A model generated the notes under the pieces. The model saw only the letters and a program-made list of their open reading frames with translations, did not search any database and was not told the DNA's origin. The position numbers and the translations under genes are program-made. 64,000 nucleotides of DNA from Thermodesulfovibrio sp. GTDB taxonomy: Bacteria > Nitrospirota > Thermodesulfovibrionia > Thermodesulfovibrionales > Thermodesulfovibrionaceae. Location of the stretch: the NCBI GenBank assembly GCA_020725335.1, contig DYFF01000007.1, positions 248,001 through 312,000 on the forward strand, in the 5' to 3' direction. Positions 1 through 64,000 of this stretch are shown one piece after another (position 1 is the first letter of the stretch; each line of letters begins with the position of its first letter).

Positions 1-37
1 AAAATTTTAATTTAGAATGATTAATGAAAAAATAAAG

Positions 38-110
38 TGGAGGTGAAGGGATTCGAACCCACGACCTCCTGCGTGCAAAGCAGGCGCTCTCCCAACTGAG
101 CTACACCCCC
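38..110 (-). tRNA. tRNA-Ala (anticodon TGC)
   Basis: Reverse complement GGGGGTGTAGCTCAGTTGGGAGAGCGCCTGCTTTGCACGCAGGAGGTCGTGGGTTCGAATCCCTTCACCTCCA folds as a cloverleaf; anticodon loop TTTGCAC. Confidence 0.97.
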
Positions 111-120
111 ACAGTCTCAA

Positions 121-194
<74 letters not shown>

Positions 195-205
195 ATCAAC
201 ATTTA

Positions 206-235
206 AAGTTACCTGAAAAATATAATTTTTGTCAA
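206..235 (-). promoter_or_regulatory. Putative sigma70-type promoter for tRNA-Ile/tRNA-Ala
   Basis: Minus strand TTGACA (235-230), 18-nt spacer, TAACTT (211-206), just upstream of the tRNA-Ile 5' end. Confidence 0.65.
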
Positions 236-360
236 CCTTTGCTCTTTCCTCAAAAATAATTTTGCTGAAAAAATGGGTGTTGTGCACATAATTGACAAAT
301 AAGGCAATCATCCATGTTATCCTATTACTATGGAATTACAAACAAAGCGTCTATAAATCC

Positions 361-1728
361 CTACACAATAAAAATTAAGTAAAGAAATAGAAAAATTTTT
401 AATATTAAATTCTTATTATCTGCCTTAATTTTTTCAGCCCACCATATTGATTTGTTTATTAATTCATCTTCATCAATAAACTGATGTCTTCCATTAATAA
501 TTACAGGTTTCCCGTTTACGAAAACATCTTCAATATCAGAAGATTTTGCAGAATAAATTATCGTAGAATATATGTCATATATAGGTTGCAGATGAGGTTT
601 TCTCAAATTCATAGTAACTACATCAGCTTTTTTCCCTACTTCAAGGCTTCCTATGTAATTTTCAAGTCCCAAAGCTTTTGCTGCCCATATCGTAAGCATT
701 TTCATACAAGTCTTTACATCAACAACAGTAGGATCTCCAGTTATTCCTTTTTGCACTTTTGCAGCTATTGAAATTTCTTCTAATAAATCTAAATTATTAT
801 TGCTTGCAGCACCATCTGTACCTAAACCAACCTTTACTCCCTTTTTCACCATCCTTGCTATTGGTGCAATACCGCTTGAAAGTTTTAGATTACTTTCTAT
901 GCAATGTGATACTCCTACTCCAAAATTTGACATAATCTCTATTTCTTCTTCATCAACCCAAACTGAATGGGCTGCCAATACAGTTCCTTCAAAAAATCCT
1001 ATTTCTTTAAGATATTTAACTGGTCTCATTCCGTATTTCTTTATAGAATCTTCTACTTCATTAAATGTTTCACTAAGATGAATGTGAATTGGCACACCAA
1101 ACTTTAATGCAATCTCTTTTGATTTTAATAAAGTATCTTTACTACAGGTATAAATTGAATGAGGTGCTACAGAGGGAAATATAAATTCATCATTCTTATA
1201 TTTATTTATAAATTCTAAGGCTTTTGTGAGATAATCATCAGGTCCTCGTCCTGAAGGGGTTTCAAAATCAAGTATTCCCTGTCCTATAACTGCCTTGATC
1301 TTTAAATCCTTTGCCGCATTTGCTATACTATCAGTGAAAAAATACATATCGTTGAAAGTTGTGATACCATTTTTTAACATTTCAAGACAGGCAAGACATG
1401 TTCCATCATAAACAAATTCTTTGCTTAAAAATTTTCCTTCAAGAGGCCAAATATGTTCTCTCAACCATTGATATAATGGCAAGTCGTCAGCTATCCCTCT
1501 CAATAAAACCATAGCAGCATGAGTATGAGTATTAATAAAACCAGGCATTATTGCAGCGTCAGAATGACCATAAATAGGGATTGATGCAGTTTTATACTTT
1601 TTTAAAATCTCTTGAAAAGTGTTGATCTCAATAATTCTATCATCATCAATTACCAAAGCTCCGTTTTCGATTATTTCGTCATTTTCATTCATGGTTATTA
1701 GATATCTACCTCTTAAAATTGATTTCAT
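361..1728 (-). CDS. Amidohydrolase, MTA/SAH deaminase (MtaD) family
   Basis: ORF 455 aa; metal-binding [41 protein letters not shown] motifs of the MtaD/SsnA/MqnX amidohydrolase family. Confidence 0.85.
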
Positions 1729-3620
1729 ATAACCTCCTTTTTCAAAATAAAAACAGATAGAGGCGGTAATGTTAAGTTGAGACTATAAGGTTGGCCATGG
1801 AAACAAATATTTTCAGCATTAATTCCTCCAAAATTTCCAAGATTACTTCCACCATATTCAAATGAATCACTATTTAATATTTCTCTATAAAATCCAGCTT
1901 GAGGAACACCAATTCTGTAGTTAAATCTTGGAACAGGAGTAAAATTGAAGACAAATAATAAAAATTCTCTATCATCTTCACTCTTTCTAAGAAATGAAAT
2001 AATGCTCTGGTCATGGTCAGAAAAATCAATCCATTGAAATCCGTTCCAATGAAAATCGATTTCATATAGTGCCTTTTCATTTTTATAAATAGAGTTTAAA
2101 TCTTTTATAAATTTCAATAAGCCTCTATGCGATTCATCTGAAAGCAAATGCCATTCAAGTTGCCAATTACAATTCCACTCATTTATCTGTCCAAATTCTG
2201 ATCCCATGAATAGTAATTTTTTACCTGGATGTCCATACATATAGCCAAATAGTGCTCTCAAATTTGCAAGCTTTTGCCATTTATCGCCCGGCATTTTTTG
2301 AAATAAAGAACCTTTACCATAAACAACCTCATCATGGGATAGAGGAAGAACAAAATTCTCTGAAAATGCGTATAAAAGACTGAATGTTATAGAATTGGTA
2401 TGATATTTTCTATAAATAGGATCTCTTGAAAAGTAGAATAATGTATCATGCATCCACCCCATATTCCATTTCATTGTAAAACCTAATCCTCCAATGTAAG
2501 TTGGCCGAGTAACCATTGGCCAAGAAGTAGACTCTTCAGCAATTGTCAATGTTCCGGCATACTCTCCATGCGTTAACTCATTCATCCTTCTAAGGAAATC
2601 TATTGCTTCAAGATTTTCCTTCCCACCATATATATTAGGAAGCCACTCTCCCGGTTTCTTTGAGTAATCAAGATATAGCATAGATGCAACTGCATCAACT
2701 CTTAAACCATCTATGTGATAAACATCAAACCAAAATAAGGCATTTGCAATTAGAAAATTTCTAACTTCGTTTCTGCCATAATTAAAAATTAAAGTTCCCC
2801 AATCTTTATGTTCACCCTTACGAGGATCTTCATGTTCATAAAGGGCTGTACCATCGAATCTTATTAAACCGTGTCCATCTTTAGGAAAATGCGATGGCAC
2901 CCAGTCAATTATTACTCCTATATCATTTTGATGGGCATAATCAATGAAATACATGAAATCTTCGGGTGAACCAAAACGACTGGTAGGTGCATAATAGCCA
3001 AGACATTGATATCCCCATGATTCATCAAAAGGATGTTCTGTAATAGGAAGAAGTTCAACATGAGTAAATCCAAGCCATTTAACATATGGAATTAATTCAT
3101 GGGCAAGCTCCCTATAATTCAGAAAACTTCCATCCCCTTTTCTTTTCCATGAGCCAAGATGTACTTCATATATAGACATTGGTGACTTCAACCAGTCTGT
3201 GTTTTTTCTCTTTTCAAGCCATATGGAATCATTCCATTTATATTTATTCTTAGGGTTATAAACAATGCTTGCACTTTTTGGACGAACTTCAAAGAAAAAA
3301 CTAAAAGGGTCAGATTTAATTTGTATAATGTCATTCCATCCATGAATATAATATTTATACAATGTACCTTCAGTTAATCCTTCTATAAATAAACTCCAGA
3401 TACCAGAATTACCAAGAGGACGCATTGGATTTTTTGTATAATCCCAGCTATTAAAATCTCCAAGAACAGAAACATATTTAGCATTTGGAGCCCATACTGC
3501 AAAATGAACGCCTTTTTTATTTTTGTAATCTATTATATGAGCCCCTAATTTTTCATAAATTTTATAATGATTACCTTCTCCTATGAGATATAAATCAAAA
3601 TCTGTTAGAAATTCTTTCAT
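1725..3620 (-). CDS. glgB: 1,4-alpha-glucan branching enzyme
   Basis: ORF 631 aa; N-terminal CBM48-like region, [36 protein letters not shown] motifs. Confidence 0.96.
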
Positions 3621-4270
3621 GTTTCAACTCTTTCTGTAAATTCAATGATTGATTTTCTATACTTTATAGGCACTTTTTGTTTCTGAATTTTCAGATTTAA
3701 TCTATCTTTGATTGATATTTTATCAAAATATTTAAGCCAAAGTCGTGCAATCTCCTTTTCATTATCGGTCAAATTAGGTATTTTATCCTCAATCTGAGCT
3801 GAACAAACTTTTCCTCTATAGCAAAATGCTGCAATGTTTCTTTTGATATCATGTATTAATGTTTTTTCATTTCTTAAACGATTTGCAAAATAAAAAGCTA
3901 CAGGCATAATAATATTAAAATCAGGGCTAAACTTTGCATAAAGGTAACCACCTTCAACTTCTTTAAATCTTAATAAGCCTTTAATCTTTTGTATTTCTCT
4001 GCTTACTTGCTTAGCTTTTTTATAAATTCTCTCAATTACCGGGTCTGAAATATAATTTTCTAAGTTTGTTTTTGAATTTTCTAAAAAATATATAATATCA
4101 TCAAATACTTCTTTGCCATCGCTTAATAAATATAGATAGAGAGTTTTTAAAGTTTTTATCTCTAATTTTTTCAAGCTTTCAGAATAATCCAGCCAATTAG
4201 AATTAAAAATTTTCAATTGATTAAAATTTATAGCATTCTTTATAGTTTCTACTAATTGAATTTCATTCAT
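3617..4270 (-). CDS. DUF4130 / TIGR03915-type putative DNA metabolism protein
   Basis: ORF 217 aa; [38 protein letters not shown] matches the DUF4130 pattern; overlaps the partner radical SAM gene. Confidence 0.75.
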
Positions 4271-5496
4271 AGCGATAAGGTAAGTTGACTATTTCGATTA
4301 CTAAAAATTTTATTCATCTCTGGTGTTTTATCATACAATTTTTTATCTTCAAAAAATTTACCATTTATAGTTATAAAATATTTAGCTCTTTTTACAACAA
4401 CTCCTATTTTTTTTAGCGCATTAATGTCAAGATTAGCAAGCTTTCTTAATTTTAAAATCTTCTTTGCGCTTAGTGGGCCGATCCCAGGAACTCTGAGTAA
4501 AGATTCTAATGAAGCTTTAGTTATATCGATTGGGAAAAAATGTAAATTTCTCAATGCCCACGCAAGTTTTGGATCAATATTTTCATCAAGAAAAGGCTTT
4601 TTCTCTGAAAAAATCTCATCAATCCTAAAACCATAAAATCTTATTAGCCAATCAGCCTGATACAATCTATGTTCTCGCAATAATGGAGGCTTTGTTACAG
4701 GCAGTCTTGAATCATCATTTATAGGAACATAGGCAGAATAATAAACCCTCTTTAACTTGTTATTTTTGTATAGATAAGAGCTTAATCTTAAAATTTCAAG
4801 ATCACTATCAGGAGTTGCTCCAATAATTAATTGAGTACTTTGACCACCCCTTGAATTATAAAATGTTTTTTCCTCTTTTAAAGTATCTATAGTTTTTGTG
4901 ACAAAATTCATTATATTTAAAATATTATCCATTTTTTTATCTGGAGCAAGATATTCTAGTGATTTTTTATTTGGCAATTCGAGATTAACGCTTACTCTAT
5001 CTGCCCATTTAATCGCCTCTGATACTGTTGCTTCTGAAGTACTGGGAATCAGTTTTAAATGAATATAACCATTAAATCTGTATTTTAGTCTCAAAAGGGA
5101 TACTGTTTTAATCATCATTTCCATGGTAAGTTCAGGATTACCAATTATTCCAGAGCTTAAAAAAAGTCCTTCTATATAGTTTCTTCTGTAAAATTCATAA
5201 GTAATTTTTGCCAGTTCATCTGGCATTAAGACAGTTCTATATATATCGTTCTTTTTTCGATTTATGCAATATGCGCAATCATTATTACAAAAATTAGTAA
5301 GCAATATTTTTAAAAGAGAAATACATCTTCCATCAGAACTCCAGCTATGACAGACACCAAATCTTGAGGTGTTTCCTACTTGATTTTTTAAATTTTTTCT
5401 ACTAACTCCACTGGAGGCACAAGATACATCATATTTAGCTCCGTTGGCAAGTAAAGATAATTTTTCATAGATATCTATAGATTTTCTTAGTAGCAT
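4267..5496 (-). CDS. Putative DNA modification/repair radical SAM protein (TIGR03916-like)
   Basis: ORF 409 aa; radical-SAM cysteine cluster CNNDCAYCINR; C-terminal helix-hairpin-helix LLRVPGIGPLSAKKILKLR. Confidence 0.88.
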   Translation of the reverse strand: MLLRKSIDIYEKLSLLANGAKYDVSCASSGVSRKNLKNQVGNTSRFGVCHSWSSDGRCISLLKILLTNFCNNDCAYCINRKKNDIYRTVLMPDELAKITYEFYRRNYIEGLFLSSGIIGNPELTMEMMIKTVSLLRLKYRFNGYIHLKLIPSTSEATVSEAIKWADRVSVNLELPNKKSLEYLAPDKKMDNILNIMNFVTKTIDTLKEEKTFYNSRGGQSTQLIIGATPDSDLEILRLSSYLYKNNKLKRVYYSAYVPINDDSRLPVTKPPLLREHRLYQADWLIRFYGFRIDEIFSEKKPFLDENIDPKLAWALRNLHFFPIDITKASLESLLRVPGIGPLSAKKILKLRKLANLDINALKKIGVVVKRAKYFITINGKFFEDKKLYDKTPEMNKIFSNRNSQLTLSL

Positions 5497-5670
5497 AGTT
5501 TTTTAATATAATACCACTTTTTTATCTTTTTCAATTATTTTCATTTTTTTTAGAATAAAATCTGTTTGAGATAGGACAAAAGTTTCTGCTTGTTTAATTA
5601 GCGAGATTATTTTTGAGGAAAGGCGAAAGCTTGATTTTGCCTTTTATATTGTTATAATCTATCTCTATTC

Positions 5671-6702
5671 ATGAAAGTAGCAAAATTATATAAATTTAAT
5701 GACATAAGAATAGAAGATATACCAATTCCTAAAATAAATAGTAGACAAGCCCTCGTAAAAGTAAAAGCGTGTGGAATTTGTTCTGGAGATGTAATGCCCT
5801 GGTATATTGAAAAAAAAGCCCCTCTTGTTCTTGGACATGAAATCTGTGGTGAAATATTAAAAATTGGGGATTCCATAAAACAGGAAATTCCCCTAAGGGA
5901 GGGAGACAGAGTTTTTGTTCATCATCATGCTCCATGTATGGATTGTTTTTATTGTAAAAGAGGGGATTATGTCCAATGTAGAACATGGAAAGAATCAAAG
6001 ATTTATCCAGGCGGTATCGCAGAGTATATTTTATTACCCGAGATTATCTTAAAAAATGATACCTTAAAAATACCAGAGCATATAAGTTGCGAAGAAGGTG
6101 CTATGGTGGAACCAGTTGCGTGCGTTGTTAAATCTTTAAAAAGAGCTAATATAAAAAAGGGGGATGTTGTTCTCATTGCAGGCTTAGGAATTATGGGACA
6201 ACTTCATGTTATGTTAGCAAAAGAATTTGGTGCTAAAACAGTAATAGGCGCTGATATGGTCGATTTTAGATTGAAAAAAGCCTTAGAAGCTGGAGCTGAT
6301 TTTGTTATTGATATAAAACATGAAAATATAAATGAAAAAATTAATAAAATTACAGATGGAATTATGGCTCAGTCAGTCATTGTTGGACCAGGTGATGCTG
6401 AAATTATAAAAAGTTATTTACAAACAGTATCAAAAGGTGGAACATTATTAATATTTACTCCCACTCCTCCCGATCAAAAAATATGCTTTTCAATTAATGA
6501 TATTTATTTCCAAGACATTACAATAACAACAAGTTATTCCTGTGGACCTGAGGATACAAAAAAAGCGCTTGATTTAATATCAAATAAAAAAATTGACTTT
6601 AATCTTCTTATTACACATAAGTTTACAATAGAAGATACAGTTAAAGCTTATGAAATAACAGCTAAAGCAGAAGATTCTTTAAAATGTATAGTAACTTTTT
6701 AA
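5671..6702 (+). CDS. Zinc-dependent alcohol dehydrogenase family (threonine/sorbitol dehydrogenase-like)
   Basis: ORF 343 aa; GHEICGEI, zinc cysteine cluster CMDCFYCKRGDYVQC, Rossmann GLGIMG. Confidence 0.92.
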   Translation: MKVAKLYKFNDIRIEDIPIPKINSRQALVKVKACGICSGDVMPWYIEKKAPLVLGHEICGEILKIGDSIKQEIPLREGDRVFVHHHAPCMDCFYCKRGDYVQCRTWKESKIYPGGIAEYILLPEIILKNDTLKIPEHISCEEGAMVEPVACVVKSLKRANIKKGDVVLIAGLGIMGQLHVMLAKEFGAKTVIGADMVDFRLKKALEAGADFVIDIKHENINEKINKITDGIMAQSVIVGPGDAEIIKSYLQTVSKGGTLLIFTPTPPDQKICFSINDIYFQDITITTSYSCGPEDTKKALDLISNKKIDFNLLITHKFTIEDTVKAYEITAKAEDSLKCIVTF

Positions 6703-6719
6703 GGATAGGAGAAATCTTT

Positions 6720-7535
6720 ATGAAAAAATTTATTTTTTTTCTACTAATATTAATCTTTCCAGCATTAATCATTCCAGCTATAGTTAATGCAACTACAGAA
6801 ATAGTATGGTATGGTCATGCAAGTTTTAAAATTCAGACTCCTCAGGGAAAAGTTTTATTGATTGACCCTTGGATAGTTAATCCTGCTAACAATAATAACA
6901 AAAAATACTTAGAGGAAATAAATAAAGTAGATTTAATTTTATTAACCCATGCTCATGGTGACCATATTGGTAATTTAATTGAGATAGCGAAAAAAACAGG
7001 CGCGAGATTAGTTACCACTTTTGACTTAGGAAAAGCAATGATTTTATATGGAGGTTATCCAGAGAAACAGTTTGGTTATGAAACAACCGGTAATTTTGGC
7101 GGAGAAATTGAACTTCTTGACGGAGAAGTTAAGGTTTTATTCGTACCAGCTGTTCATAGTTCTGCATTAGAAATTCCTAATTCTCCAAAAGGACTTACTT
7201 ATGCAGGAAATCCTGGTGGATTTATTATTTCAATAAAAAATGGTCCAGTAATATATCACACAGGTGATACAGATTTATTTGAAGACATGAAAATAATAGG
7301 TTCATTATATAAAGTGGATATTATGATGGTATGCATAGGTGATAAGTTTACAATGGGACCTAAAAGAGCAGCTATAGCAACAAAATGGGTGAATCCTCGC
7401 ATAATAGTTCCTATGCACTTTGGAACTTTTCCCGCTCTTACAGGAAAAGTTGAAGACTTTGAAAAAGAACTGAAAACTCAAAAAGTTAAAAGCAAGTTTT
7501 TAAAAATGAATATTGGAGAGATTTATAAATTTTAA
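6720..7535 (+). CDS. Exported metal-dependent hydrolase, metallo-beta-lactamase fold (UPF0173-like)
   Basis: Within ORF 6684-7535; start at ATG 6720 gives a signal peptide; IVWYGHASFKIQTP, LTHAHGDHIGN, HTGDTDLF motifs. Confidence 0.88.
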   Translation: MKKFIFFLLILIFPALIIPAIVNATTEIVWYGHASFKIQTPQGKVLLIDPWIVNPANNNNKKYLEEINKVDLILLTHAHGDHIGNLIEIAKKTGARLVTTFDLGKAMILYGGYPEKQFGYETTGNFGGEIELLDGEVKVLFVPAVHSSALEIPNSPKGLTYAGNPGGFIISIKNGPVIYHTGDTDLFEDMKIIGSLYKVDIMMVCIGDKFTMGPKRAAIATKWVNPRIIVPMHFGTFPALTGKVEDFEKELKTQKVKSKFLKMNIGEIYKF

Positions 7536-7545
7536 ATTTAAAAAT

Positions 7546-8304
7546 TTAGATAAAATATCTTTTCTTTAGAAGAATAAAAGAAAATGGCATAAAAACAATT
7601 AAGAAAAATAATATATAGACAGATTCAAAAATAAAATTCTCATTAATACTACCATAAAACAATATTCGTGATATATTTACAAGATGGAAAAGAGGATTAA
7701 GTAGGGACAATTCTGTAAAAATAGATGGCATATCTTCAATGGGGAAGAAAATTCCAGAAAAAAGAAAAAGCGGCGTTAAGAAAAGGGTATAGAAATAATT
7801 AAAAGAATCAATGCCAGGGACTAATGCGGTAGCAATGATTGATAAATTAGCAAATATAATTCCACAAATAAATATATACGGAACTAAAAGCAAAACCTGA
7901 AACTCTTTAACTAAACCAAAAAGAAACATAACAAATAAAATAATAGTTCCATAGATTAAGCTTTTTGTAGCACCCCATAGGATTTCCCCTAAGACAAGTT
8001 CATTAAAAAGTATAGGAGTTGCTAAAATCGCATCGAAAGTCTTTTGATATTCCATCCTAACATAAGTACCATAAGTACATTCATAGCTTGCTGCATACAT
8101 AGCTGATGACATTACAATTCCTGGGGCTATGAATTCAATGTATGAAAGTCCATTTATTTCTTTTATAAACCCACCAAGTCCATAACCTAAAGCTATAAGA
8201 TAAAGCATTGGCTCAAAAAAGTTTAAAGCTAAACTTGAACGATATAATTTTCTGTAAACAGTAGCATTTCTTTGCCAGACTCTTATTGCTCTCTTGAAAT
8301 TCAT
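7546..8304 (-). CDS. ABC-2 type transporter permease (NodJ-like)
   Basis: ORF 252 aa, multi-TM; YIEFIAPGIVMSSAMYAASYECTYGTYVRM; next to an ABC ATPase gene. Confidence 0.88.
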   Translation of the reverse strand: MNFKRAIRVWQRNATVYRKLYRSSLALNFFEPMLYLIALGYGLGGFIKEINGLSYIEFIAPGIVMSSAMYAASYECTYGTYVRMEYQKTFDAILATPILFNELVLGEILWGATKSLIYGTIILFVMFLFGLVKEFQVLLLVPYIFICGIIFANLSIIATALVPGIDSFNYFYTLFLTPLFLFSGIFFPIEDMPSIFTELSLLNPLFHLVNISRILFYGSINENFIFESVYILFFLIVFMPFSFILLKKRYFI

Positions 8305-8307
8305 TTT

Positions 8308-9030
8308 TTATTCTTCGGTCATATTTAAATAAACCTTTTCGAGATTGCCACTAAATTTAAATGATAAATTTTCAGGAGTATCAATTACTAAAATTTGTCC
8401 TTTATTCATAATAGCAATTCTATCACATAATTTTTCAGCCTCTTCCATATAATGAGTAGTCAAAACAATCGTTTTACCTGAATGTTTAAGTATTTCTATT
8501 CTATCCCATATTTGTTTTCTACTACGGGGATCAAGACCTGTTGTAGGCTCATCAAGAATTAATAGCTCTGGATCATTTATAAGCCCTCTGATAAAAGTAA
8601 GCTTTCTTTTCATTCCGCCTGAAAGTTTTCTAACATTCATATCTGACCATTCCTGTAAACTAACAAAATTCAGCAATTCCTTTGCTCTTTCTATGGCTTC
8701 TTTTTTTCTAATATTAAAATATCTTGCGTAGACAATTAAATTTTCAAGAACACTCAAGTCTGGGTCGAGATTATTATCTTGAGGAATAACACCAATTTTC
8801 TGTTTAATTTCAGGTAAATTTTTTTTATTTAAACTTTTACCAAAAACCTTAATTTCACCTGAACTTGGAGATATAAATCCATAAATCATGCTCATAAGAG
8901 TAGTTTTCCCAGCTCCATTAGAACCTAAAAAACTGAAACACTCTCCCTGTCTTATGAAAAAACTCACTGAATCAAGAGCTTTAAAACTTTTATAATACTT
9001 TATTAAATTTTTCCCCGTCACTATATCCAT
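8308..9030 (-). CDS. ABC transporter ATP-binding protein (NodI-like)
   Basis: ORF 240 aa; Walker A GSNGAGKTT, signature LSGGMKRKL, Walker B LLILDEPTTGLDP. Confidence 0.94.
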   Translation of the reverse strand: MDIVTGKNLIKYYKSFKALDSVSFFIRQGECFSFLGSNGAGKTTLMSMIYGFISPSSGEIKVFGKSLNKKNLPEIKQKIGVIPQDNNLDPDLSVLENLIVYARYFNIRKKEAIERAKELLNFVSLQEWSDMNVRKLSGGMKRKLTFIRGLINDPELLILDEPTTGLDPRSRKQIWDRIEILKHSGKTIVLTTHYMEEAEKLCDRIAIMNKGQILVIDTPENLSFKFSGNLEKVYLNMTEE

Positions 9031-9051
9031 AATTTTTAGTATAATAGTTTT

Positions 9052-9555
9052 ATGAGATACATGAAAATATTAATTTATTTGATTATTCTTATTCCAATAC
9101 ATGTTTATGGAGAAATATCTCTTTTTCCAGTCGAAGAAAACATGATCAATGGTGAATTTAACGTAATTATATATTCTAATTCTTACATCAACGATCCTGA
9201 AACATTTATTATTTTTGATAAAACAGATGACAATATAGATTTTTCACTTTACGCACCTTCTTTTAAATCTAAAGTTATACCAAACCTAAAGGACACAGAG
9301 GCTTTAAAAATTTCTCGAGAAATTCTCTATAATTCCTCTTTCATAAGTTCATTTAAATACACCGAAATAAAAATTTCAGGAATTACCGCAGGTTTTGAAA
9401 TAAAACCAGTATATTTTCCTTGGATTTTCGGAATCTTAGAACCTGTAGAGACAATATATAAGAAGAAAAACAATTCAATCGAGGTATTTATACGTCTCAA
9501 TCCACGAGTTGAGCGACAAATCAACAACGGTGGAAACTCAGATAAAGATGATTAA
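9052..9555 (+). CDS. Hypothetical exported protein
   Basis: ORF 167 aa with N-terminal hydrophobic signal; divergent from the ABC operon; no family recognised. Confidence 0.6.
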   Translation: MRYMKILIYLIILIPIHVYGEISLFPVEENMINGEFNVIIYSNSYINDPETFIIFDKTDDNIDFSLYAPSFKSKVIPNLKDTEALKISREILYNSSFISSFKYTEIKISGITAGFEIKPVYFPWIFGILEPVETIYKKKNNSIEVFIRLNPRVERQINNGGNSDKDD

Positions 9556-9590
9556 GAAGAGAACTCATTTTGATGAGCTCTCTTCTTAAT
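9551..9590. terminator. Bidirectional hairpin between convergent genes
   Basis: ATTAAGAAGAGA-A-CTCAT TTTG ATGAG-C-TCTCTTCTTAAT: 17 bp stem with one A/C mismatch and a 4-nt loop; includes the stop codon of the 9052-9555 ORF and precedes the end of ppdK. Confidence 0.75.
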
Positions 9591-9594
9591 ATCA

Positions 9595-12297
9595 TTATAC
9601 TGTCGACCTTATAATATCTTTTCCTCTCTGCTTTAAATTAGCATGAGCTGATGCGAGCTTAGCTATAGGAACTCTATAGGGTGAGCAACTCACATAATTA
9701 AGTCCTAATTTATTACAAAATTCAATTGAAGATGGATCACCTCCGTGCTCACCACATATCCCGAGCTTAAGATCTTTATTAACTTTTTTTCCTTTTTTAA
9801 CTGCGATCTCCATCATCTGTCCAACACCTTCTGTATCTATTGAAATGAAGGGGTCTTCTGGTATGATTTTTTGGTCAATATATAAGGGTAAAAACTTCCC
9901 TGCATCATCTCTTGAAAGTCCATAAACAGATTGAGTCAAATCATTTGTTCCAAATGAGAAAAACTCAGCCTCAGTAGCTATCTGATCAGCAGTAATTGCG
10001 GCACGAGCAAGTTCTATCATTGTGCCTACTTTATAATCAACCCTTACTTTATAAGCTTTCATTACTTCTTCTGCAGTTTTAACTGTTAGTTGCCGCATAA
10101 TCTTTAATTCATTTACATGGGCAACAAGGGGAATCATTATTTCAGGGATAACTTTTATCTTTTTCTTAGCAAGTTCACAAGCAGCTTCCATAATTGCTCT
10201 TACTTGCATTTCATAAACTTCAGGATAGGTTATTCCAAGTCTACAACCTCTATGTCCAAGCATAGGGTTGAATTCTTCAAGGGATTTAATTTTTGCTTTT
10301 ATTTTCTTGGTAGAAATACCCATTTCTTTTGATAGAACTTCTATCTCTTCATCGGTCTTAGGTAAAAATTCATGGAGAGGTGGATCAAGAAGCCTTATTG
10401 TAACTGGCAGCCCCTTCATTTCTTTGAAAATTCCAATGAAATCTTCTTTCTGATAGGGCTCAATTTTTTCCAATGCTTTTTTTCTTTGCTCTACAGTATC
10501 AGATAAAATCATCTCTCTGAAGGCTTTAATTCTCTCTGTTTCAAAAAACATATGTTCAGTTCTACACAGTCCTATTCCTACTGCACCAAACTCTCTTGCA
10601 ACTCGAGCATCTTTTGGTGTGTCTGCATTTGCCCTAACATTAAGTTTACTTAATTCTTCTGACCATTTCATTATGGTATAAAACTCTTTAGGCAATTTTG
10701 GCATAACAAGAGGTGCTTGTCCAAGAATAACTTCGCCTGTTGTGCCATTTAATGTTATAAAATCACCCTCTTTAACTATTAAATCTCCAACATTGAAATA
10801 TTTTTCCTCTTCATTTATATTTAAAGCGCCACATCCTACCACACAACACTTGCCCATTCCTCTTCCTACAACCGCAGCATGAGAGGTCATCCCACCACGC
10901 GCAGTTAAAATTCCTTGTGAAGCATGCATTCCGCCAATATCCTCTGGAGAAGTTTCTGCTCTAACAAGGATGACTTTTTCTCCTTTTGAAGCCCAATCTT
11001 CAGCATCAGAAGCAGTGAAGACTACTTTACCAACTGCTGCACCAGGACTCGCGGGTAACCCCTTTGCTATAACATTAACTTGAGCTTTTGAATCAATTGT
11101 TGGATGAAGTAGTTGATTGAGTTGTTCTGGTTCGATTCTTAAAACAGCTGTTTTTTTATCAATTAATTTTTCCTTAACCATATCAACAGCTATCTTAATT
11201 GCTGCTGCAGCTGTTCTTTTCCCCACTCTTGTTTGAAGCATATAGAGTTTACCTTCTTGAATTGTAAATTCTATATCAAGCATATCTCTATAATGCCTTT
11301 CAAGTTTGTTACATATATTTTCAAGCTCAGAATAAATCTGAGGCATTCTCTTTTTAAGTTCTTCAATTCTAAGCGGCGTTCTGATTCCTGCAACCACGTC
11401 TTCGCCCTGAGCATTTGGTAAAAATTCTGCAAAAAATCTTTTCTTACCTGTGGAAGGGTCCCTTGTAAAACCAACCCCTGTTCCAGAATTTTCACCCATG
11501 TTACCAAATACCATTGCCATCACATTACAAGCTGTTCCAAGATCATCTGGTATACCATGAAGTCTCCGGTATGTAATGGCTCTATCGCCATACCATGAGT
11601 CAAATACTGCTTTTATTGCCATTTTTAATTGTTCATATGGATCAGATGGAAAATCTTTTTTTGTCTCTCTCTTATACAATTCTTTGTATTTTTTTACTAA
11701 AAATTTTAAGTCTTTTGCATCAAGTTCTGTATCTAATTTAACCCCTCTTTCTTCCTTAACTTTATCAAGTATGTCTTCAAATTTTTTTCTATCAATATTT
11801 GTAACGATACTTCCAAACATGGTTATAAATCTTCTATAGGTATCGTATACAAATCTATCATTTTTTGTTTTTTCTAAAAGACCTTTAAGGGTTTCATCAT
11901 TAAGCCCAAGATTTAAAACTGTATCCATCATTCCCGGCATAGAAAATTTAGCACCTGATCTTACGGATAAAAGCAAAGGATTTTTATTATCACCAAATTT
12001 ATATTTCATTGATTTTTCAATTCTCTTAATATAAGATAGAACTTCCTCCCACAGAACCTCAAGGAACTTTTCACCCTGCTTAAAATATTCACGACAGGCT
12101 TCTGTAGTAATAGTAAATCCAGACGGGACTGGAATTCCTAAATTTGTCATTTCTGCAAGTCCTGCTCCTTTACCTCCTAACAGATCCTTCATTGCTCCTG
12201 TTCCTTCTGCTTTACCATCTCCAAAATAGTAGACATATTTTTTCTGCAGATTTGTTTTTTTGATTTTTTGTAATACTTTTCTTTTTTTTAATGCCAT
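9595..12297 (-). CDS. ppdK: Pyruvate, phosphate dikinase
   Basis: ORF 900 aa; full-length architecture: ATP-grasp domain, phospho-His GGMTSHAAVVGRGMGK, C-terminal PEP-binding FGTNDLTQ / GICGEHGGDP. Confidence 0.97.
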   Translation of the reverse strand: MALKKRKVLQKIKKTNLQKKYVYYFGDGKAEGTGAMKDLLGGKGAGLAEMTNLGIPVPSGFTITTEACREYFKQGEKFLEVLWEEVLSYIKRIEKSMKYKFGDNKNPLLLSVRSGAKFSMPGMMDTVLNLGLNDETLKGLLEKTKNDRFVYDTYRRFITMFGSIVTNIDRKKFEDILDKVKEERGVKLDTELDAKDLKFLVKKYKELYKRETKKDFPSDPYEQLKMAIKAVFDSWYGDRAITYRRLHGIPDDLGTACNVMAMVFGNMGENSGTGVGFTRDPSTGKKRFFAEFLPNAQGEDVVAGIRTPLRIEELKKRMPQIYSELENICNKLERHYRDMLDIEFTIQEGKLYMLQTRVGKRTAAAAIKIAVDMVKEKLIDKKTAVLRIEPEQLNQLLHPTIDSKAQVNVIAKGLPASPGAAVGKVVFTASDAEDWASKGEKVILVRAETSPEDIGGMHASQGILTARGGMTSHAAVVGRGMGKCCVVGCGALNINEEEKYFNVGDLIVKEGDFITLNGTTGEVILGQAPLVMPKLPKEFYTIMKWSEELSKLNVRANADTPKDARVAREFGAVGIGLCRTEHMFFETERIKAFREMILSDTVEQRKKALEKIEPYQKEDFIGIFKEMKGLPVTIRLLDPPLHEFLPKTDEEIEVLSKEMGISTKKIKAKIKSLEEFNPMLGHRGCRLGITYPEVYEMQVRAIMEAACELAKKKIKVIPEIMIPLVAHVNELKIMRQLTVKTAEEVMKAYKVRVDYKVGTMIELARAAITADQIATEAEFFSFGTNDLTQSVYGLSRDDAGKFLPLYIDQKIIPEDPFISIDTEGVGQMMEIAVKKGKKVNKDLKLGICGEHGGDPSSIEFCNKLGLNYVSCSPYRVPIAKLASAHANLKQRGKDIIRSTV

Positions 12298-12718
12298 TAT
12301 AAGGCTCCTCCTGGCTTAATATTTTAAATTAAGATATTCATATTACAATGATGTTACAAAATTTTTCAACAATTTTAGAAAATTTAATTAAGTAAAATTA
12401 AAGCTAAAATTTTATAAGAAAGTGTTATAGCAAAGTTATGCTCTTTTGTAAAAAGAATGCTTAGAAATATTAATGATAAACACAGATAGAGCAACAGATT
12501 ATTGTGGAAGTCTTTAAACTAATCTATCCTCTATCTGGTAGTGAAAAGTCCTAAAAATATTAAGACAAAATCTCCTTAATCAACTATTCAAAATTCATAG
12601 ATACTTATTTATATTACAAGTGGCAAATGATAAGTTATAATTTAGAAACCGAGGCATAAAAATTGGAAATATCAGATAAATTATTAACTAATACAAAAAA
12701 GTTGATTACAAAAAATTT

Positions 12719-13612
12719 TTATATATCACATATGAATCTATTTTTTCCCTCGCTCTTAGCCTTGTACATTAGCAGGTCTGCTCTGTGGATTGCTTGAACA
12801 ATAGTCTCTTTATCCTTTAGAAAAGTACCGCCACCGGATAGAGTAAACTTAATAAAGTTATCATTATATTCTATAAACGAACTTTCAACTAATTTTATTA
12901 ATTTATTACCTATTATTTTTATATTTTGTAATTCTTTTATAAAAATTACTAAGACAAATTCCTCTCCACCCCATCTAACAATTATATCTTCATGTCTTAG
13001 TGATTTAATAAAAATTTGAGCAACAGCATATAAAACTTTGTCTCCTGCTTCATGTCCATAAGTATCATTTATTTTTTTAAAATCATCTATGTCAAAAAAT
13101 AAAATTCCTGTATGTAATTTAAGTAAAGTCATTTCTCTTTGACGAATAGGATATAAAAAATCAAAACCCTTTCTATTGTAAACTTTTGTAAGAGAGTCCT
13201 TTAAAGCTAAATTAAGTAAGTCTTTCTCATGCTCAACATCTAAAATCACAGGAGTAAATAACTCAATAACGCCTTTTGAATCATTTCCGTTTTCTATAAT
13301 TGGAATACCTTTTACCTTAACAAGTAGTCGATATCCACTTTTATGATGAAGATATACTTCATCTGATATAGCAACCATATTGTTCATAACAAAAACCATA
13401 GGACAAGCATTTACACATAACTCATTACCATTTTTATCAACATGCATTAATATGTTATCTTTACAACTTTTACCCAAAACTTCATCTGCTTTGTAGCCTG
13501 TTATTTCTTCTGCTGATTTGTTCCAAAAAATTATTTTTCTATTCTTATCGATAATATAGACACCCTCATATAGGTCATTTAGCAAGTCTGTAAGATTTTT
13601 ATCAATTGTCAT
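12719..13612 (-). CDS. PAS-GGDEF diguanylate cyclase
   Basis: ORF 297 aa; N-terminal PAS (ITGYKADEVLGK), GGDEF signature RWGGEEFVLV. Confidence 0.93.
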   Translation of the reverse strand: MTIDKNLTDLLNDLYEGVYIIDKNRKIIFWNKSAEEITGYKADEVLGKSCKDNILMHVDKNGNELCVNACPMVFVMNNMVAISDEVYLHHKSGYRLLVKVKGIPIIENGNDSKGVIELFTPVILDVEHEKDLLNLALKDSLTKVYNRKGFDFLYPIRQREMTLLKLHTGILFFDIDDFKKINDTYGHEAGDKVLYAVAQIFIKSLRHEDIIVRWGGEEFVLVIFIKELQNIKIIGNKLIKLVESSFIEYNDNFIKFTLSGGGTFLKDKETIVQAIHRADLLMYKAKSEGKNRFICDI

Positions 13613-13696
13613 AACTCATTATAACACAAAAAATTTTTGGTATTTAAATATAAATATGTTATAATTAGCAACTTAATTTTTTAGGAGGGTGGGAAG

Positions 13697-15097
13697 ATGA
13701 GAAAAAAAGTTTCTAAAATTTTATTATCTATCCTATTAATCTTCAATTTTTCATCTATCTGTTATGCCATTGAAAATGAGTTCGGAGCATCTCTGAGACT
13801 AAGACAGGAAATTTGGGATAATGTAGTATCTCTCGGAACTGCAAGGGATGCTCAACCTGACAGAAACTTCTTTAGATTAAGAATTCAGCTTTGGGACAAT
13901 GTGAAGTTCAATAATAATTTAAGTGCCTATGTAAGAATTGCCACTGAACCAAAATATTATACAGGTCCCTATGAATTACCCCTTGACAATAGAACAAACT
14001 TTAAAAATTTTGACCAAGACGAAGTAGTGCTTGATAACCTATATATTGACATCAAAAAACCCTTTGATATTCCATTAAACTTCCGGTTAGGAAGGCAAGA
14101 CTTTCTTGGTAAAGATATTTATGGTGAAGGATTTCTTATTCTTGATGGCACACCAGGTGACGGCTCAAGAACCTTCTATTTCAATGCCTTAAAGGCTACG
14201 GCTTTAATTGCTGAGGGGCATTCTATTGACATAGTTTATGTATCAGACACTAAAACAGACCAGTATTTGCCAAGTCTTCATCCAGCATACTACGATAGTG
14301 GCACTGCTGGTCGTTTATATATAAACCATAAAAAACGTCTTACCGCATCCAATGAAATAGGATTTTGGATTTACGGCAGACACAAGATAACTGATTGGTT
14401 AAACATAGAACCCTATTATATCTACAAAAAAGAGAAGGAGTATACTGGCATTGCAGAAAAATACATTAATACCTTTGGTTTAAGAGCTGTTTTTAAAATA
14501 AATGACTTTACCTTAAGGGGAGAGATTGCGAAACAAAATGGAAAATATGAGGTTAGTGGCAATAAAATAAGCGGACTTGGTGGATATGCTTTTGCAGGTT
14601 ATACTGCTAAAAAGTGTCCTCTAACTCCTACATTAGAAGTTGGTTATGTTTATTTATCTGGAGATAAATCAGACACAAGCAAAGACGAAGGCTTCAATCC
14701 TCTCTTTTCAAGAGCACCTCAGTGGAATGAGCTATTAATCTATACTTTAATTCCTGAAACAGCAGGTAAAGGTGGACCAATTCCTGGCTATTGGACAAAT
14801 ATAAAAGCTCTTGTTACAAAGCTTAAATTAAATCCGATAAAAGATCTTGGAATAATTCTCTCCTATCAACATTTCTGGGCAGATGAAAAAACAAATATAA
14901 CCTCTGGTACCTATAAAGACATGTTTTCAAATGATGGCAAAAACAGGGGTGACCTCTGGGCATTGATTGGAACTTATAAGTTTACAAAAAACCTTGATGG
15001 AATGCTCCAGATTGAGTATTTTGAACCTGGTAATTTTTACTCAGATAAAACCAAAGAAGCCACTTTCATAAGATGGCAACTTCAGTATAAATTATAA
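13697..15097 (+). CDS. Outer-membrane porin, alginate-export-like beta barrel
   Basis: ORF 466 aa with signal peptide; RLRQEIWDN..., FRLGRQDFLGKDIYGEGF typical of alginate_exp-type barrels; strong SD AGGAGGGTGGGAAG. Confidence 0.8.
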   Translation: MRKKVSKILLSILLIFNFSSICYAIENEFGASLRLRQEIWDNVVSLGTARDAQPDRNFFRLRIQLWDNVKFNNNLSAYVRIATEPKYYTGPYELPLDNRTNFKNFDQDEVVLDNLYIDIKKPFDIPLNFRLGRQDFLGKDIYGEGFLILDGTPGDGSRTFYFNALKATALIAEGHSIDIVYVSDTKTDQYLPSLHPAYYDSGTAGRLYINHKKRLTASNEIGFWIYGRHKITDWLNIEPYYIYKKEKEYTGIAEKYINTFGLRAVFKINDFTLRGEIAKQNGKYEVSGNKISGLGGYAFAGYTAKKCPLTPTLEVGYVYLSGDKSDTSKDEGFNPLFSRAPQWNELLIYTLIPETAGKGGPIPGYWTNIKALVTKLKLNPIKDLGIILSYQHFWADEKTNITSGTYKDMFSNDGKNRGDLWALIGTYKFTKNLDGMLQIEYFEPGNFYSDKTKEATFIRWQLQYKL

Positions 15098-15099
15098 AA

Positions 15100-15897
15100 A
15101 TGTTTAATATGAGGATGAGAGGGATAAGACATAGCATCTTTCAACTCCTTCTCATCCTTTTTTTTCTCACCAACTCCTATGCATGGGATTGCAAAACCCA
15201 TGCTTATATCGCTAAAAAAGCCGGCGTAAGAATTCCTGAGGCAGCCTGCATGCCTGACATAATAAGGGATGAACTTTACGACCTTTTTGAACCTTTACAC
15301 TATCATGACGCAGCTCCAGATACAGAAGTAACACCAGAATACATTGACAAATTCAAAATAAAAGAGACAATGGTCAACATTGACGAGAAAAATTACCGAT
15401 TAGAGATTCCCCATCCTACGGGAGTTCTCTACTGGAAAATTGTTGAACTATATAACAAAATGAAATCCCTTGATAAATCAAAGATAGATAACGCTCTTGC
15501 TTATGAGTACTATCTCTTCAGCATTGCCCATTTCATCGGAGACCTCTCTCAGCCTCTACATAATTTCCCTTACGGTAACAAACAAGCAAGTGACGGAAAA
15601 GTCTATGCGAAAGAGGGAAGTTTTAATAAAGAATATCATCTAAAATTTGATGAGGCTTTTAGTAATTATCTAAGTAAATACCCGAATATTAATAATAAAA
15701 TTGATAGAGCTTTAAGGCAAATACAATTAAATTCAACAGAAGACATAAAAAAAGAAATATCCGAAATAGCAAATTCAGCGATAAAAATAGCCAATAAATG
15801 CTTCAATGAAAATAGATTACCATCAGAGGAAGAACTTATACATCAAATTTCCTTGTCAATATCTCTGCTTAAGGCAATTATTATATCAACGAATTAA
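15100..15897 (+). CDS. Exported S1/P1-nuclease / zinc-dependent phospholipase C-like protein
   Basis: ORF 265 aa; signal peptide; mature start WDCKTHAYIAKKAG; HFIGDLSQPLHNFP motif. Confidence 0.75.
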   Translation: MFNMRMRGIRHSIFQLLLILFFLTNSYAWDCKTHAYIAKKAGVRIPEAACMPDIIRDELYDLFEPLHYHDAAPDTEVTPEYIDKFKIKETMVNIDEKNYRLEIPHPTGVLYWKIVELYNKMKSLDKSKIDNALAYEYYLFSIAHFIGDLSQPLHNFPYGNKQASDGKVYAKEGSFNKEYHLKFDEAFSNYLSKYPNINNKIDRALRQIQLNSTEDIKKEISEIANSAIKIANKCFNENRLPSEEELIHQISLSISLLKAIIISTN

Positions 15898-16654
15898 TAT
15901 CACCGTGACAGAGTACAAAGTCATATTTTAGAGGGTCTTCTGGCTCTATTTCCTTTAAATAATCAGTGATTTCTTGAGCAGTTCGGATACTTTGAACTTT
16001 TCTTTCAGTAAAACCTAATTTTTTAGAAACTCTCCATATATGCACATCAAGGGGAATAATTAGCTCATTAGGTTTAATTGTATTCCATAAACCAAAATCT
16101 ACATCCCTTTTCCTAACCATCCATCGCAGAAAAAGATTAATTCTTTTACAGGGGCTACCTTTAATTGGATCTGGGAAAAAGTGAAGTAAACCGCGAGTTT
16201 TAATATTTTTTCCATATATAGGCTTCAAATCTACTTTCAATGCTGATTGAACAAAACTGGAAATTTTCTGAATATGACTGCCCGATTGAAAATAATATTC
16301 CAGAGATTTTGTAGGAGACTGGTGAATCAACTCTTTAAGAATAAAAAGAAAAGCAACAATATCATAAACACTACTGAATCTGTATTTGATAGACAATTTT
16401 TTCAGTAAAGATGCGGGATTGAAATTTAATATAAAGTCTGAAGGATGCTTACCCATAATATTAAAAAGTTCCTCAAGGAAATTGCAAAAACATTTTATAC
16501 TTCCATAAGCAAATGAAGAAGCGATAATTCCTGCTATTTCTATATCCAAAGCTTTTTTATATATCTTAGGAAATCTTATGGGGTCTCTCTTTACTGCAGA
16601 TTGAAAGTCAAAAGAATTATATAATCTTTCAAGCTTATCTCTTATATTATCCAT
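15881..16654 (-). CDS. TIGR02757 family protein
   Basis: ORF 257 aa; FPKIYKKALDIEIAGIIASSFAYG, RINLFLRWMVRKRDVDFGLWNTIKPNELIIPLDVHIWRVSKKLG. Confidence 0.85.
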   Translation of the reverse strand: MDNIRDKLERLYNSFDFQSAVKRDPIRFPKIYKKALDIEIAGIIASSFAYGSIKCFCNFLEELFNIMGKHPSDFILNFNPASLLKKLSIKYRFSSVYDIVAFLFILKELIHQSPTKSLEYYFQSGSHIQKISSFVQSALKVDLKPIYGKNIKTRGLLHFFPDPIKGSPCKRINLFLRWMVRKRDVDFGLWNTIKPNELIIPLDVHIWRVSKKLGFTERKVQSIRTAQEITDYLKEIEPEDPLKYDFVLCHGDINSLI

Positions 16655-16736
16655 TTCATATTTTTGATTATTTTCAATTTGTTATGCAATAATAAAATTT
16701 AATCTTTTTAACTAAATAAGGATTTCGGAGGTTTTT

Positions 16737-18002
16737 ATGGGAATGACAATTGCGGAAAAAATTCTTGCTGAACATGCAGGGAAAAGCGAAGTCTCTCCGG
16801 GTGAAATAATAAATGCTAAGGTAGATGTTGTCTTAGCTAATGATATTACCGCTCCTATTGCCATAAAAGAATTTGAAAAACTCGGAGTTAAGAATGTTTT
16901 TGACAAAGAAAAAATCGCCCTTGTGCCTGACCACTTTACACCTCAGAAGGACATCAAGGCTGCTGAACAATGCAAGATGCTAAAGGATTTTGCGCAAAAA
17001 TATAAAATAAAACATTATTTTGAAATTGGAAGAGTAGGAATCGAACACGCCCTTCTTCCAGAGGAAGGAATTGTTCTTCCTGGTGACCTTGTAATCGGAG
17101 CAGACAGCCATACCTGCACCTATGGAGCATTAGGTGCCTTCGCAACTGGGGTTGGTTCTACAGATGCAGCTATAGCAATGGCAACAGGTGAATGCTGGTT
17201 TAAAGTGCCTGAGACAATAAAATTCATATACTATGGAACACTTCAAAAATGGGTGAGTGGAAAAGATTTAATCCTCTACACAATTGGCGATATAGGAGTT
17301 GACGGAGCCTCTTACATGGCAATGGAGTTCGCAGGAGAAGTTATTAACAATATGCCAATGAGCGGAAGATTTAGCATGTGCAATATGGCAATTGAAGCTG
17401 GAGCTAAAGCAGGGATAATCGTTCCTGACAAAATTACAGAAGAGTATGTAAAAAGCCGTGCAAAAAGAGCTTATAAATTCTATAATTCAGACCAAGATGC
17501 AACATATTATGAAATAAAGGAATATGACTGTTCAAAAATTCCTCCAGTGGTTGCTTGCCCTCATCTTCCTTCTAATGTTAAACCTGCCAATGAGCTTTCT
17601 CACATAAAAATAGACCAAGTAGTAATAGGTTCATGCACCAATGGAAGGCTTGAGGACTTAAGGGAAGCAGCTACAATATTGAAGGGAAGAAAAGTGCATC
17701 CTGAGATAAGAATGATAATTATACCAGCCACACAGAGAATTTACATGGAAGCACTTAAAGAGGGTTTAATTGAGATATTTATTGAAGCACAAGCAGTAGT
17801 TTCACCTCCTACTTGCGGTCCTTGCCTTGGAGGACATATGGGGATTCTTGCAAAAGGTGAAAAAGCAATTGCTACAACTAACAGAAACTTCGTAGGTAGA
17901 ATGGGACATCCTGAAAGCGAGGTCTATCTCAGCAATCCAGCAGTTGCTGCAGCAAGCGGTGTGCTTGGAAGAATTGGAACTCCTGAAGAATTAGGGCTTT
18001 AG
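16737..18002 (+). CDS. leuC: 3-isopropylmalate dehydratase large subunit (LeuC / homoaconitase family)
   Basis: ORF 421 aa; [54 protein letters not shown]; no small subunit adjacent. Confidence 0.93.
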
Positions 18003-18467
18003 ATTAGATAAAATTTTTTGCTCTAATTTACCCATTTTTCTTGCATGTGTTTCTGATACTTCATGGTCATAGCCAAGGAGATGAAGTATTCCATGCCCAA
18101 GAAGGCGAGTTATCTCTTGCCATAGAGAGACTCCATATTCTCTTGCCTGAATTTTGGCTTTTTCAGGATTAATAAGTATCTCTCCTAAATAGAGTTCTTT
18201 TGATATGTTTATATCCTCTAAATATGAAAAGGACAAAACATCGGTAACATATTTTTTACCGCGATATTTAAAATTAATCTCTTTCATTCTTTCTTTTCCT
18301 ATTAAGACTATTGATATCCTTAGAATTTGATTTTTCTCAAATTGAAATTTACTGAATTCTTTAGACTGATATAAATATCTTATTATTTGCCTTGCGACTT
18401 TTGCTACTCTCTTTGATGAAAGTTTAATCTTTCTCTGTCTATTAAGAACTTCAACTAAGATTTTCAC
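17991..18467 (-). CDS. ybeY: Endoribonuclease YbeY
   Basis: ORF 158 aa; [31 protein letters not shown] zinc motif. Confidence 0.95.
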
Positions 18468-18471
18468 TCTT

Positions 18472-19977
18472 TCATTCTCTATTTTGTATTTCTGGATAGG
18501 GAATTCTCCTGTGAAAAATGCCAGTTAATACATGTTCAAATCTCTTTTTAATTTCTATTAAATCTTTGAGCGTAATCTCACATTCATCAAGCTGTCCATC
18601 AAGAAAAATATTTTTTATAATTTTATCTATAAGATTTGAGATTCTTGCAGGAGTAGGATCATCAAGAGTTCTTGCAGAGGCTTCAATAGCATCTGCAAGC
18701 ATAATTAAAGCTGCAAGCTTTGTTTGAGGTTTAGGTCCTGGATAACGATAATCCATCTCAGGTGGTGGAGATTCCTGTTCCTTGAGAGCTTTCTGATAAA
18801 AATAGGTAATCAAAGAAGTGCCATGATGTTGCTGAATAACATCCTTTATTATTTCTGGTAAATTATATTCTTCAGCAAGCTCAACGCCGTCTTTTACATG
18901 TGAAATTATAATCATACTACTTAAATGAGGATTTAGTTTTTCATGTTTACTAATACACCCTGTTTGATTTTCTACAAAATATTCAGGCATTCTAACTTTT
19001 CCGATATCATGATAATAAGAAGCTACTTTTGCTAAAAGTGGACTTACTCCTACAACCTCAGCAGCAGATTCTGCGAGACTTCCTACTATCATACTGTGAT
19101 GATATGTACCAGGTGCTTCAACAGAGAGATATTTCATTAACGGATGGTCTATATCAAGAAGTTCTATTAAACTTAAAGGAGTGGCTATTTTGAATACCTT
19201 TTCTAAAGCAGGCAAAAATAAAAAACAAAGAGAGGATACGGAAAAACCATTAATAAAAGAAAAAACCATCAAAAAATAAACTGATTCAAAGGTAACCTCC
19301 TCTGTAATAAATAAAATTGAAAGAGAGGAGATAATTGTTAATAATACAATATAAAATCCTGCAGTTATAATATCACTTCTTTTCTTTACTCTAATTAGAC
19401 TAAAAGCAGCTATTAGACAAGTAATAAAAACATAAAGGGGGAAAAGAGAAGTTTTTATCCAAATTCCTATCATTAAACTTAGTACAAGAGAAAAAATTAT
19501 GGCAGTATGAAAATCAAAAATCATTACAACGATTACTGCGCCTATTGCTAAAGGTATTCCAAAATAGTGAATTAAAGGATTTTCAATACTTAATCCCTTT
19601 GAGAAAATAAAAAATAAATGTTCAAATAACTTACCAAGCAACAAATTTAAGATTAAAAGGCTGCTAAGAAGGACTAACATCTTTTTCTTTTTTAGGTAGC
19701 TTGGTTTATATCTTTGTAAGTCTCTATAGAAAAAAATGAGAAGAATAAAAACTAAAACAGTACTTCCTAAAAAAGACAATATACCCAATTTATAATCATG
19801 TAGTAATAAAGAGATTAAAAAGGACAATAAAATAATAGGATAAAGGGCTTCATTATCTATAAACTTTTTATGTTGCTTACCATTTTTTGTCTGTTTAAAT
19901 CTTTCAATAAATTTTCTTAAATAATTTCTGTCTGTTTTTACTGGCTTAAGAGTCTGGCTGTCTTTCGTGTTTTTCAT
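18472..19977 (-). CDS. 7TM receptor with intracellular HD hydrolase domain (PgpH-like)
   Basis: ORF 501 aa; multiple TM segments, then HDIG-type domain APGTYHHSMIVGSLAESAAEVVG...ASYYHDIGKVRMPEYFVENQ. Confidence 0.92.
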   Translation of the reverse strand: MKNTKDSQTLKPVKTDRNYLRKFIERFKQTKNGKQHKKFIDNEALYPIILLSFLISLLLHDYKLGILSFLGSTVLVFILLIFFYRDLQRYKPSYLKKKKMLVLLSSLLILNLLLGKLFEHLFFIFSKGLSIENPLIHYFGIPLAIGAVIVVMIFDFHTAIIFSLVLSLMIGIWIKTSLFPLYVFITCLIAAFSLIRVKKRSDIITAGFYIVLLTIISSLSILFITEEVTFESVYFLMVFSFINGFSVSSLCFLFLPALEKVFKIATPLSLIELLDIDHPLMKYLSVEAPGTYHHSMIVGSLAESAAEVVGVSPLLAKVASYYHDIGKVRMPEYFVENQTGCISKHEKLNPHLSSMIIISHVKDGVELAEEYNLPEIIKDVIQQHHGTSLITYFYQKALKEQESPPPEMDYRYPGPKPQTKLAALIMLADAIEASARTLDDPTPARISNLIDKIIKNIFLDGQLDECEITLKDLIEIKKRFEHVLTGIFHRRIPYPEIQNRE

Positions 19978-20908
19978 AAGCTCTTATAATCTCCTGAACA
20001 AGTCTATGCCTCACCACATCTTTTTCAGTAAAATACACTATTTTTATTCCCTCAATGTCCTTAAGTATTTTCAAAGCTTCAACCAAACCTGAAGTTTTTT
20101 GAGGTGGAAGGTCAATTTGAGTTATATCTCCAGTTATGACTGTTTTTGAGCCAAATCCGAGTCTTGTTAGATACATTTTCATCTGTTCGGTTGTTGTGTT
20201 CTGTGCTTCATCAAGAATTATAAAAGCGTCATTGAGCGTTCTTCCTCTCATAAATGCAAGGGGAGCAATCTCAATAGCTCCTTTTTCAATTAGTTTAGAG
20301 GCTCTATCAAGATCAAGCATGTCATAGAGAGCATCATAAAGGGGTCTTAGATATGGACTAACTTTTTCCTCTATAGCACCTGGAAGGAATCCTAATTTTT
20401 CTCCTGCTTCAACAGCTGGCCTAACAAGAACAATTCTCGACACTATTCGACTAAGTAAAAAATGTATTGCCATTGCCATAGCAAGATAAGTCTTACCTGT
20501 TCCAGCAGGACCGATTCCAAAAACAATATCATATTTTAACATTGCTTCCATATAAAGTTTTTGGGTTTCTGTTTTTGGTATTATGACTCTTTTCTTTGAA
20601 GGTATCGGGATACCACCTTTAAAAAGTCCTAATATTGAAACAGGTTTGCCTTCTTTAAGAGACTTGAGGGAATGCATTACATCTTCTGGTTTAACTATGT
20701 ATCCTTCTTTATTAACGACTCTTATTTCTTCTATTATTTTCTCTGCTTCTTCAATATCCCTCTCCTCTTCTCCTTGAATAATTAGTTTATTCCCTCTAAT
20801 ACTCAAAGTGACATTTAATACTTCTTCTATGAGTTTGAATATTTTATCCAAACTACCATGAATAAAAGGATATTCTTTTTCCTCATTAAGTTCTATGATA
20901 CGTGCTAT
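19946..20908 (-). CDS. phoH: PhoH family ATPase
   Basis: GPAGTGKTYLAMAMA, RPAVEAGEKLGFLPG, FIILDEAQNTT. The ORF track starts at TTG 20851; a perfect SD AAAGGAGG and conserved upstream homology point to initiation at ATA 20908-20906. Confidence 0.93.
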   Translation of the reverse strand: MARIIELNEEKEYPFIHGSLDKIFKLIEEVLNVTLSIRGNKLIIQGEEERDIEEAEKIIEEIRVVNKEGYIVKPEDVMHSLKSLKEGKPVSILGLFKGGIPIPSKKRVIIPKTETQKLYMEAMLKYDIVFGIGPAGTGKTYLAMAMAIHFLLSRIVSRIVLVRPAVEAGEKLGFLPGAIEEKVSPYLRPLYDALYDMLDLDRASKLIEKGAIEIAPLAFMRGRTLNDAFIILDEAQNTTTEQMKMYLTRLGFGSKTVITGDITQIDLPPQKTSGLVEALKILKDIEGIKIVYFTEKDVVRHRLVQEIIRAYEKHERQPDS

Positions 20909-21570
20909 GGTTTTCCTCCTTTAGATGTTTCTTTTATTTTTAGTATAAAGTTTTCAAATCCCTTAAACTTTAATTCCTCTGATATTTTTTTTGCCTGAGA
21001 AAACTTTGAATATTTACCTATTCTTACTTTGTAAACGTCTTCTTTTGATAAGGTAACCTTATAACCAACCTGTTTAACTTTATCCATTAAAGCCTTTGCA
21101 TTTGAAATTTCAGAAAAAGCACCAACCTGGATTGTATAATAACTATGGGTTAAAGTTTTAGTTGGTTTTTTATGTTTTTTCGTCGGTAAACTTTCTTCCT
21201 TTTTTGCTACTTCCTCAATTTTTTGTGGAGACTCTTTCACCTGAGCTTGTTTGGTTTCTTCTTTTTTTGCTATTTGTATCTCTGTCTCTTTAACTTTTTT
21301 CTCTTCAATCTGAGATTGAGGAGTCTGCTCTTTTTTAGTTTCATTTTCATGAGTTTGTAATTCCTGTTTTTTTGCCATTGCAGTTTCTACTGTAGATGGC
21401 AACACTGTTTTATCTAATTCTTCGGCTTTTTGAATTTTAACCTCTTTAACAGGAGCTGTGATGTAACCAATAGAAAAACCTAATAAAATTCCAATTACAG
21501 AGAGTCCTGCTAAAATTAGAAAAAACATTTTTTTGCTCATAACTATTAATTCTTCTCCTTTTTGTTTCAT
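20905..21570 (-). CDS. SPOR-domain, single-TM protein with charged linker
   Basis: ORF 221 aa; N-terminal TM; Lys/Glu/Gln-rich linker; C-terminal YYTIQVGAFSEISNAKALMDKVKQVGYKVTLSKEDVYKVRIGKYSKFSQAKKI. Confidence 0.88.
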   Translation of the reverse strand: MKQKGEELIVMSKKMFFLILAGLSVIGILLGFSIGYITAPVKEVKIQKAEELDKTVLPSTVETAMAKKQELQTHENETKKEQTPQSQIEEKKVKETEIQIAKKEETKQAQVKESPQKIEEVAKKEESLPTKKHKKPTKTLTHSYYTIQVGAFSEISNAKALMDKVKQVGYKVTLSKEDVYKVRIGKYSKFSQAKKISEELKFKGFENFILKIKETSKGGKP

Positions 21571-22604
21571 ATGATTAACATAGCATCCCCATAAGAAAAA
21601 AATCTATATTTTTCCTTTATGGCTGAATCATAAGCTTTTTTTACTTTATCTTTATCACAAAAGGCATAAACAAGGGCAAGGGGTGTGGATTTAGGAAGAT
21701 GAAAATTTGTAACTAAAGCATCAACTATTTTAAATTCATATCCTGGATAGATGAATATATCAGTAGAACCTCTGATTGTTTTATCATCAGAGCCTAAGTC
21801 TCTAAAAACACCTGAGGCATATCCCTCAAGCGCCCTTGTAGTTGTTGTTCCTATAGCAAAAATTCTCTTTCCTATTTTTTTTATATTACTAATTTCATCA
21901 ATAATTTCTTTTTTTATCTGAAAATATTCGGAATCCATTTTATGTTTTTCTAATTCTATATCTTTAATCATTTTAAAAGTTCCAACACCTACATGAAGTG
22001 TAATCTCTCTTAATAAAACACCTTTTTGAACAATCTCTTGCAGAAGTCTTTCAGTAAAGTGTAATCCTGCAGTAGGCGCAGCTATTGAACCATTTTGCTG
22101 GGCGTATACTGTCTGATAATCCTCTCTATCTTCATGAACAGGCTTTCTTCTAATATAAGGAGGTAAAGGCATAAAACCCTTATCATTTATAAATTTTTTT
22201 ACTAATTGAGAATCCATATTTGGAAATATAATTTCCTTATCATGTGCATTTTCCCTTATATAGAGTTCTGTTTCATCAATAAAAACTTTACCATAATAAC
22301 TTCCCTTTGTCATTATTTCCCATACAGAATTATTATTTTCTTTCGGCTTTTCTTTTATGAGAAGTATTTCTATTTTGCCTCCAGTTGGCTTTCTTCCTAT
22401 AAGTCTTGCAGGAATAACTTTTGTGTTATTAACTATCAACATATCACCACTATTCAGATAATCAACTATTTCCCGAAATATTCTGTGTTCAATTAATCCA
22501 TTATTTTTATGTAAGACAAGCAGTCTTGCTTGATCTCTTTCTTTAAGAGGTTCTTGAGCTACTAATTCAGCTGGTAAAGTATATTCAAGTTCAGTTATTT
22601 TCAT
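21567..22604 (-). CDS. queA: S-adenosylmethionine:tRNA ribosyltransferase-isomerase
   Basis: ORF 345 aa; YTLPAELVAQEPLKERDQARLLVL, GSIAAPTAGLHFTERLL, LVTNFHLPKSTPLALV. Confidence 0.97.
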   Translation of the reverse strand: MKITELEYTLPAELVAQEPLKERDQARLLVLHKNNGLIEHRIFREIVDYLNSGDMLIVNNTKVIPARLIGRKPTGGKIEILLIKEKPKENNNSVWEIMTKGSYYGKVFIDETELYIRENAHDKEIIFPNMDSQLVKKFINDKGFMPLPPYIRRKPVHEDREDYQTVYAQQNGSIAAPTAGLHFTERLLQEIVQKGVLLREITLHVGVGTFKMIKDIELEKHKMDSEYFQIKKEIIDEISNIKKIGKRIFAIGTTTTRALEGYASGVFRDLGSDDKTIRGSTDIFIYPGYEFKIVDALVTNFHLPKSTPLALVYAFCDKDKVKKAYDSAIKEKYRFFSYGDAMLII

Positions 22605-23583
22605 TTATTTTAGATAATACAGTTCCTGGATAAAAATGTTGAAGAATATCTTTATAATTTCTACCTTCTTGAGCCATCTGAAAAGCACACCACTGACACA
22701 TTCCAACTCCGTGACCGTATCCTCTTCCTTCAAAAATAACTCCATCATTTTCAACTCTCATATTTGTAATCATCGTACTTGGGAGAACAGTCCATTTAAG
22801 AAGCCTTCTTAATTCATTTGCCTTTATTATCCTTGAATTTTTACCATTAGTAAATTTCAATTCTTTTATTCTTCCTGTATTTGTATAACTTATAATTTCT
22901 ACATCTTTTATCTTATCTATTTGTAACACCTTTTCGAGTAAATCAAAAGCAACTTTTCTCTCCCATATATTATAAGGAGATGGTGTGAACGGAACCTCTA
23001 CTGATTGTAAATAGGGATATTCTCTACCAAAAACTTCCTTTGGGTCCTCTGTTTTTTCCACACTACAAGCATGATAATAAGCCATAATCGGCTCTCTATT
23101 AAATGTTAAGATTTCTCCCTTAGTTTCCTTAACTGCTTTATCAACCTCTTCTGATGCTACATCTCCTTTATACACCTGATGAAAAACAGAAGATGTTACA
23201 TCATAAAAATTCCTTGTTCTATTTCTTAAAATATGAGCTACTGCATAGGTGCGAGCTAAAACAGCTTGAGCTTTAAGTGCTTCAATAGGCCAATTAATTC
23301 CTACCTCAGATGCCACTACCCCTTTTACGTAATCCTCAAGCTCAACAACGTTTATGAGAAAATATCCATCTGAACCTTTCCATAATTCTATTGCCCCTTT
23401 ATATGTTGATCCACTTAGAATTACCTTTGCAGATACCTTTTTAATTTTTTCAAGTTCATTACTTGAAGGTCTTGTGTCTCCTAACAGAACTCTTATATAA
23501 GAATTCTCAATCCTATCCTGCGCGTAAGATTGATATATAGAAGTTAAAATAATAAAAGATATTAATAATACTCTATATAACAT
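22591..23583 (-). CDS. SpoIID/LytB domain protein
   Basis: ORF 330 aa; LEDYVKGVVASEVGINWPIEALKAQAVLARTYA, GRGYGHGVGMCQWCAFQMAQEGRNYKDILQHFYPGT. Confidence 0.95.
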   Translation of the reverse strand: MLYRVLLISFIILTSIYQSYAQDRIENSYIRVLLGDTRPSSNELEKIKKVSAKVILSGSTYKGAIELWKGSDGYFLINVVELEDYVKGVVASEVGINWPIEALKAQAVLARTYAVAHILRNRTRNFYDVTSSVFHQVYKGDVASEEVDKAVKETKGEILTFNREPIMAYYHACSVEKTEDPKEVFGREYPYLQSVEVPFTPSPYNIWERKVAFDLLEKVLQIDKIKDVEIISYTNTGRIKELKFTNGKNSRIIKANELRRLLKWTVLPSTMITNMRVENDGVIFEGRGYGHGVGMCQWCAFQMAQEGRNYKDILQHFYPGTVLSKINENN

Positions 23584-23798
23584 TATCTTTTACTCATTAA
23601 ATAAAAAATCAAACTTATTATAATACTCAACAAAATTGAAGTACCGAGGGGAAAATAAAAAACAAAATTCCTTCTCTCAACAACTATATCACCTGGAAGT
23701 TTACCAATAAGAGGAATTTTACCTATAAATGTTAATATAAGTCCGATAATAACAACTATAAGCCCAAATATAATAAGAAATTTTCCTATTTCATTCAT
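23583..23798 (-). CDS. DUF2905 family membrane protein
   Basis: ORF 71 aa; IGKIPLIGKLPGDIVVERRNFVFYFPLGTSILLSIIISL. Confidence 0.85.
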   Translation of the reverse strand: MNEIGKFLIIFGLIVVIIGLILTFIGKIPLIGKLPGDIVVERRNFVFYFPLGTSILLSIIISLIFYLMSKR

Positions 23799-24336
23799 AA
23801 TTTATTTCCTTTAAATATCTCTCTGCCTCTGAATAAATACAACCACAGTATCTTTGTTTATATAGTTCTAAAGCCTTACCTATAGTCATCGTTTTATTAA
23901 AACCTTTTCTAAAATCTTCTTCTACAAACTTAATGTTATATTTTCCCGCTAATTCATTGCCTATTTTTATTATATTATCAAAATTCTGATAGGGGCTTAC
24001 TAATAAAGTTGTTGTAAAATAGGAAATTCCTAAGTCTTTTGCCCTTTTAGCAGTATTTTCAAGCCTTAATCTATAACAAATTGGACATCTTTCTTTTTCT
24101 TTTCCTGCAACAGATTGAATAAATTTATAAAATTCTCTGTAATATTCATCATAAATTACTTTTAGTTTCCATAGTTGTTGAAGTTTTTTTAAAGAATCTA
24201 ATCTTAATTTATACTCTGTATAAGGATGAATATTAGGATTATACCAATATAATGTGATATCAAAACCTTTGTCTTTTAATGCCTCTAATGGATATATAGC
24301 ACAATTACTACAGCATGTATGTAACAATATATTCAT
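23791..24336 (-). CDS. queH: Epoxyqueuosine reductase QueH
   Basis: ORF 181 aa; LLHTCCSNCAIYPLEALK, CPICYRLRLENTA, YCGCIYSEAERY. Confidence 0.93.
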   Translation of the reverse strand: MNILLHTCCSNCAIYPLEALKDKGFDITLYWYNPNIHPYTEYKLRLDSLKKLQQLWKLKVIYDEYYREFYKFIQSVAGKEKERCPICYRLRLENTAKRAKDLGISYFTTTLLVSPYQNFDNIIKIGNELAGKYNIKFVEEDFRKGFNKTMTIGKALELYKQRYCGCIYSEAERYLKEINYE

Positions 24337-24337
24337 A

Positions 24338-25315
24338 TCAAAAAAGCCTTTCAGGTAGATTTCTTTTCAGTACTTCATAAGCAAGACGAGTAGCCACCCT
24401 ACCCCGTGATGTTCTCTCAATAAATCCTTCCTGCATAAGATAGGGTTCATAAACATCTTCAATTGTATCTTTATCTTCCCTTAATGAAGCAGCAATAGAC
24501 TCTATACCTGCCGGCCCTCCGTTGAACTTATCTATTATAGTAATAAGAATTTTCCTATCCATATCATCAAGTCCATAATCATCAACATCCATAGCAATTA
24601 ATGCTTCGTTAGCTATTTTTATTTCTATAGTTTCTTTTTTGTTAACTTGAGCAAAATCTCTAATCCTTTTTAACAATCTGTTAGCTATTCTCGGAGTTCC
24701 TCTTGACCTTCTTGCAATCTCCATAGCTGCTTCTTCAGTAATAGATATACCTAATATGTTTGATGACCTTATTACAATGTCCTTAAGTTCCTCAGGAGCA
24801 TAAAACTCTAATCTAAATACAACGCCGAATCTATCCCTTAGAGGTGAAGTAATTAATCCTGTGCGTGTTGTTGCTCCTATAAGTGTAAATCTCGGCAAAC
24901 TTATTTTAATAGAGCGAGCGGAAGGACCTTGCCCAACAATAATGTCAAGAGTAAAATCCTCCATGGCTGGATATAAAATCTCTTCTACCATTCTTGGGAG
25001 TCTATGAATTTCGTCAATAAATAAAATATCTCTGTCAGATAAATTTGTAAGAATTGCTGCTACATCCCCTGCTCTCTCAAGTACAGGTCCTGAAGTGCTC
25101 TTTATATTAACTCCCAATTCATTTGCTATAACAGTTGCGAGAGTAGTTTTACCAAGTCCAGGTGGTCCACAAAATAGAACATGATCAAGAGGTTCTCCTC
25201 TCAAATTTGCTGCTTTAATGAAAACTTCAATATTCTCTTTAATTTTCTTTTGTCCAATAAAATCTTTTAGAGTTCTTGGTCGAAGAGTTATATCTAATAA
25301 TTCATTATTCTGCAT
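24338..25315 (-). CDS. ruvB: Holliday junction branch migration helicase RuvB
   Basis: ORF 325 aa; [62 protein letters not shown]. Confidence 0.98.
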
Positions 25316-25877
25316 ATCTGCCTACTAAAATATTAAGACACTCTTTTATAATAGAAGCCTCGTTTTTATCTTTACTGTATACTTTGTCCAGAACTTCCTT
25401 GGCATCTGTTTTCTTGTATCCGAGATTTACAAGAGCTATGAGAATATCATCATATATCCTGTCATACTCATATTTTAAAGAAGGCAAAACTCCTTTTAAT
25501 TCCAGAAGAATTCTTTGTGCGGTTTTTTTACCGATGCCTGGGACTCTACTTAATAATTTAAGGTCTTCCTTCTCAATTATATTTTGTAGCGTAGTTAAAT
25601 CATAGGTAGAAATAATGTTCATCGCTGTTATTGGCCCAATTCCTGATATTTTTATTAACTGATCGAATAATTCTTTTTCATAGGGCTCCAGAAAACCGTA
25701 AATCTCTATAGATTCTTCTTTTAAAGCAACACTTGTATAGATTTGAATTTCCTGACCCTCTTTAATAAACTGAGATACTTTTAAAGGAATTTTAACTCCA
25801 AAACCTATTGAACCAACCTGAATTATCAGCTTATCTGGTTTCAGAGAAACAATCTTGCCTATCAAAAATTCAAACAT
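25305..25877 (-). CDS. ruvA: Holliday junction branch migration protein RuvA
   Basis: ORF 190 aa; [36 protein letters not shown] HhH motifs; adjacent ruvB. Confidence 0.96.
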
Positions 25878-25902
25878 TTTTTATAATTTATTTTAACACA
25901 AG

Positions 25903-26934
25903 CTAAAATCTCAAAATACTTCTACTGACATTTCTCACATTTTCAACTCCAGTAAGAAGCATTGCCTGTTTTAACTCATTCTTTATATTGTCAAAATATA
26001 TTTTTAAGCCCTCTCTACCTCCTCCGAAAATAGCTATAACTATGGGTCTTCCAATTAAAACAGCATCTGCACCTAAAGCTAAGAGCTTGAGAACATCCAC
26101 CCCGGTTCTTACTCCGCCGTCAGCTATAATTTTTATCTTACCTTTAAGCTTATCTGCTATCTCAGGCAACACTTCTGCAACTCCAGGCGTATGATCAAGA
26201 ATTCTTCCTCCATGATTTGAAACTACAATAGCTGAAACTCCAATATCATAAGCAATTTCAGCTTCTCTTAAGGTCATAATACCCTTTAGAATAAATGGAA
26301 GTTTTGTAGATTTAACAATTTCTTCTATTTCTTTTGGAGATTTAGGACTAACTGGCTGCCCTTTTAATGCCATAGTAATTAAACCAGCTCCGTCAATATC
26401 CATACCTACGGCAATTGCACTTGCCTCTTCAGCAAGCTTTATTCTTTTAATTATCTCTTCCTGCGCCCTTGGTTTTATAATTGGAATACCCTTACCATTG
26501 TTCCTTTTTATTGTCTCAATGCCACTCCCATACATTAATGGGTCAGCTCCGTCACCAGTCCATCCTATTGTTCCTGCCATTAGGGAACCTGCTATTACCT
26601 CATTACAATAAACATCTTCAGTTATTGCTCCTCCCATATTATATGTTGTTCCTGTTATAGGAGCAGCCATTACAGGCAGTGACAGTTTTTCACCGAAAAG
26701 TTCTAAAGATGTATCGGAATTTCTAACTTCATGTATTGTTGAAAGATTGAGTTTATACTTACCCAGAGCTTCAAGATTTGCTTTAAATGATGCGCCTGTC
26801 CCAACACCTCCCATACCTGGAACTTCTCCAGCGCATGCAACGCCGTTACAAATGGGGCATACTCTGCAGTATGGCTTTAATTTATCTCGAGCAATTTTTC
26901 TTACTTCTTGCCAATTCATACATTTCCCCTCCAT
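25903..26934 (-). CDS. FMN-dependent alpha-hydroxy-acid dehydrogenase family protein
   Basis: ORF 343 aa; LPFILKGIMTLREAEIAYDIGVSAIVVSNHGGRILDHTPGVAEVLPEIA, IIADGGVRTGVDVLKLLALGADAVLIGRP. Confidence 0.92.
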   Translation of the reverse strand: MEGKCMNWQEVRKIARDKLKPYCRVCPICNGVACAGEVPGMGGVGTGASFKANLEALGKYKLNLSTIHEVRNSDTSLELFGEKLSLPVMAAPITGTTYNMGGAITEDVYCNEVIAGSLMAGTIGWTGDGADPLMYGSGIETIKRNNGKGIPIIKPRAQEEIIKRIKLAEEASAIAVGMDIDGAGLITMALKGQPVSPKSPKEIEEIVKSTKLPFILKGIMTLREAEIAYDIGVSAIVVSNHGGRILDHTPGVAEVLPEIADKLKGKIKIIADGGVRTGVDVLKLLALGADAVLIGRPIVIAIFGGGREGLKIYFDNIKNELKQAMLLTGVENVRNVSRSILRF

Positions 26935-26969
26935 TTAAATTTTCTAAATATGATATTATAAAACAAATC

Positions 26970-27042
26970 GGGGCTGTAGCTCAGCTGGGAGAGCGCCAGA
27001 ATCGCACTCTGGAGGTCGGGGGTTCGACTCCCCTCAGCTCCA
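26970..27042 (+). tRNA. tRNA-Ala (anticodon CGC)
   Basis: GGGGCTGTAGCTCAGCTGGGAGAGCGCCAGAATCGCACTCTGGAGGTCGGGGGTTCGACTCCCCTCAGCTCCA; loop ATCGCAC. Confidence 0.97.
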
Positions 27043-27119
27043 TAAAATAAAATTAAACTTCAATTTATAGAAAGTCTATAGTATTAAAAATTATAATTCT
27101 TAATAATTCTTAAACTTTA

Positions 27120-28028
27120 TTAAAAAGCGTATACAAATTTAAACCAAAATTTATCTCCTTCTGGTCTATTTTTAACTTCCATTTCTTTCTGATATTTTAA
27201 TGTAAAACTCGTATTTTTATATTCGTATTTAATCTGAGGTCCGATTGCAAAAGCTTGCCCTTTATTGCCATCAGGCTCTACTTTAAGTCCATTATCTTTA
27301 TCACTTGTAATTTGTTTATAGAAATAGCCACCTAATCCAAAAGTCCAATTGTCAATTTTTTTACCAACTGTATAATCAAAATGAAATTCTTGACCAGACA
27401 AATAATCAGTATCTGTATTTTTAGTGTTAAAATCATACATAAATTTAAAGGATATATCAAATCCGTTATCACTTATATACGAAAAAGCAAATATTGGTTC
27501 AAATGTCCAGTAATTTCTACCTGTATTAGCAAGCCTATTTTTATCATAATCACCTGTAGGAATATAAATATCAAGTCCTGTTGCAAAATGCCAATTTTTT
27601 GAATGCCAAGAAAGTATAAATGGGTCTATAATTATGTCGCCAAGACCTGTCTTGCTTTTGCTTCCAATAGGTAATGAAACATCTACGTTTAATACAGGTA
27701 TAAATACATGCATTGCCCAGTTTCCATCAAATATCTTCGTATTTGTAACATGAAGAAATCTAAAAACATTAGCAGTTACCTTCAACTCAAAATCTTTTAT
27801 CGAAGATTTACCATTTTTATCCATAAATTTATCAGCGCTATAATAAGTTAAATAATTTAGGAAATAAGTTCCAGGAGGGGGAACTGCTCCAGCCATAAAA
27901 TCTTCAGCTCCATTAGGATAAGCTCCACCGCCGCCTTCTGTTGCCAAAGTATTTTCATTTAAAACTAAAAAAAATAATAAAATAAAAAAAATAAACCTAA
28001 CTTTTTTAATACTTGTTTTTCCCATCAT
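27120..28028 (-). CDS. Outer-membrane transporter-like protein (SphA / phenol meta-pathway family)
   Basis: ORF 302 aa; signal peptide; GGGGAYPNGAEDFMAGAVPPPGTYFLNYLTYYSADKF; alternating beta-strand pattern. Confidence 0.82.
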   Translation of the reverse strand: MMGKTSIKKVRFIFFILLFFLVLNENTLATEGGGGAYPNGAEDFMAGAVPPPGTYFLNYLTYYSADKFMDKNGKSSIKDFELKVTANVFRFLHVTNTKIFDGNWAMHVFIPVLNVDVSLPIGSKSKTGLGDIIIDPFILSWHSKNWHFATGLDIYIPTGDYDKNRLANTGRNYWTFEPIFAFSYISDNGFDISFKFMYDFNTKNTDTDYLSGQEFHFDYTVGKKIDNWTFGLGGYFYKQITSDKDNGLKVEPDGNKGQAFAIGPQIKYEYKNTSFTLKYQKEMEVKNRPEGDKFWFKFVYAF

Positions 28029-28156
28029 TCATCCTCCTAAAATTTTACGTATTTTAAAAATTTTTTAAGATAAAAGTCTAAAAAATTTTTTCATCATATT
28101 TCGATAATATTGTGCTTTATTTTACAATTATAACTATTTTAAGTTAAAATTGTTTT

Positions 28157-29968
28157 ATGAATGGACAGTCAAAGGGGACGCTAAAAACTCTTCTAATTTG
28201 GCTTATAATAGGAGTAGCGATAATTGGACTATTTAATCTATTTACTACCCATCAAAAGACAGAGAAAGAGATTATATTTTCTGAATTTCTCCTTAAACTT
28301 CAAAATAATCAAATAGAAGAGGTACAAATAAAAGATAATTCAATTACAGGGAAATTTAAAGACGGAAGTCTATTTAAAACATATTATATAAATTATCCTG
28401 ATCTTGTGAAAGAGCTTTCCTCTCAAGGAATTAAAGTCTCTGTAAAGCCTCCTGAACAAACGCCTTGGTATATAAATTTTCTAATATCTTGGGGACCTAT
28501 TATCTTTCTTGTTTTCTTATGGATAATGTTCATGAGACAAATGCAAGCTGGGAGTTCACGAGCAATGTCCTTCGGTAAAGCAAGAGCAAGAATGGTATCT
28601 AATAAATCAATTAAGGTTACCTTCGCAGATGTGGCAGGAATTGAAGAAGTAAAAGAAGAGGTAAAAGAAGTTGTTGACTTTCTCACTAATCCCCAGAAAT
28701 ACACAAAAATTGGAGCAAAAATCCCAAAGGGGATTCTTCTTGTTGGTTCTCCAGGAACAGGTAAAACATTGCTGGCAAAAGCTATTGCTGGTGAAGCTGG
28801 AGTTCCATTTTTCTCTATTTCAGGTTCAGATTTTGTTGAAATGTTTGTAGGAGTTGGAGCCAGTAGAGTTAGAGATCTTTTTGATCAAGCAAAGAAAAAT
28901 TCTCCTTGCATAATATTTATAGATGAAATTGATGCTGTCGGAAGGCAAAGAGGTGCAGGACTTGGTGGCGGACATGATGAAAGAGAACAGACTTTAAATC
29001 AACTATTAGTAGAAATGGATGGTTTTGAAAGTAATGAAGGCATAATAGTTCTTGCTGCAACAAATAGACCTGATGTTCTTGACCCTGCATTACTGAGACC
29101 TGGAAGATTTGACAGACAAATTGTTGTTCCTCTTCCTGATGTAAAAGGGAGACTTGAAATTCTCAAAGTGCATACTAAAAAAGTACCTCTTTCTGAAGAT
29201 GTAGACCTTGAAAAAATTGCAAGAGGTACACCTGGTTTCTCCGGTGCTGATCTCGCCAATTTAGTAAATGAAGCAGCTCTTATTGCTGCCAGAAGAAATA
29301 GCGAAAAAGTTCACATGAATGACATTGAATCAGCAAAAGACAAAGTACTTATGGGAATTGAAAGAAAAAGTATGGTTCTAAGTGAAGAAGAAAGAAAAAT
29401 TACAGCTTATCATGAAGCAGGACATGCACTTGTGGCTAAACTTACTCCTTCAACAGATCCAATTCATAAGGTAAGCATAATCCCAAGAGGTAGAGCATTA
29501 GGAGTAACTCAACAACTCCCTCTTGATGACAGATATACTTACTCAAGAGATTATTTATACGGCACCTTGAAGGTACTGCTTGGTGGCAGAGTTGCAGAAG
29601 AAATATCTCTTCAAACTATGACAACTGGTGCCGGTAATGATCTTGAAAGAGCTACTGAATTGGCAAGAAAAATGGTCACAGAATGGGGGATGAGTGAACG
29701 AATGGGGCCACTTACCTTTGGTAAAAGAGAAGAACATGTGTTCTTAGGAAGAGAAATTGCTAAACATAGAGATTATTCCGATAAAACTGCTGAAGAAATA
29801 GATGAAGAGACAAAAAGAATTGTAACCGAAGCCTATCATCAAACAAAAGATTTATTATTAAAAAATATGAATTTACTTGATGCAATTGCAAAAGCCCTTC
29901 TTGAAAGAGAAACCCTTGAAGCTAATGAGATAGATGAGATTATATCAGAAGTAAAACAAGCTGCATGA
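28157..29968 (+). CDS. ftsH: ATP-dependent zinc metalloprotease FtsH
   Basis: ORF 603 aa; [51 protein letters not shown] protease motif. Confidence 0.98.
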
Positions 29969-30807
29969 AATTAAGTTTTAATTCCTTCCACTTCGATTTT
30001 CTGAAAAAAACCTATATCATGGGAATTCTGAATGTTACACCTGATTCATTTTTTGACGGCGGTAAATATAGTAACACAGAAAAAGCAATTGCTCAAGGAC
30101 TTAAACTTATTGAACAAGGAGCAGATATCCTTGATATAGGTGGAGAGTCAACAAGACCTGGTGCTTTGCCTGTTAAAGTGGAGGAAGAACTAAAACGTGT
30201 TATACCAGTAATAGAAGAGATATTAAAGCGAGCAAGAATTCCTATTTCCATAGATACTTATAAAGCCAAAGTAGCTGAAGAAGCTATCAATGCTGGTGCC
30301 TCTATAATAAATGACATTAGTGGTTTAAAATTTGATCCAGAAATGCCACGAGTAGCAGCTAAGTATAAAACTCCTGTTGTAATAATGCATATAAAGGGCA
30401 CACCACAAGATATGCAAAAAAATCCATATTATAATGCTTTGATACCTGAAATAATTGAATACTTAAGAGCCTCTATTATAACTGCTAAAGAAGCTGGGAT
30501 AGAAGAAGATAAAATTATATTAGACCCTGGCATAGGCTTTGGAAAACTTCCTGAACATAATCTGCAGATTATTAAAAATCTTAAAGAATTTGCTCTTTTA
30601 GGTAAACCTATTCTTATTGGAGTCTCAAGAAAAAGTTTCATTGGTAAAATTCTTAATGATGCCTCACCTGAAGAGAGACTTGAAGGAACTGCTGCAGCAG
30701 TAGCTGTTTCCATAATAAATGGTGCTAATATTGTAAGGGTTCATGATGTAGATTACATATCTAAAATTGTTAAGGTTGTTGATGCAATAAAATTTAGTAA
30801 AATTTAA
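29965..30807 (+). CDS. folP: Dihydropteroate synthase
   Basis: ORF 280 aa; IMGILNVTPDSFFDGGKY, DILDIGGESTRPGA, ILDPGIGFGK. Confidence 0.97.
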   Translation: MKLSFNSFHFDFLKKTYIMGILNVTPDSFFDGGKYSNTEKAIAQGLKLIEQGADILDIGGESTRPGALPVKVEEELKRVIPVIEEILKRARIPISIDTYKAKVAEEAINAGASIINDISGLKFDPEMPRVAAKYKTPVVIMHIKGTPQDMQKNPYYNALIPEIIEYLRASIITAKEAGIEEDKIILDPGIGFGKLPEHNLQIIKNLKEFALLGKPILIGVSRKSFIGKILNDASPEERLEGTAAAVAVSIINGANIVRVHDVDYISKIVKVVDAIKFSKI

Positions 30808-30809
30808 TT

Positions 30810-32429
30810 CTACATTTTTTCAGGTGCTTTTACACCTAACATTCTTAATCCATGTTTTAACACCAACATTAACGCCTTACAAAGACATAGTCTTGTTTCA
30901 GTTAGAGCTTTATCTTCGTTAATTACTCTATATTTATGATAGTAAGAATGAAACTCTCCTGCAATATCTTGTAAATAAAAAGTAATCCTATGTGGTTCTC
31001 TCATTAGTACAGCAAATTCAAAAATCATGGGATACAGGAGAATTTTCTTTATTAATCTAATTTCATGATCATTAAAAAGAGCAAAGTCTATATTTTTACA
31101 TTCTGTATTAGCTTTTTCAAAAATACTATTGATTCGTGCATGAGCATACTGAACATAAAAAACCGGATTTTCTTGCGACTGTTTTTTTGCAATTTCAACA
31201 TCAAATTCAAGATGGCTATCATGTCTTCGAGTTAAAAATATAAATTTTGTTGTATCTACACCTATCTCATCCATCAATTCTCTAAGAGTTACAAAAGTTC
31301 CAGCTCTTTTAGACATTTGAACAGGCATACCATCTCTTAGAAGATTAACCATCTGTATCAAAAGAATCTTGATCTGAGAAGAATCTATTCCTAAAGCCTG
31401 AACTGCTGACATAACTCTTTTAATATATCCGTGATGATCAGCGCCCCAAATATTAATTAGTTCATCAAATCCTCTTTCAATTTTATTTTTATGATAGGCA
31501 ATATCAGATGCAAAATAAGTATAGCTACCATCACTTTTAACAACCACTCTATCCTTTTCATCTCCAAAAACTGTAGAACGAAACCAAAGTGCTCCATCTT
31601 TTTCATAAATATATCCCTTTTCTTTTAGTTTGATTATAGAGCTCTGCACTTCTCCGGTATGATAAAGCTTTCTTTCACTTATCCATTTATCAAAAATAAC
31701 TCCAAAATCCTTAAGATCTGTTTGAATTTCATTCAATATTTTTTTATATGAAAAATCTATAATAATGCCATTTATTTCATCAAAGTCTTTATTAATTAGC
31801 TCATTTCCGTATATTTGATATAGCTCCTTTGCAAGTTCATTAATATACTCTCCCTTGTAACATTCATCAGGCATTTTTATATCCTTACCACCTAATCTCT
31901 GCAAGGCGATATAAACACTCATCCCAAGTAATTCAACCTGCCTTCCTGCATCGTTAATGTAATATTCTGTTGAGACATCATAGCCTGATTCTTTTAAAAT
32001 ATTTGCTAAAGCCTGACCAACTGCCGCACCTCTTCCATGCCCAAGGTGTAGAGGCCCTGTAGGATTAGCACTTACAAATTCAATTTGAACTTTTCTCCCT
32101 TTTCCGATATCTAAAATAAAAAAATCATCGCCTTTTTCAAGTAAAGAAGTAAGTTTTGATAATATAAAGTTCCTTTTCAATCTAAAATTAATAAATCCAG
32201 CGCCTGCTATATCTATGCTTTCGAAAATGTCTTTTTCAATGTTAGAAACAATAGATTCAGCTATTTGCTTCGGAGGTTTCTTTAAAATTTTTGCTAAATC
32301 CATTGCTAAAGGAGTACTTAAATCACCAAAGGATTCATTTTTAGGTATTTCTAACTCCAATGTCTTTGAAAATTCAATATTAAGCTTCTTTAGGCATGCA
32401 TTTAGTCTGTCTCTTATGTCAAGATGCAT
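30810..32429 (-). CDS. argS: Arginyl-tRNA synthetase
   Basis: ORF 539 aa; VSANPTGPLHLGHGRGAAVG, WGADHHGYIKR, MSKRAGTFVTLRELMDEIG. Confidence 0.97.
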   Translation of the reverse strand: MHLDIRDRLNACLKKLNIEFSKTLELEIPKNESFGDLSTPLAMDLAKILKKPPKQIAESIVSNIEKDIFESIDIAGAGFINFRLKRNFILSKLTSLLEKGDDFFILDIGKGRKVQIEFVSANPTGPLHLGHGRGAAVGQALANILKESGYDVSTEYYINDAGRQVELLGMSVYIALQRLGGKDIKMPDECYKGEYINELAKELYQIYGNELINKDFDEINGIIIDFSYKKILNEIQTDLKDFGVIFDKWISERKLYHTGEVQSSIIKLKEKGYIYEKDGALWFRSTVFGDEKDRVVVKSDGSYTYFASDIAYHKNKIERGFDELINIWGADHHGYIKRVMSAVQALGIDSSQIKILLIQMVNLLRDGMPVQMSKRAGTFVTLRELMDEIGVDTTKFIFLTRRHDSHLEFDVEIAKKQSQENPVFYVQYAHARINSIFEKANTECKNIDFALFNDHEIRLIKKILLYPMIFEFAVLMREPHRITFYLQDIAGEFHSYYHKYRVINEDKALTETRLCLCKALMLVLKHGLRMLGVKAPEKM

Positions 32430-32663
32430 AGAAGTTAATTATAATTTAAAATTATTTTATTTATCAAATCGTCTATTTTTATGAATTTTTCATTGAAGAG
32501 TTGGAACAAAACATAAAATTAATGAAGAGGAAATATATTTAGGTAGCTCTAAAAAAAGACATAAATGTTCTGGCATAAGATTAAGTACATGCGAAAACCT
32601 CTTTTTGAATGATTTTAGAGAGAAATTGACTTATAAGGCAATAAATGTTTAAAATCATTCTTA

Positions 32664-32891
32664 ATGCAAGCAAAGGTAAGAAAAGGAAAAATCGAGATTG
32701 ATACTGAAAGATGTAAAGGATGTAAATACTGTATCTTGACCTGCCCAAAAGGATGCATAGAACTCTCATCAAACTTTAACTCTTCAGGCTATTTCCCAGC
32801 CTGTTTTATCAATCAAGATAATTGTATAGGTTGTGCTATGTGTGCAGTTGTCTGCCCTGACATTGCTATAGAAGTTTATTTAGAAGAATAA
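32664..32891 (+). CDS. 4Fe-4S ferredoxin (2-oxoacid oxidoreductase delta-like)
   Basis: ORF 75 aa; two clusters CKGCKYCILTCPKGC and CIGCAMCAVVCPDIA. Confidence 0.9.
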   Translation: MQAKVRKGKIEIDTERCKGCKYCILTCPKGCIELSSNFNSSGYFPACFINQDNCIGCAMCAVVCPDIAIEVYLEE

Positions 32892-32939
32892 ATTTTTTGT
32901 GTTAAAATATCTCCAATTTTTCATTCAAGGGAGAAATTT

Positions 32940-34769
32940 TTGCATATTGGTGTTATTTTTTGTAAATGTGCAGGGCAAATATCAGGTAAAATTTTATCTG
33001 AAAAATTAAAAGATTTAATTCTTAAAGAAGTCGAATGGATTGAAGAATTTGAATTAGCTTGTGCTGATGAAACCCAGAAAGAAATAACAAATTTAATCAA
33101 AAACAGAAAACCTGAAGGTTTAATTATACTCGTCTGTTCACCTCACAATAAAGGCTCTATTTTCCATGAAATTTCTAAAAATGCTGAAATTAATCCTTAT
33201 ATGGTTAATCTTGTAAATGTAAGAGAACATGTTGCATGGGTGACTAAAGATAAAAAATCAGCAACTTTTAAAGCCTATGCTCTTTTAAAAGGAGCATTAG
33301 AAAGATTGAAAAAACAAAAACCACTTTTTGACATGGAAATTCCTGTTTCCACAGATATTCTAATTATAGGCGCAGGTGTGGCAGGGATTAACGCAGGACT
33401 CACTCTTTCAAAAGCTGGCAAAAAAGTTTATTTAATTGAGAAAGAATTTTCTTTGGGTGGTAAGGTTGTAAAATATGAAAAACTTTTTCCTGATTTAAGT
33501 TGTGCTCCTTGTTTTGTTCATCCTATGGTAGAGGAAGTTCTAAATAGCCAAATAGATTTAAGATTAAATTCTGAAATAAAGGAATTAAAAGGATATTTTG
33601 GGAATATTTATGCTACAGTTAATACAAAACCAATTTATATTAATCCAAAGAAATGTATAGGCTGTTCAGAGTGTGAGAAAGCATGTCCTACAGGCGCAAT
33701 AAAAGTAGAACCGATGAGCTTGCCAGCTATAGCTAAGATAGACACTGATAAATGTTTACCTTTTAAAGGACAAGATTGCCATATTTGTATAAAAGAATGT
33801 CCTGTGACTGATGCAATTAATTTGAATGATATCCCAAGGGATGAGATAATTAATATCGGCGCTGTCGTATTAGCCACAGGCTTTAAGCTTTTAGATTGCA
33901 AAATTTTTCCTAACTTAGGATACGGGAAATTCCAAAATGTATACAATTCGCTCGAATTTGAGGATTTGTTAAATAGCGAAGGACATTCAAAGGGTGAAGT
34001 ATTGACAGAAAATGGGGAAATTCCCGAAACAATTGGAATAATTCATTGTGTTGGAAGCCTTGAAGAAAAATATAAACCCTACTGTAGCAGGATATGCTGT
34101 CAGTATGCTTTCAAATTTAATAGAATTTTAAGACAAAACTTACCAGAAACAACAATAATCCACTTTGTTAAAGAAATTGTTTTACCAGGTAAAAAAGCTT
34201 ATGAACTATACTTTAAAGCTAAAAGAGACCCTAAGGTGAAAATCATAAGATATGAGAATTTAGAGGATTTGTTAGTTCAACAAAAAAATTCTCTAATAAT
34301 AAAGCATAGAAATAAAAAATATCCCTTAGATATTTTAGTTCTATGCCCAGCAATAATCTCTGAAAACCCTGTCTTTAATACCATGGGAGGCATATTTTTC
34401 ACTGGTTCAATAAAAGAGGCTATGACTGTTGAAGAATCTATAACAGATGCTATATCAATTTCTGGGAAAATTTTATCTGAACTGCATGAAGGAAAGATAA
34501 CTAAATCACCTACTATAACAAAAATAGATTATAATAAATGCACAGGATGTGGTATATGTATAGCTCAGTGTCCTTATAGAGCTATTGAAATCGAGATGAA
34601 AAAACCTAAATTGATTGATACATTATGCGAAGGATGTGGAATATGTGTAGCCGGTTGTCCAGCTAAGGCTATGGAATTAGAAGGTTTTACTTCTGAACAG
34701 TTAATTACAGAAATAGACGGTATTTTGAATGCCTTAAGGAGGATTGAAAATGGCAGTAATTGTTTTTGA
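32940..34769 (+). CDS. HdrA-like FAD/4Fe-4S protein (heterodisulfide reductase subunit A family)
   Basis: ORF 609 aa, TTG start behind AAGGGAG; FAD GxGxxG ILIIGAGVAGINAGLTLSKAGKKVYLIEK; several CxxCxxC 4Fe-4S motifs. Confidence 0.93.
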   Translation: MHIGVIFCKCAGQISGKILSEKLKDLILKEVEWIEEFELACADETQKEITNLIKNRKPEGLIILVCSPHNKGSIFHEISKNAEINPYMVNLVNVREHVAWVTKDKKSATFKAYALLKGALERLKKQKPLFDMEIPVSTDILIIGAGVAGINAGLTLSKAGKKVYLIEKEFSLGGKVVKYEKLFPDLSCAPCFVHPMVEEVLNSQIDLRLNSEIKELKGYFGNIYATVNTKPIYINPKKCIGCSECEKACPTGAIKVEPMSLPAIAKIDTDKCLPFKGQDCHICIKECPVTDAINLNDIPRDEIINIGAVVLATGFKLLDCKIFPNLGYGKFQNVYNSLEFEDLLNSEGHSKGEVLTENGEIPETIGIIHCVGSLEEKYKPYCSRICCQYAFKFNRILRQNLPETTIIHFVKEIVLPGKKAYELYFKAKRDPKVKIIRYENLEDLLVQQKNSLIIKHRNKKYPLDILVLCPAIISENPVFNTMGGIFFTGSIKEAMTVEESITDAISISGKILSELHEGKITKSPTITKIDYNKCTGCGICIAQCPYRAIEIEMKKPKLIDTLCEGCGICVAGCPAKAMELEGFTSEQLITEIDGILNALRRIENGSNCF

Positions 34770-34974
34770 TGCATGTGGTTTAAAATGTCCTCAACCTACA
34801 ATTCAAATGACAATCAAAGCTTTAAAAATGAAAAAAGGTGACATTCTTGAGGTTGTTGCTGATTGTCCAACCTTTGAAAATGATGTAAAAAACTGGTGCA
34901 GAAGAAATAATAAAACTCTTCTGTGGATTAGAGATGAAGGAAATGGAGTCAAAAGATGTCAGGTTCAATTTTAA
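34750..34974 (+). CDS. TusA-like sulfurtransferase
   Basis: ORF track 34744-34974; internal ATG 34750 gives MAVIVFDACGLKCPQPTIQMTIKALKMKKGDILEVVADCPTFENDV; CGLKCPxP motif. Confidence 0.88.
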   Translation: MAVIVFDACGLKCPQPTIQMTIKALKMKKGDILEVVADCPTFENDVKNWCRRNNKTLLWIRDEGNGVKRCQVQF

Positions 34975-36194
34975 GTATATTGCTTGTTTTATTTATTCTA
35001 TTTCCTTCTTTTTCAATTGCTCAACAGGATGATAATGTTATTGTTCTTGGAATGTCTGCTGCATTTAAGGGACCTACAGGAGGATTAGGAATAGAACTAT
35101 ACAGAGGTGCCATGGCATATTTTTCATATATAAATGATAATGGTGGTATAAACGGTAGGAAAATTGTTATTAAAGCCTATGATGATGGCTATAATCCTAT
35201 ACCTACAATAAAAAACACCATTAAATTAATTGAAGAAGATAAAGTTTTTGCTCTTTTTAATTATGTAGGAACTCCTACTGTAACAAGAATTTTACCTATT
35301 TTGAAAAGTAATAGCGATAAGCATATATACCTATTTTTCCCTTTTACTGGTGCAATGCCTCATAGAACACCGCCATATGATGAGTTTGTTTTTAATCTGC
35401 GAGCATCTTATGAACAAGAAACAGGAGGACTTGTTGAAAACTTTATAAAAATAGGAAGAAAAAAAATTGGTATCTTTTATCAGGCAGATGCTTATGGTAG
35501 AAGTGGCTGGAATGGAGTAAGAAAGACTCTTGCAAAATATGGAGGGAAAATAGTTTCTGAAGCAACCTATAAAAGAGGAGCTAAGTATTCAGATAGTTTT
35601 ACAAGGCAGGTTCAGATTTTAAAGAACGCAGGAGTTGATGCCATAATCTCTGTAGGAGCTTATGCAGCCTGTGCAGCCTTTATAAGAGATGTCAGAAATA
35701 CGGGTTGGGATGTGCCAATTGCTAACGTATCCTTTGTAGGTAGTGAATTTATGATAAATCTCCTCCTTGAAGAAGAAAGGAAAACAGGAAAGTCATATAC
35801 AAAAAATCTAATAAATGCTCAAGTAGTACCAAGTTATGAAGATATGAGATTACCCGCGGTTAAGCTATACAGAGACTTGATGGATAGATACAATCCTATG
35901 CCGCCGTCAGAATTAATGGAGAAGGACTACAAAGTTTTAAAATACAGTTTTGTAAGTTTTGAGGGATTTTTAAATGCTAAAGTAATGGTAGAAATTTTGA
36001 AAAAAATGGGAAACGAGCCAAAAAGAGAAGACATTAAAAAAGCTGTAGAATCAATAAGAAATATAGATATTGGTATTGATGAAAAAATAAATTTCTCTCA
36101 TAAGAAACATCAGGCACTCGATAAGGTTTATTATACAACTTTCAAAGAAGGTAAATTTATTCCTATAAGAGATTGGAGTGAGTGGAAAAAATGA
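34956..36194 (+). CDS. ABC-type branched-chain amino acid (LivK-like) periplasmic binding protein
   Basis: ORF 412 aa; signal peptide; ALFNYVGTPTVTRILPIL..., GIFYQADAYGRSGWNGVRKTL; no permease/ATPase genes adjacent. Confidence 0.87.
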   Translation: MSGSILSILLVLFILFPSFSIAQQDDNVIVLGMSAAFKGPTGGLGIELYRGAMAYFSYINDNGGINGRKIVIKAYDDGYNPIPTIKNTIKLIEEDKVFALFNYVGTPTVTRILPILKSNSDKHIYLFFPFTGAMPHRTPPYDEFVFNLRASYEQETGGLVENFIKIGRKKIGIFYQADAYGRSGWNGVRKTLAKYGGKIVSEATYKRGAKYSDSFTRQVQILKNAGVDAIISVGAYAACAAFIRDVRNTGWDVPIANVSFVGSEFMINLLLEEERKTGKSYTKNLINAQVVPSYEDMRLPAVKLYRDLMDRYNPMPPSELMEKDYKVLKYSFVSFEGFLNAKVMVEILKKMGNEPKREDIKKAVESIRNIDIGIDEKINFSHKKHQALDKVYYTTFKEGKFIPIRDWSEWKK

Positions 36195-38059
36195 GAATGT
36201 CAAAACTCTTTCAGAGAACACTGCTTGGAATAATCTTACTTTTCGCCATAATATTCTTTACAATTAGTATTTTTTCAGGTTGGCACTTATACGAAAATCT
36301 CAAAGAAGAATATAAGTCAAAAGGAACAGCTATAGCAAGCAGTATAGCTTCCTCATCTGTAGAGACGATTCTAAATCTTGATTCAGCTACTGTACAGGCA
36401 ATGATAGATCAATATCTTGAAATAGAAGGAGTGTCCTATGTTTTTGTAATAGACTCTTCAGGAGAGATAATTTCTCACACTTTTATTCCTTCTATTCCTC
36501 CGGAAATAGTAGAGTTGTCAAAAGTTCATAAAAGAGGAATTAGAGATATAAAAATAGAAGGAAAGGGAGAATTCCTTGACATAGTAGCACCGATTACAGA
36601 GGGAGCCATAGGTTTTGTGCATGTTGGAATGAGCAAAAACATTATAAATGAAAAAATGTGGGCTGTTATTGGAAGACAATTAGGATTACTATTACTTATA
36701 TTTCTTTTTAGTCTTGTTCTTGCATATTTCATGGTAAACAGAATATCTAAACCCTTAAATGATTTGACAGAATATGCAAAGAAACTTCTAAATCATGATT
36801 TTAGCGCTAAGGTAGATATTAAATCTAAGGATGAAATAGGACTTCTTGCAAATACGATGCAGTCAATGGCTAATAACATTAATGAAATATTTGACAGATA
36901 TGAGTATGCCCTTAAAGATGCTGTGGTTGAACTTCAGGATACTCTTGCTTATCTAACTACAATAATTGACAATATGGCAGATGGCTTAATTGTTGTTGAT
37001 AAGGAAGGTGTAATTAATCATATTAATCCTGCAGCTTCAGATATGTTTGGTTTAGCTGAACATGAAATGATTGGTAAAAATATAGAAATACTGGGTAAAA
37101 AATTAGTTGATTTAGTAAATAAATCCTTAAAAACAGAGAATATACTTTCAACAGAGATCGCGCTGACAAAAAATAGATTTGGTAAAGCAGTTGCAAAAAG
37201 TATAAAAAAGGAATATTTTTCAGAAGACTCTGAAGCTAAAGGGATTCTTGGTTCTGTTATTCTTATAAGAGATATTACTCAGGAAAAAGAGATAGATAAA
37301 GTAAAAACTGAGTTTATCACTATAGTAAGTCACGAATTAAGAACTCCATTAACCTCAATTCTTGGTTTTGTTGAGATGATTGAGAGAAAATTTAGAGATA
37401 CGCTTATACCTAAAATTGACACAAGTGAGGCTAAAATAAGTAAAGTTTTAAACAAGATTAATAGAGACTTTGATATTATTCGTTCTGAAGGAGATAGAAT
37501 AACTTCTCTTATAAACGACATTCTCGATATCTCAAAACTTGAATCTGGTGCTGTTAAATGGAATTTTGAAGAGATATCTATCGAAGAGGTAATATTTGAT
37601 GCCTATAGAGCACTATCTGCTTTATTTGAACAAAGAGGTATTCCTTTCAAACACACCATACAGTCTTCTCTACCTAAAATATACGCAGACAAAGAGAGAC
37701 TTATTCAGGTAATGATAAATCTTTTATCGAATGCATTGAAGTTTACAGAAAAAGGTTATATTGCATGTAAGGCTGAATTGAAAAACAATGAAATATTAGT
37801 CAGCATAGAAGATACAGGAACAGGTATTCCAGCGTCTGATATAAATAAGATATTTGAGAAATTCAAACAGGTAGGAGATATTATGAGAGATAAACCTAAG
37901 GGCACTGGTTTAGGACTTCCTATTTCAAAACAAATTATAGAAGCCCACGGAGGGAAAATTTGGGTTGAAAGTCAGGTTGGTAAGGGAAGTGTTTTTTACT
38001 TTACCATACCGTTAAGAAACAGGGAGGTAAATAAAAATGAAAGTACTGATAGTAGATGA
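36182..38059 (+). CDS. Membrane sensor histidine kinase (periplasmic sensor, HAMP, PAS, HisKA, HATPase)
   Basis: ORF 625 aa; two TMs flanking an extracytoplasmic domain; HAMP; PAS; H-box IVSHELRTPLTSILGF; GTGLGLPISKQIIEAHGG. Confidence 0.94.
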   Translation: MEKMRMSKLFQRTLLGIILLFAIIFFTISIFSGWHLYENLKEEYKSKGTAIASSIASSSVETILNLDSATVQAMIDQYLEIEGVSYVFVIDSSGEIISHTFIPSIPPEIVELSKVHKRGIRDIKIEGKGEFLDIVAPITEGAIGFVHVGMSKNIINEKMWAVIGRQLGLLLLIFLFSLVLAYFMVNRISKPLNDLTEYAKKLLNHDFSAKVDIKSKDEIGLLANTMQSMANNINEIFDRYEYALKDAVVELQDTLAYLTTIIDNMADGLIVVDKEGVINHINPAASDMFGLAEHEMIGKNIEILGKKLVDLVNKSLKTENILSTEIALTKNRFGKAVAKSIKKEYFSEDSEAKGILGSVILIRDITQEKEIDKVKTEFITIVSHELRTPLTSILGFVEMIERKFRDTLIPKIDTSEAKISKVLNKINRDFDIIRSEGDRITSLINDILDISKLESGAVKWNFEEISIEEVIFDAYRALSALFEQRGIPFKHTIQSSLPKIYADKERLIQVMINLLSNALKFTEKGYIACKAELKNNEILVSIEDTGTGIPASDINKIFEKFKQVGDIMRDKPKGTGLGLPISKQIIEAHGGKIWVESQVGKGSVFYFTIPLRNREVNKNESTDSR

Positions 38060-38402
38060 CGAGGCAATCATAAGGGAGCTCATGTTGCAAATAGTTGATG
38101 AGATTGAAGACATGAATATTGAAACTCTTGAGGCATCAGACGGGCTTGAAGGACTTGAACTTATAAAAAAAGAAAAACCTGATATAGTTTTCCTTGATAT
38201 AATGATGCCTAAGCTTAATGGGTTTGAGGTATGTAGAATTCTTCAAAATGAACCGCCCACTTGGAATATGAAAGTTGTTATGCTCACAGCTAAAGGACAG
38301 GAGATTGATAAACAGACAGCAAAAGAACTTGGAGTTAAGTGGTATGTTACCAAACCCTTTAAAATAGATGATATAATAAAGCTTTTAAGAGAATTATCAT
38401 AG
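38037..38402 (+). CDS. Receiver-only response regulator
   Basis: ORF 121 aa; VLIVDDEAIIRELM, DIVFLDIMMPKLNGFEV, VTKPFK; no output domain. Confidence 0.93.
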   Translation: MKVLIVDDEAIIRELMLQIVDEIEDMNIETLEASDGLEGLELIKKEKPDIVFLDIMMPKLNGFEVCRILQNEPPTWNMKVVMLTAKGQEIDKQTAKELGVKWYVTKPFKIDDIIKLLRELS

Positions 38403-38412
38403 GAGGCTTTTT

Positions 38413-38973
38413 ATGGATGTAGAGAAGTTGTTTATTGAGGCAGACAATTCTATATTGGTAGTTGTAGATTTTCAGGAAAAACTTGCTATGGCGATGAAAG
38501 AAGAGATTTTAGATAATACATTAAAAAATGTAATCAAATTAATAAATCTTGCTAAAATCTATTCAATACCTATCGTTATAACTGAACAGTATCCTAAGGG
38601 ACTTGGAAATACTTTGCAAGAGATTAAAAATCTAATTGAAGAAGAGCCTATAGAGAAAATTCACTTTAGCTGTGTTCAAGAGGAAAAATTTATCAATAAG
38701 ATAAACCAGTATGGAAGAAAAAAGATTATTCTTACAGGAATGGAAACTCATGTATGTGTCTGGCAAACTACTCTTGAACTAATAGTAAGAGGTTTTTATG
38801 TGTATGTACCGAAAGATGGGGTTTGCAGTCGTAAAAAAGAGGACTGGAAAACAGGCCTTTCACTGATGCAACAAGCTGGAGGAATAATTACTTGTACAGA
38901 AACTTTGATATTCCAAATTTTGAAAAAAGCAGGGACATCCGAATTTAAAAAAATGTTGGAGTTTGTAAAATGA
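38413..38973 (+). CDS. Isochorismatase-family cysteine hydrolase
   Basis: ORF 186 aa; LVVVDFQEKLA, KIILTGMETHVCVWQTTLELI. Confidence 0.9.
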   Translation: MDVEKLFIEADNSILVVVDFQEKLAMAMKEEILDNTLKNVIKLINLAKIYSIPIVITEQYPKGLGNTLQEIKNLIEEEPIEKIHFSCVQEEKFINKINQYGRKKIILTGMETHVCVWQTTLELIVRGFYVYVPKDGVCSRKKEDWKTGLSLMQQAGGIITCTETLIFQILKKAGTSEFKKMLEFVK

Positions 38974-39620
38974 TAGATTTCCATATTCATAGCACATTCA
39001 GCGATGGTGAATTAATTCCAGCTGAGATTATCAGAAGGGCTGAATCTATAGGTTATAAAGCACTTGCAATTACAGACCATGCTGATCATTCAAATATTGA
39101 TTTAATAATTCCTCGAATAGTTAAAGTTTTTAAAAAAATACAACCCTATACTAAAGTAGTTTTAATCCCTGGCATAGAGTTGACTCACGTTCCTCCAGAA
39201 GTTATTCCAGAACTTGCAAAAGAGGCAAGAAAATTAGGTGCAAAAATTATAGTAGTGCATGGAGAAACCCTTGTAGAGCCTGTTAAAAAGGGGACAAATG
39301 CCTCAGCCATTCAGTCGGATATTGATATTCTTGCCCATCCAGGATTGCTCTCTGTAGAGGAGGTTAAAGAAGCATCAAATAGGGGTATTTATCTTGAAAT
39401 AACTGCAAGGAAAGGCCATAGCCTTAGTAACGGTCATGTAGCAAAGCTTGCATTTAAGTATTCTGCAAAACTTGTTATAAATACAGATTCCCACTCTCCA
39501 GGGGATTTAATATCAAAAGAATTTGCTGTTAAAATATTAAAAGGCGCTGGACTTTCTGATGCTGAAGTTAAAGTAGTATTCAAAAATATGGAAGATATTG
39601 TAAGGGGGAAGATTAAATGA
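38970..39620 (+). CDS. PHP-domain phosphoesterase (histidinol-phosphatase-like)
   Basis: ORF 216 aa; MIDFHIHSTFSDGELIPAEIIRRAESIGYKALAITDHAD. Confidence 0.9.
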   Translation: MIDFHIHSTFSDGELIPAEIIRRAESIGYKALAITDHADHSNIDLIIPRIVKVFKKIQPYTKVVLIPGIELTHVPPEVIPELAKEARKLGAKIIVVHGETLVEPVKKGTNASAIQSDIDILAHPGLLSVEEVKEASNRGIYLEITARKGHSLSNGHVAKLAFKYSAKLVINTDSHSPGDLISKEFAVKILKGAGLSDAEVKVVFKNMEDIVRGKIK

Positions 39621-40261
39621 AGCAAAAAAAGGAAGAGAGTATAGAGACTTTTAGAGAAAAGTTAGTTTCTCAAAGAAAAAGGCTATTAATAGGTGGTATA
39701 GTTTTCTTTACCTTAATTTTATTGATAATAGGTTTTTATGTATATAATTTGAAAAAACAAAGTGATGCTAAAGAACTTGAAACAGAAGCATACAGGTATT
39801 ATTTTGGTATTGTAAAAAATTCAAAACTCTCTCAGGAACAGAGATTTTTAAAATCAGCACAATTATTTATTGAAGCCTATGATAAAAATACAAATCCTAC
39901 ATATCTTATGAATGCAGGATATGCCTATGACATGGCAGGTCAAAAAGACAAGGCAATTGAAGTATTGAATAAGGCACTAAAAAGCAGTGATCCTAATATT
40001 GCCAATCTAACAAGAGTGAAAATAGCCATGATTTATTTTAAAAATAATGAAATGCAGCAGGGAATTAGTAAGTTAAATGAAATAGTTACCGGAGAGTCAT
40101 CAGTGATGAAAGACTTCGCACTTTTTCAACTTGCTAAAATCTATGAAAAAGATAACAAGGAAGAATCTTTAAAATACTATGAAAAACTTATTAAAGATTT
40201 TCCTCAATCACCTTTCTCTGAATTGGCAAAAAAATTTTTAGAACAAGATAAAAAGCCTTAA
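39617..40261 (+). CDS. Membrane-anchored TPR protein (YfgM-like)
   Basis: ORF 216 aa; N-terminal TM after a basic stretch; TPR-like repeats. Confidence 0.7.
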   Translation: MKQKKEESIETFREKLVSQRKRLLIGGIVFFTLILLIIGFYVYNLKKQSDAKELETEAYRYYFGIVKNSKLSQEQRFLKSAQLFIEAYDKNTNPTYLMNAGYAYDMAGQKDKAIEVLNKALKSSDPNIANLTRVKIAMIYFKNNEMQQGISKLNEIVTGESSVMKDFALFQLAKIYEKDNKEESLKYYEKLIKDFPQSPFSELAKKFLEQDKKP

Positions 40262-40284
40262 AATTCAGAACTAAATAAATCCAA

Positions 40285-41193
40285 TTAGGGTGGACACTTA
40301 CTGCAAATAGAGGCAAAAAGGGAAGTTGAAAGATATCTATCACCTCTGTCAGGTAAGATTACAACAATAACGCCTCTTCTTATTTCACTCGCTTTTTTTA
40401 AGGCTATATGCATAGCAGCACCTGATGACATACCTACAAAAACACCCTCAAACATTGCTAATTTTCTTGTTGTGTCAAAAGCTTCCTCGTCATTTACATT
40501 TATTCTCTCATCAAGTCTTGAAGGATCAAATATTTTTGGAACTATACTTTCAGAAAGATTTTTTAAACCCTGAATTCTATGCCCTGGTACAGGTTCAACA
40601 CCAATTATCTGAATATTACTATTAAACTCTTTAAGACGTTTGCTAACTCCCATTAATGTTCCTGTTGTTCCCATACCTGCTACAAAATGAGTTACTTCTC
40701 CTTTAGTTTGTTCTATTATTTCAAAGGCTGTTGTTTCATAGTGTGCTCTTATATTGGCTTCGTTATCAAATTGATTGGGCATAAAATACAGTTCTGGCGC
40801 ATCTTCATAAATCTGATGTGCAAGCTTTATAGCCCCGTCTGTACTTTCTTCTGCAGGTGTTAAAATTAGCTCTGCACTAAGTGCCTCAAGAACTCTGCGT
40901 CTTTCAACACTTACACATTTTGGCATTACAAGTTTGATTCTATATCCTTTTGCTGCAGCAATCATAGCAAGACCAATTCCTGTATTTCCAGAGGTGGGCT
41001 CAAGTATTATTTTATCCTTTGTAAGTAACCCCTTTTCTTCAGCTTCTTTTATAAGATAAAGAGCTGTTCTATCTTTAATTGAACCCCCAGGGTTAGCACC
41101 CTCAAATTTACCATACAATAAAACCTTAGGATTTGGATTAATTCTGTCAAGTCTTATTAGAGGTGTATTTCCTATAATATCTATTACACTCAT
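40285..41193 (-). CDS. Cysteine synthase (CysK/CysM family)
   Basis: ORF 302 aa; IGNTPLIRLDRINP, GGSIKDRTALYLI, LEPTSGNTGIGLAM. Confidence 0.95.
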   Translation of the reverse strand: MSVIDIIGNTPLIRLDRINPNPKVLLYGKFEGANPGGSIKDRTALYLIKEAEEKGLLTKDKIILEPTSGNTGIGLAMIAAAKGYRIKLVMPKCVSVERRRVLEALSAELILTPAEESTDGAIKLAHQIYEDAPELYFMPNQFDNEANIRAHYETTAFEIIEQTKGEVTHFVAGMGTTGTLMGVSKRLKEFNSNIQIIGVEPVPGHRIQGLKNLSESIVPKIFDPSRLDERINVNDEEAFDTTRKLAMFEGVFVGMSSGAAMHIALKKASEIRRGVIVVILPDRGDRYLSTSLFASICSKCPP

Positions 41194-41206
41194 GATGTTA
41201 ATTATA

Positions 41207-41935
41207 TCACAGGCTTTTAAATTTTTTCCTTACCTGTTGAGCTTTACCACAGGTAAATTTCCCCTCAGGACACTTTCCTATTAGACAAGTCGGACCTGCG
41301 TCTTTGAAAAGTAGAGGTGCAATCCTCTTTGATATTTTAAGCATTTCTATGGCAAGTTCTCTTATTTCCCACTGGGCACGATTGCAACATCTTACTCTGA
41401 AAAAATGAAGCAATTCTCTGGCATTCATAGTAACTACAATTTTAGTTTCGGAAGCATTAGGCAAAACAAATCTTGCATCCTGACGGGCTATCTCACCCTT
41501 AATTCCCTTTTCCTCGAGTTTTTTGATTAGCATGCAGTAATACTTATGAGATTTCTCCATTGCCTCAAGAAAAAGTCTATAGAGTTCAGGGTCATCTTTA
41601 AATAAAGGAGGAATAATATAGTCAAAGCCCTTCTCTTCACTAACATATCTTTGAGATTGTTGACTGTAAGATGCAAGTCTGTGTCTTACTAACTGATGAG
41701 AGCACGCACGAGATATACCCTCAATGGCAAATGTAAAAGATACATGTTCAAAAGGACTTAAATGTCCACTTTCTCTTAAAAGATTTATCATTTTTTCTTT
41801 TTCATTTTCCGTAAGTTTATCTTTTAATTCCTCTATCCCTACCGGGCTGTAACATAGCCTTGCAGATAGAGCAACTAAATTTTCTGGGTCTTGAGTGTAT
41901 TCAAGAAGAGCAATTTTTAATGAGGCTTCTTTCAT
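41207..41935 (-). CDS. thyX: FAD-dependent thymidylate synthase
   Basis: ORF 242 aa; SPFEHVSFTFAIEGISRACSHQLVRHRLASYSQQSQRYV (RHR..S..QQSQRY motif). Confidence 0.97.
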   Translation of the reverse strand: MKEASLKIALLEYTQDPENLVALSARLCYSPVGIEELKDKLTENEKEKMINLLRESGHLSPFEHVSFTFAIEGISRACSHQLVRHRLASYSQQSQRYVSEEKGFDYIIPPLFKDDPELYRLFLEAMEKSHKYYCMLIKKLEEKGIKGEIARQDARFVLPNASETKIVVTMNARELLHFFRVRCCNRAQWEIRELAIEMLKISKRIAPLLFKDAGPTCLIGKCPEGKFTCGKAQQVRKKFKSL

Positions 41936-42507
41936 AGAATGCCTTTTGTTGACGGTAATATCTCTCCTGTAATGGTAACAGCATCTTTAAGTGACTTTGC
42001 AAAGGCCTTAAAAACTGCTTCAATTATATGATGAAGGTCTTTCCCATATAATATATTTATGTGGAGTGTAATTTTTGCATTATTTGTAAAAGCCCTAAAA
42101 AATTCTTCAAAGAGATTAATATCAATATCTTTTATAAATCCTTCATAGGGGACATTATATATAAGAAAAGCTCTCCCGCCGAGATCTATTGACACTTGAG
42201 CAAGTGATTCATCCATAGGAACTGAGGCAAAGCCATATCTCTTAATTCCTTTTCTATCAGCCAATGCTTCTTCTATAGACTTACCAAGTACTATACCCAA
42301 GTCTTCTATTATATGATGGTAATCTACATGTATGTCCCCTTTTGCTTTGAGTTTTAAATCAAAATTACCATGGAAAGCGAAGAGTTCAAACATATGGTCT
42401 AAAAATCCTATAGGGGTCTCAATATTATGTTGACCAGAACCGTCTAAGTTAAGTTCTATTTTTATTTCTGTTTCCTTGGTTTTTCTGCTAAAAGAGGCTT
42501 TTCTCAT
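41932..42507 (-). CDS. hisB: Imidazoleglycerol-phosphate dehydratase
   Basis: ORF 191 aa; GFLDHMFELFAFHGNFDL, DYHHIIEDLGIVLG, DLHHIIEAVFKAFAKSL. Confidence 0.97.
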   Translation of the reverse strand: MRKASFSRKTKETEIKIELNLDGSGQHNIETPIGFLDHMFELFAFHGNFDLKLKAKGDIHVDYHHIIEDLGIVLGKSIEEALADRKGIKRYGFASVPMDESLAQVSIDLGGRAFLIYNVPYEGFIKDIDINLFEEFFRAFTNNAKITLHINILYGKDLHHIIEAVFKAFAKSLKDAVTITGEILPSTKGIL

Positions 42508-43568
42508 TTTGCTCCCTCTAATATAAACTTCAGTGTTTTAATAAATTCAGCATTTTCTTCTTTTGTCCCCACTGTAACCCTGAGTGAATTTTTAATAGTA
42601 GATGACATATCTCTTATAAGAATACCTGATTTTAAAAGTGCTTTATATATTTCTTTGCTTTTTTTTGATTTAAAAAGAATAAAATTAGCTTCTGAAGGAT
42701 AAACTTCTATGCTGTCTAACTTTAAAAGTTCCCTTTGTAATTTTTCTCTCTCTTTTACGATTTCTTTTATAAATTTATTCATATTTGAATAAAAGTTATT
42801 CAGAGCATAGGTCGCAATATATTGAGTAAGGGCATCAACATTATAGGGAAGTTTTACCTTTTCTACTTCGTTTATTATTTTCTCACTTCCTATTAAGTAT
42901 CCTATTCTCAAACCTGCAAGTCCTATTTTACTCAATGTTCTTAATATAACAAGATTTTCGTAATCCTTCAAAAAGGGTAAAAAACCTTTTTCACTACAGA
43001 ATGCAACATAGGCTTCATCAATAACCACAAGGCAATTTTTTTGCCTTGCAGTCTCGATTATTTTAAGAATTTTATCTGAGGAAAAAGTATTTCCAGTAGG
43101 ATTATTCGGAGTACTTAAGAAAATTATGGAAGGTCTTCTGTTTTTTATTAAATTTAATATTTCCTTTTCATTAATATCAAAGTTTTTATCAAGTTTTGAC
43201 TCTACAGTTTCTACACCAACAGATTGGGCAATTATTCCATACATTGAAAAGGTTGGAACAGGATAAAGAACAGGACCTCCGAAAGTTAGAATTAAATAAT
43301 ATATAAGTTCGTCAGAGCCATTACCTACCATTATGTTATCGATATTAATTTTAATTCTCTTTGAAATAGCTTTTTTGAGATTTAAAGCCTCTGGGTCAGG
43401 ATATCTATTAAGAGGAATTTCTATATTTTTAACAATATCAGAAATTTTAACAAAAAAAGGAGCTTCGTTTGCATCAAGTTTAATTCTGCAAGGAATTTCT
43501 TTTGCCTTATAGGGCTTAAGAACCTTTATGTTTTTTCTTATTATTGCTTGAATATTAAATTTATTCAT
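42504..43568 (-). CDS. hisC: Histidinol-phosphate aminotransferase
   Basis: ORF 354 aa; NGSDELIYYLILTFGGPVLYPVPTFSMYG, STPNNPTGNTF, RTLSKIGLAGLRIGYLIG. Confidence 0.95.
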   Translation of the reverse strand: MNKFNIQAIIRKNIKVLKPYKAKEIPCRIKLDANEAPFFVKISDIVKNIEIPLNRYPDPEALNLKKAISKRIKINIDNIMVGNGSDELIYYLILTFGGPVLYPVPTFSMYGIIAQSVGVETVESKLDKNFDINEKEILNLIKNRRPSIIFLSTPNNPTGNTFSSDKILKIIETARQKNCLVVIDEAYVAFCSEKGFLPFLKDYENLVILRTLSKIGLAGLRIGYLIGSEKIINEVEKVKLPYNVDALTQYIATYALNNFYSNMNKFIKEIVKEREKLQRELLKLDSIEVYPSEANFILFKSKKSKEIYKALLKSGILIRDMSSTIKNSLRVTVGTKEENAEFIKTLKFILEGAK

Positions 43569-43576
43569 AGATTTTT

Positions 43577-43628
43577 ATGATAAACACTATTAAAAAGATT
43601 GTCAACTTTTATCTCTTCAAGATATAAT
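43577..43628. promoter_or_regulatory. Divergent back-to-back promoters for hisC (-) and the IMPase-family gene (+)
   Basis: Plus: TTGTCA 43599-43604, 18 nt, TATAAT 43623-43628. Minus: TTGACA 43605-43600, 17 nt, TATCAT 43582-43577. The -35 hexamers overlap. Confidence 0.8.
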
Positions 43629-43636
43629 AAGGGCTT

Positions 43637-44425
43637 ATGGATATAGAATTTTTAAGAAATATTGGTAGAAAGATTTATAAAGAAGTTTCCAAATCTAAGC
43701 CTCAATTTAATATAAATGCTTTGGGTAAAGGTGCATCGGGTGACATGACCTTTCCAATTGATAAAATGGCAGAGGATATTATAATTGAGAGTTTTGAGAA
43801 GGAAGGATTTAATTTAAATATAATAGCAGAAGAAAGAGGCTCTAAAATAGTTCATGGTAGTAACAAAACCCTTATTATTGACCCAATTGATGGAAGTAAA
43901 AATGCTATTTCAGGAATCCCCTTTTTTTCTACCTCGATCGCGATAGCTGAGGGAAATACACTAAATAGCCTAAACATCGGCTATATTATAAATCTTATAA
44001 ATGGAGATGAATTTTACGCTGAAAGAAATAGAGGGGCCTTTTTAAATGGGCAAAAAATAGGAGTACAAAAAGAGGAAAAACCCGTTATTGTTGCTTTTGA
44101 GGCTTCAAATCCACATATAGCACTAAAAGAGATTTTACCTATGTTTAAAATTGCCAGTAGAGTAAGATGTTACGGTAGCACAGCCTTAGACCTTGCTTAT
44201 CTTTCAATGGGAGCTTTAAGTATATTTATAACTCCAACTCCTTCAAGAATATTTGATTTTTCTGCTGGAATTCTGATTGCTAAGGAATCAAAAGCTTTTA
44301 TAACAAATATTAAAGGTGAAAATATTGATGAACTTCCCATTGATTTTAAAACAAGAACAACTCTTCTTGTTTGCAGGGATAAGGAACTTAGTTATTTAGC
44401 TTTGGAATTATTAAACAAGGCATGA
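43637..44425 (+). CDS. Inositol monophosphatase / FBPase family phosphatase
   Basis: ORF 262 aa; IIAEERGSK, LIIDPIDGSKNAISGIPFFSTSIAI. Confidence 0.9.
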   Translation: MDIEFLRNIGRKIYKEVSKSKPQFNINALGKGASGDMTFPIDKMAEDIIIESFEKEGFNLNIIAEERGSKIVHGSNKTLIIDPIDGSKNAISGIPFFSTSIAIAEGNTLNSLNIGYIINLINGDEFYAERNRGAFLNGQKIGVQKEEKPVIVAFEASNPHIALKEILPMFKIASRVRCYGSTALDLAYLSMGALSIFITPTPSRIFDFSAGILIAKESKAFITNIKGENIDELPIDFKTRTTLLVCRDKELSYLALELLNKA

Positions 44426-44432
44426 AGGATAA

Positions 44433-44906
44433 TTAAAAATTTTTTAGAATTTCTTCAATCTTAAACTGAAGATTTATCTGAAGTCCTTCTAATTCCCGAA
44501 GTTTTTTAAGTTTTCCATGAGGTAACGCTGTTTTTATTCTATCACATATGAAATTTATACAAAAAACATCTCTTGCAAAAAGACAGCATCCTTTTTCTTT
44601 TAAGAAAAAACACATTCCTTTGATTTCTTGTTTCTTAGGAAGACTAATTCCGTAGAGAAGATTTATCGTTAGGAGCTCGGGAGAATATTTAAGTTCTATT
44701 TCACTGCCACAGCAAGGGTTGCTTTCCATAGCACATTGAGCGCATATTTGTGCCATTCCGCTTTCATATCTTTCCTTTTCTGCATATTTTATGTAATTTT
44801 TAAGTTCATCTAAAAGCTGATATAGTCGCGGCAAAAACTCTTTTGTCTGAAGAATTTTTTCTTTTTTTAACTCAGCTAAATGAATTTTTTCGTAAATATT
44901 GGGCAT
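44433..44906 (-). CDS. Cysteine-rich hypothetical protein
   Basis: ORF 157 aa; ICAQCAMESNPCCG ... GMCFFLKEKGCCLFARDVFCINFIC suggests metal binding; family not recognised. Confidence 0.6.
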   Translation of the reverse strand: MPNIYEKIHLAELKKEKILQTKEFLPRLYQLLDELKNYIKYAEKERYESGMAQICAQCAMESNPCCGSEIELKYSPELLTINLLYGISLPKKQEIKGMCFFLKEKGCCLFARDVFCINFICDRIKTALPHGKLKKLRELEGLQINLQFKIEEILKNF

Positions 44907-44928
44907 TTATTATGATAAACTATTTTTA

Positions 44929-45813
44929 ATGAAATATTCAGTTATTAAATACTTTATTTTTATGCTAATGAGCCTTGTTTTATTAATTAATATGCTTTTT
45001 GCTGAAGATTTCTCATATGTATTTGTGATTGATGAAAATAATAATCCACTATATGGTTATAAAGTTCTTGAAACTTCTAAAAATAATATTTTTTTTGGAA
45101 AAGTAGAAGCGTTAAAAAAATGGATAATTTTATCCAAATCTGAGTTATACATAGCTAAGAATGGTTATTTATATCCAGTAAAACATTCTGTAATTATAGA
45201 TAAAGCTCAGGGAATAGTTTTATATTTAGTAGATTTATCAAACAAGAAAAATATGAATTTTAGTTTAGAAAAGGTCAAAATCGACAGTGATATAAAATCT
45301 ATCTTAGATAACAAAAGAAAACTTCTATCAAAGCTGGAAGCTTTATTACCCCCTGCAGAGAAAGAAAAGGAATTGATATCAATTGACATAAAAGAGATGA
45401 ATTTATTAGATATGGCAAGGCAGTATGAAAAAATAGGCCAAATCCAGAAGGCTATAGAAGTTTATGAAGAACTTCTCAAAAGTAAAAACTTTTCTTTAGA
45501 AATACTTTCTAAAATAACTTCTTTATACTATAAATCTGGTAATTTTATTAAAGCTAAGGAATATATAAAAAAACTTCCAAAAGACGATGAAAATGTTAAA
45601 AAACTTATTGGTATTTTAATTATCGAAAAAAACTTTGATGAAGCATTGAAAATATTAAATAGTAGTGATTTAAAAGATAAAAGATATTTCCACTATCTTA
45701 GGGGAATTATTTTTCATTTAATGGCTAAGAAAAATGAAGCATACAGGGAAATAATAGAACTTACTAATATTGATCCAGCATTAGCAGAGTCCTTGAGGGA
45801 TTTGTTGAGGTAG
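44929..45813 (+). CDS. Exported TPR-containing hypothetical protein
   Basis: Inside ORF 44899-45813; ATG 44929 gives MKYSVIKYFIFMLMSLVLLINMLFAED signal; TPR motifs in the C-terminal half. Confidence 0.65.
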   Translation: MKYSVIKYFIFMLMSLVLLINMLFAEDFSYVFVIDENNNPLYGYKVLETSKNNIFFGKVEALKKWIILSKSELYIAKNGYLYPVKHSVIIDKAQGIVLYLVDLSNKKNMNFSLEKVKIDSDIKSILDNKRKLLSKLEALLPPAEKEKELISIDIKEMNLLDMARQYEKIGQIQKAIEVYEELLKSKNFSLEILSKITSLYYKSGNFIKAKEYIKKLPKDDENVKKLIGILIIEKNFDEALKILNSSDLKDKRYFHYLRGIIFHLMAKKNEAYREIIELTNIDPALAESLRDLLR

Positions 45814-45815
45814 AG

Positions 45816-47375
45816 CTAATTTTTTATCTTTATGTCAATTATTTTTTCTACATTGAAATTTCTCTCCTCACCTCGCAAACTACAAAAAGCTTTTAATCCC
45901 AAGAAAGTCTTGTTACCATATTCCATATGTCCAACTGAAAGGGGATAAATTAATCTTTTTGTTTTTTGATCTGTTGATTTCAAATAGGTTATTTCTAAAG
46001 CCTTCTTATTTATTATTGCATTATTTATCATAGAAATTTTTTCTTCCACAGGCAAAATCTTTGCGACATAATTATATTGGAATTGAGTTAAAAACTTTAT
46101 AATTCTTCTGTCTAAAAAAATATGTTTTTTACTTACAGGTTTTTTTAAGATTAATCCCTCAAGACTTTTGCATCTTGAAAGAGCTACGTATAGCTGTCCA
46201 TGAGAAAATGTTCCTTTACCTAAATCAAGAATAACTTTATCAAAAGTAAGCCCTTGGCTTTTATGGATAGTAATCGCCCAAGCAAGCTTTATAGGATATT
46301 GAGTAAATTGTCCAACTACTTCTATTAATATTTTTTTCTTTTTACTGTCAAAGTAAAATTGATACATTTCCCATTTAAATGGTGTTACTTCAACAACCTC
46401 TCCATTGGTGAGTTCAATAAAAATTATATCTGGCTCAGTCCTTCTGGTCTCAATGTTAATAATCTTCCCTATGTCTCCATTTATCCATCTTCCTAAAGGG
46501 TCATTATTCAGAAGCATTACTTGAGCATTAATTTTGATAAAAAGTTTTTCAGATGTAGGGAGATCAGCTTCGCTAAATTCTCCCTCAAGGTATCCATGGT
46601 AAATAAATTCTCTACCTTTTATTTTTGAAAGTTTTTCATGATTGATGTCTGCAGCCATTTTATTTGTTGTGGTAAGATAAATATAAAATTCATCTTTGCT
46701 GGGGATAAAATCGGGTATTACTCTTTGATTTAATTGGTTAATTGCACTTTCTGTAATTGTTCCATTTCTTATAGCATTTAAAATCTCAATAAAAAAATAA
46801 TCACTTTGTCGATAAACCTTTTCAAACTCTATGAAATATAATTCACAATCATTGAAAACATTAGCATCAAAAAAATATGGGGTTTTATAAAATTCTTTAA
46901 AAATATCTTTTTCTTTTGAGGTTACAACAGGAGGTAGCTGATACAAATCTCCTATGAAAATCATTTGTACTCCACCAAAAGGTTTGTTTTTATTTTTACC
47001 ATGTAATCTAAGAAATCTATCAACACAATCAAGTAGATCTGCTCGTACCATTGATACTTCATCAATTACTATCGTATGTATTTTTTTATATAATCTTAAA
47101 TTTTTAGGTTTGATTTCCTTTACTTTTTGAATTGTTATATCGGGTTTAAAATTAAAAAAAGAGTGAATTGTTTGGCCCTTAATATTTACTGCTGCTACTC
47201 CTGTAGGAGCTAAAACTGCTATTTCTTTATTTGTATTTTCTCGGAAATAATTCAAAAATGTTGATTTTCCTGTTCCAGCTTTTCCAGTAATAAAGACATT
47301 TCTATTTGAATTTTCCGCAATATCAAAGGCTTTCTTAAATTCTTCGTTAATTTCTATGTTAGATAAATTATTCAT
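45816..47375 (-). CDS. PIF1-like helicase with C-terminal WYL-like domain
   Basis: GKAGTGKSTFLNYF, LAPTGVAAVNIKGQTIHSFF, AWAITIHKSQGLTFDKVILDLG; C-terminal AIINKKALEITYLKSTDQKTKRLIYPLSVGHMEYGNKTFLGLKAFCSLRGEERNFNVEKI. ATG 47375 chosen as start. Confidence 0.9.
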   Translation of the reverse strand: MNNLSNIEINEEFKKAFDIAENSNRNVFITGKAGTGKSTFLNYFRENTNKEIAVLAPTGVAAVNIKGQTIHSFFNFKPDITIQKVKEIKPKNLRLYKKIHTIVIDEVSMVRADLLDCVDRFLRLHGKNKNKPFGGVQMIFIGDLYQLPPVVTSKEKDIFKEFYKTPYFFDANVFNDCELYFIEFEKVYRQSDYFFIEILNAIRNGTITESAINQLNQRVIPDFIPSKDEFYIYLTTTNKMAADINHEKLSKIKGREFIYHGYLEGEFSEADLPTSEKLFIKINAQVMLLNNDPLGRWINGDIGKIINIETRRTEPDIIFIELTNGEVVEVTPFKWEMYQFYFDSKKKKILIEVVGQFTQYPIKLAWAITIHKSQGLTFDKVILDLGKGTFSHGQLYVALSRCKSLEGLILKKPVSKKHIFLDRRIIKFLTQFQYNYVAKILPVEEKISMINNAIINKKALEITYLKSTDQKTKRLIYPLSVGHMEYGNKTFLGLKAFCSLRGEERNFNVEKIIDIKIKN

Positions 47376-47866
47376 GGAAGGATTTCTATGGGTATTCCAT
47401 TTGGAACCAATCTCCATATTTCATCCATTTCTTCATTGGTAACAGCAATACATCCTTCAGTCCAGTCTTCAATTATGTGGTATTTTCCTAAGAATTCAAC
47501 TTTCTTTGAAAGTCCATGTATCATTATATCTCCTCCGGGATGAAAGCCTATCATCTGTGCCTTTTCTAAATCTTTCTCATTTGGATAGGATATTTTTAAA
47601 GACTTATAAAAATTGCTGTTTGGATTTCTATCAATTATAAAATATCTGCCTTCGGGAGTTTTTCCATCCCCTTGAATCGTTTTTTTACCAACAGGGCTTT
47701 TGCCTAAAGCTACTTTATATGCCTTAATAATTTTACCTTCCTTCATTAGAAACATTACCCTTTTAGATTTCATAACAATTATAAGGTCTGCAATTTCATT
47801 AGAAAATGAAAAAACAGGCATTATAATCAAAAATATCAAACTAAAAAGAAGAATTCTCAAGAACAT
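47372..47866 (-). CDS. L,D-transpeptidase (YkuD family), exported
   Basis: Inside ORF 47372-47890; ATG 47866 gives a signal peptide; GFHPGGDIMIHGLSKK, TEGCIAVTNEEMDEIW. Confidence 0.9.
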   Translation of the reverse strand: MFLRILLFSLIFLIIMPVFSFSNEIADLIIVMKSKRVMFLMKEGKIIKAYKVALGKSPVGKKTIQGDGKTPEGRYFIIDRNPNSNFYKSLKISYPNEKDLEKAQMIGFHPGGDIMIHGLSKKVEFLGKYHIIEDWTEGCIAVTNEEMDEIWRLVPNGIPIEILP

Positions 47867-48620
47867 TTTTGCAATAACAGTTCCTTTCAATGGGAAGATT
47901 TTCTATTGTAGCTTTAATTAGAGTATTAATGGTTTCTAAAGATTCCTTCATTTTTTCAACAATCTCTTTTACTGTAAGAGGATATTTAGTGATGCCGGCA
48001 GCATAATTTACAGCTACACAAACCGCTGCGTAACAGAGAGCGAGTTCTCTTGCTAAAGATGCTTCAGGCATCATAGTCATTCCTATTATATCTGCTCCTA
48101 TGGTGCGATAAAATTTAATCTCAGCGGCAGTTTCCAGTCTTGGCCCATTAATACACATATAAGTTCCCTTGTCAAAGACTTTTATTCCTAAACTATTTGC
48201 TGTTTTAATTAATAATGAACTCATTTCATTGCAAAAGGGATTTGTAAAATCTATATGGACCACTTTAGGACCATCATAAAAAGTATTATCTCTCATGCCT
48301 TGAGTAAAATCTATAATCTGATCTGGAATTAATATACTTCCTGGTGGGATATCTTCACGTAGGGAGCCTACTGCAAAAACTCCTATTATTCTATCTACAG
48401 ATAATTCCTTGTATCCCCAGATATTAGCTCTATAATTAACTTTATGGGGTGGAATAGTATGATTTTCTCCGTGCCTTCTTAAAAATAAAATTTCTCTATT
48501 ATCTATAAATTCAACTTCGTATGAAGAAGAAGGAACACCAAAAGGTGTTTCTACAGATATAGGATGCTTTTTGACCTTTGATTCGCTTAATCCGCTTCCA
48601 CCAATTATTCCTATTCTCAT
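47841..48620 (-). CDS. MTAP/MTIP-family purine nucleoside phosphorylase
   Basis: ORF 259 aa; MRIGIIGGSGL, RHGENHTIPPHKVNYRANIWGYKEL, GADIIGMTMMPEASLARELALCYA. Confidence 0.92.
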   Translation of the reverse strand: MRIGIIGGSGLSESKVKKHPISVETPFGVPSSSYEVEFIDNREILFLRRHGENHTIPPHKVNYRANIWGYKELSVDRIIGVFAVGSLREDIPPGSILIPDQIIDFTQGMRDNTFYDGPKVVHIDFTNPFCNEMSSLLIKTANSLGIKVFDKGTYMCINGPRLETAAEIKFYRTIGADIIGMTMMPEASLARELALCYAAVCVAVNYAAGITKYPLTVKEIVEKMKESLETINTLIKATIENLPIERNCYCKNVLENSSF

Positions 48621-48769
48621 AATTTCTCGTAAGTCCTGTTAAAATCGAAATTCAATTAACTTATATATTATACAATCTTTTTAATTTATAAATAATAATT
48701 TTCTTGATTGTAATAATACATTTAATTGCTACTTTTCATTTAGATTTTTATATGTAAAAGTTATAAAAG

Positions 48770-48800
48770 TTGACAAAATCTCGGCTTTATTGTTTATAAT
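48770..48800 (+). promoter_or_regulatory. Putative promoter of tRNA-Val
   Basis: TTGACA 48770-48775, 19-nt spacer, TATAAT 48795-48800, 10 nt before the tRNA 5' end. Confidence 0.75.
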
Positions 48801-48810
48801 GTCTAAGTTT

Positions 48811-48882
48811 AGGCGCGTAGCTCAGTGGGAGAGCGCTTCCTTGACGCGGAAGAGGTCGTGGGTTCGATCCCCTCCGCGCCTA
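48811..48882 (+). tRNA. tRNA-Val (anticodon GAC)
   Basis: AGGCGCGTAGCTCAGTGGGAGAGCGCTTCCTTGACGCGGAAGAGGTCGTGGGTTCGATCCCCTCCGCGCCTA; loop TTGACGC. Confidence 0.97.
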
Positions 48883-49026
48883 TTGAAAAAATAAAGGTTT
48901 TACAATTCCAGATTTTTATATTGTTTTTAAAGCCTCTTTTTTATGTGTCTGACTTAGATGAGCATATCTCATAGCCATTATTTCAAAATTTTAAGTTTTG
49001 TTTGAGGGGTTTTAAGTTCATTAATT

Positions 49027-49548
49027 TTAATAAATTATAAGTTTTTGAATATAATTTGTCATTCTGTCTCTATTTTCCTCTGTAATTTCTATCAAATTTC
49101 CTTTAAATTTCCTGATTGATGCTACAAGAGGATGAACATCTTTAATTGGAATTGTGGCTATGACTCTGTAAATATCATCAAAGACAATTTTCTTGACCAA
49201 ATCAGTAAATTTCTCTGAAAAAAGTTCCATTTTTCCTATTTCATCTATGACGATGATTTTGTCTCTTTGTTTGATAGCATTTTCAAGCAGGGGAATGACA
49301 ATCTCTTCAAAATTTTTGATGTTTACTCCATAGGAGCCTACTCTGAATGGAGAATTTAAACTTTTACTTGCCAAAATGGCGGTTTTCCCTTCTGTTGTTA
49401 TAACTTTAAAACCTAATCTTTTATTACTCTCTGGGTCTCTGAATTCCTCAGTCCAGAATCCTATGGCTTTGTCTCTCAATAAACTTACAATCTTATTTAC
49501 TACAGTGGTTTTGCCAACACCAGGTTTTCCTGTGAGAAATATTTTCAT
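49027..49548 (-). CDS. THEP1-type nucleoside triphosphatase
   Basis: ORF 173 aa; MKIFLTGKPGVGKTTVVNKIV, GFWTEEFRD, IIVIDEIGKMELFSEKF. Confidence 0.93.
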   Translation of the reverse strand: MKIFLTGKPGVGKTTVVNKIVSLLRDKAIGFWTEEFRDPESNKRLGFKVITTEGKTAILASKSLNSPFRVGSYGVNIKNFEEIVIPLLENAIKQRDKIIVIDEIGKMELFSEKFTDLVKKIVFDDIYRVIATIPIKDVHPLVASIRKFKGNLIEITEENRDRMTNYIQKLIIY

Positions 49549-49603
49549 TGAAGTATTTTATCAATTTTTAAATTTTCTTATTAATTCTGCTAAAATATTT
49601 CCA

Positions 49604-50068
49604 ATGCAAACCATATATGTTTATCTCATACAGCATGCAGAGGCAAAACCAGAAAGCGAAGATCCCCAGAGGGGTTTATCTGAAAAGGGACTAAATGACA
49701 TAAGAAAAATATCCTCCTATCTGACTAAAATCAATATCCATGCTGAAGAGATTTTTCATAGTGGGAAGTTAAGAGCAAAGCAGACTGCTCAGGTTCTTGC
49801 TGAAGCACTTAAAATTAAATCATCACAATCAGATGGTCTTGCCCCTCTTGATGAACCAGAGATATGGGCTAATAGGCTGAAAAATCTTGACAAATCTGTA
49901 ATACTTGTAGGGCATCTACCTCACTTAGGACGTCTTGCTTCACTGTTACTTTGTGGAGACGGAGAAAGGAGTGTTGTCTCTTTTAAAAATGCAGGAGTTG
50001 TATGTCTTAAAAGGTCAGAGGGAGTATGGTCATTAAGCTGGATAATTATTCCTGAGATTATACCCTAA
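49604..50068 (+). CDS. SixA-like phosphohistidine phosphatase (histidine phosphatase superfamily)
   Basis: Inside ORF 49376-50068; ATG 49604: MQTIYVYLIQHAEAKPESEDPQRGLSEKGLNDIRKI; HSGKLRAKQTAQ; LVGHLPHLGRLAS. Confidence 0.9.
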   Translation: MQTIYVYLIQHAEAKPESEDPQRGLSEKGLNDIRKISSYLTKINIHAEEIFHSGKLRAKQTAQVLAEALKIKSSQSDGLAPLDEPEIWANRLKNLDKSVILVGHLPHLGRLASLLLCGDGERSVVSFKNAGVVCLKRSEGVWSLSWIIIPEIIP

Positions 50069-50467
50069 TTTATCAAAAGCTAATTTGGATTCCTCAGTTG
50101 TTAATCTTATATGAGATTGCCTTTGAATTGATTTCAATAGGTTTCTCTCATTTGTGATTATTTCCTCAATATTTATTCCAGAATTCACTGGCAAATTAAT
50201 CAAATATTTTAGCCTTACAATCCAATAGCAGCTTCCTTCTTCTTGCGGGTTGTAATTGGTATTAATTTCTGGCTCGCTAACTGCTTCGGCAAGAGCAAAA
50301 ATTTTTTTGCTACCTCCGGGAGCATAAAAGAACATGTAATCTCCTGAGCGAATGCTTGGCTTTTTCTTCTTTCTAAAACCTATGTATTCTTCTTCCCATT
50401 TTCCACCATAATCTGGATGGGACAGGGGTTTCTTACTTGAACCCACTAATTTTAGCCATACATTCAT
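50033..50467 (-). CDS. EVE (PUA-like) domain protein
   Basis: ORF 144 aa; MNVWLKLVGSSKKPLSHPDYGGKWEEEYIGFRKKKKPSIRSGDYMFFYAPGGSKKIFALAEAVSEP. Confidence 0.75.
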   Translation of the reverse strand: MNVWLKLVGSSKKPLSHPDYGGKWEEEYIGFRKKKKPSIRSGDYMFFYAPGGSKKIFALAEAVSEPEINTNYNPQEEGSCYWIVRLKYLINLPVNSGINIEEIITNERNLLKSIQRQSHIRLTTEESKLAFDKLGYNLRNNYPA

Positions 50468-50680
50468 AATTTTCTCCTATCGATAAATCTATTTTTTACC
50501 CCAAATTTTTCTTATTGGCTTACCTTTTTAATCTCAACAGGTTCGGGACAAAAGGGACCCTCAATTATTGTGCCTTCCTTAAACATTACTGAAAATGTTA
50601 TCAAATTCAGGGGAATTTTTCAATTGATATGGTGTAAAATTTTGTATGATATTTTTTAATTTCAGGGGGAATAAACCTAC

Positions 50681-51448
50681 ATGCTTGGTGCAATAGTTGG
50701 AGACATTGTTGGTTCTGTGTATGAATTTAAAAATATCAAAACTAAAAAATTTCGTTTATTTAAAAAAGGTTGTTTTTTCACTGATGATACTGTTCTCACA
50801 GTAGCTTTAGCTGAAGCTATACTGACAGGCCAAGATTATACAACTTTAATGAGAGAATACCACAGAAGATATCCAAATAGAGGCTATGGATACAGATTCA
50901 ATATTTGGGCAGAAAATGAATCCATGGGTCCCTATAACAGCTGGGGTAATGGTTCTGCCATGAGAATAAGTCCTGTTGGTTTTGCCTTTGATACAATTGA
51001 GGAAGTATTAGATAATGCAAAAAAGTACTCGGAAATTACTCATAATCATCCTGAAGGAATAAAGGGAGCTCAATCAACAGCATCAGCTATATTTCTTGCA
51101 CGAAAAGGTGTTAGCAAGAGAGAAATTAAAAAATTTATAGAGGATAACTTTGGATATGACTTGTCAAAATCACTTGAGGAAATAAGACCTCATTATGAAT
51201 TTAATGAATCTTGTCAGGAAACAGTACCTCAAGCAATCATTTCCTTTCTTGAATCCACTAATTTTGAAGATGCTATCAGAAACGCCATTTCGCTTGGAGG
51301 TGACAGCGATACACTTGCGTGTATCACCGGAGGAATAGCTGAGGCTTACTATGGATTACCAGAGAATATAGGTAAAAAGTCTATGGAATATCTTGATGAA
51401 TTTTTGATAAAAACTATATTGGAATTTAGAGAGAAATTTTGTAGATAA
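50681..51448 (+). CDS. ADP-ribosylglycohydrolase family protein (DraG-like)
   Basis: ORF 255 aa; MLGAIVGDIVGSVYEF, FTDDTVLTVALAEAI, ISLGGDSDTLACITGGIAEAYYG. Confidence 0.95.
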   Translation: MLGAIVGDIVGSVYEFKNIKTKKFRLFKKGCFFTDDTVLTVALAEAILTGQDYTTLMREYHRRYPNRGYGYRFNIWAENESMGPYNSWGNGSAMRISPVGFAFDTIEEVLDNAKKYSEITHNHPEGIKGAQSTASAIFLARKGVSKREIKKFIEDNFGYDLSKSLEEIRPHYEFNESCQETVPQAIISFLESTNFEDAIRNAISLGGDSDTLACITGGIAEAYYGLPENIGKKSMEYLDEFLIKTILEFREKFCR

Positions 51449-51821
51449 ATTAATATAAAAATTAATTTGTCCTCACTTGCATTTAAAATTTTATTATGAA
51501 AAGCCATACACATATTTCAAAGTAAAAGTATTGATTGTTAGAGGATTAAAGAAGCTTTTATCAATCCTGCGACATTCTGAAACTTCCATTATGTGTCTAT
51601 AATTCTGTCTTAAGGGATTTTGAAATCTGTGTTTCTCCCTTTTTATCAGGGATAATGTGATCGTTAAATACTCTGTACACAGAGGGGTCAAGTTTAAGAG
51701 ACATGCCAAAACATATGCTACCAATAGTGAATAAGTCCCTTTAAAAATGCTGATGTTGGATCAAAACTTTGCATGGATAACAAAAATTATAGTGGAAAAT
51801 TTTCCCACCATTTTGCTTTGG

Positions 51822-52223
51822 TCATCCTGTATATAGCGTTTTGAGCTCTGAAGATTCTTTGATTTTTTCAAAATCCATATCTTTATGAATGATTGTAGCT
51901 TTATTTTCAATAGCAATAGAAGCAATAATACAGTCAATAGTTTTTCTTACTGTATTACCCTGTTTTCTACAATTTCTGAAAATCTCTGATGCTCTGATAT
52001 AGGTTTCTATCCCTTTTGGTTTCAATACTGGAAAATAAAAAAGATATTCCTTTATAAGATTGTAAAGTTTATCGTCTCTGATGCCCTGAAGAATTTCAGT
52101 CAGTATTATTTCTGTTATGTAAATTTCTTCTTCAGAATTGATAAGTTCACGCAAGATTTCAGATGCTTTTGTTTTTTCTCCTCTGAGAAAATCAATCCAG
52201 ACACTTGTATCTACAATTAACAA
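51822..52223 (-). CDS. PIN-domain toxin (VapC-like)
   Basis: ORF 133 aa; MLIVDTSVWIDFLRG, ITEIILTEILQGI, TVRKTIDCIIASIAIENKATIIHKDMDFEKI. Confidence 0.93.
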   Translation of the reverse strand: MLIVDTSVWIDFLRGEKTKASEILRELINSEEEIYITEIILTEILQGIRDDKLYNLIKEYLFYFPVLKPKGIETYIRASEIFRNCRKQGNTVRKTIDCIIASIAIENKATIIHKDMDFEKIKESSELKTLYTG

Positions 52224-52420
52224 AACCTTCCCTCTCTCATTTCGTCAAGATTTCCTTCCCATTGGACTTTACCTTCAAGTTCAAGTATTTTTTTTCTCTT
52301 TAGTTTTTTTACAAGTTCACTGATTGCAAAATTAACTACATCCTTTTTAGTTTTCATCTTTGTTAATTCCATGGCTTCTTTTAAAATGTTTTCGTCTAAT
52401 TCAATGTTAGTCCTACGCAT
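52217..52420 (-). CDS. VapB-type antitoxin
   Basis: ORF 67 aa overlapping the PIN gene; MRRTNIELDENILKEAMELTKMKTKKDVVNFAISELVKKLKRKKILELEGKVQWEGNLDEMREGR. Confidence 0.92.
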   Translation of the reverse strand: MRRTNIELDENILKEAMELTKMKTKKDVVNFAISELVKKLKRKKILELEGKVQWEGNLDEMREGRFC

Positions 52421-52472
52421 TTAAACCTCCTTTATATTTTATACACATATTATATCATTTTCTTGTGTATAT

Positions 52473-52661
52473 AAAGCGAAAAGATCGTCTCTAAAATATT
52501 TCTACGCCCATTTACGAAACTGTGACTAAATTGTGACTAACGGGGGGATAAATGCCAAATTTTCACTCTTACAAGTTAAGCATACAAGCCATTTTTTAAT
52601 TTTAATGCTCATTCAAGCGGAAGAGGTCGTGGGTTCGATCCCCTCCGCGCCTACTCAGTAA
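52473..52661 (+). pseudogene. Possible decayed C-terminus of a tyrosine integrase running into the attR-like repeat
   Basis: One frame reads KAKRSSLKYFYAHLRNCD*IVTNGGINAKFSLLQVKHTSHFLILMLIQAEEVVGSIPSAPTQ*; YAHL resembles the integrase catalytic Tyr box. Short match only. Confidence 0.3.
52617..52653 (+). repeat. attR-like 3' fragment of tRNA-Val
   Basis: 37/37 identity with 48846-48882; the 5' half of a tRNA is absent upstream. Confidence 0.92.
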
Positions 52662-52778
52662 AATCAATAGGTTACAATAAGTCACACAATACTAAAAATC
52701 CCCCTATTATGTCATTTTTTTTGTCATTAGACAATGAGTTCATTATATAAATCTATGTAAGAAATATATTTAGAAATA

Positions 52779-52969
52779 TTAGCCTTTTATGTATAGTCTT
52801 AAAATTAAATTTTTTTCAATCAATATTGTTTTATCAATTTTAGAAAATATTCTCTGATAAGCTTCTGCATCATAAATTGGCCTTGTCCAAAGATGCCCAC
52901 CAGTATTAATTATTCCTGCTGTCTCTGAAAAATGGAAAAAAAACAAGTTTATGGAACATAAACTTTCAT
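52779..52969 (-). pseudogene. Possible frameshifted/truncated gene remnant
   Basis: Minus frame FFFHFSETAGIINTGGHLWTRPIYDAEAYQRIFSKIDKTILIEKNLILRLYIKG* has coding-like composition; upstream MKVYVP* lies in another frame; A8 run between them. Family not recognised. Confidence 0.3.
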
Positions 52970-52991
52970 AATAAAGAAGACTTAATCTTGA

Positions 52992-53417
52992 CTATGATGC
53001 AGTATGATTCTTTAGAAAATCACAAATTATCTTTACCCTGTTGGGAAGTTCAGTATTTTTATTGCTTTCTGAAATTTTTAACCATTTCCATAGCCCGATT
53101 GGGCATACTGTAGCAAAGCTTAATTTAAAATTTTTACATTGTTTTGGTCTATTTTTATATATTTTGCAAGAAGCCTCTTTCCATATACCATTCTCGATAT
53201 TTATATCATTTAAATACGGACATTTTTCATTTTCATTTTTTTTATGACCTTTTTTAAAAGTAACAGCCCATCGATAACAACATTCTCCACATCTAAGGCA
53301 AAGAAAAAATTGTTCTGTATTATTTAATATTTCCATTAACAACTTACTGTTTAATCCCATAATTTTCCTCAATAATCTTAATAATTTCTGCCATATCTTC
53401 AGGTAATGGAGCTTCAA
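52992..53417 (-). CDS. YkgJ-like zinc/iron-chelating cysteine-cluster protein
   Basis: FLCLRCGECCYRWAVTF ... CPYLNDINIENGIWKEASCKIYKNRPKQCKNF; true start probably near 53358. Confidence 0.82.
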   Translation of the reverse strand: MKLHYLKIWQKLLRLLRKIMGLNSKLLMEILNNTEQFFLCLRCGECCYRWAVTFKKGHKKNENEKCPYLNDINIENGIWKEASCKIYKNRPKQCKNFKLSFATVCPIGLWKWLKISESNKNTELPNRVKIICDFLKNHTAS

Positions 53418-54294
53418 TTGATATTTTTTCTCCCTTTACAGGATGTATAAATTCTATTTTATGAGCATGTAACAGTTGCCTTGGTATTTTTATTTTATAT
53501 GTTTTTAATTCTAAATAAGTTTTCTTACCATAAAGGGGATCACCCAATACAGGATGGCCTATTGATGAAAAATGAACTCTTATTTGATGTGTTCTTCCAG
53601 TTATAATTTTTATTTTTACAAGTGAATAATTATTAAATCTTTTTATTACATTCCATTCGGTGATAGCTTCTTTTGACATTATTGCTTTTGTGGACATTTT
53701 TTTTCTATCAGAAGGTGATCTTCCGATTGGAGAAGTAATTTTTCCATCATCTTTTATTTTGCCATAGACTAATGCAATATATTCTTTTTTTATCTCTCTT
53801 TTTTTAAACATTTCAACAAGTTTGTAATATGCTTCATCATCCATTGCGATGATCATAGCACCAGAGGTATCTTTATCAAGCCTATGAACCACTCCCGGTC
53901 TTAAAGGTCCTCCAATAGTTGCAAGTTTTTTAAAATGATATGCTACAGCATTCATAACAGTTCCATTAGGATGACCTATACATGGATAAACTACTATTCC
54001 AGGTGGTTTTGATATAACAATTAAAAATTGATCTTCGTATAATATTTGAAGTGGAATATTCTGCGGTATAAGTATATTCATATCATTACCATTATCTTTT
54101 TGATAATTTAGAATTTCTACTCTATCTTCTTTTTTTAGTTTATAACTTTTATTTTTGAAAGAATTATTAATTTTAACATGATTTTTTTCAATCATTTCTT
54201 GTGCCTTTGATCTGCTAATATTTAGTTTTTCAGCCAGAAATAGGTCAAGTCTTTTATCTTGATCCTCAATTGAAATGTAAAATTTTTCAATCAT
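53344..54294 (-). CDS. RluA-family pseudouridine synthase
   Basis: S4 domain RLDLFLAEKLNISRSKAQEMI; GVVHRLDKDTSGAMIIAMDDEAY; TGRTHQIRVHFSSIGHPVLGDPLYG. ATG 54294 overlaps the uvrA stop. Confidence 0.95.
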   Translation of the reverse strand: MIEKFYISIEDQDKRLDLFLAEKLNISRSKAQEMIEKNHVKINNSFKNKSYKLKKEDRVEILNYQKDNGNDMNILIPQNIPLQILYEDQFLIVISKPPGIVVYPCIGHPNGTVMNAVAYHFKKLATIGGPLRPGVVHRLDKDTSGAMIIAMDDEAYYKLVEMFKKREIKKEYIALVYGKIKDDGKITSPIGRSPSDRKKMSTKAIMSKEAITEWNVIKRFNNYSLVKIKIITGRTHQIRVHFSSIGHPVLGDPLYGKKTYLELKTYKIKIPRQLLHAHKIEFIHPVKGEKISIEAPLPEDMAEIIKIIEENYGIKQ

Positions 54295-56798
54295 AGATTC
54301 AATTTTTTTTTTAAAAATTGGCCAGTGTAAGATTTTTCGTTCATTGCAATTTCTTCGGGACTTCCTTCTGCTACTAAGTATCCTCCAGAGTCGCCACCTT
54401 CTGGTCCTAAATCTATAATATAGTCCGCACATTTTATTATATCTAAATCATGTTCTATTACTATCACCGTATTGCCTAAATCTACAAGCTTTTGGATTAT
54501 TGAAAGGAGTCTTTCTATGTCAATCATGTGTAACCCGGTTGTAGGTTCATCAAGTATGTAAAGTGTTTTGCCTGTGGGCTTTTTACTTAATTCCTTTGCT
54601 AACTTTACTCTCTGTGCTTCACCTCCAGAAAGAGTGGTAGCAGATTGCCCAAGACTAATGTAGCCCAAACCGATATCTTCCATTAATTGCAATTTATTTT
54701 TTAATTTTGGTATGGAAGAGAAGAAATCTAAAGCCTCAGTTACTGTCATGTTAAGAACATCACATATATTTTTATCTTTGTATTTTATTTTTAATGTCTC
54801 TTCATTGTATCTTCTGCCTTTACATGTATCACATAAAACATAGACGTCAGGTAAAAGATGCATTTTTATCTTTTTTGTTCCATCTCCCTGACAAGATTCA
54901 CATCTACCATCAGATAGATTAAAACTAAATCTTGACTTGCTAAATCCCCTTACCTTTGCCTCAGGCAAAAGAGCAAACAGATTTCTTATCTCGGTCATAA
55001 CTCCCGTATAGGTTGCCGGTGTGGAACGAGAAGTCTTTCCTATAGGATTTTGGTCAATGTATACTACTTTATCAATATTTTCAATTCCTTCGATGGAATT
55101 GAATTTCCCCGGTGTTACATTTGATTTATAAAGTTTTTTTAATAGCGCTTTATATAAAATTTCGAATACCAATGTACTTTTACCTGATCCCGCAACTCCC
55201 GTAATACATATAAAAACTCCAAGAGGAATTTTAACATCTATATTTTTTAGATTATAGGCACCAGCACCTTTTATATGGAGGTATCCAGTTGGTTTTCTTC
55301 TTCGTTGAGGTATAGGTATGGAATTTATATTTGATAGATATCTACCAGTTATTGATTCTGGATTATGAATAAGTTCATGGGGTGAAGATAGATTTATTAA
55401 ATAGCCTCCTTCTTTACCTCCGCTCGGACCTAATTCTACTATAATGTCAGCATTCTGTATAGTAAATTCATCATGTTCTACTATGATTAGTGTATTATTC
55501 ATTTTTTTTAATTCGTTTAAACTTTCAATGATTTTGTAACAGTCTCTCGGATGCAGTCCGATGCTTGGCTCGTCAAGAACATAAAGGACACCGCTTAAAT
55601 GAGAACCAAGTTGAGTTGCAAGCCTTATTCTTTGAGCTTCACCTCCTGAGAGACTAAAGGATGGTCTATTTAATGTCAAATAGGATATTCCAATTTTTTG
55701 AAGAAATCCGAGCTTAATAAATATTTCTTTCAGGATTCTATCAGAGATTTTTCTTTCATAGGAAGAGAGATTTAGATTATTTAAAAACAAATAAAGATCA
55801 TCTAAAGACAATTTTGATATCTCTGATATGTTTTTATCATTAATCTTTATTGCTAAGGCTTCTTTTCTTAATCTATCACCTTGGCATAAAGTGCATAATT
55901 CAAGTTCTATATTTTCTAATGCTTCTTCCTCTTCTTCTATGTTTTCATATCCTATACCTCGACATTTCGGACAAGCACCATATTTACTATTAAAGGAAAA
56001 TAATCTTGGTTCGATATTTGGTAAACTAATTCCACAGCTGGGACAAGCTAACATTGAGCTAAATATGATATCTTTATTGTTCTCCACAACATTAACAATT
56101 ACAGTGTTTGAATATTTAAGCGATAATTCAAGGGCTCTTTTTATTTGTTTTTTATATTTTTCTTTTATAATTATCCTATCAACAACAAGTTCGATATTGT
56201 GTCTTTTATTTTTATCAAGCAATATTTCTCCTGTTAAATCTAAAATTTTTCCATCTATTCTCGCCCTTATAAATCCTTCTGCTTTTGCTTTTTCTATTTC
56301 CGTTTTGTGTTCACCTTTTTTCTCTATGACTATGGGTGAAAGAATTTGAATTTTTGTACCTACAGGTAATTTTAATAAAGTATCTGTCATCTGATTTATA
56401 TCCTGAGTTATTAATTCTCTACCACATTTAGGGCAAAAGGGTTTGCCAATTTTAGAATAAAGAAGCCTTAAATAATCATAAATCTCTGTTATCGTGCCTA
56501 CAGTTGAGCGAGGACTTTTTGAGATCGTCTTTTGATCTATAGAAATAGCCGGAGATAGCCCTTCTATATAATCTATCTCAGGTTTTTGAAATTGTTCAAA
56601 AATTATTCTTGACTCTATAGGTAAGCTTTGTAAAAATCTTCTGTGAGCTTCGGCAAAGATTGTATCAATAGCCAATGAAGATTTTCCAGAACCAGAAGGT
56701 CCTGTAATTACAATAATTTTATTTCTGGGAATAGTTAGGTCAAAATTTTTTAAATTATGCTGCCTGACACCTTTGAGTAAAATATAATTTTGAGGCAT
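54291..56798 (-). CDS. uvrA: Excinuclease ABC subunit A
   Basis: ORF 835 aa; two ABC signatures (FSLSGGEAQRIRLA, TTLSGGEAQRVKLA), zinc-binding CxxC pairs, GLSPAISIDQKTISKSPRSTVGT. Confidence 0.96.
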   Translation of the reverse strand: MPQNYILLKGVRQHNLKNFDLTIPRNKIIVITGPSGSGKSSLAIDTIFAEAHRRFLQSLPIESRIIFEQFQKPEIDYIEGLSPAISIDQKTISKSPRSTVGTITEIYDYLRLLYSKIGKPFCPKCGRELITQDINQMTDTLLKLPVGTKIQILSPIVIEKKGEHKTEIEKAKAEGFIRARIDGKILDLTGEILLDKNKRHNIELVVDRIIIKEKYKKQIKRALELSLKYSNTVIVNVVENNKDIIFSSMLACPSCGISLPNIEPRLFSFNSKYGACPKCRGIGYENIEEEEEALENIELELCTLCQGDRLRKEALAIKINDKNISEISKLSLDDLYLFLNNLNLSSYERKISDRILKEIFIKLGFLQKIGISYLTLNRPSFSLSGGEAQRIRLATQLGSHLSGVLYVLDEPSIGLHPRDCYKIIESLNELKKMNNTLIIVEHDEFTIQNADIIVELGPSGGKEGGYLINLSSPHELIHNPESITGRYLSNINSIPIPQRRRKPTGYLHIKGAGAYNLKNIDVKIPLGVFICITGVAGSGKSTLVFEILYKALLKKLYKSNVTPGKFNSIEGIENIDKVVYIDQNPIGKTSRSTPATYTGVMTEIRNLFALLPEAKVRGFSKSRFSFNLSDGRCESCQGDGTKKIKMHLLPDVYVLCDTCKGRRYNEETLKIKYKDKNICDVLNMTVTEALDFFSSIPKLKNKLQLMEDIGLGYISLGQSATTLSGGEAQRVKLAKELSKKPTGKTLYILDEPTTGLHMIDIERLLSIIQKLVDLGNTVIVIEHDLDIIKCADYIIDLGPEGGDSGGYLVAEGSPEEIAMNEKSYTGQFLKKKLNL

Positions 56799-56799
56799 T

Positions 56800-57843
56800 T
56801 TACTCTTTTTTGTATTCCTTTAATTCTGCCGTAATCTTACCAACATTTACCTTTGTTTCAATTTTTAATGGAATTTTTCTTTCATCATTGCTAATCCAAA
56901 TGAAAATATCACCCTTTCGTTTAAATAAACCCTCTGTCGTTAATTCTGGCTTAATTAATAACGCTTTGATTTCCTTTCCATCCGAGGTTTCGATTGATTC
57001 TTCTTTCAGAATTTTTATTTCTACTGTTGCGAACTTATCGCTATCAAAAATGTCAATAAATATAGGTTTGTTTTTATCTAACTGAAAGGTTCTAAAATAA
57101 AAAAATCCAGACAATACATCCATAAATACTTTATTAATTCCCTTATGAACAGACATTTTATTTTTAATATGATTAATAAATACTATCTCACCTGAATTAT
57201 AATCAAATTTAATCTCCTTATCTCCTCTATATTTACCTTCAATCTGAACAAGACGGAAATATTTTGGTTTTCCATTTTCTAATATACTCTCTGCTTTATC
57301 ATTTACATAGTAAAAGTTTGATATAAATGATGCTGAGTTAACTTCAGATGATATTTTAATGCTTTCAGAATTTCCTCTAACAAATACTGATGCAGAGCCT
57401 GCATATATACCCATCCAATATATATTAAATTTCATTTTTTCATTAATAAATTTTGAAAATCTATTTTGATGATCGGTTGCATTTGAGTTATCTTCTGATT
57501 TTTCAGTTGATTTTGGTAATAATTCATTTGTTTTTTCTGTGGCTTGCTTATTATTTTCTTCAGTTTTTTTATCAACTTCTATTTCCTTATTATTTGTTTT
57601 TTCTTCATTTATTTTTTCTTCATTTATTTTTTCTTCAAGATTTTTTCCCTTAACTTCATCCTTATCTGAAAGAGTATTTTTAGCAGTATTTTGAGCTTTT
57701 ATAGAACTTTCCTTTTTGATTATGTATGCTTCAATGAAATCAAAGTAGGATAAATCAATTTGTACTTTACCAAACAAAACGATTAATCCTAAATGGAAAA
57801 ACACTGAAATAATTATGGCAAATATGATTAATTTATATTGCAT
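56800..57843 (-). CDS. DUF3108-type protein with N-terminal TM and repetitive charged linker
   Basis: ORF 347 aa; EKMKFNIYWMGIYAGSASVFV ... YVNDKAESILENGKPKYFRLVQIEGKYRGDKEIKFDYNSGEI. Confidence 0.75.
   Translation of the reverse strand: MQYKLIIFAIIISVFFHLGLIVLFGKVQIDLSYFDFIEAYIIKKESSIKAQNTAKNTLSDKDEVKGKNLEEKINEEKINEEKTNNKEIEVDKKTEENNKQATEKTNELLPKSTEKSEDNSNATDHQNRFSKFINEKMKFNIYWMGIYAGSASVFVRGNSESIKISSEVNSASFISNFYYVNDKAESILENGKPKYFRLVQIEGKYRGDKEIKFDYNSGEIVFINHIKNKMSVHKGINKVFMDVLSGFFYFRTFQLDKNKPIFIDIFDSDKFATVEIKILKEESIETSDGKEIKALLIKPELTTEGLFKRKGDIFIWISNDERKIPLKIETKVNVGKITAELKEYKKE
57597..57637. repeat. 15-bp tandem repeat (TTTTTTCTTCATTTA, ~2.7 copies)
   Basis: In-frame repeat encoding KINEEKINEEK in the linker of the DUF3108-type protein. 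Confidence 0.9.
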
Positions 57844-57848
57844 TGTCC

Positions 57849-58442
57849 CTAAACTTTTCTATCAAGGATAGCCTTAAAACAGGGATGATTTCTTATTGGT
57901 TCATAAGTTTTTGAATTTTTTATATAATTCCAATTATTATAGCCTTTTTCAATAGCCTTCAAAAGCCATTGACAGGCTTCTTCAGGCATTCCTTTAGCAG
58001 CATACAGTTCAGCCATGCTATTTAGGGCGTATATGTTATTAGGATTAAGTTCAACTGATTTTTTTATATCTTTCTCAGCCTCTTCAATTTTACCCATTAA
58101 AAGAAAAGTAAAACCTCTATTGTTGTAAGGCATTCCATTATTAGGTTTCAATTCAATAGCTTTATTATAATCACCTATAGCAAGTTCATACAAACCAAGA
58201 ACGGAATACACAATCCCTCTGTTGTTATAAGCAAGAAAAAAATCAGGTTTTAATTCAATAGCTTTAGTGTAATCAGCTATTGCTAAGTGATAGAGCTTTT
58301 TCCTGTAATAGGCATTTCCTCTTTCTTTATATGCTTGATAATTTTGAGGTTCTTTCTCTATGATTTTGGTATATTTTGAAATAGCAACATCATGTTTGTT
58401 TTGCTTTAAGATTTTAATTTTTTTTAGATTTTGTTGTGTCAT
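57849..58442 (-). CDS. TPR repeat protein
   Basis: ORF 197 aa; consecutive repeats AYKERGNAYYRKKLYHLAIADYTKAIELKPDFFLAYNNRGIVYSVLGLYELAIGDYNKAIELKP. Confidence 0.92.
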   Translation of the reverse strand: MTQQNLKKIKILKQNKHDVAISKYTKIIEKEPQNYQAYKERGNAYYRKKLYHLAIADYTKAIELKPDFFLAYNNRGIVYSVLGLYELAIGDYNKAIELKPNNGMPYNNRGFTFLLMGKIEEAEKDIKKSVELNPNNIYALNSMAELYAAKGMPEEACQWLLKAIEKGYNNWNYIKNSKTYEPIRNHPCFKAILDRKV

Positions 58443-58492
58443 ATTTAAATTTTATTTGCTTTTCTATTTTTTTATCAACCGTTTCTCAATTT

Positions 58493-59719
58493 TTAATAGA
58501 TATCTCGTGAAACTTTAACTGTCAGATCTCCAAGCATATTTGTATAACTTCCAAGTTCGTTATCATACCAGCCATATATTACAGCCTGTGTTACGGGAAT
58601 TTGTAGTTTATCAACAGCAGGGACTCCTATAGAACAAATTTTTGATATATCAAGCGTTATCATAGCCGTTCTTGTATGAGTTTCGCTTCCTTCAATAATA
58701 GCAGCAGGTCCAAAAGCTCCTATTATATCAGTAGATACTTTTTGATCATCGGTGAAAAGGAGATAACCTCTTTTTTCCCTTTCAGAAGCTTCTTTATAAA
58801 TTTTATTAATTAAATCTCCACTGATAATATTCCCTTCCTCATCTCTAAAAGCAACTACAAGAATTATAAGTGAACCAGTAACTACAGGAACTCTTACTGA
58901 TTGCGCTATAAAACCTATGTTTTTCATCTCTGGTAAAACAAGCGCAAGTGTTTTTGCAGCACCAGTGCTCGTAAGGATTATATTATTCATTGCTGAACGA
59001 ATTTTTCTTAAATCTTTTGCGTCCGTTTTTGGTACTCTGTCAAGCACTTGTTGCGAAGCAGTAACTGCATGAACAGTTGCCATAGAGACACTTAAAATCT
59101 TTTCTGCACCAAAATAATCAAGAAGGGGTTTCATCATATGAGCGAGACATGTTGTTGTACAGGATGCACCTGAAATAATCAGATGTTTTTTGTTGTCGTA
59201 CATCTCCTCATTAATTCCCATTATTACTGTTATAGCATCGTCAGGAATTTCTTTTGTTTTATCTTTTATTTTAAAAGGTGCACTTACTATTACTTTATAC
59301 GCACCAGAATCAACATGTCCTCTTACAGAACCTTCTTTTGATTCTGAAGGAAGTGTAGGGTCAAGAAATTTGCCTGTTGTATCAACAACAAGTTTAGCCC
59401 CTTCTTTGTCCCATCCTATATCTTTTGGATTTCTGTTTTCTGTTAGAACCTTAACAGGAATTCCGTCTATGATAATAGTCGAATTTGATTCATCTATTTT
59501 TTCAATCACGCTCTTAGACTTATAACCGTAAAGATAATTATGGAGTCTTCCATAGGTGGAGTCATGTTGAATATAAAAAGCTAAATCCTTTAATGAATTT
59601 CCCACTTTTCTACCCATATTAATAACTATTTTTGAAAAATGTTTTCTTCCAATGTGATGCCACAGTGTAAGTTTACCTATTCTACCTAATCCATTAATTC
59701 CTAAAATTGCCTCAGCCAT
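58493..59719 (-). CDS. Glyceraldehyde-3-phosphate dehydrogenase-like protein (divergent)
   Basis: ORF 408 aa; AILGINGLGRIGKLTLW; catalytic region ISGASCTTTCLAHMMKPLLDYFG...ATVHAVTASQ. Confidence 0.88.
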   Translation of the reverse strand: MAEAILGINGLGRIGKLTLWHHIGRKHFSKIVINMGRKVGNSLKDLAFYIQHDSTYGRLHNYLYGYKSKSVIEKIDESNSTIIIDGIPVKVLTENRNPKDIGWDKEGAKLVVDTTGKFLDPTLPSESKEGSVRGHVDSGAYKVIVSAPFKIKDKTKEIPDDAITVIMGINEEMYDNKKHLIISGASCTTTCLAHMMKPLLDYFGAEKILSVSMATVHAVTASQQVLDRVPKTDAKDLRKIRSAMNNIILTSTGAAKTLALVLPEMKNIGFIAQSVRVPVVTGSLIILVVAFRDEEGNIISGDLINKIYKEASEREKRGYLLFTDDQKVSTDIIGAFGPAAIIEGSETHTRTAMITLDISKICSIGVPAVDKLQIPVTQAVIYGWYDNELGSYTNMLGDLTVKVSRDIY

Positions 59720-59737
59720 TTAAAACCTCCTTTTAGC

Positions 59738-62700
59738 TTAGAAATAATCCATTGAAAGATAAATTTTTTGAGTTTCGTGCTTACCAAAATAGACTAATCC
59801 ACTTCTTCCATCAATGCTTATATAATCACCTTTTTTTAATATCCTTTTTCCTATTTTACACTTTTTTTCGTTTTGTTGCACTATCATCTTTGAAAAACCA
59901 ACAACACAGGTTTTACCGAGTTTTGTAGCAATTATTGAAGCATGAGAAGTTGAACCACCTCTGGCAGTTAGTATTCCATCTGTCTTTGCTATATGAACAA
60001 TATCATCTGGAACTGTATCTGCTCTTACAAGTATAACAGGGATTTCAGGTTCCTGGGCTTTTAAGAGATTAATATCATCAACATCGAAAACCACCTTGCC
60101 TGACAGAGCTCCTCCACTAACTCCTATTCCGGTTCCGAGCTTATTTTCGTTTAATGCAGGTGACGGTAGAAATACAGTGACCATTTCTCCTTTAGAATAG
60201 CTCATTTCCCTTGTTTGAAGTATATATAAATCGCCTTTTCCTCTTCCCTCAAAGGTAAACTCTATCTCTTGATGATCCCATTTCTCTCCGTATATAAGTT
60301 TCTCAGAGATTTGAAGAAGTGATTTATAAATTTCTGGGAATGATTCTTCCAATGATTTCTCATTAATTCTACCTTCATAATTCTTTTGTTCTACTGAAAT
60401 TGGGAAAGTGTTCACAAGGCCCGATACAATATCTTCTCCTTGAGCTCCAGGAGTATAATCTCCCCATAAAACAAGCTTATCAGAGGTATCTTTAGGATTT
60501 CGCGTAAATAAAACACCAGAACCAGAATTGGTATCAAGATTACCAAACACCATTTTCTGCACAACTACTGCTGTGCCCCAGTCTTCTGAAATGCCAAGAA
60601 TCTCTCTGTAAGCCTTTGCTTTAATAGAATTCCAAGAATTAAAAACCTGATTTACGGCAATAAGTAGTTGATTCCAAGGATTTTCCTCTATTTTTATACC
60701 CATTGAAAGAATAAATTCCTTATAAGCAAGAGCAACGTCTTTCATCTGATAAGGTGAAAACTGAATTTTAAATTCCACTTTATATTTCTTCTTATAGAAG
60801 TTCATCAAATTATCAAATTCGTCTCTGTCAAGACCAAAAGACATTCCCCAGCATTGTAAAAACCTCCTGTAACTATCCCATACAAACCAGGGTTTGCCGG
60901 TTTGATTGCTTAATCCTTCAGCAATGTCTTCATTTATGCCAACATTTAAGAAAGAATTCATCATCCCCGGCATAGAAATAGCCCCACCACTTCTAACAGA
61001 GACAAGTAAAGGATTGGATGGGTCAGCAAACTGTTTTTTTGAAGAATGTTCAAGTCGTTTTATAGCATCTTTTAATTCTCTCTCTAAATGCTCACGGGCA
61101 GGTTCAAAATTATTTATCACGTCTCTGCATCGAAAAACTTCTGTGGTAATTATAAAACCAGGTGGCACTGATATATCTTTTGTAGCTAATTTAATTAAAT
61201 TATGCCCCTTGTTACCAAGATGAATTCTATCGTTTATCTCTCTTTTAGGTGTATAAATATCACAGAGAATTTTTTTAGGGTCGTAAGTCATGAGTAAATC
61301 AAGTTCTCTATATGGAAGCCTTTCAGCCTGATTATAGGCAGTTTTAATTATTCTTCCAATAATTCTATCAAGCTGGTTCAATCCTGGATATTGCATTACA
61401 ATGTCTCTTAGAAATTTTTCAGAAGAAGCATTTATGAATTCAAAATTTTCAAGTTCTGTTTTTTCTGAAAGATTATAAATTATCGGAATTACTTTTCTTA
61501 ACCATTTTTTATAAGGTGCTGTGCAATAGGTGTTTACAATATCGCTTACTGATTCAGAGAGATTTCTGAATATATCCATATATTGAGAAAAGGTAAACCT
61601 TCTTATTTCAAGAGCAACAGTAAGCATATCAAGAGTATTTGTAAATTTCTGAGAAGAAATTCCATTTAATTCCAAAATTCTGAGGAAAAGTTTAAGATAT
61701 TTTTCTATTCTAAAAAGGGTGGCTCTTGTTATTAGCTCAAGACCGAGTGATTGTTCTATTTTATCAAGAAGGCTGTTAAGTAAACTTTCAAGTCTAAGAT
61801 ATACGGAAAGAGCATTAAATTTTCTCTCACTGTATCTACCATAAACAGAAGGTATTCCAGCAGCAATATGCCTTTTATGAGCTATGTCCTCAAATGCTTC
61901 ATATTTTTGAGGAGAAATTATTATTTCTTTTAATTCCTCAAGATAGCCTAAAAGAGCTTCAATTTTTTTGTAAAGAGTAGCGTTTTTTAAGACTTCTATC
62001 AAATAAGAGCCATCAGGCAGTCCTAAATATAAAGTTTCTTTAAGAAAGTGCTCTAATTCACAGTAATCAATATAGTACTTACTATAAAGAAGTTGATAAA
62101 GTCTTATAGCAAGTATCACTTTTGTTTTATAATCACTTGGGAAATTGTAGGAATTTAATTTAGCTCCTATTAAATCCAATGGACTCATTAATAAATTTTC
62201 AAGAGAACCGAAATCATTTAGAAGATTATTAAATAGACTTCCTATTTCGCTAAAATGTTCTTTTTCATAACTTAAAGATTCTAATATTTCAAGAGGAATA
62301 TACTTTTTCAATTCTGAATCTTTGCCATTTATGTAAAATTTTATCGACTCTTTAAGTAGTTCCAAAATTAAGGGGCTACTCTCTACATGAACCTGTTTTC
62401 TTATGAAGTGAATTAGAGGATCCTTTCTTTTGAAGAGTTCGTCTACTTCCGTTGAAACAGTTCTTAACTGACCTTCTGCGTTTATTTCATTGAAATAAAC
62501 AGGCAACTTTCTTAATATTGGTTTTACTAAATAAAATAGGGGTATTATTTCTGAATTAAGCAGCTTCGTTATGTCTCTCTGAAAAAAATCAGTATCTTTA
62601 ATATGTACATTCCCAAAAAAAAGATATATGCTAAGCGAAGAAATAAGGTCTCGTGACAGTAATGGTTTTTTGGAAATTAGGTTAATCCACAATCTGAGAT

Positions 62701-63832
62701 TTCTTAGATGATTTCTATTGTCACCAGCTATATATTCTTCGGAGAATCCTTTAACCTGAGGATAATGAAAGCCTATAGAAATTAAAGAATCTATATAAAA
62801 ATTGAGAATGTCCCTATTGTCTAAATCAAAAATTACCTCTCCAATTTCTTCAAGACTGAATAAAACTGCATCTGCATAGAGTTTAAAAAATATAGTCAAT
62901 TTTATGAATATTTTTTCTAATAAATCTATGGTTTTTTTTGTTGACAAAGAAGTTAAAAGAGGGAGAGAAATTTTAATATTTTTACCTATTTCTCTCAAAG
63001 AAAAATCATACAAGTCTGAAAGCACCTCATTTTCTGTAATCCAGAAAAAGTAATAAATCCTGTTTGGTAGATCAATCCAGACATCTTTTGATTGTAGGAA
63101 CTGTTTGTAAAGCTCCCGAAAAATATTAAATATTTCTATTCCCGAAGGAATTTTTATTAATTCATATAAATCATCATTATCTTTTATTTTTTTAGTATTT
63201 TTCTCTAACTCTTTATATAATGAGTTGTAAGCATTTTCAACAAATGGAAAACCTTGTGGGAATATCTCCTTATGATATGTTATGGGATTTTTAATTGAAT
63301 TAATTGACCTGTAGAGGCTAAATAAATATTTTTTGTATAATTCCTTGAAATTAACTACCAACTCTTCATCTACAAGTTGCGTTTTTATGAGAGTTTTGCC
63401 AATTATTCTAAGGCTATCAAGTCTTGGTAAGTAAGTGTCTATTTCAATTGAGAATAGATATCTAAAAACTTCCTTAGCTATAATTAAAAAATTCTGATAT
63501 TCTTTATCATTACATTCCTCGATTAGTTTCAAAGTCATTCTTAGAAGAGATTTGATGCAACTTTCTATAGTATCTCTCTTATGAAGATAATTCAGCAAAT
63601 AGCCAAATAAAAATCTTGTAGCTTCAAAACCTTCCGGATGCTTAAGATAATAATTAAAATATTTTATAAAATGAGTTTCAATTTCATAGGGTATATAGGG
63701 ACTACTGGGAAATTTTTCAAGTTTATTTAGAAGTTCTTCTACACTATTTAGAATTCCAGGATATGAAGAAAAAATTTTAATAATTTTATCTTTTTTTTCA
63801 GAATCGATTTTCATGTTGAAATTATTAAACAT
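59738..63832 (-). CDS. Large PPDK/PEP-synthase-like protein: unassigned N-terminal region, ATP-grasp, phospho-His domain, no PEP barrel
   Basis: ORF 1364 aa; NKGHNLIKLATKDISVPPGFIITTEVF, VSVRSGGAISMPGMMNSFLNVG; C-terminal ILTARGGSTSHASIIATKLGKTCVVG; ends ~65 aa after the His motif. Confidence 0.88.
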   Translation of the reverse strand: MFNNFNMKIDSEKKDKIIKIFSSYPGILNSVEELLNKLEKFPSSPYIPYEIETHFIKYFNYYLKHPEGFEATRFLFGYLLNYLHKRDTIESCIKSLLRMTLKLIEECNDKEYQNFLIIAKEVFRYLFSIEIDTYLPRLDSLRIIGKTLIKTQLVDEELVVNFKELYKKYLFSLYRSINSIKNPITYHKEIFPQGFPFVENAYNSLYKELEKNTKKIKDNDDLYELIKIPSGIEIFNIFRELYKQFLQSKDVWIDLPNRIYYFFWITENEVLSDLYDFSLREIGKNIKISLPLLTSLSTKKTIDLLEKIFIKLTIFFKLYADAVLFSLEEIGEVIFDLDNRDILNFYIDSLISIGFHYPQVKGFSEEYIAGDNRNHLRNLRLWINLISKKPLLSRDLISSLSIYLFFGNVHIKDTDFFQRDITKLLNSEIIPLFYLVKPILRKLPVYFNEINAEGQLRTVSTEVDELFKRKDPLIHFIRKQVHVESSPLILELLKESIKFYINGKDSELKKYIPLEILESLSYEKEHFSEIGSLFNNLLNDFGSLENLLMSPLDLIGAKLNSYNFPSDYKTKVILAIRLYQLLYSKYYIDYCELEHFLKETLYLGLPDGSYLIEVLKNATLYKKIEALLGYLEELKEIIISPQKYEAFEDIAHKRHIAAGIPSVYGRYSERKFNALSVYLRLESLLNSLLDKIEQSLGLELITRATLFRIEKYLKLFLRILELNGISSQKFTNTLDMLTVALEIRRFTFSQYMDIFRNLSESVSDIVNTYCTAPYKKWLRKVIPIIYNLSEKTELENFEFINASSEKFLRDIVMQYPGLNQLDRIIGRIIKTAYNQAERLPYRELDLLMTYDPKKILCDIYTPKREINDRIHLGNKGHNLIKLATKDISVPPGFIITTEVFRCRDVINNFEPAREHLERELKDAIKRLEHSSKKQFADPSNPLLVSVRSGGAISMPGMMNSFLNVGINEDIAEGLSNQTGKPWFVWDSYRRFLQCWGMSFGLDRDEFDNLMNFYKKKYKVEFKIQFSPYQMKDVALAYKEFILSMGIKIEENPWNQLLIAVNQVFNSWNSIKAKAYREILGISEDWGTAVVVQKMVFGNLDTNSGSGVLFTRNPKDTSDKLVLWGDYTPGAQGEDIVSGLVNTFPISVEQKNYEGRINEKSLEESFPEIYKSLLQISEKLIYGEKWDHQEIEFTFEGRGKGDLYILQTREMSYSKGEMVTVFLPSPALNENKLGTGIGVSGGALSGKVVFDVDDINLLKAQEPEIPVILVRADTVPDDIVHIAKTDGILTARGGSTSHASIIATKLGKTCVVGFSKMIVQQNEKKCKIGKRILKKGDYISIDGRSGLVYFGKHETQKIYLSMDYF

Positions 63833-63912
63833 TATTAATATTAATCAATTATATCAAAAAATTATAGTAAACTAAATAATTTCTATGTTAAAATTTATAG
63901 AACTTCCAAAAA

Positions 63913-64000
63913 ATGAAAAGAAATATTTATTTTCACGATATTCACGAAGAATGCGGTGTCTTTGGGATATTCGGACATCCTGAAGCTGCTAATTTAACTT
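63913..64000 (+). CDS. purF: Amidophosphoribosyltransferase, 5' end only (truncated by window edge)
   Basis: ATG AAA AGA AAT ... MKRNIYFHDIHEECGVFGIFGHPEAANLT; ECGVFGI is the PurF N-terminal nucleophile region. Confidence 0.8.
   Translation, partial: MKRNIYFHDIHEECGVFGIFGHPEAANLT

Follow-up and report, generated by a model that had tools for sequence, protein, structure and literature searches.

The window, the whole stretch of 64,000 nucleotides of Thermodesulfovibrio sp. DNA that was analysed, carries on its minus strand a two-gene pair encoding a dikinase that lacks the PEP/pyruvate barrel and, as next gene downstream at a distance of 18 nucleotides, a paralogue of GAPDH that we refer to as GAPDH'. 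The pair and its features are located as follows:

58493..59719, minus strand: GAPDH', a divergent type I GAPDH paralogue of 408 residues, with Cys187, His217 and Arg276 kept
59726..59730, minus strand: Shine-Dalgarno-like GGAGG of the GAPDH' gene within the intergenic gap, read from the sequence
59738..63832, minus strand: barrel-less dikinase, type A, 1364 residues, ATG start, first gene of the pair
59741..60169, minus strand: phospho-His swivel domain, residues 1222-1364, from Pfam, phmmer and structure comparison
59942..59944, minus strand: codon of the catalytic His1297 (GGSTSHAS), invariant in 62/62 homologues
60203..61228, minus strand: PPDK-type ATP-grasp domain, residues 869-1210, with K875, R947, E1191, Q1206 and R1208
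61259..62761, minus strand: conserved helical putative acceptor domain, residues 358-858, the core common to types A and B, from alignment A2 and AlphaFold2
61817..61894, minus strand: beta-hairpin at about residues 647-672 with the conserved motif EDIAHKRHIAAGIPSVYGRYSERKF, from the alignment and AlphaFold2
62375..62401, minus strand: motif RKQVHVESS, residues 478-486, with R478, K479, H482 and S486 near-invariant
62768..63832, minus strand: variable all-helical N-terminal region, residues 1-355, from AlphaFold2 and conservation

Anatomy of the dikinase

The domain anatomy of the dikinase is well supported. Its Pfam matches are confined to PPDK_N (residues 914-1162, 3.9e-34) and PEP-utilizers (residues 1265-1345, 2.5e-18), and phmmer aligns residues 869-1209 and 1222-1360 with a PPDK of known structure (1.2e-83), both in agreement with the ATP-grasp and phospho-His motifs that an earlier note on this DNA had recognized in the C-terminal part of a 1364-residue reading frame, to which we add its location on the minus strand. 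Pfam detects no PEP/pyruvate barrel, as the same note had claimed, and the C-terminus is reached 67 residues past His1297, close to the previous estimate of about 65. In the first set of loci, the GGxTSHA motif, counted from its first residue, lies 71-74 residues from the C-terminus of every barrel-less relative. Since 62 homologues can be aligned, His1297 is invariant among them and the C-terminal ends of the relatives are found at a matching spot, the dikinase is, as judged from these comparisons, neither a truncation nor a chance open reading frame.

The family comprises two subfamilies that are about 26% identical and have many invariant polar or charged residues in common: type A, of ~1360-1410 residues, which includes the gene of the window, and type B, of ~1450-1515 residues, whose N-terminal start is different and longer. 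The catalytic residues K22, R92, E323, Q335, R337 and H455 of C. symbiosum PPDK correspond in our alignment to K875, R947, E1191, Q1206, R1208 and H1297 of the dikinase; all are kept in type A and also in type B, where the last arginine is sometimes a lysine. AlphaFold2 modelled residues 165-1364 from 62 sequences with a pLDDT of 88 and a pTM of 0.72. The predicted ATP-grasp and swivel domains fold like PPDK (1kbl, E=6.4e-32, rmsd 3.1 Å), with the swivel in a position that superposes on 1kbl/1dik (rmsd ~3 Å), which in PPDK is the state facing the acceptor side, whereas the fit to 2r82 or 1vbg is poorer (13-15 Å).

The dikinase is outside every named family tested, namely PPDK, VadK, rifampin phosphotransferase and glucan water dikinase. 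Glucan water dikinase and phosphoglucan water dikinase are dikinases with a non-pyruvate acceptor, as is proposed here, but glucan water dikinase contains carbohydrate-binding modules and a histidine domain preceding the ATP-grasp domain, neither of which is found in our protein. With PPDK (1kbl, 2r82; TIGR01828) it shares the ATP-grasp domain with its catalytic residues and the phospho-His swivel with the TSHA motif, the two parts being 41-43% identical to the PPDK of its own genome; in contrast to PPDK it lacks the barrel and adds 866 N-terminal residues of unrelated fold, and it scores 402 bits against TIGR01828, whose cut-off is 843. The complete PPDK that had been noted at positions 9595-12297 is indeed present, with 900 residues and both the FGTNDLTQ and CGEHGGDP motifs. 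VadK of M. tuberculosis (Rv1127c, PMC13400623) is likewise derived from PPDK, barrel-less and located near metabolic genes, with ATP-grasp domain and histidine kept, but it consists of these two domains only, whereas our protein contains the 866-residue N-terminal domain in addition. Rifampin phosphotransferase and the phenolic dikinases HpeHI/PpsAB (PMC4844700, PMC12167813) follow the same principle of an ATP-grasp domain, a histidine swivel and an acceptor domain that is not a barrel, although in the order ATP-grasp, acceptor, histidine (or on two subunits), and thus differ from the dikinase in domain order and acceptor fold. The phenolic kinases have a PEP-synthase-like ATP-grasp motif (PMC12167813), whereas the motif found here is PPDK-like, and the score against RIF_Ptrans_rph amounts to 47.7 bits with a cut-off of 999. 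DVU0246, a Desulfovibrio nitrate-resistance gene of 2235 bp (about 745 residues) with PPDK_N domains (PMC4001038), was set aside as a lead.

The helical N-terminal region and its distribution

The first ~870 residues had matched no recognizable family in the earlier note, and the same holds for our searches, where Pfam found no match within residues 1-866 in any of 41 family members at E<=0.001 and no PDB sequence matched the profile of the N-terminal core at E<=10. The prediction by AlphaFold2 that had been named as a check was carried out for residues 1-866 with 41 sequences and returned a confident helical domain (pLDDT 89, pTM 0.83), whose sole beta-hairpin, at residues 647-668, bears the motif KRHIAAGIPSVYGRY. 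A Foldseek search of this model against the PDB retrieved mainly long helical-repeat proteins at TM values of 0.1-0.2, which is equivalent to no fold match, the weak neighbours being alpha-solenoid proteins such as importins and CRM1.

Within residues 165-355, the part of the variable region 1-355 that was scored for conservation, no invariant residues were found. Conservation peaks at residues 365-510 and 615-765, where it is close to the level of the ATP-grasp domain and where basic and acidic residues are invariant. Near-invariant positions of the N-terminal region include H375, D413, R457, T461, D464, R478, K479, H482, K585 and E648, as well as K653-R654-H655, Y667, E669, K671, Q750, D753, R809 and D822, a pattern that would be expected for a putative pocket binding an anionic substrate. 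Three positions of the core distinguish type A from type B (H475/Y, E484/N and E805/D), which would be compatible with different acceptors in the two subfamilies.

A profile of residues 364-858 of the dikinase (A2) detected this core in 67 of 396 sampled Nitrospirota genomes, several of which are incomplete. The window comes from a 1.8-Mb genome whose closest named relatives, at 83% identity, indicate a Thermodesulfovibrio, a thermophilic sulfate reducer. Homologues are carried by 15 of the 16 Thermodesulfovibrio genomes searched (G004 is without one) and extend to further families within the same order and class, with both types residing together in G347, G325, G379 and G357. No homologues of the N-terminal domain were found in phages and plasmids, and viral contigs yielded PPDK only. 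A phylogeny of the ATP-grasp and swivel domains, also named as a check in the earlier note, places type A (0.995), type B (0.89) and PPDK (0.997) in separate clades and unites A with B (1.0), with a weak PEP-synthase root (0.083); the final tree leaves out the L092 sequence, a non-dikinase PqqD/radical-SAM/methyltransferase protein that disturbed the rooting. Since A and B form one clade apart from PPDK, the combination of dikinase and helical domain probably arose once.

GAPDH' as partner of the dikinase

The pairing of the dikinase with GAPDH' is well supported. A profile of GAPDH' (A4), run over the same 396 genomes, identified it in 45, including 44/44 genomes with a type A dikinase compared to 1/352 without, in raw counts over eight families that ignore relatedness. 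In the sole genome with GAPDH' but without type A (G236, 92% complete), no dikinase of the barrel-less kind was found and GAPDH' is located beside a glgC-like gene, as read by eye. In 38 of the 44 type A genomes, the two genes are direct neighbours with the same orientation, whereas a contig end leaves adjacency undecidable in four (G319, G379, G152 and G357) and in two (G165 and G248) the genes are far apart and both retained. The gap between them has a median of 21 nucleotides (43 loci, some of them near-duplicates). Genomes without either gene occur within families that have them (G004 in f1; G017, G029 and G040 in f3; G026 and G037 in f12), thus indicating that both were gained or lost together. 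Among 40 loci, GAPDH' is the only neighbour whose conservation extends across families, and an alpha-glucan phosphorylase adjoins the pair in three genomes of family f10. GAPDH' is absent from the type-B-only genomes that were checked. In our literature search, no paper on the pair was found. The GAPDH' gene lies outside the coordinates covered by the earlier note, which had missed it although it is the strongest clue.

As canonical gap and pgk are both present in 23/23 genomes tested, GAPDH' is a specialised paralogue, and its role as substitute for a missing gap or pgk was rejected on the same grounds. A divergent second PGK found in some genomes was rejected as partner of the dikinase, being absent from the genome of the window. 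Cys187, His217 and Arg276 of GAPDH' are invariant in 18 members and, together with the phosphate-site motifs, are common to GAPDH' and type I GAPDH (PDB 1vc2), from which GAPDH' differs by inserted segments at the NAD adenosine loop and close to the C-terminus, resulting in at least 408 residues compared to about 330-345. Its score against TIGR01534 (312.6 bits) is below the cut-off of 367.2. The NAD-specific Asp32 is replaced by an N-x-G-R-x-x-G insertion and Leu187 by the invariant Arg228. According to the known cofactor determinants of GAPDH, both replacements are of the NADP type, and the cofactor is thus predicted to be probably NADP(H).

Proposed mechanism and alternative explanations

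The earlier proposal that the N-terminus serves as acceptor domain for a substrate other than pyruvate is supported by the missing barrel, a separate conserved fold, invariant residues of catalytic appearance and the separate complete PPDK, but it is not proven. In the mechanism that we consider, the dikinase would have originated from a PPDK-like enzyme of which it retained the catalytic half, with the helical domain of residues 358-858 standing in place of the pyruvate barrel. ATP bound in the ATP-grasp domain would phosphorylate His1297, and this phosphoryl group, ferried by the swivel domain, would then be passed to a small metabolite bound within the helical domain as acceptor, one on which the co-encoded GAPDH' would act as well. 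Here, the existence of a relay is itself inferred, as are the acceptor's identity, the direction of the reaction and the choice of cofactor; we give a swivelling-histidine relay combined with one small metabolite shared with GAPDH' an even chance of being correct; on our best reading, this shared metabolite would be phosphorylated or carboxylic.

Pairs of a kinase generating an acyl phosphate and a reductase of the GAPDH fold are a known pattern (PGK/GAPDH, LysC/Asd, ArgB/ArgC), which is why we propose an acyl phosphate as intermediate. A (phospho)glycerate-like carboxylate would thereby be converted by the dikinase to an acyl phosphate, with ATP going to AMP, and GAPDH' would reduce the product to an aldehyde, probably with NADPH, thus providing an AMP-forming and effectively one-way counterpart to the PGK/GAPDH pair. 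Although this would be the most economical chemistry for the two proteins, an AMP-forming dikinase for phosphoglycerate or another sugar acid coupled to NADPH-type reduction by GAPDH' remains a tentative and rather improbable proposal, and a substrate resembling 3-phosphoglycerate is a guess of similarly low probability. We know of no PPDK-type swivel enzyme that yields an acyl phosphate, which weighs against this route, as does the normal gap-pgk pair, next to which a further route would be superfluous if it did not operate under other conditions. Moreover, type B contains the acceptor domain but no GAPDH' is found in the type-B-only genomes checked, so that acyl-phosphate chemistry linked to GAPDH' would not be family-wide.

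The swivelling-histidine dikinases have few known acceptors, to which a putative helical acceptor domain without known fold would be added, and the near-perfect co-occurrence ties the dikinase to a dehydrogenase of central metabolism. Together, dikinase and GAPDH' suggest an unrecognised two-enzyme sugar-phosphate step. If both act on one metabolite, a central carbon step in these Nitrospirota would be missing from current maps, since the genes would be annotated merely as a PEP/pyruvate-binding protein and GAPDH. If the acyl-phosphate route is true, this step would allow gluconeogenic flux to circumvent phosphoglycerate kinase and GAPDH in one direction only, in parallel to PEP synthase and PPDK bypassing pyruvate kinase.

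The main rival to the relay is a regulatory role, in which the dikinase would autophosphorylate His1297 and, through binding or phosphorylation, control either GAPDH' or a different enzyme, with the N-terminus acting as a protein-binding solenoid. VadK sets the precedent as a barrel-less PPDK that autophosphorylates its own histidine and shows interaction with enzymes of the methylcitrate cycle whose genes lie close by, its partner genes being prpC and prpD, and it is described as a regulator through interaction (PMC13400623). The resemblance to alpha-solenoids and the variability of the first ~355 residues, as a scaffold may show, point in the same direction, but the TM values of these solenoid matches (0.12-0.18) are too low for a real fold match and VadK has no comparable N-terminal domain. 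In addition, the charged residues of the core are near-invariant in both types, yet the type-B-only genomes checked are without GAPDH', so that these residues are not simply a docking site for it, and we regard regulation as rather improbable. Unlikely as well, and somewhat more so, is the phosphorylation of a free sugar, triose or polyol such as glyceraldehyde by the dikinase followed by oxidation of the product by GAPDH' in the catabolic direction. It would account for the phosphate-binding motifs kept in GAPDH' and for the alpha-glucan phosphorylase beside the pair in the three f10 genomes and the glgC-like gene in G236, but no conserved transporter or sugar-catabolic gene is found beside the pair, and a dikinase would be a costly means of phosphorylating a sugar.

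A glucan, which had been considered as candidate acceptor in the earlier note, fares far worse, and we view an activity like that of glucan water dikinase as highly improbable. The genome does encode glgB and alpha-glucan phosphorylase, the latter adjoining the pair in the three related genomes, but Pfam detects no carbohydrate-binding module in 41 members, the AlphaFold2 model contains no beta-rich domain and the ATP-grasp domain precedes the histidine domain, opposite to the order in GWD/PWD. The phosphorylase (TIGR02094) is found in 30/31 genomes with or without the dikinase gene and is thus not discriminating, and glgB, correctly described as present in the window but not adjacent, is located at 1725-3620, ~56 kb from the dikinase. 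Least probable of all is a split PPDK that obtains its barrel in trans, which would be in line with the PPDK-like ATP-grasp and histidine domains. It is opposed by the lack of a barrel gene conserved beside the dikinase, by the complete PPDK in the same genome and by the separation of the clade of types A and B from PPDK.

The type B sister subfamily

The putative acceptor domain, which is helical and conserved, is common to the barrel-less type A dikinases and their sister subfamily, type B, whose members are encoded at the following loci:

L095-L111 and L132-L134, type B dikinases

Type B proteins contain an additional N-terminal piece (CSLDYLxGTLATAYKG), and in several members the TSHA motif around the phospho-histidine of the swivel domain is replaced by ASHA. 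No gene is kept across families in type B neighbourhoods, and no partnering GAPDH', the divergent GAPDH paralogue paired with type A, was found in the type-B-only genomes checked.

Surroundings of type A and GAPDH' genes, and an extra phosphoglycerate kinase

In genome G337, the following genes are located upstream of the type A gene:

L092:3559-7492 (+), PqqD/radical-SAM/methyltransferase fusion (804 aa), then a B12-binding radical-SAM protein

In three genomes of a single family (f10; L080, L082, L083), an alpha-glucan phosphorylase gene is found on the opposite strand near the dikinase/GAPDH' pair. In G236 (L146), GAPDH' adjoins a glgC-like gene and no such dikinase was found; numerous short ORFs in the contig point to either misassembly or decay.

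A divergent extra phosphoglycerate kinase (435-469 aa), scoring about 250-277 bits compared to about 530 for the normal copy, is present in G128, G154, G027, G375, G335, G347, G317, G277 and G325, without correlation to the presence of type A.

Window genes at 54291-57843

54291-56798 (-), UvrA-like ABC ATPase, 835 aa, with UvrA interaction domain
56800-57843 (-), DUF3108 protein with charged low-complexity insert

The ATPase, which is shorter than usual for UvrA, is possibly a UvrA2-type paralogue.
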